Shown here one piece after another: positions 1 to 32,570 of a stretch of DNA of 32,570 nt. Every line of letters starts with the position of its first letter. The first letter of the stretch is position 1. The stretch lies in the NCBI GenBank assembly GCA_946411205.1, contig CAMKDG010000030.1:1-32570 (forward strand). The letters are read 5' to 3'. The translations under genes and the position numbers were made by a program. The stretch comes from an uncultured Desulfotomaculum sp. Its GTDB lineage: Bacteria > Bacillota > Desulfotomaculia > Desulfotomaculales > Desulfotomaculaceae. The notes under the pieces are model-generated. The model saw only the letters and a list, made by a program, of their open reading frames with translations, was not told where the DNA came from and did not search any database.

Positions 1-653
1 TCATTTATTAGCGGCTTTAAGAACAAATGATCCTGTCCCCCCAAGATCGGCTCAGCTGTAATCTGTGTGGATGGAGTTTCCATAAAAGGTTGTTCCTGCT
101 CCTCTTGGATAAACTCCTCTTCACTGCTCCAAGCAAGGGGTTCCTCTGTCACCTCATCTGGTGCAAGAAACTCGTTTTGCGTTTCTTCAATAGAATCAAA
201 AGGTTTTTCTTCTGGTGCTTGGAAGAATACATCGATGATTGGTGCTTTTTCTGATGCTTCCTCAAGCTCAGTCTCTTCTGATGATTCTTCAAATATTTCT
301 TTTATCTCTTCTATTTCCTCTACTTCTTCCACAGCTACCCATTCCTCTTCTGCTAACTCTGCAGGATCGGCCGTCATCTGTTCAAACTCAGGTAGCTCAA
401 AAGAAACAACTGGTTCCAAATCATTCTCTTCGAAATAAACTACTGAATCTGGAGCATATTCTGTCACTTCACCGTTCGATAGACCCACAGCAAGTTTTCC
501 TTCCGTCGGTGTTTCAGGCTGCTCTGGAATATCTTTTGCCTTGCTGCTTTCTGAGTATGCATTTACAGAGACTCCCCGCTGTGCAAAGTAAAGTAGAACT
601 AAAATTAAAAATAAACTAAAGGCATTTGAACCTGACCCACGTTCACCTACCAC
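1..653 (-). CDS. Membrane-anchored, Glu-rich hypothetical protein (C-terminus cut off by window edge)
   Basis: An open minus-strand frame runs from a GTG at 653 off the left edge, about 217 codons without a stop. An AAAGGGG ribosome site lies about 9 nt upstream of the GTG. The N-terminus is short and Gly/Ser-rich (VVGERGSGSNAF), followed by one hydrophobic segment (about residues 12-24, SLFLILVLLYFA). A long, very acidic, low-complexity region follows, with many EE and E-x-E runs between Pro/Thr patches. This suggests a single-pass membrane protein with an acidic soluble tail. I do not recognise a family. The reading frame is supported by length and amino-acid composition; the Ser-rich plus-strand frames opposite are its antisense shadow. 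Function unknown. Confidence 0.6.
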   Translation of the reverse strand, partial: MVGERGSGSNAFSLFLILVLLYFAQRGVSVNAYSESSKAKDIPEQPETPTEGKLAVGLSNGEVTEYAPDSVVYFEENDLEPVVSFELPEFEQMTADPAELAEEEWVAVEEVEEIEEIKEIFEESSEETELEEASEKAPIIDVFFQAPEEKPFDSIEETQNEFLAPDEVTEEPLAWSSEEEFIQEEQEQPFMETPSTQITAEPILGGQDHLFLKPLIN

Positions 654-683
654 TGCCTATAACCCCTTTCTTTAAAAACTAAA

Positions 684-757
684 AATTTACCCTGGTATAT
701 AGTACGGAAAAATACCGCAAATGTTACATGCATACATCTCCTACCGGAGGGTAAATT
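684..757. repeat. 10-nt inverted repeat flanking a divergent intergenic region
   Basis: AATTTACCCT at 684-693 is matched exactly by its reverse complement AGGGTAAATT at 748-757. The pair sits between the minus-strand acidic protein and the plus-strand 30-codon ORF. It could be paired operator half-sites or a long-range RNA stem; nothing decides between these. Confidence 0.4.
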
Positions 758-791
758 ACTCTAAGATATGTTTGAAAGGAGACTTTGGTCC

Positions 792-884
792 ATGAATCTC
801 TGGTTTTTTACTCTGTTGACCGCTTTAATCGGTTTAGCAGTGGCTTTTTGGTTTAAGCTACTTACCTATTTGGATAATCGCTAA
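792..884 (+). CDS. 30-aa single-pass membrane peptide
   Basis: A small ORF begins at ATG 792, behind a GAAAGGAG ribosome site at the right spacing, and ends at TAA 882-884. The peptide starts MNLWFFTLLTALIGLAVAFW and continues as a hydrophobic helix ending in a polar tail (TYLDNR). The shape is that of small membrane subunits or regulators (CydX/KdpF-like in size only); no family is recognised. The good ribosome site and clean hydrophobic-then-charged layout support a real gene. It is not obviously co-transcribed with a partner, since the next gene is on the other strand. Confidence 0.5.
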   Translation: MNLWFFTLLTALIGLAVAFWFKLLTYLDNR

Positions 885-889
885 AGAAA

Positions 890-914
890 ATGCTGCTTTC
901 AATAACCTCAGCAT
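890..914. terminator. Possible bidirectional hairpin terminator
   Basis: ATGCTG (890-895) and CAGCAT (909-914) form a 6-bp stem between convergent genes. On the minus strand it is followed by TTTTCTTT. The stem is short, so confidence is modest. Confidence 0.35.
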
Positions 915-923
915 GATAAAAAA

Positions 924-1151
924 TTATTGGTTTTTAATTTTGGCTAATATTTTAGTTACTACGAAGGGTTTGTTTTCCATGAGTACCACTTCTTTTTGTA
1001 AAATATCAATGTGCCGCATTTCCTCATCCCTTAATTTTATAAATAATTGTCGGGCCGAGGGATTTCTCACTTTCACAGCAGCATCATTATAAAAGACTTG
1101 GCTTCTAATTTTATCTTCCAACACATCATTTAAAAACTCTAAGCTATCCAT
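924..1151 (-). CDS. Two-helix ferritin-like (half-bundle) protein
   Basis: A 75-aa, almost entirely helical protein. Helix 1 (about 3-27) carries E12 and a Tyr at about 21; after a short turn with NPSARQ, helix 2 contains EEMRHIDIL, which is the EExxH carboxylate/His motif of rubrerythrin-type ferritins. Normal ferritin-like domains have four helices and two such motifs, so this is half a bundle and would need to dimerise to make a di-iron site. The size is close to encapsulated ferritin-like proteins, but no encapsulin gene is in the window. It lies 8 nt downstream of another small helical protein on the same strand, so the two are probably co-transcribed. The metal-binding role is inferred from the motif only. 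Confidence 0.6.
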   Translation of the reverse strand: MDSLEFLNDVLEDKIRSQVFYNDAAVKVRNPSARQLFIKLRDEEMRHIDILQKEVVLMENKPFVVTKILAKIKNQ

Positions 1152-1159
1152 AGAACCTC

Positions 1160-1366
1160 CTATTTTACATCTAATTTTTTCATTTCTTGCTTTAACTCCG
1201 CTAGGTGCCCCTGGGCTGTCATTTCTAAAGTCTTCAATAATTTTTTAAGTTCTTTATTCTGTATTTGTTTGGCAACATAGGCAAACTTAGCTTGCAGCAG
1301 TTCTTCCATATCGCAGGCTTTTTTAAAGGTATTGTTTTGAATATCATCCTGGGTAAGCTGTGTCAA
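1160..1366 (-). CDS. Small helical protein, partner of the half-ferritin
   Basis: A short helical protein of 68 aa from TTG 1366. A GGGGGTG ribosome site precedes this TTG by 6 nt, which favours it over the TTG at 1381, since that one sits at the ribosome site itself. After a polar N-terminus there is a helix with MEELLQAKFAYVAKQI, a turn, then a second helix with E-x6-H spacing (EMTAQGHLAEL). The layout resembles the neighbouring half-ferritin, suggesting a diverged duplicate or heteromeric partner. It lacks the full EExxH motif, so metal binding is uncertain. Family not recognised. Confidence 0.5.
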   Translation of the reverse strand: MTQLTQDDIQNNTFKKACDMEELLQAKFAYVAKQIQNKELKKLLKTLEMTAQGHLAELKQEMKKLDVK

Positions 1367-1478
1367 GTGGTACACCCCCAAATTTATAAAACTATGTTCT
1401 TAAGCATATTATTAGCCGTTCAGCGAAAAATATTAAATGATTTCATTATTGTACATCACAGGGAGGTAAGAGCTAATC

Positions 1479-2567
1479 ATGAAAGTTGCCATCGTTGGGG
1501 CGGGAATAGCCGGGCTTTCCTGTGCCTTAGAATTGGAGAAGCAGGGTATTCAGCCGGTTATCTTTGAACAAAAAAGCCGAATCGGTAGCCCCTTTCCCTT
1601 CGCACCGGTACTGTTAAATTTCCTCCTAAGACCGGTGAAAGATCAAATAAAATCACTCAAAAAACAATATGGCATAGAGCTTAAACCCATTAGTGAAATT
1701 ACTATGCTACGGGTGCAGGGTCCTCATGCTGAGTACACCGTGACGGGAAATTTAGGTCACAGTGTTTGTCGGGGCGAAGAAGAGTCCTCTATTGAATGCC
1801 AATTGGCAGCAGGTTTAAAAACACCCATTTATTTTGAACAGCACGTTAAGATAGAGAGTCTGTTAAAGCAGTTTGACTATCTGGTGGTAGCCGACGGTAC
1901 TAAAGAATACGCCAAAAGCCTCGGTATTTGGCAAAGTAAACTCCAGACCTGGGTACGAGGTGCTACCATTTTAGGTCGTTTTAATCCCGAGGAAATTCGC
2001 TACTGGTTTAATACCTGTTATACCAAAAGCGGCTTTGCCTCTATGATACCCCTCGGCGCGGAACGAGCTTCTTTACAATTAATGGTTCCCTATATCACCC
2101 AGGAAGAGTTGTCCAAACACTGGTCTATCTTTATCCAAGGGAAAAAAATAAATCCAGAGATTGTCATGCATTGGGATATTGATTATGAAATGGGTCTGGC
2201 TTTCCCACATCGGATAGGAAATACTTTTTTGATTGGTAACAGTGGTGGGTTTGTTACCAGCTTTTTCGGACAAGGAGTTTATTTTTCCGTTGCCAGCGGT
2301 GTGGAAGCAGCCCGTGCCATTGCTCTGGGAAGTAGCTTTGAAAAAAACGTGAGTTTATTTTATGACATTTTAGAAAGGCAAGCTCGTATCCGTCAGTTAT
2401 GGGATCGTTTGGATAACAAGGATTTAGATAGAATTATTTCCCTCTTGGGGAGTGCTCCGGTTAAATACCCCTTGTTCCATACGAATCTAGACATTTTACA
2501 GGCCATTGACCCACTTATGCAGTATTTGGTTACTAAAAATTTGAGGGATGAGCAACAAATGCATTAA
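1479..2567 (+). CDS. FAD-dependent oxidoreductase, geranylgeranyl-reductase-like
   Basis: A 362-aa soluble flavoprotein. The N-terminus has a Rossmann dinucleotide motif (VAIVGAGIAGLSCALE, GxGxxG at residues 7-12) followed by the acidic residue E30 that usually binds the FAD ribose. A second FAD motif occurs near the C-terminus (IGNSGGFVTSFFGQGVYFS), which matches the G(D/N)xxG...G(E/Q)G pattern of the geranylgeranyl reductase / PHBH superfamily. The ATG at 1479 follows GGGAGGT at good spacing. The substrate cannot be read from the sequence. It is transcribed away from the half-ferritin pair and appears to be a single-gene unit. Confidence 0.75.
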   Translation: MKVAIVGAGIAGLSCALELEKQGIQPVIFEQKSRIGSPFPFAPVLLNFLLRPVKDQIKSLKKQYGIELKPISEITMLRVQGPHAEYTVTGNLGHSVCRGEEESSIECQLAAGLKTPIYFEQHVKIESLLKQFDYLVVADGTKEYAKSLGIWQSKLQTWVRGATILGRFNPEEIRYWFNTCYTKSGFASMIPLGAERASLQLMVPYITQEELSKHWSIFIQGKKINPEIVMHWDIDYEMGLAFPHRIGNTFLIGNSGGFVTSFFGQGVYFSVASGVEAARAIALGSSFEKNVSLFYDILERQARIRQLWDRLDNKDLDRIISLLGSAPVKYPLFHTNLDILQAIDPLMQYLVTKNLRDEQQMH

Positions 2568-2702
2568 CCAACAGTAGCGAATAAGGTGATCAAAATTCTT
2601 GCCTATTCAAAATCCTTTACCGGATATTAACAGAACTATGGACAATTCCCAATACATATCTTTTATAATCATATAAATTGTTACAAGAGGAAGTGGTTTA
2701 GT

Positions 2703-2966
2703 TTGATCAATAAATTATTTCCAATCAATCCCCGTAACCGTCAATATCTTAAGCCAACCCCCTTCATAGAAGAACAGGGCTATGGTGAGACCAGTAACAA
2801 CCATTTAAATACCTATTGGAAAGTGAATAACGATGGGCACATGTGGTTGGCGGAGTTTTGTGTCAGGGGTGCTGGAGACCGGAGGGTTTTTAAAGCTTCC
2901 TCCGAAGCAGAACAATGGGCTAAAGAATACGCTTACAGGAAAGCAAAACCCTGGGGTGGTTTTTAA
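2703..2966 (+). CDS. Hypothetical 87-aa protein
   Basis: An 87-aa ORF from a TTG at 2703, preceded by a purine-rich AGAGGAAGTGG stretch, ending just before a strong terminator. The N-terminus is basic and polar (MINKLFPINPRNRQYLKPTP). The C-terminal half has aromatic residues and a run ending AKEYAYRKAKPWGGF. No signal peptide, membrane segment or recognised motif. The terminator directly downstream supports it as a real transcription unit. Function unknown. Confidence 0.5.
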   Translation: MINKLFPINPRNRQYLKPTPFIEEQGYGETSNNHLNTYWKVNNDGHMWLAEFCVRGAGDRRVFKASSEAEQWAKEYAYRKAKPWGGF

Positions 2967-2988
2967 AAAACAATTTTAAAAAATCCAG

Positions 2989-3020
2989 AAACCCTCCCAA
3001 TCCTAGGAGGGTTTCTTTTA
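2989..3020 (+). terminator. Intrinsic terminator after the 87-aa gene
   Basis: A perfect 10-bp stem (GAAACCCTCC at 2989-2998, GGAGGGTTTC at 3007-3016) with an 8-nt loop, followed by TTTT. Confidence 0.85.
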
Positions 3021-3191
3021 ACGGACCAAGGCAAAGGCCTTTAGGTTGCGCAACCAGTCCGGTGATTATAATATGATCCTAATCCCCTAAGATTATTTAT
3101 GTTTTCTCCTAACAATAGCTGGGAACTTTGACATAGAGTTTTGCAAACTGGCCATACTTAGAATAACCATTTATCATCTTGGAGGTGTCCA

Positions 3192-4310
3192 TTGTCTCTT
3201 ATGATTGCCGGGGACAAGATCTTTGAATATATGGTAGCCTACGTCCTGCGGAACAACGGCTACATTGCTGGCGTACCCCGCCGAAAATTAGGTGGTCGTG
3301 GAACCCAGCATCAGGTCGGTGTAATAGGCATCGACTTAAACAACAGCCCCTTCAGTTTAAATACCGTGCTACTGGTCGCTGCCAGAGGGCCTGAATTGGC
3401 GGACCCCGACAATGATATGCAGTTAGTCCGAAATCTGAAAGCCACTCTACTGGATCTGGAACAAACTCTACCCTCTCGCCGAGAGCTAATCCGAGACTTG
3501 CTGGACAACAACCGCGGGGATTTATTCCACCGAATATACGGAGGGAAAAAAGTAAAAGAAACCCTCACCGTGAACTATGTCGGAGGTATCTTTGTGGCCG
3601 GGAAGTTTTCTTACCCTGCCTGGGAATATGCTAACGCCCACGGTATTTATGTAGTCCATTTGCCGGAAGCTATTGCTGGAGAACCAATAACCAACTGGTA
3701 TGAAAAGATTCGTTTTGTCCTTGCTGACGCTCTGGATCAAGAGGGAAATATCACTCTGCCTGGCCTGCTGAAAAAAACAAAAAAGCTGGGTGATTTTAAA
3801 AATCTTCTAACCCAGCTACAGCAAGCTACTGACTTTGAACTACTACCGGAACACAGTCATGACTTGTTTACCATTTTTAATGATTTGTTACGCACCGCGG
3901 AACTTTCAGCCTTAGCCCGCAGCTTGCAAAGAACCGCCCTGGCTACCATTAACGGTTATCCAGTGGTATTAGAGTATAATGTGGCTTATAAAGCACTGGT
4001 GGATGCCGCCTTAACCATTTATGAAAGAAAAATCAGAACCATTAAAACGGTAGCTACAGCCACCACGTATAAACCTCTGGATGTTGTGCATATGCAAACC
4101 CATCAAATTGAACCGACAGCGGATCAGCAGGTACAAAGGTTTTTGTACCGGGTGGACCGGGAGAACACGCCGGAGTCCATTCATCATCTGACCGGTGCGG
4201 TATACATTCCGAATGCCGTTTTGGACAAGCGCTCCCAAGAAAGATTTCGGCTAAAAATGCCCTTAAAAGCCGGTCTCAGTCTGGTTTGTGAGTTCTGCCA
4301 AGAAGCCTAG
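3192..4310 (+). CDS. Hypothetical protein, possibly with a restriction-endonuclease-like N-terminal domain
   Basis: A 372-aa soluble protein. TTG 3192 is chosen because GGAGGTG lies at 3181-3187. The N-terminal part (about residues 8-70) has a pattern seen in restriction-endonuclease-fold domains: helix, RRKLGGRGTQHQVGVIGID, then a strand ending VLLVAARG. In active PD-(D/E)xK enzymes the segment is usually HQxD and the later strand carries ExK. Here those positions read HQVG and VAARG, so if the fold is right the catalytic residues appear lost. The C-terminal half is mixed helical and ends with CEFC. No neighbour gives context; paaK is convergent, 23 nt away. Function unknown and the fold assignment is tentative. 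Confidence 0.5.
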   Translation: MSLMIAGDKIFEYMVAYVLRNNGYIAGVPRRKLGGRGTQHQVGVIGIDLNNSPFSLNTVLLVAARGPELADPDNDMQLVRNLKATLLDLEQTLPSRRELIRDLLDNNRGDLFHRIYGGKKVKETLTVNYVGGIFVAGKFSYPAWEYANAHGIYVVHLPEAIAGEPITNWYEKIRFVLADALDQEGNITLPGLLKKTKKLGDFKNLLTQLQQATDFELLPEHSHDLFTIFNDLLRTAELSALARSLQRTALATINGYPVVLEYNVAYKALVDAALTIYERKIRTIKTVATATTYKPLDVVHMQTHQIEPTADQQVQRFLYRVDRENTPESIHHLTGAVYIPNAVLDKRSQERFRLKMPLKAGLSLVCEFCQEA

Positions 4311-4333
4311 CCAATGATAGAAAGGGTTCCAAA

Positions 4334-5632
4334 TCAGTTGCTATTTTCCCTTAAATCGTAAACCCGTTTGCTTTTCTTTTCCACCCGAGGCAAACTGCCA
4401 TAAGGCACGACTTCTACATCACTCTGAATACCAATGCGAGTTTTCATATTGCGTTTAATATCCTGGCTTACCTTCTCAAATGCCGCCCCTTCTTGGGCCT
4501 CCAGCTTAACCAGGATACGGTCTTTACCCTCGCTACGGGTAAGAATTAGTTGATATTCACTGCCTGCGCCCTCTGTTTGCTTTAAAACATGATCAATCTG
4601 TCCGGGATAGATGTTAACCCCCTTCACTTTAACCATGTCATCTGTTCTGCCCAGAATCCGGTCGATCCTCGGAAAAGGAGAACCGCAGGGACAGCTATCT
4701 GTACGAAGCCGGGTGATGTCATGGGTACGGTAACGCAACAGGGGCATGCCCTCTTTACTCAAAGTAGTAATCACCAGTTCTCCCTGCTCACCAGGTGGCA
4801 GCGGTTGACCGGATACAGGATCAATAATCTCAAACAGCAGGTGATCCGACCAGAAGTGCATGCCCTGATGATAAGAACAATCAATAGCGATGCCTGGACC
4901 GTAAATTTCAGTAAGACCATAAATATCAAAGGTATCAATACCGAGCAGTTCTTCTATGCGGCGGCGCATTTTAGTTCCCCAACGCTCACTACCAAAGATA
5001 GCCCTTTGCAAACGCAAACGACTCTGTAAACCTCGTTTATCAATTTCTTCTGCCAGAAGCAAACCGTAAGAAGATGTACCAATGAGTACCGTGGTTTGCA
5101 GATCTTCCATTAACTCCAGCTGTTTTTCTGTATTACCAGGGCCGGTAGGAATGGCCATGGCACCTAGCCGCTCTGCCCCAGCTTGAAAACCAATACCTGC
5201 GGTCCACAACCCATATCCTGGGGTTACCTGTATCCTATCTTTCTTGGTAACACCGGTCATTTCCAAGCAGCGGGCCATCATCTCAGCCCAGGTGGCCACA
5301 TCCCCTGCGGTATAGGGTACAATGATAGCTTTACCCGTAGTCCCGGAAGAAGAATGGATACGTACCACCTCTTCATCTGGCACCGCCTGCATTCCCAAGG
5401 GGTATACTGATCTCAACTCTGCCTTGGTGGTAAAGGGCACCATCGCCAAATCTTGAATCGTTTTTATCTGCTCTGGACGAACTCCGGCTTCTTCTAATTT
5501 TTGCCGATAAAAAGAAGATTTTTGAAAAAGCCGCTGGATAAGTGTCTGCAGTTTTTTTTCTTGTTCCTCATGAAGGCGATCATAGTCAAAGTCCGCTTCC
5601 CTTTGTCTGATCAATAGAGACAACCTATTCAC
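4334..5632 (-). CDS. paaK: Phenylacetate-CoA ligase family (arylacetyl-CoA ligase)
   Basis: Adenylate-forming ligase that activates an arylacetate to its CoA thioester with ATP. Length (432 aa) is typical of PaaK. Visible motifs: the P-loop-like SSSGTTGK (about 94-101), YGLTE in the middle, and LLRYRTHD before the C-terminal domain with GRTDDMVKVKGVNIYP. The GTG at 5632 overlaps the iorB stop. A TTG three codons in (5623) sits 6 nt after GGGGGGTG and may be the true start. It is the last gene of the trpP-ecf-ior operon. Next to iorAB, the likely substrates are indoleacetate or phenylacetate, giving aryl-CoA for reductive carboxylation to arylpyruvate. Confidence 0.85.
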   Translation of the reverse strand: MNRLSLLIRQREADFDYDRLHEEQEKKLQTLIQRLFQKSSFYRQKLEEAGVRPEQIKTIQDLAMVPFTTKAELRSVYPLGMQAVPDEEVVRIHSSSGTTGKAIIVPYTAGDVATWAEMMARCLEMTGVTKKDRIQVTPGYGLWTAGIGFQAGAERLGAMAIPTGPGNTEKQLELMEDLQTTVLIGTSSYGLLLAEEIDKRGLQSRLRLQRAIFGSERWGTKMRRRIEELLGIDTFDIYGLTEIYGPGIAIDCSYHQGMHFWSDHLLFEIIDPVSGQPLPPGEQGELVITTLSKEGMPLLRYRTHDITRLRTDSCPCGSPFPRIDRILGRTDDMVKVKGVNIYPGQIDHVLKQTEGAGSEYQLILTRSEGKDRILVKLEAQEGAAFEKVSQDIKRNMKTRIGIQSDVEVVPYGSLPRVEKKSKRVYDLRENSN

Positions 5633-6215
5633 CCCCCAAAGCTTGTCGTCCTAATTCAAAGGCCCGCAAATTAATATCACGCAGTTTCGGCGGTATTACA
5701 TCCAGCATGACTTGTTTTAAATGTTTTTCATCATAGGGCAGTATCCCCAGGGAAGCCAAGGCTCCCAGCATGACAATATTGGTACATTTGTAGGTGCCAG
5801 CCTCACCTGCCAGTGCTGTGGCATCCAATAAATGATAATGGGCGTCGGTATTTTCCAGGTATGAGATCATCTGCTCTGGTTCATATTGTGATAATCCCAA
5901 TGAAACAGACACGGGATAGATGGTCTGGCGATTGGCAATGACCACGCCTCCGGACTTCAACTTGGCTAACCCCCGAATGGTTTCCGCCAGTTCAAAACCC
6001 AGCAAAACGTCCGCACTACCATCCGGTATCAGAGCACCGTAAGCTCCTTCGCCCATGCGGACCTGGCTCATCACCACGCCCTCCCGCTGAGCCATACCAA
6101 TAGCTTCGGAGGTGCGGACAGGTAAGCCCCATTCCATGGCTGCCTTGGCCAAAATACGGGAAGCCAGTACATTTCCTTGACCTCCGACACCAGTTATCAC
6201 AATGTCTAATCTCAT
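5625..6215 (-). CDS. iorB: Indolepyruvate:ferredoxin oxidoreductase, beta subunit
   Basis: Gamma-domain type subunit of the 2-oxoacid:ferredoxin oxidoreductase family, 196 aa. The N-terminus VITGVGGQGNVLASRILAKA is the signature of IorB, followed by RTSEAIGMAQREGVVMSQVR. It partners IorA to interconvert arylpyruvate and arylacyl-CoA with ferredoxin. ATG 6215 is chosen because it overlaps the iorA stop as ATGA (translational coupling) and removes an unrelated N-terminal extension that would be read from iorA sequence in another frame. Its 3' end overlaps the paaK start. Confidence 0.9.
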   Translation of the reverse strand: MRLDIVITGVGGQGNVLASRILAKAAMEWGLPVRTSEAIGMAQREGVVMSQVRMGEGAYGALIPDGSADVLLGFELAETIRGLAKLKSGGVVIANRQTIYPVSVSLGLSQYEPEQMISYLENTDAHYHLLDATALAGEAGTYKCTNIVMLGALASLGILPYDEKHLKQVMLDVIPPKLRDINLRAFELGRQALGGE

Positions 6216-8017
6216 TTTGCTCCACCTCTTTCGATAATGGCTCCGGAAGGACATAATTGACGACACAGGTCGCAGCCAGTACAGGAAGCTCCAATGACTG
6301 GGCCTTCCTCTCCTTTGGCAATGGCCGGACAACCCAGTTCCTCTATACATAAACCACAATCCAAGCATTTTTCCGAGTCAATCATTCTGGCTGTCTGGCC
6401 ACCTTTCACTATGGCCACACACTCCCGCCGCATAACTACTACGGCAACACCCTCATAGGCCAGTGCCTGCCGGGCCACTTCCAGGGAAGCTGCATAATCG
6501 TAGGGATCAACCACACGAACAAAGCCAACCCCACAGGCCTCTGCCAATCGAGCAATATCCAAGGGTTCCACTGGCTCACCAATAGCGGTGCGTGGTAAGC
6601 CCGGGTGGCTTTGGTGCCCAGTCATGGCCGTGGTGCGATTATCCAGCACCACCACAGTTTGTTTCGCCTGGTTGTGCACAGCATTGATGAGCCCCGGAAT
6701 ACCGGTATGGAAAAAGGTAGAATCCCCCAGAAAAGCCACCACTTTTTTGTTTGTTTCTACCATCTGTAAGCCACTGCCAATGGTAATACTGGCCCCCATA
6801 CATAAGCAAGTATCCACAGCGTGAAGTGGGGCCATATTGCCTAGGGTGTAACAGCCAATATCTCCGGTGAAAATAGCATCCGCTCCTAAAGCTGCCTGCT
6901 TAAACGCATAAAAGGAAGCACGGTGGGGACAGCCGGCACATAATATCGGTGGTCGAACCGGTAGCGGAGGTGGATTAAACACGTTCTTATGATCTGGCAA
7001 CTCAATTTTTAAAAAGTCCGCTATGATTTCTTTCACCTTGCCGGTATCCAACTCCCCTTCCCGGGGCACAAACCGATTATATTTCCCTCGCAAAATCACC
7101 GGTCTCCGATGATGAAAGATCATTTGAATTAATTGATCTTCTATTACAGGTTCCTGTTCTTCCACCACCAGTACCCGATCTAATTTATCCAAGTATTTCA
7201 TCACTACGTTAATTGGCAGGGGATAAGGAGTCCCTATCTTGAGCACCGGTATATCTAAACCTAATAAAGCCAAAGCTTCTTTTACATAATGGTAGGCTAC
7301 GCCCCCGGCAATGATCCCCTGTCGACCAGTTCCAGGGTCGATGCGGTTAAAGGAACTGCTTTCAAATAATTCGCGGGCTACATCCTGCTGTTGATTGAGC
7401 CAACTATGCCTTTTGGCCGCAAGGCTTGGAAAAATAACCCACCCTGGGCTCTTTTCAAAGCCTGCTGGCTCTTGCGTCGGTAATACTGCTTCAGACACTT
7501 CAACATCCTGGCAAACGTGACAGGTGCGGGTGGTGGGACGGAGCAGCACCGGCAATCCTAACTTTTCGGATATCTCGAAGGCTTCTCTGGCCATGATCAA
7601 CGCCTCTTGGGGGTCTGCCGGGTCCAGCACCGGTAGTTTGGCAAAGCTGGCAAACCTTCTCGTGTCCTGCTCATTTTGAGAACTATGCGGACCCGGGTCA
7701 TCGGCCACCACCAGTACCAAACCACCCTTAATACCGATATAGGCCAGGGTCATTAAAGGATCAGCAGCTACATTAAGCCCCACTTGTTTCATTGTGACCA
7801 TAGCTCTGGCTCCGGCATAGGCCGCTCCGGCTGCTACCTCCAAAGCTACCTTTTCATTTACTGACCACTGGGCAACAATTTTCTTTTCCTTAGCCATTGC
7901 TGCTAGGCTCGTAAATACCTCTGAAGAGGGAGTTCCCGGGTAGCCGGTTACTACCTGAACGCCACCTTCTATAGCACCATAGGCCATGGCTTCGTTTCCC
8001 ATTAATAGTTTTTTCAT
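6212..8017 (-). CDS. iorA: Indolepyruvate:ferredoxin oxidoreductase, alpha subunit
   Basis: Thiamine-diphosphate and iron-sulfur subunit, 601 aa, normal for the family. N-terminal pyrimidine-binding domain: GNEAMAYGAIEGGVQVVTGYPGTPSS. Central TPP domain: CAGCPHRASFY, GDIGCYTLG and FLGDSTFFHTG (metal/TPP-binding GDS...). C-terminus carries two 4Fe-4S motifs, CLDCGLCIEELGCP and CTGCDLCRQLCP. The reaction is arylpyruvate + CoA + oxidised ferredoxin to arylacyl-CoA + CO2 + reduced ferredoxin, and is reversible. ATG 8017 is preferred over 8032 because GGAGGT lies between them. It follows ecfT by 17 nt in the operon and overlaps iorB by 4 nt. Confidence 0.92.
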   Translation of the reverse strand: MKKLLMGNEAMAYGAIEGGVQVVTGYPGTPSSEVFTSLAAMAKEKKIVAQWSVNEKVALEVAAGAAYAGARAMVTMKQVGLNVAADPLMTLAYIGIKGGLVLVVADDPGPHSSQNEQDTRRFASFAKLPVLDPADPQEALIMAREAFEISEKLGLPVLLRPTTRTCHVCQDVEVSEAVLPTQEPAGFEKSPGWVIFPSLAAKRHSWLNQQQDVARELFESSSFNRIDPGTGRQGIIAGGVAYHYVKEALALLGLDIPVLKIGTPYPLPINVVMKYLDKLDRVLVVEEQEPVIEDQLIQMIFHHRRPVILRGKYNRFVPREGELDTGKVKEIIADFLKIELPDHKNVFNPPPLPVRPPILCAGCPHRASFYAFKQAALGADAIFTGDIGCYTLGNMAPLHAVDTCLCMGASITIGSGLQMVETNKKVVAFLGDSTFFHTGIPGLINAVHNQAKQTVVVLDNRTTAMTGHQSHPGLPRTAIGEPVEPLDIARLAEACGVGFVRVVDPYDYAASLEVARQALAYEGVAVVVMRRECVAIVKGGQTARMIDSEKCLDCGLCIEELGCPAIAKGEEGPVIGASCTGCDLCRQLCPSGAIIERGGAK

Positions 8018-8034
8018 AAAAACTACCTCCATTA

Positions 8035-8784
8035 CTAGTGAAGAACTCCTAAACCCTTACATCTCAAAATAATTGCACCAATAATCAGGATAACCACCAG
8101 AAATATTACAAAATAGTCTAAAGTGCTGATGACTGGTTCTTTATAATAGGTTCGGTTATTACTGCCATAGCCCCTGGTTTCCATAGCAATGGCCAGCCTC
8201 TCTGCTTTTTTTAGAGAGATTAAAACGAGAGGTAGGGCCACCGCAATATAGGCTTTCATCTTGCGCCAAGGGTTGCCGCTATCGATGGGACACCCCCTAA
8301 CCTGCTGGGCATAACCCACTTGGATGGCTTCATTTAAAAAGGTGGGCACAAAACGCAGCGAGGTCATGAACATAAACACATAATCGTAGGGGAGTTTCAT
8401 TTTTTCAGTAAGTACCAGAATAATATCTTTATACTGAGTGGTGCTTAGAAAAACTAAAAAACTCAGCACCACCGTCATCATACGAAGTCCCATGGCTATG
8501 CCCAAAGCGATGGCTTCCTGGTATGCTCCATGGTAAAAAATCACTTGTAAGAGAACAAGGATCAAAGCAAAGATACTCAGGCCTTTCATAACACCGGATA
8601 AATCCTTCAGTACTCGTCCTGTTAAACCAACCAGCCCCACCGATAGTAACAAGGCCAACAGGTAATAGGGATCATTGAAAGTCAAGGCCAGCACCATAAC
8701 TCCCAGCGCCCAAGCTAATTTGCTTACGGGATTTAGCTGATGTATGATGGAATCTCGGTAAATATACTCAATCACCCGTGCCAT
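8035..8784 (-). CDS. ecfT: ECF transporter transmembrane component EcfT
   Basis: A 249-aa membrane protein with about five hydrophobic segments. The characteristic cytoplasmic coupling region contains AMETRGYG, one of the two Ala-Arg-Gly style motifs of EcfT; the earlier one appears as AQQVRGCPID. It would bridge the two ATPases and the S component in the membrane. The start at 8784 overlaps the end of the upstream ATPase gene by 17 nt, which signals coupling. It is followed directly by iorA, tying transport to aryl-keto-acid metabolism. Confidence 0.88.
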   Translation of the reverse strand: MARVIEYIYRDSIIHQLNPVSKLAWALGVMVLALTFNDPYYLLALLLSVGLVGLTGRVLKDLSGVMKGLSIFALILVLLQVIFYHGAYQEAIALGIAMGLRMMTVVLSFLVFLSTTQYKDIILVLTEKMKLPYDYVFMFMTSLRFVPTFLNEAIQVGYAQQVRGCPIDSGNPWRKMKAYIAVALPLVLISLKKAERLAIAMETRGYGSNNRTYYKEPVISTLDYFVIFLVVILIIGAIILRCKGLGVLH

Positions 8785-9622
8785 TCCTTTTGACCTCCCT
8801 TACCCTTTGCAAATAATCCTGCATTTCATCCACTGATAAAATGACTGGGGAAACAGACGTATTTAACGGTTCATTTAATTGATTGGCCAATACGGTTACC
8901 TGAGGTGGTAACAGTAAGGATTCTGCAAGTTTATCCGTTTGTCGGAAAACTTCCCGGGTGTCGCCATCTAAAATGATTCGACCCTGACAAAGCACCACCA
9001 CTCGACTGGCATAATGAGCCACCAAAGACATGTCGTGAGTTATGAAAACAATGGTATGCCCCGCTTTATTTAACTGCTCCACCAGAGCCATGATCTGTTT
9101 TCTCTCTTGATAGTCCTGTCCGGTGGTGGGTTCATCCAAAACAATAACAGGCGTACGCAGGGCCAGCACCGAAGCCAAAGCCACCCTCTGCCGCTGTCCC
9201 CGACTTAGACGCTGGGGATTTTCATGGGCCAAATGTTCTAAGCCAACATCACTGAGAGCTGCAGTAACTCTAGGCTCAACCTCCTCCCGAGGCAAACCCA
9301 GGTTATTGAGACCAAAGGCCACTTCAGCCTGTACGGTGTCATGAAAAATTTGGTGATCGGGGTTTTGAAAGACATAACCCACCTGCCGTGACAACTTAGA
9401 TATCCGGGTGTTCGCCACATCTAGGTCAGCCACGCTTACCTTCCCCGCAGGGGGGCGTAGTAAGCCAATCAGGTGTTTTACTAAAGTGGTTTTACCGGCT
9501 CCATTTTGACCCACCAAGGCTACCATTTCGCCGGGGGAAATTTCCAGATAAATGTCTTTCAAAACCGAATCACCAAATTCATAGCCAAAGGATAGTCCAT
9601 TTATTTTTATGACAGGGTTCAT
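8768..9622 (-). CDS. ECF transporter ATPase
   Basis: ABC ATPase, 284 aa. Walker A GQNGAGKTT, Q-loop YVFQNPDHQIF, signature LSRGQRQR (an R replaces the usual second G), Walker B VIVLDEPTTGQD and switch His in FITHD are all present. The Q-loop sequence FQNPDxQ is typical of energy-coupling-factor ATPases. ATG 9622 follows GGAGGTTAACA; that GGAGGT overlaps the 3' end of the upstream ATPase gene. A longer frame from 9658 adds residues not typical of the family. It pairs with the other ATPase at 9625-10479 as an EcfA/EcfA' heterodimer. Which is A1 and which A2 is not certain. Confidence 0.88.
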   Translation of the reverse strand: MNPVIKINGLSFGYEFGDSVLKDIYLEISPGEMVALVGQNGAGKTTLVKHLIGLLRPPAGKVSVADLDVANTRISKLSRQVGYVFQNPDHQIFHDTVQAEVAFGLNNLGLPREEVEPRVTAALSDVGLEHLAHENPQRLSRGQRQRVALASVLALRTPVIVLDEPTTGQDYQERKQIMALVEQLNKAGHTIVFITHDMSLVAHYASRVVVLCQGRIILDGDTREVFRQTDKLAESLLLPPQVTVLANQLNEPLNTSVSPVILSVDEMQDYLQRVREVKRNGTGD

Positions 9623-9624
9623 TG

Positions 9625-10479
9625 TTAACCTCCGAAGGATAGAATTACATTGCGACAAAATTGAACCCCTTCATCCAGTGTAATGGGTGGTTCGGCCTGT
9701 GGATAATATCGACGGGCCAGTTCCGTTACTTCGGGTAGGGCTACCCCTAACTCAAAAATATCTTGGTGTTGAAACACCTCCCGCGGTGTACCGGACAACA
9801 CCATTTCACCCTCCCGGAGAATAACCAATTGGTCGCAATAGCGGGCCAATAAATCTGTTTTTTGCTCCGTTACCAGGATGGTCATACCCTGCTCCTGATG
9901 AAGCTGCTTTAACACTCGAAAAACCTCTTCACTGCCCAGGGGATCTAGCTCTGAGGTTGGCTCATCCAAAACCAATACCTCGGGTAGCATAGCCAGCGCT
10001 GCGGCAATAGCCAGCCGCTGTTTCTGCCCGCCGGACAAAGATGCGGTGGAACGGCCAAGCAAATGAGCAATACCGACACTGGCCAGGGCTTTTTGCATCC
10101 GTTGCTCCATTTCTGCCGGTGGCACACCATAGTTTTCCATGCCAAAGACTAATTCCTGTTCTACGTCTAGACAAATAATCTGGGCTTCTGGATCATCCAG
10201 CACGGTTCCCACTGAGCGGCCAATTTCAGCTGTGGACATGGTGTCTGCAGCCTTCCCGTTGAGTAGGACTTCGCCACTAAAGGTGCCACCTTCAAAGTGA
10301 GGCACAATGCCATTGATTGATTTGATGAGAGTGGTTTTACCCGCCCCGGTGGGGCCGGCAAAACCAACAAAGGAACCTTTCTTAAGAGACAGGTTAATAC
10401 TCTTCAAGGCATTATTTGCTGTGTGCGGATACTGATAGGTGAAATTATTTAATTGAATAAGAAAATTATTTGAAGTCAT
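9625..10479 (-). CDS. ECF transporter ATPase
   Basis: ABC ATPase, 284 aa. Walker A is GPTGAGKTT, signature LSGGQKQR, Walker B VLVLDEPTSELD. The Q-loop region reads LDDPEAQII, with Asp in place of the usual Gln (FQNPExQ), a difference from its partner. The catalytic switch region reads LVTEQKTD, lacking the usual His (ITHD). Together these suggest the degenerate half of an asymmetric ATPase pair, with the second ATPase carrying the canonical site. It starts 20 nt after the S-component gene and ends 3 nt before the next start. Confidence 0.85.
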   Translation of the reverse strand: MTSNNFLIQLNNFTYQYPHTANNALKSINLSLKKGSFVGFAGPTGAGKTTLIKSINGIVPHFEGGTFSGEVLLNGKAADTMSTAEIGRSVGTVLDDPEAQIICLDVEQELVFGMENYGVPPAEMEQRMQKALASVGIAHLLGRSTASLSGGQKQRLAIAAALAMLPEVLVLDEPTSELDPLGSEEVFRVLKQLHQEQGMTILVTEQKTDLLARYCDQLVILREGEMVLSGTPREVFQHQDIFELGVALPEVTELARRYYPQAEPPITLDEGVQFCRNVILSFGG

Positions 10480-10499
10480 TTTTATCCTGTCCCCCTTCC

Positions 10500-11057
10500 C
10501 TAACGAAAAAGAAATTTCTTTACCGGGACATATAAAGCTTGGGCGATAACTGTATTAATCAGAGCTACCGGAATAACGACACCAATAAAAGCAGCTTTCA
10601 TGGCAGTTACCGGTAGATGCAAAGCTAAATGAAAATTCAACGCTACATAGAGGCCCCCGCTGATTAAAGTGCCTATAAAGGTAGCCAAGCCGGGCTTGAA
10701 GGAGTAGTTTTTCAGAGAAAACTCCGGTAGATAGGCGGCCAAAAGGGCACAAACCAAGGCGCCAGAGGGTTCAGTGGCTAGATTCAGATAGGGAATGGGT
10801 GACTTAGAAAAAATCATGCTGACCGCCCCGGCCACAACACCAATACCCAGGGCAGGACCAATGGCTGGTCGCAGAAGAAGTATTGCTAAACAGTACATAG
10901 CAATTATGAAGTTCGGGGTAATGCCTAAAATGGCTGGGGAAAACATGCGTAGGACTGCACCTATGGCAATCAAAAAGGCAATAACTGCAATTTCTTTGGA
11001 CCTGCTCATTTTACCGACAACCACTTGACTAGCGGTGGATTGATTACTCATCATCAT
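10500..11057 (-). CDS. trpP: ECF transporter S component, TrpP-like (predicted tryptophan uptake)
   Basis: A 185-aa membrane protein with about five to six hydrophobic helices after a polar N-terminus. The stretch SKEIAVIAFLIAIGAVLRMF followed by GITPNFIIAMYCLAILL resembles the opening of TrpP-family substrate-binding subunits. Three consecutive ATGs follow GAGGAGAG, so the exact start may be any of them. It is the first gene of the operon and is followed by two ATPases and EcfT, a full group I-like ECF set. The tryptophan assignment is inference from family resemblance, the (G/U)AG-repeat leader upstream and the iorAB/paaK genes downstream; another aromatic substrate is possible. Confidence 0.72.
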   Translation of the reverse strand: MMMSNQSTASQVVVGKMSRSKEIAVIAFLIAIGAVLRMFSPAILGITPNFIIAMYCLAILLLRPAIGPALGIGVVAGAVSMIFSKSPIPYLNLATEPSGALVCALLAAYLPEFSLKNYSFKPGLATFIGTLISGGLYVALNFHLALHLPVTAMKAAFIGVVIPVALINTVIAQALYVPVKKFLFR

Positions 11058-11170
11058 CTCTCCTCATCTCAATAAAAACTTGGCTTTCTCGTCTGTCTGC
11101 CTGCTTACTTGTGACCTATAAGGTTATGACCTATCGGTTATAACTGGTTAAGCCTTCTCGGGAAAATAAA

Positions 11171-11196
11171 AAACCAGACGTGAGTACGCCTGGTTT
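11171..11196 (-). terminator. Leader terminator (attenuator) of the trpP-ecf-ior operon
   Basis: On the minus strand, an 11-bp stem (5' arm 11196-11186 AAACCAGGCGT, 3' arm 11181-11171 ACGTCTGGTTT, one G-U pair) with an ACTC loop is followed by a T run extending to about 11163. It lies about 115 nt upstream of the first gene and about 20 nt after the last GAG triplet, so transcription would stop here before the genes unless prevented. Confidence 0.85.
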
Positions 11197-11215
11197 AGGA
11201 CAATGGAATAGAAAG

Positions 11216-11304
11216 CTCCACTATGCTCCCCTAGCTCAGCTCATCTCAACTCACCTCCATATGTAATTGACAAAACCTCTCTACTACGCTAAAATCCTCT
11301 GCTA
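11216..11304 (-). promoter_or_regulatory. Predicted TRAP (MtrB) binding site: (G/U)AG triplet array
   Basis: Read as minus-strand RNA, GAG or UAG triplets occur at 11257, 11252, 11247, 11242, 11237, 11233, 11228, 11223 and 11218 (5' base of each). The spacers are 2,2,2,2,1,2,2,2 nt. Upstream are UAG 11304, GAG 11299, UAG 11291, UAG 11286 and GAG 11281, the last three again at 2-nt spacing. TRAP is an 11-subunit ring that binds 9-11 such triplets spaced by 2-3 nt when loaded with tryptophan. The array ends about 20 nt before an intrinsic terminator. No T-box sequence (TGGTACCGCG) is present. This is the classical arrangement of a trp attenuator. Confidence 0.82.
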
Positions 11305-11312
11305 TGGGAACT

Positions 11313-11341
11313 AGTGTAGCATAGAAAATAACTGCTGTCAC
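11313..11341 (-). promoter_or_regulatory. Candidate promoter of the trpP operon
   Basis: Minus-strand GTGACA (11341-11336), a 17-nt spacer and TACACT (11318-11313). Transcription would begin near 11306, so the RNA would start right at the triplet array. Matches are 5 of 6 and 4 of 6. Confidence 0.55.
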
Positions 11342-11434
11342 TAGCTTTTTAGATATTTCCCTCGATAATAACTGAAAGGTTAGTCTGGGTAGGGTGTTAT
11401 CCACCGCTCAACTTTATATCCTGCGACATAATCA

Positions 11435-11456
11435 TGCCAACTATAGTTGGTATGTT
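11435..11456. repeat. Near-perfect palindrome after yedF
   Basis: CATGCCAACTA and TAGTTGGTATG form a 22-nt dyad with one G-T mismatch. It begins right at the yedF stop codon. It lacks a good T run, so it may be a weak terminator or an operator. Confidence 0.45.
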
Positions 11457-12045
11457 ACAGGGTTACGACTTTCCCTTCACCGGACAGGTTCTCCAATATC
11501 TCCAACATATTGGTAACCCGGCCTACCGCCAGTTCTTCCTTTAGCTTATAATAATCCAGACAAGTACCACAGGAAATCACCTCGGTGCCCCGTTCTGCCA
11601 GTTTCGTTATTTGCTCTACTACACGGGATTGTTTAATAGCCAGGCGCACACCGGAGTTAACCAACATGAGGGTGTGGGGAGCTGGTTTTTCTAATAAGCT
11701 GTTAAAAAAACTAATCATTAGGATCTCCCCTAAATCCTCGGCCCCACTGCCAAAGGTATTGCTGGTGATTAAATATACCATCGCTCCCGTCTCTCTGGCG
11801 GATTTTACGATCTCTGCCGGTACCGAGGCTTCGCCCTTGGTAATGGTAAGATAATATTCTCCGTCTTTTTCCGCCACCTGTACTTGGCAGCCGGCATTCT
11901 CGGCAAATCTGGTTACGTTTTCCCGGGCTGCTTCATTATCCACAATAGAGATAAGTGTGCCCTGGGCCAATTCTTCCAATGCTCTTTTGGTATTGATTAC
12001 CGGCCCAGGACAGGCCAACCCGCGGTTATTGATTTCTTTTGCCAT
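11455..12045 (-). CDS. yedF: YedF-like selenium-metabolism sulfurtransferase-family protein
   Basis: A 196-aa two-domain protein. The N-terminal TusA-like domain (about 1-70) carries the reactive-Cys motif ACPGPVINTKRALEEL. The C-terminal DsrE-like domain (about 95-190) contains MLVNSGVRLAIKQS and ISCGTCLDYYKLKEEL. This fusion is the form called YedF that clusters with selenophosphate synthetase. It is thought to handle or deliver selenium/sulfur, though the biochemistry is not firmly settled. It starts 3 nt after the selD stop, behind GGAAGGGG, so the two are clearly one operon. Length is normal for the fusion. Confidence 0.85.
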   Translation of the reverse strand: MAKEINNRGLACPGPVINTKRALEELAQGTLISIVDNEAARENVTRFAENAGCQVQVAEKDGEYYLTITKGEASVPAEIVKSARETGAMVYLITSNTFGSGAEDLGEILMISFFNSLLEKPAPHTLMLVNSGVRLAIKQSRVVEQITKLAERGTEVISCGTCLDYYKLKEELAVGRVTNMLEILENLSGEGKVVTL

Positions 12046-12048
12046 GCT

Positions 12049-13095
12049 CTATTTTCCCCTTCCAACAGTAATTAAAAATTTATCTTGCGGCAGCATTTCA
12101 CCAATAATAGCAGCCTCAGCCATACCACTATTGTGCAATTCCGTCAACAGTCTGGACGCGCGGGGGGCTGGTACCGCAATGAGTAAACCACCAGAGGTTT
12201 GAGGGTCGCAGAGGATATCAATCTCTTCTCTGCTTACCTTTTCTTCGATAAACAAACGGTCTCCCAAGTGATTGCGATTGTTGTAGGCTCCCCCAGGAAT
12301 AATGCCCATTCTGGCCAGCTCTCTAACTCCGGGTAAAACGGGAACTGCCTCTGCATATAGATGTAACCTCAAGCCACTGGCTTGGGCCATTTCAGCACTG
12401 TGCCCCAGCAAACCAAAGCCGGTGATATCCGTACAGGCCGATCCCCCGACCTGCTGCATCACCCGGGCTGCCTCCTTATTCAGAGCAGCCATGGTAGAAA
12501 TGGTCTTGTCAATAACAGCTTTTTCCACCAAGTCTGCCTTAATTCCCGTGTTAATAATTCCGGTCCCTAGGGGCTTGGTTAAAATTAGCAGATCCCCTGG
12601 TACGGCCGTAGCATTGCTGTAGACCTGCTTCGGGTGCACTACGCCGGTAACCGCCAGACCATACTTGGGCTCGTCATCCTGTACACTATGTCCACCAGCC
12701 ACAATAGCTCCGGCTTCGGCAACTTTATCTGCCCCTCCCCTTAGTATCTCTGCCAGTATGTCCGGCGACAGACAGGAGGGAAAACATACAATATTTAAGG
12801 CCAATAGGGGCATCCCACCCATGGCATAAACATCACTTAAAGCATTGGCAGCCGCAATTTGGCCAAAAAAATAAGGATCATCTACCATTGGTGTAAAAAA
12901 ATCCACGGTTTGAATGGTAGCTATTTCTTCATTTAAACGATAGACTGCCGCATCATCGGACGTGTCTAATCCCACCAATAGGTTTTCATTTGTCTGCTTG
13001 GGTAAATGCCGCAGTACCTGCGACAGGACATCCGGTCCTAGCTTAGCCGCTCAGCCCGCAGCTTTAGTCATTTGGGTTAGTCTGATCTCTGCCAT
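12049..13095 (-). CDS. selD: Selenide, water dikinase, itself a selenoprotein (Sec15)
   Basis: Makes selenophosphate from selenide and ATP, the selenium donor for Sec-tRNA. The frame must be read through TGA at 13053-13051. From ATG 13095 the N-terminus is MAEIRLTQMTKAAG-U-AAKLGPD, matching the SelD G(C/U)xxK catalytic motif: U15 replaces the catalytic Cys and K18 is the conserved Lys. Without read-through a pipeline would start at an internal codon and lose the catalytic residues. The rest is standard: VGLDTSDDAAVY, GGMPLLALNIVCFP, VAGGHSVQDDEPKYG, ITGFGLLGH. Total 348 aa, normal. The start follows GGAAGGGGGG. Sec-containing SelD would make selenium supply self-regulating. Confidence 0.93.
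13020..13053 (-). ncRNA. Candidate bacterial SECIS hairpin in selD
   Basis: Eleven nt after the UGA, the mRNA forms AGGAC (13039-13035), loop CGGAU (13034-13030), GUCCU (13029-13025), extendable by one U-G pair. The loop position (about 17-21 nt from the UGA) and G-containing apical loop fit bacterial SECIS elements bound by SelB. Confidence 0.6.
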
Positions 13096-13173
13096 GGTAT
13101 CCCCCCTTCCGTTTAACTATCTTTCCCATTATTTAGCGCTTCGCCAATAATTATGTACATTCCTGTTCACCGT

Positions 13174-13192
13174 TTATAACTTTTAGTTATAA
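13174..13192. repeat. Perfect 8-bp inverted repeat between selD and murI
   Basis: TTATAACT at 13174-13181 and AGTTATAA at 13185-13192 with a TTT spacer, in the divergent region between selD and murI. It may be an operator or promoter-associated dyad; no regulator is identifiable. Confidence 0.4.
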
Positions 13193-13323
13193 TATACAAC
13201 CTTTAATCAAAAGTATAGCCAAAGCTTATAATTGATGACCAACCAAACCTCTACTTGCTTCCACTTAGTCAGCAGAGTATAATAAATTACAGCATTTACC
13301 AAACCAACCTTGAGGTGATTATC

Positions 13324-14127
13324 TTGACCCAGCCCATAGGTATTTTCGATTCAGGTGTTGGCGGCTTATCTGTGGCCAAAGAAATTCGTCAACTACTTCC
13401 CTTAGAAGACATCCTATATTATGCTGATTCAGCCTATTGTCCTTACGGAGATAAGGACCCTGCCATAATCCGGCAGCGAGAACGAGTCATTACCGAGTTT
13501 TTACTGCAGCAAGGGGCCAAAATGATTGTAGTGGCCTGTAACACTGCTTCTTCCGCCGGCTTGGAGGAACTCCGTGAATTTTGTAATGTCCCCATTATCG
13601 GCATGGAACCAGGTGTAAAGCCTGCGATAGCCGCCACAAGAAATGGTAAAATCGGTGTCTTGGCCACCCGTGTCACCATTGCTGGTGACCGTTTTGCTTC
13701 TCTGGTAAAGCGTTATGCAGAAAAGAATATCGTCATTAATCAACCCTGCCCTGGTCTGGTGGAGCTTATTGAACAGGGTCAGCTCAATGAACCGAAAACC
13801 CGGGAGGTTCTTCAGGGATTCCTAGCTCCGATGTTGGAACAAGGAGTGGATACGGTGGTACTCGGCTGTACTCACTATCCCTTCCTGCGCCCCTTAATAG
13901 AGGAAATGGCTGGACCCGATGTCATGGTGATTGATACCGGTCTGGCAGTGGCTCACCAGGTAATTCGCATCTTGGAGGAGCACAATCTGGCCGTAACAGA
14001 GGGACCCGCCGGCAGGGAGCTATTCTTCACCAGCGACAATGAGGCTCTGGTGGCCAAAGTAATTCGTGATCTCTGGCTAAGGGATAATATTGTTGTCAAA
14101 AGTGTACCACTACACCCAGAAAAATAG
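13324..14127 (+). CDS. murI: Glutamate racemase
   Basis: Supplies D-glutamate for peptidoglycan. The start is taken as TTG 13324 (TQPIGIFDSGVGGLSVAKEI), since GAGGTGATTATC precedes it and this is where homology begins; the longer frame from 13255 adds unrelated residues. Catalytic features: Asp in IFDSGVGGLS, first catalytic Cys in VVACNTASS, second in VLGCTHYPFL with the adjacent His. Length 267 aa is typical. It stands alone on the plus strand, followed by a strong terminator. Confidence 0.93.
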   Translation: MTQPIGIFDSGVGGLSVAKEIRQLLPLEDILYYADSAYCPYGDKDPAIIRQRERVITEFLLQQGAKMIVVACNTASSAGLEELREFCNVPIIGMEPGVKPAIAATRNGKIGVLATRVTIAGDRFASLVKRYAEKNIVINQPCPGLVELIEQGQLNEPKTREVLQGFLAPMLEQGVDTVVLGCTHYPFLRPLIEEMAGPDVMVIDTGLAVAHQVIRILEEHNLAVTEGPAGRELFFTSDNEALVAKVIRDLWLRDNIVVKSVPLHPEK

Positions 14128-14130
14128 GTA

Positions 14131-14160
14131 ACGCGGCAGTGATCTGCCGCGTTTCTTGTT
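14131..14160. terminator. Terminator between murI and the superoxide dismutase gene
   Basis: A perfect 9-bp GC-rich stem, ACGCGGCAG (14131-14139) and CTGCCGCGT (14144-14152), with a TGAT loop and a T-rich tail TTCTTGTTG. On the minus strand the tail TTACCTATTTTT also fits, so it probably serves both convergent genes. Confidence 0.85.
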
Positions 14161-14164
14161 GTAT

Positions 14165-14761
14165 TTACTTAAGGCAATCAGCTAACCTACGATTAACATC
14201 TTGCCAATTGACCAAGTTCCACCAAGCTTCCACAAAGGCCGCCCGCTTGTTTTGATACTTTAGATAGTAAGCATGCTCCCATAGATCCAAAGCCAGTAAG
14301 GGAATCACTCCCCACTGGGTAAGGTTTTGGTGCTTTTCCGCGGTTAGGATTTCTAACTTCTTAAAGATGGGATTGTAGCATAAGAGTGTCCAGCCGGAAC
14401 CTTCCACTGCCACGGCAGCGGCGGAAAACTGCTTTTTAAAAATATCAAAGCTACCAAAATATTTAGGAATCTCTTCGGCCACAAAACCCGTAGCCGGTCC
14501 ACCACCTTGAGGTGACATATTATCCCAAAACAGGGTATGTAGGATATGGCCGGAACCATGAAAGGCCAGTTCCCTCTCCCAGTGTTTTACCAGAGCAAAG
14601 TCTCCCTTTTCTCTGGCTTCCAGCAATTTAGCCTCTGCATTGTTTAAGCCATCCACATACGCTTTATGATGGGCATCATGGTGTAATTTTACTGTTTGTT
14701 CATCATAATGAGGTTCCAAAGCATTATACTCATAGGGTAAGGCGGGTAGTTCATGTTTCAT
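14165..14761 (-). CDS. sodA: Superoxide dismutase (Fe/Mn type)
   Basis: Dismutates superoxide in the cytoplasm. 198 aa, a usual length. Metal ligands are visible: His in KLHHDAHHKAYVDGLN, His in FHGSGHILHTLFWDNMSP, and the Asp and His of LLALDLWEHAYYLKY. GGGPATGF and the C-terminal WWNLVNWQDVNRRL are family signatures. The choice between Fe and Mn cannot be made with confidence. Presence in an apparent strict anaerobe fits oxygen tolerance, alongside the peroxiredoxin further on. Confidence 0.93.
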   Translation of the reverse strand: MKHELPALPYEYNALEPHYDEQTVKLHHDAHHKAYVDGLNNAEAKLLEAREKGDFALVKHWERELAFHGSGHILHTLFWDNMSPQGGGPATGFVAEEIPKYFGSFDIFKKQFSAAAVAVEGSGWTLLCYNPIFKKLEILTAEKHQNLTQWGVIPLLALDLWEHAYYLKYQNKRAAFVEAWWNLVNWQDVNRRLADCLK

Positions 14762-14848
14762 ATTTTTTCCTCCATTCCAAATATTAACTATCTATACTGT
14801 ATTATAATACACCAATGCAAGCTATTTATTACCTCTTCCTTACATTAA

Positions 14849-15028
14849 TTAATGGCAACCCTCTCGAAAGGTATGGCAAAAGGTTTCCGCCAGCATCATC
14901 ACATGGTCGAGAAAATCCTCTGTAAAGCTATAGTCTTGGCAAGTAAAAAAGGATGGATCTTCCAAAAAAACAGAGACAGGATGCCGGCCAAACATATTCA
15001 TAAATTGTTCCATTGAAGTAATACTCAT
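14849..15028 (-). CDS. 59-aa Cys/His-containing small protein
   Basis: A complete small ORF from ATG 15028, behind GGGAGGGATATCA, ending TAA 14849-14851. The protein begins MSITSMEQFMNMFGRHPV and contains C30, C51 and C58 plus several His and aromatic residues, ending REGCH. The helical C-terminal half with C-x6-C and nearby His could bind a metal, but this is inference. It lies upstream of the superoxide dismutase on the same strand and may share its transcript. Not recognised. Confidence 0.55.
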   Translation of the reverse strand: MSITSMEQFMNMFGRHPVSVFLEDPSFFTCQDYSFTEDFLDHVMMLAETFCHTFREGCH

Positions 15029-15166
15029 TGATATCCCTCCCTGATTGAGATCATATCAAAAATATATAACAAAGCAATAAACATATTGTTACTAAATAAT
15101 TAAATTTTAGGTGTTGCAAAAAAAATCTGTTTAAACACATATAAGTGAGGAATTGTAAGGAATTTA

Positions 15167-15195
15167 TTGACAAATCATGAACAGCATGCTAGGAT
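15167..15195 (+). promoter_or_regulatory. Promoter of the nickel/peptide-type ABC operon
   Basis: Perfect TTGACA (15167-15172), a 17-nt spacer and TAGGAT (15190-15195). It is about 220 nt upstream of the first gene, implying a long leader. Confidence 0.7.
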
Positions 15196-15199
15196 ACAG

Positions 15200-15360
15200 G
15201 ATAATAATTGTGTCACGTAGGCACAAGTCGTTTAAGACTACATCAAGCTGTATCTTCGTCCAAAAATATGGTTTACAGCCATCATGATAACTATAAGGAT
15301 ACTATGAATGTATTGCTTACCACCAGAAGGTTGGATTTTTTCTGACCTTCTTTTATTTTT
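15200..15360 (+). ncRNA. Structured leader with terminator upstream of the ABC operon
   Basis: The predicted leader contains several stems: TTGTGTC/GGCACAA with an ACGTA loop near 15207-15226, AGTC/GACT just after, and GCTGTA paired with TACAGC over about 35 nt. It ends in AGAAGGT (15325-15331) / ACCTTCT (15345-15351) followed by TTTATTTTT. A terminator between promoter and genes suggests attenuation or a riboswitch. I could not match it to cobalamin, NiCo, Moco or other classes from memory. Confidence 0.45.
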
Positions 15361-15417
15361 GCACAAATACAGACTTTCTCCTTTAGTAATATTAAAAACC
15401 TGAAAGGAATGATCCCT

Positions 15418-17034
15418 ATGAAAAAGAAAAACTGGTTCGGCTTGCCCCTGCTTTTGGCGTTTGTAATTGCGCTTGCGGGCTGCGGAACAACGAAAGCCGC
15501 CGATGAAGGCACAAAAACCAATACCCCTAAAGACAGCGTTGTTATTTCCATGGATGCAGAGTCCGAACCTGCCGCAGGATTTGATCCCATCATGGGTTGG
15601 GCTGCCGGAGAGCATACCCATGACCCGCTTTTCCAAAGCACCCTGCTGGTTACAAATGATGACCTTACAATCGGCAAAGACCTGGCAACAGAATATACTA
15701 TTTCTGATCATGGAAAGACTTGGACCTTCAAAATCCGCAATGATGTTAAATTCACCGATGGCAAGCCCCTTACCGCCTCGGATGTGGCTTTTACCTATAA
15801 CAACGCTAAAGAACAGGCTACAGATACAGATTTATCTATGATTGATTCTGTGGAGGCTGTTGATGCCCAAACGGCAGTTTTTCATTTGAACAAACCGTAT
15901 TCTGCTTTTGCCTACCTAGCGGCGGTTGTGGGAATTGTTCCTGAACATGCCTATAACGCGTCAACCTATGGACAAAATCCAATTGGCTCAGGAAGATATA
16001 TTTTGAAGCAATGGAATAAGGGCGAACAGGTAATTTTAGAGGCAAATCCTGACTATTACGGTGAAAAGGCGAAAATGAAACGTATTACCATTGTATTTAT
16101 GTCGGAGGATGCTTCCTATGCCGCTGCACAGGCCGGTCAGGTTGATGTGGCCTATACAGCGCCAAACTACACCTTAAAACCTGTCAACGGATATAAAATT
16201 ACCTCCTTTGCCAGCGTGGACGTGCGCGGTATTAACCTACCCTGCATCCCTTCCGGCGGCCAAACAGCGCCGGATGCTTCCGGGGAAACTTTTCCGGCAG
16301 GCAATGATATTACTTCAAACAAAGCCGTACGACAGGCATTGTCCTTTGCCATTGATAGGGAAGCGCTCGTAAAAGATGTTCTATCTGGATATGGTTCGGC
16401 AGCTTACAGCGAAAGCCACGGAGAGCCTTGGGAAAATCCTGCTATGAAAGAGGTTTCCTACGACCCCCAAAAGGCAAAAAGCATTCTGGAAGCGGCTGGT
16501 TGGCAGCTCGGCACTGACGGTATCTATGAGAAAAACGGCAAGAAAGCGGAGTTTGATCTGCTTTATATGTCTTCAAACTCTGCGCGTACCGGCCTTGCCA
16601 TGGCGGTAGCTGAAAAGGCGAAGGCTGTTGGTATAAAAATTAATCCCAAAGGCTCAAGCTGGGATGAAATAGCAAAGCTGTATTACAAAACCCCCCATGT
16701 ATTTGGTGCGGGAATGCATTCGCCCACAGGAATCATTAGCCATTACTATACCGGAAAAAATGGTGCGTCTTATTCCAACCCCGCCGTGGATAAGCATATT
16801 GATGAGGCACTGGCAGCTCCCTCTGTTGAGGCATCCTATCCCTTATGGAGTAAGGCCCATTGGGACGGCACAGCAGGCGTAACACCTACCGCCGATTCAC
16901 CTTGGGTATGGCTTGTTGAAATCGACCATATCTATTTTGTAAAAGATGGACTGAACGTGATCGATAAAAAGATTCATCCCCACGGATACGGCTGGACAAT
17001 TACCAATAACGCAGACCAGTGGTATTGGAAGTAG
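15418..17034 (+). CDS. ABC transporter substrate-binding lipoprotein, nickel/peptide (SBP family 5) type
   Basis: Extracytoplasmic binding protein, 538 aa. Lipoprotein signal: MKKKNWFGLPLLLAFVIALAGC, with lipobox ALAGC. Family 5 features include TWTFKIRNDVKFTDGKPLTA, DVAFTYNN, NPIGSGRYILKQWNKGEQ, ANPDYYGEKAKM and VRQALSFAIDREALVKDVLSG. The C-terminus IHPHGYGWTITNNADQWYWK has His residues and is typical of the NikA-like branch. ATG 15418 is preferred, as the ATG at 15409 abuts the GAAAGGA ribosome site. It leads a five-gene ABC operon. Nickel, another metal, a metallophore or a peptide are all possible ligands; sequence alone does not decide. Confidence 0.82.
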   Translation: MKKKNWFGLPLLLAFVIALAGCGTTKAADEGTKTNTPKDSVVISMDAESEPAAGFDPIMGWAAGEHTHDPLFQSTLLVTNDDLTIGKDLATEYTISDHGKTWTFKIRNDVKFTDGKPLTASDVAFTYNNAKEQATDTDLSMIDSVEAVDAQTAVFHLNKPYSAFAYLAAVVGIVPEHAYNASTYGQNPIGSGRYILKQWNKGEQVILEANPDYYGEKAKMKRITIVFMSEDASYAAAQAGQVDVAYTAPNYTLKPVNGYKITSFASVDVRGINLPCIPSGGQTAPDASGETFPAGNDITSNKAVRQALSFAIDREALVKDVLSGYGSAAYSESHGEPWENPAMKEVSYDPQKAKSILEAAGWQLGTDGIYEKNGKKAEFDLLYMSSNSARTGLAMAVAEKAKAVGIKINPKGSSWDEIAKLYYKTPHVFGAGMHSPTGIISHYYTGKNGASYSNPAVDKHIDEALAAPSVEASYPLWSKAHWDGTAGVTPTADSPWVWLVEIDHIYFVKDGLNVIDKKIHPHGYGWTITNNADQWYWK

Positions 17035-17045
17035 GGCGTGCTGAT

Positions 17046-18047
17046 ATGAAAACAGGACCTGCAATAGCTGTCTACTTAGTAAAAAATTTAGTAAAGTTGC
17101 TTTTGGTGCTACTGGCCGTAAGCATTATTTGCTTTGTCCTGATTTCGGTTTCACCTATTGATCCCATCCGCATGTATGTGGGTGAGGTAGGAATGCGCAA
17201 TATCCAGCCGGCAACAATGGCCAAACTTGAAGCCTATTTTGGATTAGACACCCCGCTGACGATACGATATTTTAATTGGCTTTCAGATTTTGTACGTGGA
17301 GATATGGGTACATCACTGATTTACCGGCAACCCGTAAGAGACGTAATTGGTGTGCGGTTTGTTAACTCCTTTGCCCTAATGCTTACTGCATGGCTGTTTT
17401 CGGGGATATTAGGTTTTTTTCTCGGCGTTATTGCCGGCCTCCGGCGCGGCAAACTGACAGATAAGCTGGTCAAGGGATATTCGCTCCTCTTGGCCAGCAC
17501 TCCCACATTTTGGCTGGCACTTGTCATGCTGATGGTCTTTGCCGTTTGGCTTAAATGGTTTCCGATCGGACTTAGCGTGCCTATTGGCGTAGATGCTTCA
17601 AAAGTGACGATCTTTGATACTCTACACCATCTGTTCCTTCCTGTATTAACCCTTAGCGTAGTCGGCGTGGCTAACATTGCCCTGCATACCCGTGAAAAGA
17701 TGATTGATGTTATGGCGGAAGATTACGTACTTTATGCCAAAGCGCGTGGCCAGAGTACCTTTTCTATTCTTCGCCATCATGGTATCCGTAACGTAATCCT
17801 GCCGGCAATCACCCTGCAATTTGCTTCAATCGGAGAAATTTTTGGCGGTTCTGTACTTGTAGAACAAGTTTTTTCCTATCCGGGCTTGGGACAGGCGGCA
17901 GTAAACGCCGGGCTGAGTGGAGATTCCCCGCTTCTTCTAGGTATTGCTGTTATCAGTGCTGCGTTGGTGTTTTCCGGTAACTTCATCGCAAATGCCCTGT
18001 ATGGTATTGTTGATCCACGAATCAGAAGGGGGCTAAAAAATGACTGA
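17046..18047 (+). CDS. ABC transporter permease (NikB/DppB-like)
   Basis: A 333-aa inner-membrane permease of the peptide/nickel family with about six transmembrane helices. The first helix (about 10-35) is followed by the long periplasmic loop with SPIDPIRMYVGE and YFGLDTPLTIRYFNWLSDFVRGDMG, a hallmark of the B-type permease. The EAA-type loop is seen in YVLYAKARGQSTFSILRHHG. The start is taken at ATG 17046, after a weak GGGCGTG; a longer frame from 17019 overlaps the binding-protein stop. It overlaps the next permease by 8 nt. Confidence 0.88.
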   Translation: MKTGPAIAVYLVKNLVKLLLVLLAVSIICFVLISVSPIDPIRMYVGEVGMRNIQPATMAKLEAYFGLDTPLTIRYFNWLSDFVRGDMGTSLIYRQPVRDVIGVRFVNSFALMLTAWLFSGILGFFLGVIAGLRRGKLTDKLVKGYSLLLASTPTFWLALVMLMVFAVWLKWFPIGLSVPIGVDASKVTIFDTLHHLFLPVLTLSVVGVANIALHTREKMIDVMAEDYVLYAKARGQSTFSILRHHGIRNVILPAITLQFASIGEIFGGSVLVEQVFSYPGLGQAAVNAGLSGDSPLLLGIAVISAALVFSGNFIANALYGIVDPRIRRGLKND

Positions 18048-18897
18048 TATTACTATTTTGCAACAATACAAAAAGCCCCGCCTGAATCAGCGACATAAGA
18101 CGCTTATCTATTTTATCGTTGCCGTGGTTTTATTACTGTGCATAGCAATAGCTGGAAGTTTACTGGGTGAGACAGCAGTCACAACCCGCTCGGACGCAAA
18201 AAACCTCTTACCCAGCATGACTCACCCATTCGGAACAGACTGGCTGGGGCGTGATATGCTGGCAAGAACCCTCAAAGGGCTTTCTATCAGTATTGTTATC
18301 GGAATTTTAGCCTCGGTTAGCAGTGCAGTTTTGGCAGGCATTTTGGGCGTCCTTGCCGCATCTTTCGGAAAAAAAACCGATGCAGTCATTGAATTTTTAA
18401 TCAATGTAGTTTTAGGCATCCCACATCTTTTGCTGTTACTACTGATTTCCTACGCCTTGGGCAAAGGTATGTTTGGTATCGTAATCGCTGTAGCAGTCAG
18501 TCATTGGCCGATGCTGGCACGTGTTATCCGCGGTGAGGTTCTGGCTATCAAAGAAGCTCCTTATGTTAAAATAGCGAAAAAACTGGGGCAACATAACCTA
18601 AAAATTGCTCGAAAGCATCTGTTCCCTCATATATTCCCGCAATTTTTAGTAGGACTTATTTTGTTATTCCCGCATGCGGTTTTACACGAAGCAGCTCTCA
18701 CCTTTCTTGGTTTTGGACTTAGACCGGAACAACCGGGAATCGGGGTGATTCTGTCCGAAAGCATGAAGTATCTGTCCCTTGGTATGTGGTGGCTTGCCGT
18801 ATTCCCAGGGCTTGCCCTGCTGTCTACGGTTTTGCTGTTTGATTTAATGGGAAGCAGTTTGAGAAGCCTGATTGACCCCCACAGCGCAAATAAATAG
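18040..18897 (+). CDS. ABC transporter permease (NikC/DppC-like)
   Basis: Second permease, 285 aa. N-terminal cytoplasmic residues, then a transmembrane helix (about 22-45). The C-type motif HPFGTDWLGRDMLARTLKG follows, and the EAA loop occurs in YVKIAKKLGQHNLKIARKHLFPHI. The C-terminus LTFLGFGLRPEQPGIGVILSE is characteristic. It starts inside the previous permease gene (ATGACTGA overlap), showing coupling. A 127-nt gap separates it from the ATPase genes. Confidence 0.88.
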   Translation: MTDITILQQYKKPRLNQRHKTLIYFIVAVVLLLCIAIAGSLLGETAVTTRSDAKNLLPSMTHPFGTDWLGRDMLARTLKGLSISIVIGILASVSSAVLAGILGVLAASFGKKTDAVIEFLINVVLGIPHLLLLLLISYALGKGMFGIVIAVAVSHWPMLARVIRGEVLAIKEAPYVKIAKKLGQHNLKIARKHLFPHIFPQFLVGLILLFPHAVLHEAALTFLGFGLRPEQPGIGVILSESMKYLSLGMWWLAVFPGLALLSTVLLFDLMGSSLRSLIDPHSANK

Positions 18898-18928
18898 TCA
18901 AAGGTAATATGAACGGGCTGTCGTAGTA

Positions 18929-18943
18929 TGATAATGATTATTT
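18929..18943. promoter_or_regulatory. Fur-box-like sequence within the ABC operon
   Basis: TGATAATGATTATTT matches 13 of 15 positions of the 7-1-7 Fur consensus TGATAATNATTATCA. It sits in the 127-nt gap between permease and ATPase genes, so it could control an internal promoter for the ATPases. No clear promoter was found beside it. Confidence 0.45.
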
Positions 18944-19024
18944 TAAGGTTATTTACTATACCAAATCGAACTGGAAATTCAGTAAGGTTTGGTTTGCAAG
19001 ACATATTTACGAGGGGGATAGCGG

Positions 19025-19951
19025 ATGAGTCAAAAAGAATTATTAAAGGTTGAAAATCTTTCGGTATCCTTTACCGGCTATGAAAGAGGCTTCAGGCAAG
19101 TTGATTTACAGGTAATCGAAAATCTGAATGTTACCGTCAAAAAAGGCGAAATGGTGGCGGTGGTGGGTGCAAGCGGCTCAGGTAAAAGTCTTTTGGCTCA
19201 CACCCTGCTTGGGATATTGCCGCCCAACAGTACGGCGTGCGGCAATATTTATTTTGAGGGGGAATTGCTGAACGCTCAGAAAATAAACCAGCTTCGGGGC
19301 AAAGAAATTGCTTTTGTGCCTCAAAGCGTTACTTATCTTGACCCACTTAAAAAAGTCGGCTCACAGGTACGGAAGGATAAAAAAGGAATCGGCACCTATA
19401 GCAAACAACAGGAGCTTTTTTCCTTCTATGATTTGCCTGCCAAAACTGATAACCTCTACCCTTTCGAGCTTTCGGGTGGGATGGCTAGACGTGTTTTTTT
19501 ATCAGCCGCCATGATGGAAACCCCTAAACTAATTGTAGCGGACGAACCGACGCCGGGATTGCATCTGGAAGCTGCCAAAAACTCCCTTAAGCATTTTCGT
19601 GAGTTTGCGGACAAAGGGGGCGGCGTACTGCTGATTACCCATGACATTGAGCTTGCGCTGGAGGTCAGCGACCGCATTGCCGTGTTTTATGCCGGAACAA
19701 CGGTGGAGGAAGCTTTTACATCGGATTTTCAGTCAGAGAGCCTACTAAGACATCCCTATACCAAAGCTTTATGGCGGGCCTTACCGCAAAACGGATTTGC
19801 ACCTACACCCGGAGTACAGCCCTATGTAAAAGATAAGCCGAAAGGCTGTGTCTATTCTCCACGGTGCTCAGCGTATTCGTCAAAATGTAACAGTGAAATT
19901 CCTTTACAGACCATACGCAATGGCAGCGTACGGTGCGCTTATGCAAAGTGA
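19025..19951 (+). CDS. ABC transporter ATPase (NikD/OppD-like)
   Basis: ATPase of the peptide/nickel importer, 308 aa. Walker A VVGASGSGKSLLAHTLLG; Q-loop AFVPQSVTYLDPL; signature LSGGMARRVFLSAAM; Walker B LIVADEPTPGLH; switch LLITHDIELAL. The C-terminal oligopeptide-family extension (about 260-308) has PKGCVYSPRCSAYSSKCNSE and a later RCAY, four Cys that in related DppD proteins can hold an Fe-S cluster. GAGGGGGATAGCGG precedes the ATG. Its 3' end lies 11 nt before the second ATPase start. Confidence 0.88.
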   Translation: MSQKELLKVENLSVSFTGYERGFRQVDLQVIENLNVTVKKGEMVAVVGASGSGKSLLAHTLLGILPPNSTACGNIYFEGELLNAQKINQLRGKEIAFVPQSVTYLDPLKKVGSQVRKDKKGIGTYSKQQELFSFYDLPAKTDNLYPFELSGGMARRVFLSAAMMETPKLIVADEPTPGLHLEAAKNSLKHFREFADKGGGVLLITHDIELALEVSDRIAVFYAGTTVEEAFTSDFQSESLLRHPYTKALWRALPQNGFAPTPGVQPYVKDKPKGCVYSPRCSAYSSKCNSEIPLQTIRNGSVRCAYAK

Positions 19952-19962
19952 GGAGAAATACG

Positions 19963-20625
19963 ATGTTTTTAGAAGCAAGAGAAATCAGCTTTGGATATAA
20001 AAAGGGCTCTAACATACTGAATAACCTCTCCTTTGCCGCTGAAAACAGCGAAAGGGTTGGCATTGTTGCACCCAGCGGCTTTGGGAAAACGACTCTGTGT
20101 AAAATATTAGCGGGATATAGTAAGCCCTCTAACGGACAGGTGCTTTTGGACGGCGAGGATGTATACGCGATGAAAGGCTATCATCCTGTGCAAATGATCT
20201 GGCAACATCCCGAAACCTCTGTAAATCCACGGTTACGATTGAAAGAAACCCTCGCCGAAGGTGACCAGATTGAACAACGTATCATCAGCGCACTTGGCAT
20301 TGAGAATGATTGGCTGAACCGCTTCCCAGGCGAACTGTCCGGCGGCGAACTGCAAAGGTTTTGCATTGCCCGTGCGTTGGGACAACGTACACGATTTTTA
20401 ATTGCAGACGAAATCAGCACCATGCTGGACATGATTACTCAGGCGCAGATATGGAGCTTTCTTTTGGAGGAAACAGAAAAGCGAAAATTGGGGCTGATTG
20501 TGGTCACTCATAATACTGCTTTGGCCGAAAAGGTGTGTACAAGGATACAAATTCTTACGAAGGAGACTCAAGGGGACGGTTCTTCTGTGTCAACATCTAA
20601 GCTTTCAGATAATGTAGAAAGGTAA
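19963..20625 (+). CDS. ABC transporter ATPase (NikE/OppF-like) with transposon-derived C-terminus
   Basis: Second ATPase, 220 aa. Walker A IVAPSGFGKTTLCKILAG; Q-loop MIWQHPETSVNPRLR; signature LSGGELQRFCIARAL; Walker B FLIADEISTMLD; switch VVTHNTALAEKV. ATG 19963 follows TGAGGAGAAATACG; the longer frame from 19933 lies in the previous gene. The ABC domain reads normally to about CTRIQIL. The final residues (KETQGDGSSVSTSKLSDN...) are encoded by the end of an IS200/REP-type element, starting at about 20569. The native C-terminus was therefore replaced by element sequence. The core ATPase motifs are intact, so it may still work. Confidence 0.82.
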   Translation: MFLEAREISFGYKKGSNILNNLSFAAENSERVGIVAPSGFGKTTLCKILAGYSKPSNGQVLLDGEDVYAMKGYHPVQMIWQHPETSVNPRLRLKETLAEGDQIEQRIISALGIENDWLNRFPGELSGGELQRFCIARALGQRTRFLIADEISTMLDMITQAQIWSFLLEETEKRKLGLIVVTHNTALAEKVCTRIQILTKETQGDGSSVSTSKLSDNVER

Positions 20626-20987
20626 TACGGCCCATCTTTTCTTAAAATACTCAGTGTTTTGTTGCATCACTGATCCATGGTCTGTAACGTTGTTATCGGC
20701 TTACCATCATTATTCTCTTGGCCATTTCTATACTAAATGAACATGCTTAGTTATCAAGCAATACTTAGGTACGCTTACCCCACTTTCCCATGATACCTTC
20801 TTACAGTTTTCCAGGTATCTTTGAAAATCGTCTTCTTCATGAAAGATGTCCTGCTGGCCGCTTCCCCTTACTTATAAAATGGTAGATGCCTGTTTCACTC
20901 CTCTTTCTTGTCTCCCTAGGCACGGTTTCATACGTCCCTTCCGATTCTACCCTGTTTTTACCTTAGCACAGCAGAACCGTCCCCTTG
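20569..20987. mobile_element. Decayed REP/IS200-type element with terminal inverted repeats
   Basis: A 21-nt sequence beginning CAAGGGGACGGTTCT at 20569-20589 recurs inverted at 20967-20987 with one mismatch. Next to the right end, CCCCTTGTGTTCA is duplicated in tandem (about 20981-21007). The GGGGACGGTTCT motif is commonly seen at ends of REP-associated transposase units in Firmicutes (from memory). Between the repeats is a broken transposase gene on the minus strand. The insertion lies at the 3' end of the ABC ATPase gene and abuts the peroxiredoxin gene. Confidence 0.75.
20640..20923 (-). pseudogene. REP-associated tyrosine transposase (TnpA-REP, IS200-like) remnant
   Basis: From a GTG at 20923 the minus strand reads PRETRKRSETGIYHFISKG, the standard opening of REP-associated Y1 transposases. 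After a frameshift, another frame continues QDIFHEEDDFQRYLENCKK and later YCLITKHVHLV, which includes the catalytic HUH motif (HVH). A stop follows soon after, and the Tyr-containing C-terminal part is not recognisable. It is clearly a dead gene. The surrounding inverted repeats are its probable substrate ends. Confidence 0.75.
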
Positions 20988-21011
20988 TGTTCACCCCTTG
21001 TGTTCACCCAA

Positions 21012-21635
21012 TCATATTCTCCCTACCATGCTAAACTCTTTTTGAATACCGGCCATGCCCGGACGCCAACCGGCTGGAACCCCTAACCCGGTGGCTGCTT
21101 CATACTGCAGGCCTTGGATGACCCGGATAATTTCATCCACATTACGTCCTACTTCCGGCGGATATAAGGAAACATATTTTACCTTCCCCTCGGGGGATAT
21201 TATAAAGGTGGCACGGTACGTAAAGCCCAGTTCTTCTCGGAGAACACCGTACTTGCGTGAGATCTTGTGAGAACGATCGGAAAGCAAGGGGTACTGGATC
21301 ATGCGGGCCGAGGGTGATACCTCCGCAAAAACCTTGTGAGAAAAGACGCTGTCTGTACTAATAGCCAGTACCTGCACACCCAGTCTCTGAAATTCATCAT
21401 AGCGGGCAGCCACGGCTGCCAATTCGGTAGGTCAAACAAAGGTGAAATCACTGGCATAAAAGAACAGGGTGACCCAATGATTTTTATAGTCACTTAGATT
21501 CACGGTAACCCGATTTCCTCGGTAGTAGGCTTCTGCCGTAAAATCTGGGGCCAGTTCCTCCGGCTTTACTACAATATTTGGATACCCGCAGGGGGGCATC
21601 TCCAAAACAGGCTTCGTTTCTTTGGCATTTGACAT
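21012..21635 (-). CDS. Peroxiredoxin selenoprotein (catalytic Sec68)
   Basis: Peroxide reductase of the AhpC/Prx family, 207 aa when TGA 21434-21432 is read as selenocysteine. Sequence around the active site: [15 protein letters not shown], exactly the Prx FTFVCPTE motif with Sec replacing the peroxidatic Cys. Both flanks are in the same frame and well conserved: [12 protein letters not shown] before, [15 protein letters not shown] and [15 protein letters not shown] after. ATG 21635 follows GGGGGTG. No Cys is present C-terminal of Sec68 (the usual resolving-Cys region reads [10 protein letters not shown]), so it is a 1-Cys-type enzyme; the only Cys is C16 (PPCGYPN). It probably needs an external reductant. 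Divergent from a regulator gene. Confidence 0.92.
21405..21434 (-). ncRNA. Candidate bacterial SECIS hairpin in the peroxiredoxin gene
   Basis: Eleven nt after the UGA, GGCAGC (21420-21415), loop CGUG (21414-21411) and GCUGCC (21410-21405) form a perfect 6-bp stem. The 11-nt spacing and CG-starting loop are the same as in selD. Confidence 0.65.
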
Positions 21636-21686
21636 AAAAACACCCCCAACATGATTTCCATTTATTGTATGAAATATGTTTATTAC

Positions 21687-21700
21687 TTGACACATGTCAA
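21687..21700. promoter_or_regulatory. Palindromic operator / divergent -35 in the prx-regulator gap
   Basis: TTGACACATGTCAA has TTGACA on both strands (perfect 6-nt arms, CA centre). Each arm could act as a -35 for one of the two divergent genes, and the dyad could be bound by a dimeric repressor. No strong -10 was seen for either. Confidence 0.5.
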
Positions 21701-21783
21701 AACAATCGGGGATTTCTATTTACAGCCCATGTGTTTGTTTGGTTTAATTATGAAAGAAGGTTTTGGTAGGAGGGTTCTTAAAA

Positions 21784-22308
21784 ATGACAGAAAAAAATGC
21801 CTGTGGTTGCAAACCTCGCAAAATATCTAAAGGCTTACTCACCCGAGTAGGTAATTTCATCCGTGACAAATCTGTGGATGGCATTTGTGTGAAAAGCATT
21901 GCTGATATAGCCGATGAGATGGGCCTGCTGCTGCCTACCATTGTGGTAGATGCTCTGGCTAAGCTGGAAGAAAAAGGAACTATTAAAGTTAAGGAGCGGG
22001 GACAAGAGCTCACTGATCTGAGCGCCTTCATCTATATTGGTGATGATGAAGTAAGTAAGCTGATGTCCAATGCAGTCCTGTTAACCCATGAACTCGGGGC
22101 TAGCCTGGAAGACAACCCGGAGTTTCAACAATTAAAACAAATGATCAATGAGATGGTCAATATCCTGGAGCAGCAAAATAAAGAAGTCATTGAATATCAT
22201 GCCTTTAAGAGCGGGGTTGTCAGACAAATTGAGGCCCAGGAGGGTGTATATCACATCATTTCTAAGACTCGCCTAAATAATCTCTTTATTGAAGAGACAA
22301 GAAGGTAA
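21784..22308 (+). CDS. Winged-helix-like transcriptional regulator, divergent from the selenoperoxiredoxin
   Basis: A 174-aa protein from ATG 21784, which follows TAGGAGGG; the frame from 21763 is too close to that site. The N-terminus has a CGC pair (MTEKNACGCKPRK). Residues about 25-75 look like a winged helix: SIADIADEMGLLLPTIVVDALAKLEEKGTIKVKERG, i.e. helix-turn-helix followed by a wing. The C-terminal half is helical (LEDNPEFQQLKQMINEMVNILEQQ), suited to dimerisation. Its divergent position across a palindrome suggests it controls the peroxiredoxin, and the Cys pair could sense redox state or metal. These roles are inferred. Confidence 0.6.
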   Translation: MTEKNACGCKPRKISKGLLTRVGNFIRDKSVDGICVKSIADIADEMGLLLPTIVVDALAKLEEKGTIKVKERGQELTDLSAFIYIGDDEVSKLMSNAVLLTHELGASLEDNPEFQQLKQMINEMVNILEQQNKEVIEYHAFKSGVVRQIEAQEGVYHIISKTRLNNLFIEETRR

Positions 22309-22310
22309 AA

Positions 22311-22472
22311 ATGATGCAAGTAGACAAGCAGAGTGCCATTATAGGCACCATTGTATTAGTAGGAAGTTCCGTTACTCAGTACCTGCTCTACCAACATATT
22401 GACTGGGCGTATACCATTCTGATGGCCATTGTCTTTATTATGCTAGCGCCGTATCTCAAAAAGAAAAAATAA
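22311..22472 (+). CDS. 53-aa two-helix membrane protein
   Basis: A small ORF 2 nt downstream of the regulator gene, with AAGAAGG before ATG 22311 (an ATG at 22314 is equally possible). Two hydrophobic segments, SAIIGTIVLVGSSVTQYLLY and WAYTILMAIVFIMLAPYL, are separated by a short polar turn; it ends in KKKK. A strong terminator follows, making it the last gene of this unit. No family recognised. The tight spacing suggests it is translated with the regulator. Confidence 0.55.
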   Translation: MMQVDKQSAIIGTIVLVGSSVTQYLLYQHIDWAYTILMAIVFIMLAPYLKKKK

Positions 22473-22498
22473 GTCAGTTAGTACATCTATAGTAAAAT

Positions 22499-22536
22499 AA
22501 AAGGTACCCACCCTGGTGATTGGGTGGGTACCTTTT
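22499..22536. terminator. Strong terminator between convergent genes
   Basis: A 13-bp perfect stem (AAGGTACCCACCC at 22501-22513, its complement at 22522-22534) with an 8-nt loop and flanking AAAA/TTTT, so it can work in both directions. Confidence 0.9.
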
Positions 22537-22545
22537 GTTACTAAT

Positions 22546-22995
22546 TTACACTCTTTCCTGCGGCCAATCGGCAGTCGGATCTTTATCAAATTCGAGTCCA
22601 ATAAGAGTTACTGAATCGTCAAAGATATCGGGGCTGTGATGTTCCTTATGTCTTAAAATGATGCCGAACATGGGGGATTTAGTATTTAACTCCTGCAGTT
22701 TCTGTAAGATTTGTCCAGCCCTGTTTCTTTGAAATTTGATAGCAAAACCAACCGCATCGGGATATGCTAAATAAAGCAAATAGGCATCTTCTGCTTGGTC
22801 ATACTCCCAGCGGTATTCAAACCGACCCGTGTGGGCTGGTGCAATTCGATTGTTAGGATTAATGGCCTGGTAGGGAATGGCAAAGTCTGGATGCTCTAAA
22901 ATAATCCCTATGCTCTCTTTAGATTTTCTTGGTTTAATCGTACCAATGCTCCCGCCAAGGGGTTCAATAACTTTAATTTTAGACTCGGTGGTCAA
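22546..22995 (-). CDS. Hypothetical 149-aa protein
   Basis: A soluble mixed alpha/beta protein from TTG 22995, with AAAGGAGGA at good spacing. It has no signal peptide or membrane segment. Recognisable local features are a GGSIGTIKPRKSKESIG stretch near the N-terminus and HKEHHSPDIFDD near the C-terminus. No known motif. It is a single-gene unit ending at the shared terminator. Function unknown. Confidence 0.55.
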   Translation of the reverse strand: MTTESKIKVIEPLGGSIGTIKPRKSKESIGIILEHPDFAIPYQAINPNNRIAPAHTGRFEYRWEYDQAEDAYLLYLAYPDAVGFAIKFQRNRAGQILQKLQELNTKSPMFGIILRHKEHHSPDIFDDSVTLIGLEFDKDPTADWPQERV

Positions 22996-23123
22996 GGGTG
23001 GTTCCTCCTTTATAAGCAGTTACATTTCTATTTTGTCCACTGTGTTTAATAATACATAGTTGTACGCAAAAAAACAACCAGCCAGTCGTGGAGTGTTTGG
23101 AAAAATGAAATTGGGTGAGACAG

Positions 23124-23759
23124 ATGCTGCAATATAAACGTTGGTCTGAGGTTCCCGGTTACTTAATGAAAAAATCCCAGTTAGCAAGGCTCGGTTTACA
23201 GCCCAAACAGGCTGATGCCCCAGACGGCATTATTCATTTTTATAGTGGTTCTTATTACAAGAGAGAACACTTATACGACGTGGAACGCTGCATACCCATT
23301 GAAAATTACCAAATATCAATTGATCACCTGGAAATGAATAATGAAAACCTTTCCGAGGCCCTTTATATTATTAACAAGTTTGCTAAAAGAAAAAGAGATA
23401 CGAAAAAGGACCATTATGAACAAGGCCACCATGATTTGGTAAAGAGCTTAAAGCAAAGAGAACATCAATTATATGAATTAAAGTCTCAGGTTCTAACGAA
23501 GATGCTGGTGGAAGAAAGGGCAAAAATTTTAGGAATCCATAAGCAAATCATCAACACTCAGGGAAAACGGGAATCCATTAACCACCTTTTATTGATTCAA
23601 GTGGGAGAACATACCTTTCATCGCCCTGCTAAGGCCAAGGATATTAAAAAACACCCCTTCCTAGGAGAAATTGATATCATCTCCGCGGAAAAGGAAAGTA
23701 CTTCATTAACTTTTCTGGAAGCCGTAAAACTCCTGGAAAAGTATTTGTCAATGAGCTAA
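23124..23759 (+). CDS. Hypothetical protein with central coiled coil
   Basis: A 211-aa protein; ATG 23124 is favoured because GGGTGA lies about 6 nt upstream. The N-terminal part (YLMKKSQLARLGLQPK, then YSGSYYKREHLYDVERCIPI) resembles a small domain seen in various uncharacterised Firmicute and phage proteins, from memory only. Residues about 90-160 form a charged helical region (KRKRDTKKDH, LKQREHQLYELKSQVLTKM), probably coiled coil. No signal peptide or transmembrane segment. Function unknown. Confidence 0.5.
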   Translation: MLQYKRWSEVPGYLMKKSQLARLGLQPKQADAPDGIIHFYSGSYYKREHLYDVERCIPIENYQISIDHLEMNNENLSEALYIINKFAKRKRDTKKDHYEQGHHDLVKSLKQREHQLYELKSQVLTKMLVEERAKILGIHKQIINTQGKRESINHLLLIQVGEHTFHRPAKAKDIKKHPFLGEIDIISAEKESTSLTFLEAVKLLEKYLSMS

Positions 23760-23862
23760 CCATCTACCCCAAAGGGCGTGCTGCTGGTTCAAATTTATAA
23801 AGGAAATCAACTTGGATTGTAGAAGCATCTTTGAATAAAGAGAAACATATGGAGGGAATACC

Positions 23863-24081
23863 GTGAATCTTCAACCGGGTAAATACAGACATTTTAAGGG
23901 GAATTATTACGAAGTTATTTGTGTGGCCAAACATTCAGAAACTGAGGAACCGCTGGTGGTCTACCGCAGTGATAAGGACAGTAGCCTGTGGGTGAGACCT
24001 TTGGCCATGTTTACTGAGCAAGTAGAAGTAGAAGGGCAGTTAGTAAAGCGATTTACTTACATTGGACAAACTGGACAGTAG
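23863..24081 (+). CDS. DUF1653-family small protein
   Basis: A 72-aa protein from GTG 23863, with GGAGGGAATACC just upstream. The sequence PGKYRHFKGNYYEVICVAKHSETEEPLVVYR, with WVRPLAMFTEQV later, is the DUF1653 signature: a compact beta domain of unknown function common in bacteria. It lies just upstream of an MFS exporter and may share its transcript. Confidence 0.8.
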   Translation: MNLQPGKYRHFKGNYYEVICVAKHSETEEPLVVYRSDKDSSLWVRPLAMFTEQVEVEGQLVKRFTYIGQTGQ

Positions 24082-24118
24082 CCAGCAGACATCTTTATAG
24101 CCAAGGAGACTTTTAAAA

Positions 24119-25546
24119 ATGCGAACAGGTACTAACAAATGGCAAACGATGTTCGCGGTAGCCATTGGGACATTTCTTTCGGCCATGAGCTCGAGCATTA
24201 TCAACGTTGCTCTGCCATTCATTGGTAAGTATTTTGAAGTGGATCTGGCATCTTTGGAGTGGGTGGTAATGGCCTATCTACTGGTCATTTCAAGCTTGCT
24301 CATTGCCTATGGTCGATTAGGGGATATTTGGGGTTATAAAAGTATTTATTTAACAGGTTTTGTCATTTTTACTGGTGCTTCTTTGCTTTGTGCCATTTCA
24401 GAAACAATCCATATGTTAATTGCTTTTCGAGTGTTGCAAGGCATTGGCGCAGGTATGATTATGGCCATTGGCCCCGCCATCCTCACGGCCACTTTTCCGC
24501 CCCAGGAGCGCGGCAAAGCGCTGGGAATGATCGGTATGGTTGTGGCATCAGCCTTGGCTACCGGCCCTTTTATCGGCGGTATCATGGTGCAATTTTTTGA
24601 CTGGCGGATGATTTTTTATTTAAATATCCCCCTTGGCATTTTGGGGGTAGTCTGGGGCGGCTATATCCTGCCAAAGAGCATCCAGGTAAACAGGCAAGTC
24701 TTTGATTACCCCGGCGCCATAGCCCTTTTTTTAACGTTGTTCGCGATTCTGCTCTCGCTCACTCACGGACAGCAATGGGGCTGGAGTTCTAGCCAAACTT
24801 TGTCGCTATTAGGTTTTGGTTTCTTGATGCTGGGTTTCTTCATTTGGTGGGAATTGAGGCATCCTCAACCTCTCATGGATTTAACGCTATTTAAAATTCG
24901 TTTGTTTAGTGCAGCCAGTGTTAGCGCCCTGATTAACTACATGGCTATGTTTTCTTACATCTTTCTAATTCCCTTTTACCTTAAGGATGTGGCCGGCTTG
25001 GATCCCTCCCACATCGGAATGCTGATGGTGGTTTCCCCGCTGATGATTCTCTTGTCTTCGCCCATCAGTGGAAGCTTATCCGATAAGATTGGTTCCCGTA
25101 CACTAAGTTCTTTAGGTATGGCCCTAACCAGCCTTAGCTTATTTTTACTCAGTGGTCTGGGAACTGCCTTTAGTCCGGTCCAGCTGATCCTGCCGTTATT
25201 ACTTTTTGGTTTGGGTTCCGGCCTTTTTCAGGCTCCCAACAGCAGTGCTATCATGGGTTCCGTACCAAAACACCGGCTGGGCATTGCCTCCAGTACCATT
25301 GCCAGCATGCGCAACATGGGCATGGTGATGGGAATTGCCATAAGTGGTGCTGTTTTTAATGGGCGTCTGCCCATTTACCTCACCAAATACAACCAATTGG
25401 GTTACCAGGGACAAAACTTGCAAGCCACTGCCTTTGTCAACGCAATGCACGATGCCTTTTTGGTGGCCGCACTGCTAGCAGTCTTCGGAGTCGTAACCTC
25501 CTACGTACGAGGCAGCCAACAACCTTTGGGACAACCACAGAAATAA
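24119..25546 (+). CDS. MFS multidrug exporter, DHA2 (EmrB/QacA) type
   Basis: A 475-aa integral membrane protein with about 13-14 hydrophobic helices. Family motifs: FLSAMSSSIINVALPFI in helix 1 (motif D1-like), GRLGDIWGYKSIYLTGF (motif A), FRVLQGIGAGMIMAIGPAIL (motif B) and ALATGPFIGGIMVQFFDWRMIFYLNIPLG (motif C and the DHA2 WRW/YLNIPLG signature). It is a proton-driven exporter of unknown drugs or metabolites. AAGGAGA precedes the ATG. A terminator follows. Confidence 0.9.
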   Translation: MRTGTNKWQTMFAVAIGTFLSAMSSSIINVALPFIGKYFEVDLASLEWVVMAYLLVISSLLIAYGRLGDIWGYKSIYLTGFVIFTGASLLCAISETIHMLIAFRVLQGIGAGMIMAIGPAILTATFPPQERGKALGMIGMVVASALATGPFIGGIMVQFFDWRMIFYLNIPLGILGVVWGGYILPKSIQVNRQVFDYPGAIALFLTLFAILLSLTHGQQWGWSSSQTLSLLGFGFLMLGFFIWWELRHPQPLMDLTLFKIRLFSAASVSALINYMAMFSYIFLIPFYLKDVAGLDPSHIGMLMVVSPLMILLSSPISGSLSDKIGSRTLSSLGMALTSLSLFLLSGLGTAFSPVQLILPLLLFGLGSGLFQAPNSSAIMGSVPKHRLGIASSTIASMRNMGMVMGIAISGAVFNGRLPIYLTKYNQLGYQGQNLQATAFVNAMHDAFLVAALLAVFGVVTSYVRGSQQPLGQPQK

Positions 25547-25549
25547 AAC

Positions 25550-25588
25550 AACTCCTACCGTATCTATTTGCATTCGGTGGGAGTTTTC
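25550..25588. terminator. Terminator after the MFS gene
   Basis: AACTCCTACCG (25550-25560) pairs with CGGTGGGAGTT (25575-25585), one T-G wobble, followed by TTTC. It lies between convergent genes. Confidence 0.75.
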
Positions 25589-25592
25589 TATC

Positions 25593-25907
25593 CTACATTC
25601 GCAGCTCGAAGGTACCGCAGGCCATGTTGTGGTCTCCTTGACTTGCTAATGCCTGTAGAGCTTCTTTGCCTAGCAAGAACATAAGCTCCACAATATCGAT
25701 ACTCTCAGGCACTCTTTTTTGTCGCTGGCGGTAAGCTTTGACCCCAGCTAAACAGATTCTCCGGTTTTCCTGCTGTCCAATTACGTTTACATAATACTTG
25801 CACTGTCCACAGGCGTGTTTGAACTTTTCACCTGCCTGGGGCATCATCATCTGGTGTCCGGCAAAAAGAAAATTATTTTTATAGTAGTTCTTTAGCCTAT
25901 CGTTCAT
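25593..25907 (-). CDS. Cys-containing small protein coupled to the Y-family polymerase gene
   Basis: A 104-aa protein that starts inside the end of the polymerase gene (11-nt overlap), so it is translationally coupled. It contains CGQCKYYVNV, then RRICLAG, then a final Cys in NMACGTF: four Cys that could hold zinc or an Fe-S cluster. The rest is helical and basic (VKAYRQRQKRVPES). In other Firmicutes the gene beside dinB is often yolD-like; this one does not look like YolD. Possible role in translesion synthesis, from context only. Confidence 0.6.
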   Translation of the reverse strand: MNDRLKNYYKNNFLFAGHQMMMPQAGEKFKHACGQCKYYVNVIGQQENRRICLAGVKAYRQRQKRVPESIDIVELMFLLGKEALQALASQGDHNMACGTFELRM

Positions 25908-27087
25908 GGTAAACTCCGCATTCTGTCAAAGACACCGCCCGCTTAATACTGTGCTGACCCCAGCGGGAACGAATTAAGTCTGTGGCCCGGTCTATTCTTT
26001 CCTGTTTATCTCGCTCAACCAACAAATTTAGCTGTGTTTCTTCCTTTCGGAGTAACCCTGAAAGTGTTAGTCCCACCAACCTTACTCTCACTTCCTCCTG
26101 CCAATGTTTTTGCAGCAAAAATACTGCCTCCTCATAAATTTCCTGGGTGATATCTGTATAGGAATATAACGTTCTGGAGTGGGTCTCAGTAAAAAAATTG
26201 GGGTCCTTCATCGTTAGACTAACCCGGTTGCCTAAACAACCAGCCCGACGAGCCCGCTGGGCCACCTCCTCGGCCAACTCCAAAATAACCACTTTGATCT
26301 GGTCAAATCCCTGATAGTCCCTAGGCAGAGTAATTTGATTTCCCACGCTCTTGACAATATCCATTGCCTGGGGGTCCACGGGGCTGAAATCAATGCCCTG
26401 GGCGGAATGGTGCAGAACCTCTCCGATGAGACCATATCTTTTTTTAAGCACGTCTGGCGGTAGAACTGCCAGATCGCCGATGGTCTTTACCCCCACCTGG
26501 TTGAGCCAACGGCCGATACGAGAACCCACCCCAAACAACTCTTTTACCGGCAACGGCCATATTTTGTGAGGCCAATCCTCTAAGGTAAGGGGGATAATTT
26601 TATTAGGCTTCTCCAGTTCGGCAGCCATTTTGGCTACCAACTTGGAAGGGCCAATACCAATATTAACCCCTACGCCTATTTCATTATTAATGCGTCCTTG
26701 AATTTTTCCGGCAATTTCTAGGGGAGTGCCCAAAATTTTTAAACAACCCGTAATATCCACAAAGCTTTCATCAATGGAACAGGGTTCTACCAAGTCACTA
26801 AAGTCCTTTAAGATATTGTTAATGCTGGTAGAAAAATTTACATACTCTTTAAAGGCGGGAGAAACAAAAATAACCTCCCTGGAACGAGCCCTGGCTTCTG
26901 CCACTGTCATGCCGGTTTTAATGCCAAATCTTTTTTTAGCCTCTACACTAGCTGCTAGAACAATCCCCGTTCGTTTAGCAGGATCTCCGCCCACCACCAC
27001 AGGCTTACCCTGCAGTTCAGGATCTAAGGCTTGATGAACCGAAGCAAAAAAGCTGTTTATATCGCATAACAGAATTACCTTGGTCAC
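25897..27087 (-). CDS. dinB: Y-family DNA polymerase (Pol IV / UmuC-like)
   Basis: Error-prone translesion polymerase, 396 aa from GTG 27087. That start is chosen because TGGTGGTG precedes it and the family N-terminus begins KVILLCDINSFFASVHQ. Catalytic acidic residues are the Asp in LLCDINSFF and the DE in PCSIDESFVDITG. The thumb and little-finger regions follow (VGSRIGRWLNQVGVKTIGDLA; later VRLVGLTLSGL). A LexA-like box overlaps its promoter, which fits SOS induction. The downstream Cys-rich gene is coupled. Confidence 0.9.
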   Translation of the reverse strand: MTKVILLCDINSFFASVHQALDPELQGKPVVVGGDPAKRTGIVLAASVEAKKRFGIKTGMTVAEARARSREVIFVSPAFKEYVNFSTSINNILKDFSDLVEPCSIDESFVDITGCLKILGTPLEIAGKIQGRINNEIGVGVNIGIGPSKLVAKMAAELEKPNKIIPLTLEDWPHKIWPLPVKELFGVGSRIGRWLNQVGVKTIGDLAVLPPDVLKKRYGLIGEVLHHSAQGIDFSPVDPQAMDIVKSVGNQITLPRDYQGFDQIKVVILELAEEVAQRARRAGCLGNRVSLTMKDPNFFTETHSRTLYSYTDITQEIYEEAVFLLQKHWQEEVRVRLVGLTLSGLLRKEETQLNLLVERDKQERIDRATDLIRSRWGQHSIKRAVSLTECGVYHER

Positions 27088-27126
27088 AGCTACACCACCA
27101 AACATTCATTCTCTTTTTGTAAACTC

Positions 27127-27154
27127 ATTATACCAAACAACAGTTCTAATACAA
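27127..27154 (-). promoter_or_regulatory. dinB promoter with LexA (SOS) box-like sequence
   Basis: Minus strand: TTGTAT (27154-27149), 16 nt, TATAAT (27132-27127). Inside the spacer is GAACTGTTGTTT (27146-27135), which fits the Firmicute SOS box GAAC-N4-GTTC except for the last base. Confidence 0.6.
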
Positions 27155-27255
27155 GGGAAACTCCTTTGCCAAATATCGGAAAGAAATAGTAAATTCGGAG
27201 GTTTAAACCAAGTGTTTGCTGAATAGACATGATAAAAAGTGAAAGGAGTGGTTTT

Positions 27256-27612
27256 TTGGTTAACAGGGAGTACTTACAACAATTAAGTAAATGGGCTGGC
27301 TTGGTGGGAATTCTCAACATTATTTTTGGGGCCTTTTCGGCCATCTGTGGTTTATTTGCCTTTATCGTAGGAGCTATTCCAGGCATTATTATGATTGTTC
27401 TGGGTGTCAAATTGCGAAATGCCAAAAAGTATGCTGACGAAATGCTATCAATGGAGGAAAACGAAAGTAAAATTAATATGGTCCTAATGAGCTTAAACTC
27501 TTATTTTATGATTCAAGGTATTTTACTCATTATTGCCTTAGTTTTTTCTGTATTGGGAATATTAGGTGGATTCTTGGCTGGCCTTACTTTGTTTAGCCAA
27601 ATTCCTTTTTAA
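27256..27612 (+). CDS. Hypothetical membrane protein (DUF5362-like)
   Basis: A 118-aa membrane protein. TTG 27256 is preferred because AAAGGAG lies 7-8 nt upstream; the frame from 27229 begins before that site. Three to four hydrophobic segments are seen: LVGILNIIFGAFSAICGLFA, an adjoining VGAIPGIIMIVLGV, and after a polar stretch a C-terminal pair (LIIALVFSVLGILGG). The layout resembles DUF5362 proteins, but this is tentative. Function unknown. Confidence 0.6.
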   Translation: MVNREYLQQLSKWAGLVGILNIIFGAFSAICGLFAFIVGAIPGIIMIVLGVKLRNAKKYADEMLSMEENESKINMVLMSLNSYFMIQGILLIIALVFSVLGILGGFLAGLTLFSQIPF

Positions 27613-27694
27613 ATAATGCACTAATTTGATTTCTCGGGGAAAAGTTCCTATAATAAAAAGAGCATCAATTAATTAACGAATGGAGAAATTACCA

Positions 27695-28222
27695 ATGTCA
27701 GAGTTGAAGAGATTCCTCCGAGAATGGGTTGGCATCATTGCAATCGCTGTTGTATTATCTTTAGTCGTACGAACCTATATTGCAGAAGCCCGCTGGATTC
27801 CCAGTGAGTCCATGCTTCCTACCTTAAAGATAGGAGATCATTTAATTATTGATAAAGCCTATTTTAAATTGAGTGGACTTCACCGGGGAGATATTGTAGT
27901 GTTCAAAGCCCCTCCCTCTGCCCAAAAAGAGGAGGACTTGATTAAACGAGTTATTGGGCTGCCCGGCGAAAAAATTGCTGTTAAAGACGGTGTTGTTTAT
28001 ATTAACGACCAAGAACTCAGCGAGTCCTATATTGAGGAAAAACCCAACACTGATTTCGCAGCGATTACCATTCCCGAAGATAAGGTTTTTGTCATGGGAG
28101 ATAATCGTAATAACAGCTACGACAGTCGCTTCTGGGGCACCTTGCCCATCGAAAATATCATCGGTAAAGCGGTGTTCCTCTATTATCCTTTTAAGGATGT
28201 GGGAGTTCTCCTAAGTGAGTAA
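27695..28222 (+). CDS. lepB: Signal peptidase I
   Basis: Removes signal peptides from exported proteins at the outer face of the membrane. 175 aa from ATG 27695, behind ATGGAGA (an in-frame ATG at 27680 is less likely). One N-terminal membrane anchor (about 11-27, VGIIAIAVVLSLVV). Catalytic Ser39 in PSESMLPTL and Lys84 in KRVIGLPGE form the Ser-Lys dyad; the GDNRNNSYDSR box is also present. Length is typical of Firmicute SipS-type enzymes. A terminator follows. Confidence 0.93.
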   Translation: MSELKRFLREWVGIIAIAVVLSLVVRTYIAEARWIPSESMLPTLKIGDHLIIDKAYFKLSGLHRGDIVVFKAPPSAQKEEDLIKRVIGLPGEKIAVKDGVVYINDQELSESYIEEKPNTDFAAITIPEDKVFVMGDNRNNSYDSRFWGTLPIENIIGKAVFLYYPFKDVGVLLSE

Positions 28223-28225
28223 AAT

Positions 28226-28266
28226 AAAACCAAGGGCAAATCCTGTCATGCCCTTGGTTTTTTCTT
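28226..28266 (+). terminator. Terminator after lepB
   Basis: A 13-bp stem (AAAACCAAGGGCA at 28226-28238, complement at 28249-28261) followed by TTTTTTC. Confidence 0.88.
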
Positions 28267-28295
28267 TATCTTTTATACTGCAGCTTTTCTAAATA

Positions 28296-28754
28296 TTAAT
28301 CTTCTTCCTCAACGGTCCACTCTTCTTGCCAGCCCATAATTTTGCTAATCTTACCGGAGTTTCTATTAATAAAGTTTGTGGCAAACGTATCTGCATCTTT
28401 TTCCGATTTTGCATCATCATGAAACAGCCGATTGTTAACATATTGATACCGATGCCTTAACTCATGGGCCAGAGCATGTAATGAATATAACTGCTTACTG
28501 TGCAGATCATCGCCATCATCGGTCTGTGAGAAAATACATAAATAAACAATATCTGCTGCCGGATCATAACTTCCCTCAAGTTCACCCCGAAACTCCTCCA
28601 GGGAAAAATTAAAGCTTTGCGGATAATATTTAATTAGATCAAACCTTGTTTCATAGACAAAGATCCTCTGGGGTGTATAATCCTTACCCAATAGTTTAAT
28701 AATGTTTTCTATTTGCTTATTAGTAAGGATATTTTGGTTATTAATAATTTTCAT
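28296..28754 (-). CDS. Putative zinc metallopeptidase-like protein (HExxH)
   Basis: A 152-aa soluble protein with HALAHELRHRYQYVN, an HExxH zinc-binding motif, followed about 20 residues later by EKDADTFA, which fits the third (Glu/Asp) ligand of gluzincin-type peptidases. The N-terminal half has no signal peptide. It resembles a family of small Bacillus proteins (DUF3920-like, from memory). The C-terminus is acidic (EEWTVEEED). Substrate unknown. It ends about 30 nt past the lepB terminator and is convergent with lepB. Confidence 0.6.
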   Translation of the reverse strand: MKIINNQNILTNKQIENIIKLLGKDYTPQRIFVYETRFDLIKYYPQSFNFSLEEFRGELEGSYDPAADIVYLCIFSQTDDGDDLHSKQLYSLHALAHELRHRYQYVNNRLFHDDAKSEKDADTFATNFINRNSGKISKIMGWQEEWTVEEED

Positions 28755-29035
28755 ATATCTAACCTACCCCCTTACAGATTTTTTATCATGCTTTCAATGT
28801 TAGCAACGTTATGTAAACTAGTTTCAGAGAAAACCGCGAGAAGAGTTTTTAACTAAAAATTTACATTATTAGATTGCATCTATATTTTATTAATTATATA
28901 ATTGTCTCGGCAATATACTTTAAGAATCCAACATTAACCTAGGAAAGACAAGGTTTGATAAAAAATCAAATTGAGTTGGTAAAGGATGTTCTTAACCACC
29001 TCTACCCAAAATCTAGACCTTAAAATTTTTTACTG
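28755..29035. other. AT-rich intergenic stretch
   Basis: About 280 nt of AT-rich sequence with no convincing ORF or hairpin, up to the operator-like palindrome at 29036. It presumably carries the promoter of the minus-strand metallopeptidase-like gene. Confidence 0.5.
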
Positions 29036-29059
29036 ACATAGTTGTCAAAACAACTATGT
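29036..29059. promoter_or_regulatory. Operator-like perfect inverted repeat
   Basis: ACATAGTTGT (29036-29045) and ACAACTATGT (29050-29059) are perfect 10-nt arms with a CAAA spacer. It overlaps a likely promoter (CTGACA 29033-29038, 16 nt, TATGTT 29055-29060) for the downstream genes. There is no T run, so it reads as a repressor site (MarR/TetR style) and not a terminator. Confidence 0.6.
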
Positions 29060-29088
29060 TAAATTAATCTCGTGGGAGGTATACAAAC

Positions 29089-29169
29089 ATGCTTCCGTTA
29101 GAATTAGCATTAGTATTGTTTTTAATAGTAGGTGGCACTGTCTATCTAATTGCCCGGCGGCTATATTAA
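29089..29169 (+). CDS. 26-aa single-pass membrane peptide
   Basis: ATG 29089 follows GGGAGGTATACAAAC, a strong ribosome site; stop TAA at 29167-29169. The peptide begins MLPLELALVLFLIVGGTVYL and ends with basic residues (ARRLY). One hydrophobic helix with a positively charged end. It is 55 nt upstream of a DUF2269 membrane protein, and both appear to be under the palindromic operator at 29036. It may be a small subunit of that protein, which is inference. Confidence 0.5.
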   Translation: MLPLELALVLFLIVGGTVYLIARRLY

Positions 29170-29224
29170 CAAAAATACATAACGTTTTTCAATCTACCTA
29201 TTAATTTTTAAAGGACGTGGGCAA

Positions 29225-29725
29225 ATGAAAACAATAAGTCTAACTGGCAAAGCATGGCTAAAAGGATTCCATATCTTTTTTGCATGTCTGTGGATCGGTG
29301 CAGCTGTATCTATGATGCTTCTTGCTTTGGTTAGAGGGCATATTTCCAATGGAGATGAACTTTGGGCAGTAAACATATCAATAAAGTTACTTGATGATTT
29401 TATTATTATACCTTCAGCAATTGGTTGTTTAATCACAGGTATTTTGTTTTCATGGTTAACTAATTGGGGATTTTTTAAATTTAACTGGATTGTGGTTAAA
29501 TATATCATCAATATAGCAGCTATTTTGTTCGGAACTTTCTTCCTTGGCCCTTGGGTCAATGGGATGGAAGCTATCTCTAACGTTGAGCGACTATTATCAC
29601 TGCAAAATGTAACCTATACGCACTATGCTAAAATGAACATTTACTTTGGTACCTTGCAGGCTCTGATCCTTATTTTAGCAGTTTTTATTTCGGTGTTTAA
29701 GCCTTGGGGTAAAAAGAAAAGATAA
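29225..29725 (+). CDS. DUF2269-family integral membrane protein
   Basis: A 166-aa protein with four transmembrane helices: GFHIFFACLWIGAAVSMMLL, FIIIPSAIGCLITGILFSWL, IVVKYIINIAAILFGTFFLG and a C-terminal LQALILILAVFISVF. HIFFACLWIG, with a His near the membrane face, resembles the DUF2269 pattern; function of that family is unknown. AAAGGACG precedes the ATG. It is the second gene after the operator-like palindrome. Confidence 0.65.
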   Translation: MKTISLTGKAWLKGFHIFFACLWIGAAVSMMLLALVRGHISNGDELWAVNISIKLLDDFIIIPSAIGCLITGILFSWLTNWGFFKFNWIVVKYIINIAAILFGTFFLGPWVNGMEAISNVERLLSLQNVTYTHYAKMNIYFGTLQALILILAVFISVFKPWGKKKR

Positions 29726-29766
29726 AGAAAAAATGGGTACGTTATAATTAATCATGCCAAAGATGC

Positions 29767-30759
29767 TCATTTAGTGTAGGAAATCAATCCAAGATTTTCT
29801 ATGGTCTTTGCTCCATCCTCACCCTGAAGCCATGTGATAACCGCCCGAGCGCTGTGACCCTCCGAAAGATCGGAGCGAATGACTGCGTAATAGCTTTCGG
29901 CCAGTGGATAATAGCTGTCCGCAATGTTTTCCGCCGTGGGTAGTACTCCATCAAACGAGAGAATTTTCAGGTGCTCACCGATACCGGTTATTTCATTCAT
30001 CTGCTGTAGGTAGGTATAGAGGGTATAGCCCAATGCATAACTGTTGGTCGGCCTCCCTGACAGGCCGCCATTATGGTAAAATGCAACCTGTTCCAGCATT
30101 CCCTCCATAGTCAGCTCTACATAGTTATTCTGAATGTCTGGGTGCATTTCCTCATTGTTTAGAATCAAATTGTCCATTTGAGACTGGCTTCCGCTGTCGG
30201 AATTTCGGCATATAGGAATGAGCTCCCTATCCGGCCCGCCCAGTTCGCTCCAGTTGGTAATTCCATAGCCGAGATATATTTTTCTGATCTGCTCCAATGT
30301 TATGGACTTCGTTGAATTTTCGACGGAGGTAATAAATATTAACCCCTCGGCGGCAATCTTGTGAAACTCAAGCTCCACGCCCGCATTCTCTGCCTCCTTG
30401 AGCACCTCGGCAGAGGCGTAGGGCACGAGGATCATATCTACCTCCCCGTTAATCAAAAGACGGTAAGAGGGTACGGTTTTTGAAGCCCGCGTGGGATACC
30501 CGGTCGCGTTCTCGCCGTACATAGCCCGGTATACAGCTTGCACAATAGAGAGCGTTGAAGTGGATCCGTCGATTCTTGGATAATTCTTAGCGGTAATGCC
30601 AAGTGCATTAGCAGCGACCGTCATTGTGATAGCATCATTGCCCTGCGGGGCAGGTTGTGTTGTAAGAGTGGCTTGCGTTTCGGCGGCGCCGTTGTCGGAA
30701 CAGGCACAAAGTGTCAGCAGCACCAAACTTACCAATAACAGACTAATGATTCTCTTCAT
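29767..30759 (-). CDS. PstS-like substrate-binding lipoprotein (orphan)
   Basis: A 330-aa exported lipoprotein. Signal peptide KRIISLLLVSLVLLTLCAC with a lipobox Cys. The fold is that of phosphate-binding proteins: PRIDGSTSTLSIVQAVY (the GSTS anion-binding loop), SYRLLINGEVDMILVPYAS, then RKIYLGYGITNWSELGG, a region conserved in PstS. SDSGSQS probably supplies further ligands. No PstCAB genes are adjacent, so it may serve a distant transporter, sense phosphate, or bind another oxyanion. ATG 30759 follows TGAGGATGCAT. Confidence 0.72.
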   Translation of the reverse strand: MKRIISLLLVSLVLLTLCACSDNGAAETQATLTTQPAPQGNDAITMTVAANALGITAKNYPRIDGSTSTLSIVQAVYRAMYGENATGYPTRASKTVPSYRLLINGEVDMILVPYASAEVLKEAENAGVELEFHKIAAEGLIFITSVENSTKSITLEQIRKIYLGYGITNWSELGGPDRELIPICRNSDSGSQSQMDNLILNNEEMHPDIQNNYVELTMEGMLEQVAFYHNGGLSGRPTNSYALGYTLYTYLQQMNEITGIGEHLKILSFDGVLPTAENIADSYYPLAESYYAVIRSDLSEGHSARAVITWLQGEDGAKTIENLGLISYTK

Positions 30760-30880
30760 ATGCATCCTCAGCTTTCTTGCCTGATCAATTCCTTCTTTCG
30801 GATAATTCTAATAACTAATAGTTTTCCCTGTCTTTCTGAATAAAGAAAGAACATGATAACACCTGCGACCTCTAAGCCTA

Positions 30881-31381
30881 TTAAGACACAGCCATACTAA
30901 TCAGTTTTAGCTTCCATGTCCCATTTTCAAAAGTAGCTTCGTATTTGGGAAAAACTGCTCCTGAACTACCAAACCAGGACACTCCCGTAATAATCGCCTT
31001 ACTTTCACTATATTCCTCTACTTCTACCCACAACAATGTTCCATCTATTGACCTGTTCAATCTTCCATTTGCATCTAATTCAAATTTGGTCTTATCATTT
31101 CGAGTATCTTCAAAGCTATCTATATTTGGAGATAAAATAGTAAGCTCCTTCAATACTTCCTCTTGAGCCTGATCACTTAGCCCTATTAAGGTATCTAACT
31201 TTACTGCAACAAAGCCATTGCCACCATTTTCCTCCTGAAAAGCCCCTTTCATAACTGATATATATAAATCCATTCTTTGTCTTTCTTCGTTCTTAACATT
31301 AGGTGTATTTTCCTGTGAACTACAACCAATCACTAAAAAAATAGCTACTGCTGCTATAAATGCTAAGAGAGTCTTCATCAT
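30881..31381 (-). CDS. Hypothetical lipoprotein
   Basis: A 166-aa protein with a lipoprotein signal (KTLLAFIAAVAIFLVIGCSS, lipobox VIGC). The mature part is soluble and beta-rich towards the C-terminus (VEVEEYSESKAIITGVSWFG, then KYEATFENGTWKLKLISM), a pattern resembling lipocalin/NTF2-style lipoproteins, though no family is recognised. Function unknown. Near an unrelated lipoprotein gene, 115 nt away on the same strand. Confidence 0.6.
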   Translation of the reverse strand: MMKTLLAFIAAVAIFLVIGCSSQENTPNVKNEERQRMDLYISVMKGAFQEENGGNGFVAVKLDTLIGLSDQAQEEVLKELTILSPNIDSFEDTRNDKTKFELDANGRLNRSIDGTLLWVEVEEYSESKAIITGVSWFGSSGAVFPKYEATFENGTWKLKLISMAVS

Positions 31382-31475
31382 CTACCTATCCCCTCCCAAT
31401 GACTTCTATATTATCTAGACGCTAACTAATGTATTTCGTTTCTGAAAAATGATCATTAACAGAATGATAGCCCTA

Positions 31476-31504
31476 GTGAGAGTGATTATCATTTGTGTTA
31501 TAAT
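31476..31504 (+). promoter_or_regulatory. Promoter of the UPF0060 pair with overlapping Fur-box-like site
   Basis: -35 GTGAGA (31476-31481), 17 nt, perfect -10 TATAAT (31499-31504). TGAGAGTGATTATCA (31477-31491) matches 13 of 15 of the Fur consensus TGATAATNATTATCA and lies over the -35 and spacer, a repression position. PerR, Zur or another Fur-family protein is equally possible. Confidence 0.65.
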
Positions 31505-31536
31505 GATTGTATACATCTTGAAAGGTGCTGGGTTTT

Positions 31537-31905
31537 ATGGTTTTGAGGTCTACTGTTCTGTTCCTTCTGGCGGGACTGGTAGAAATAGCTGGTGGGTATT
31601 TTATATGGATTTGGCTTCGTAATGATGTTAGTGTTGTGTGGGGGCTATTCGGTGGAGTTGTTTTGGTTCTCTATGGAATAATTCCATGCTTTCAGCAGTT
31701 TCCCAGCTTTGGTCGCATCTACGCTGCTTATGGAGGCGTCTTTGTGGTCATGTCTATTATTTGGGGCTGGTGGATAGACGGAGTAAAGCCAGATGTTTTT
31801 GATTGGCTTGGCACTTTCATTGTTCTTGTAGGTACTACGATAGTTTTATGGGCTCCTAGAAAAGAAACTGACTTAAAAGAATGTAAAAAGAAGGTGCCTC
31901 AATGA
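31537..31905 (+). CDS. UPF0060 (YnfA) family membrane protein, subunit 1
   Basis: A 122-aa protein with four transmembrane helices. ATG 31537 follows GAAAGGTG; a GTG at 31525 overlaps the ribosome site. Family signatures: AGLVEIAGGYFIWIWLR and FGRIYAAYGGVFVVMSIIWGW, DWLGTFIVLVGTTIV. UPF0060 belongs to the drug/metabolite (SMR-like) superfamily. Positive charges: few in loops 1 and 3 (one Arg, one Lys), many at the N-terminus, loop 2 and the Lys-rich C-tail (PRKETDLKECKKK). This favours N- and C-termini inside. It overlaps the second copy by 4 nt. Confidence 0.85.
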   Translation: MVLRSTVLFLLAGLVEIAGGYFIWIWLRNDVSVVWGLFGGVVLVLYGIIPCFQQFPSFGRIYAAYGGVFVVMSIIWGWWIDGVKPDVFDWLGTFIVLVGTTIVLWAPRKETDLKECKKKVPQ

Positions 31906-32225
31906 TAAAATCCTTACTTTTATTCGTACTGGCTGGCTTGGCTGAGATCGGTGGCGGATATTTAATCTGGCTTTGGATACGTGAGAAAAAACATATCTTC
32001 CTCGGCATAGTGGGCGGAATAATCCTTGTTTTCTATGGAGTCATTCCCACACTACAGGAGTATCCGAATTTTGGCAGAGTATATGCAGCCTATGGTGGGA
32101 TTTTTATCATCTTGTCATTGCTCTGGGGTTGGGGTGTTGACAAGAAGAAGCCCGATTTCTATGACTGGCTGGGATCCTTTATTGCGTTAGTAGGAGCAGC
32201 AATAATAATATGGACACCCAGGTAA
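31902..32225 (+). CDS. UPF0060 (YnfA) family membrane protein, subunit 2
   Basis: A 107-aa paralogue of the previous gene, about half identical by eye (AGLAEIGGGYLIWLWIREKK, FGRVYAAYGGIFIILSLLWGW, DWLGSFIALVGAAII). Overlap ATGA with the first gene shows coupled translation. Its charge pattern is opposite: loop 1 has REKKH and loop 3 has DKKKPD, while N-term, loop 2 and C-term carry about three. This favours the reverse membrane orientation, as in EbrAB-type antiparallel heterodimers. A terminator follows. Confidence 0.85.
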   Translation: MIKSLLLFVLAGLAEIGGGYLIWLWIREKKHIFLGIVGGIILVFYGVIPTLQEYPNFGRVYAAYGGIFIILSLLWGWGVDKKKPDFYDWLGSFIALVGAAIIIWTPR

Positions 32226-32230
32226 TAAGC

Positions 32231-32267
32231 AGCCATGCCTCACCCCTGATAGAAGGCATGGCTTTTT
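32231..32267 (+). terminator. Terminator after the UPF0060 pair
   Basis: A 10-bp perfect stem (AGCCATGCCT at 32231-32240, AGGCATGGCT at 32254-32263) followed by TTTT. Confidence 0.88.
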
Positions 32268-32409
32268 ATCTGGAACAACGGAAGTTACACTCGCGTACTT
32301 TATCAATTCAGCCATTACTCCTATACTGTCCATAATAATTTTGTCCTTTTCACTTACTTCTCTCAAACATCGACCCAAAGAAGACTAACCCTTCACCCAA
32401 GTTTTGAAA

Positions 32410-32570
32410 CTATCCCACACCAATTTTACGAACAAACCTCATGTCCCTAAATTTATAATATTGAACCAGTACTTTATCTAGTCGTTCACTTGCAGCTATA
32501 ACTTCAGGGTCCGCAAACTGTTTATTTCTTGCTATATTTCTTAATTCATGCCGAAGAAGCTCAATCTTTT
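32410..32570 (-). CDS. Spo0E-like sporulation phosphatase (N-terminus cut by window edge)
   Basis: The minus-strand frame from the right edge to TAG 32410-32412 encodes the last 52 or so residues: IELLRHELRNIARNKQFADP, then EVIAASERLDKVLVQYY. This matches the two-helix Spo0E family (aspartyl-phosphate phosphatases acting on Spo0A~P), including the S-x-x-L-D motif (SERLD). The short C-tail RFVRKIGVG is basic. It indicates a spore-forming host. The start lies outside the window. Confidence 0.75.
   Translation of the reverse strand, partial: KIELLRHELRNIARNKQFADPEVIAASERLDKVLVQYYKFRDMRFVRKIGVG

Follow-up and report, generated by a model that had tools for sequence, protein, structure and literature searches.

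The leader RNA of the trpP-ecfAA'T-iorAB-paaK operon in an uncultured Desulfotomaculum sp., a host close to Desulforamulus aeronauticus, is very probably a transcription attenuator through which TRAP controls the whole operon, as judged from a 32,570 nucleotide contig (referred to here as the window) and comparison with related genomes. The preliminary description of this DNA had concluded that the operon is shut off by tryptophan-loaded TRAP, and that conclusion was supported by an mtrB gene in the host genome, by conservation of the array in relatives, by the TrpP-family identity of the first gene and by arrays in front of stand-alone ior-paaK operons.

On one strand, the array and its terminator occupy the gap between yedF and trpP, and 3' of the terminator the gene order is trpP-ecfA-ecfA-ecfT-iorA-iorB-paaK (Table 1). 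TRAP attenuators have about 9–11 (G/U)AG triplets, mostly 2–3 nt apart. Rescanning of the window reproduced exactly the nine triplets and spacers first described, so that by this definition the array has nine triplets and a single spacer of 1 nt. It was the only chain of at least four triplets (spacers of 1–3 nt) found on scanning both strands of the whole window. Among 200 dinucleotide-shuffled versions of the window, the maximum chain length was three triplets in 90, four in 100 and five in 10; of 2000 shuffled copies of just the triplet-rich leader, one gave nine or more. The array model R1, which was trained on the window array and 14 others, matched the window array with an E value of 1.0e-7.

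The further triplets that had been reported just upstream of the array were present as a cluster with irregular spacing, and comparable 5' clusters were recognized by eye in several relatives. Between this cluster and the main array (about 11276–11258, minus strand) there is an A/T-rich linker like ACAATTNCATA, which is only loosely conserved in orthologous leaders. The preliminary description had a promoter starting the transcript at the array. A candidate site was identified, and similar sites precede several orthologous arrays (by eye), but its expected start, near 11306, falls at the 5' cluster, about 50 nt before the main array. This site provides weak support because five such sites occurred in the 1.5 kb scanned, versus 2.6 expected. 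A plus-strand promoter-like site at 11267–11295 (11 of 12 consensus positions), whose conservation was judged by eye only, was set aside. The terminator had been described as 11 bp with a U tract, which agrees with our search, and terminators were also seen by eye 3' of the orthologous arrays. Rfam at gathering score gave no match, and hence no T-box (RF00230), in the whole window, and none of the seven ATG/GTG/TTG frames in 11312–11150 that were searched for a leader-peptide attenuator (longest, 10 codons) contained Trp codons.

Table 1. Predicted features of the leader and operon, in order of transcription; positions are those of the window.
Feature	Position	Strand	Evidence
Promoter-like site, GTGACA-17 nt-(TG)TACACT	11313..11341	minus	9 of 12 consensus positions
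5' cluster of (G/U)AG triplets, irregular spacing	11277..11304	minus	Triplet scan
Main TRAP array (putative), nine (G/U)AG triplets, spacers 2,2,2,2,1,2,2,2	11216..11257	minus	Triplet scan, shuffles, array model R1
Candidate antiterminator strand GCUAGGG, inside the array where the spacer shrinks to 1 nt; partner, terminator arm 11193–11188	11229..11235	minus	Offset profile, 16 leaders
Hairpin AUAGUGGAG/UUCCAUUGU, 9 pairs, taking in the last two triplets and the pyrimidine-rich linker	11200..11224	minus	Fold of single leader
Intrinsic terminator, 11-bp stem 11196–11171, loop of 4, U tract	11163..11196	minus	Terminator search; between array and trpP coding sequence
trpP, ECF transporter S component, Pfam TrpP family	10500..11057	minus	PF17099, 52.2 bits (gathering cut-off 27.2); no NCBIfam match
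ECF transporter ATPase	9625..10479	minus	Best TIGR04520, below curated cut-off; PF00005 over cut-off
ECF transporter ATPase	8768..9658	minus	Best TIGR04521, below curated cut-off; PF00005 over cut-off
ECF transporter T component	8035..8784	minus	PF02361 over cut-off; TIGR02454 below cut-off
iorA, indolepyruvate ferredoxin oxidoreductase alpha subunit	6212..8032	minus	TIGR03336, 802.6 bits (cut-off 650.9)
iorB, indolepyruvate ferredoxin oxidoreductase beta subunit, start chosen at MRLDIV	5625..6215	minus	NF004917, 208.4 bits (cut-off 284); TIGR03334, 196.6 bits (cut-off 205.8); PF01558 over cut-off
paaK-like arylacetate-CoA ligase, AMP-binding family	4334..5632	minus	TIGR02155, 434.8 bits, under cut-off (646.3); PF14535 and PF00501 over cut-off

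The presence of a TrpP-family S component, not named in the preliminary description, as the first gene fits control by TRAP. IorA scored over its cut-off and iorB was under that of every NCBIfam model listed, being 9 bits short for TIGR03334. The last gene product is predicted to be a relative of the phenylacetate-CoA ligase PaaK that falls short of the TIGR02155 equivalog cut-off. On the other side of the leader, selD (12052–13098, minus strand), which is next to yedF, has an in-frame TGA at residue 16 of the translated stretch (context AGUAAKL) and probably encodes a selenocysteine-containing SelD.

TRAP is mostly known from Bacillus, where it has a handful of targets, and the preliminary description had made its reading depend on an mtrB gene in the host. 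One mtrB was identified in the host genome (PF02081, 134.3 bits, E 4.6e-39), and the same search of 14 control genomes gave a match in Bacillus subtilis only. Residues 2–66 of the 67 matched in the host TRAP align to solved TRAP chains, with the LDKGE and KIRG stretches kept, which we take to be those bearing the RNA-binding lysines and arginine. TRAP was found in 57 of the 60 genomes of our relatives set, which represents one order of anaerobic Clostridia and includes the host's own genome. Anti-TRAP (PF15777) was not found in the host genome, and its family cut-off was passed in one of the 60 genomes. Firmicutes that have TRAP are marked in a figure of PMC2494555.

The same reading had also depended on conservation of the triplet spacing in related leaders, and arrays with terminators were indeed found before most of the orthologous operons. 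Eighteen genomes, the host's among them, had a TrpP match, and in 15 of these a chain of at least five triplets was properly placed before trpP. The arrays of G045 and G023 were degenerate and G048, a doubtful orthologue (33% identity) that was scored as a miss, had none. The ior and paaK genes were inside the operon in 14 of these 18 genomes, with two operons cut by the fetched stretch and that of G007 frameshifted; G027 and G019 had the ECF genes only, G023 was cut by the contig end, and G048 showed none. The frameshifted case (L066, G007:C24) is in a draft assembly in which the orthologous operon and the preceding selD-yedF are broken by frameshifts or stops, through either sequencing error or decay.

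A named collection that overlaps with the 18-genome set yielded 26 trpP loci, from Desulforamulus, Pelotomaculum, Desulfofundulus, heliobacteria, a Desulfosporosinus MAG, Pseudobacteroides and other MAGs, and 19 of them had a chain of five or more triplets. TRAP was identified in 12 of the 16 genomes tested among those of the named loci. Nine of the 12 had a chain of at least five, and the remaining three had a chain of four (L109), an interrupted array (L114) and none to speak of (L091). The four genomes without a TRAP match comprised one with no array (L100), one with an interrupted array (L111), one with a chain of seven (L112) and one with a T-box (L108). At L113, iorAB-paaK comes before the array, and no array was evident in front of iorA. 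The L108 locus, from a Peptococcaceae MAG, has the trpP-ecf-iorAB-paaK order and a T-box at 8584–8862 (94.0 bits, cut-off 93). The letters after its conserved GAA, presumably the specifier position, are UGG, a tryptophan codon, and its apparent specifier is thus UGG (Trp). No mtrB was found in the L108 assembly (G069).

Exact five-triplet matches occurred at three places in the host genome: the trpP-ior operon, the trpEGDCFBA leader and an amino-acid permease. With one mismatch allowed there were 12 real matches versus 11 for the pattern read backwards; GAG arrays also fit the reversed pattern, which accounts for part of this control count. The analysis was confined to exact matches in clusters, and two one-mismatch matches on contig C73 were left aside. 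The permease leader (L083 12045–11880, minus strand; contig C53 of the host genome, G000) contains two complete array-plus-terminator units in tandem, as do permease leaders in G005 (L158) and G001 (L164), and two TRAP attenuators in series would make the response steeper.

Across the relatives, R1 gave 48 matches in 27 of 41 genomes. These were 12 trpP leaders, two other host leaders, 27 fetched places whose downstream genes were read, and seven beyond the examined set. Tryptophan synthesis genes followed 12 of the 27 fetched arrays, and the others preceded permeases (three), trpG-trpE-like pairs (three: G032, G031 and G017), stand-alone iorA-iorB-paaK (five), paaK alone (one), dctP-dctQ-dctM-iorA (one) and genes with no evident tie to tryptophan (two: G036:C48 and G012:C79). 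TRAP-like arrays sharing the piece GAGACGACTCGGAG were observed before trpG-trpE-like pairs in three genomes (L170, L175 and L178), and these pairs, with 38–41% identity to TrpE, are possibly pabA-pabB. At L163 (G036:C48), the gene that follows an array of eight triplets and a terminator-like hairpin is of the Uma2 type.

The five stand-alone iorA-iorB-paaK operons with their own array were in other genomes (G002, G037, G017, G027 and G019), which indicates that arrays go with ior/paaK too and that these genes are not mere passengers. G027 and G019 also have an array, distinct from this one, on their trpP-ecf operon. The array before paaK alone was in G035, where no clear terminator was seen. 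The dctP-dctQ-dctM-iorA operon was in G031 (genes assigned by Pfam), and this arrangement with an array was repeated in G049 and G057.

The IorA places in the 60 genomes fell into two groups, a split with 100/100 support in a tree of 34 rows that included 22 of the 28 places in the window's clade. An array was present directly, or via trpP or dctPQM, at 24 of these 28 places, as judged by script plus eye (G045 and G037 being degenerate and G055 a shortened operon). G018 was borderline, and no array was found in the fetched stretches of G010, G052 and G039; the fragment G018:C307 is outside the 28 places. In the paralogous ior clade, which includes the host's second ior, a chain of four was found in none of 13 stretches examined, these having been picked from a longer list and four of them holding less than 210 nt before paaK. 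R1 gave no match at the paralogous-clade ior in the 12 of these 13 genomes that its search covered. One paralogous stretch (L220) had nine irregular triplets in 60 nt inside paaK. The array counts in the clades are not independent because of shared descent.

The preliminary description paired UAGGG (11233–11229) with UCCUA (11200–11196) as a weak antiterminator. We agree that this pairing is weak and propose that it be replaced by one between the array centre and the terminator 5' arm, a better candidate whose position is conserved over 16 leaders and for which tests on single leaders were weak or mixed. When a 14-nt segment was moved along each of the 16 leaders (the near-copy G005 having been dropped) and paired with that leader's own terminator 5' arm, the profile had a single sharp optimum 42 nt before the arm piece, with a mean of −7.4 kcal/mol. 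The best offset in shuffled sets had a mean of −5.1 kcal/mol (sd 0.35), and none of 60 was as low as the real value. In the window, the duplex consists of GCU plus GG of the candidate strand with CCAGGC of the arm, five pairs round a small internal loop (−5.8 kcal/mol). In many leaders the triplets fall out of register at the array centre, in the window through the spacer of 1 nt and in G040, G056 and G016 through wider gaps. It looks as though the array is constrained to contain a copy of the terminator 3' arm.

In single leaders, the best array-arm duplex fell below 5% of shuffled arrays in just one of 17. Own array-arm pairs were only modestly better than swapped ones (3.2% of permutations were as low), and these ranks are not independent evidence because the arms and array-centre segments were chosen by eye. 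Terminator arms were likewise picked by eye for the folds, the offset profile and the group profiles. When the truncated window leader was folded from 11312, the terminator arm was not paired with the array because the 5' end took the array centre. When folding began closer to the array, pairing of the arm with the array centre was limited to the arm's two C (about 0.75 each), and the GGC end of the arm paired further upstream. The likely start near 11306 would strip part of the 5' pairing seen in the 11312 fold. In 11 trp leaders the complementarity was near the end of the array, at offset −26, and no shuffle out of 60 reached so low an energy; L082, the trp leader of the host itself, is outside this profile because the automated search located no terminator in it. 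Significance was not reached by the profile of six leaders from ior operons that lack trpP (including a dctPQM-ior operon), for which 11 of 60 shuffles were as low, or by that of three trpG-trpE-like leaders (35 of 60).

Based on these features, we infer that the leader binds TRAP and responds to tryptophan. When tryptophan is plentiful, tryptophan-loaded TRAP would wrap the nine-triplet array and hide its centre, which then could not pair with the terminator 5' arm, so that the terminator would form and the operon would be off. When tryptophan is scarce, TRAP would let go, the array centre and the pyrimidine-rich linker would form the antiterminator, and the operon would be read.

We think that the operon imports tryptophan or a related indole. 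Indolepyruvate is one transamination from tryptophan, and repression by tryptophan is the logic of acquisition rather than breakdown, so that enzymes leading from arylacetate to arylpyruvate (IOR reducing) would most likely make indolepyruvate. On this basis we consider it an even question whether the operon rebuilds tryptophan, with indoleacetate converted to indoleacetyl-CoA by PaaK and then to indolepyruvate by reductive carboxylation, that is, by IOR in reverse. The same enzyme pair, IOR beside an AMP-forming arylacetate-CoA ligase, occurs in Bacteroides, for which a biosynthetic role in making aromatic amino acids has been proposed, as for the anabolic IOR of methanogens (PMC13285125). 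The pair described here differs in having TRAP arrays and a link to a TrpP-type ECF transporter.

Other functions have to be weighed against this one. TRAP may control tryptophan uptake only, with ior and paaK breaking imported tryptophan down to indoleacetate for energy. PMC13285125 gives IOR a role in amino-acid fermentation in Pyrococcus furiosus and in the conversion of phenylalanine to phenylacetate in Bacteroides thetaiotaomicron, and the first gene of the operon is indeed a TrpP-family transporter. We regard breakdown as unlikely, however, as shut-off by tryptophan has the wrong sign for a tryptophan-degrading operon and stand-alone ior-paaK operons carry their own arrays in five genomes, in a manner not seen in the 13 stretches examined from the paralogous clade. 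In addition, PaaK falls among the AMP-binding ligases, and AMP-forming ligases favour acyl-CoA synthesis (PMC13285125). Somewhat less doubtful, and to us a reasonable minority view, is a general salvage of arylacetates (phenylacetate and hydroxyphenylacetate included) for all three aromatic amino acids, with TRAP used since tryptophan is the costliest. Against this view stand the tryptophan-sensing regulator and the linked TrpP-family S component, but both are compatible with a broad substrate range.

As to the leader itself, TRAP could act mainly on translation by covering the ribosome site, the mode of control of trpG, trpP and ycbK in Bacillus subtilis (PMC11255114). The ribosome site in the window is rich in GAG, and chains of four (G027) and five (G011) triplets lie close to that of two relatives. 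Yet about 160 nt, including the terminator, separate the last of the nine triplets of the window from the start codon, which makes this mode of control improbable. It could also be that the GAG-rich array arose by chance or is a relict, and that the terminator serves yedF upstream. The placement of both between yedF and trpP on one strand would suit this, but the shuffles, the conservation over several families, the host mtrB and the arrays before other tryptophan genes leave this idea with hardly any probability.

TRAP-controlled transcription attenuation of the operon, our preferred reading, shares with the TRAP attenuators of tryptophan synthesis an array overlapping the antiterminator (here a candidate), followed by an intrinsic terminator, and an mtrB gene in the genome. 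It differs in its target, a transporter plus IOR/PaaK operon, in placing the proposed antiterminator strand at the centre of the array, at the break in triplet register, and in that anti-TRAP was not found in the genome. As with Bacillus subtilis trpP (yhaG), the putative TRAP site precedes a gene of the TrpP tryptophan-transporter family. In B. subtilis, TRAP blocks ribosome binding in the initiation region (PMC11255114), whereas the array described here is followed by a terminator, and the operon continues with ECF ATPases, a T component, IOR and PaaK. Trp T-box leaders, one of which precedes this operon in L108, respond to tRNA charging, whereas the signal here would be tryptophan through TRAP; no T-box was matched in the window. 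We found no account of TRAP control of ior/paaK in the open-access PMC literature (titles and abstract openings). As far as open papers go, the type of switch is known, and the target and the placement of the antiterminator inside the array are new.

In the order of anaerobic Clostridia sampled here, TRAP is widespread, and arrays stand in front of ior-paaK as well as of trp genes, permeases and trpG-trpE-like pairs. Regulation separates two paralogous IORs, and one operon shows a natural swap from TRAP to T-box. Because a regulator that shuts genes off with tryptophan hints at the direction of a reversible pathway, whether IOR plus an acyl-CoA ligase builds or burns aromatic amino acids becomes a directly testable question. 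We speculate, at a strength no greater than evenly balanced, that a distinct IOR clade and an AMP-forming arylacetate-CoA ligase in Desulforamulus, Pelotomaculum and related anaerobic Clostridia form a second route to tryptophan, in which indole-3-acetate is reductively carboxylated. In most lineages TRAP attenuators would hold this route within the tryptophan regulon, a task taken over by a Trp T-box in a lineage that lacks TRAP. The route would travel with ECF-TrpP or a DctPQM carboxylate carrier, and the paralogous IOR would lie outside the regulon. If this speculation is correct, the indoleacetate pathway would be part of the tryptophan supply system of these anaerobes.
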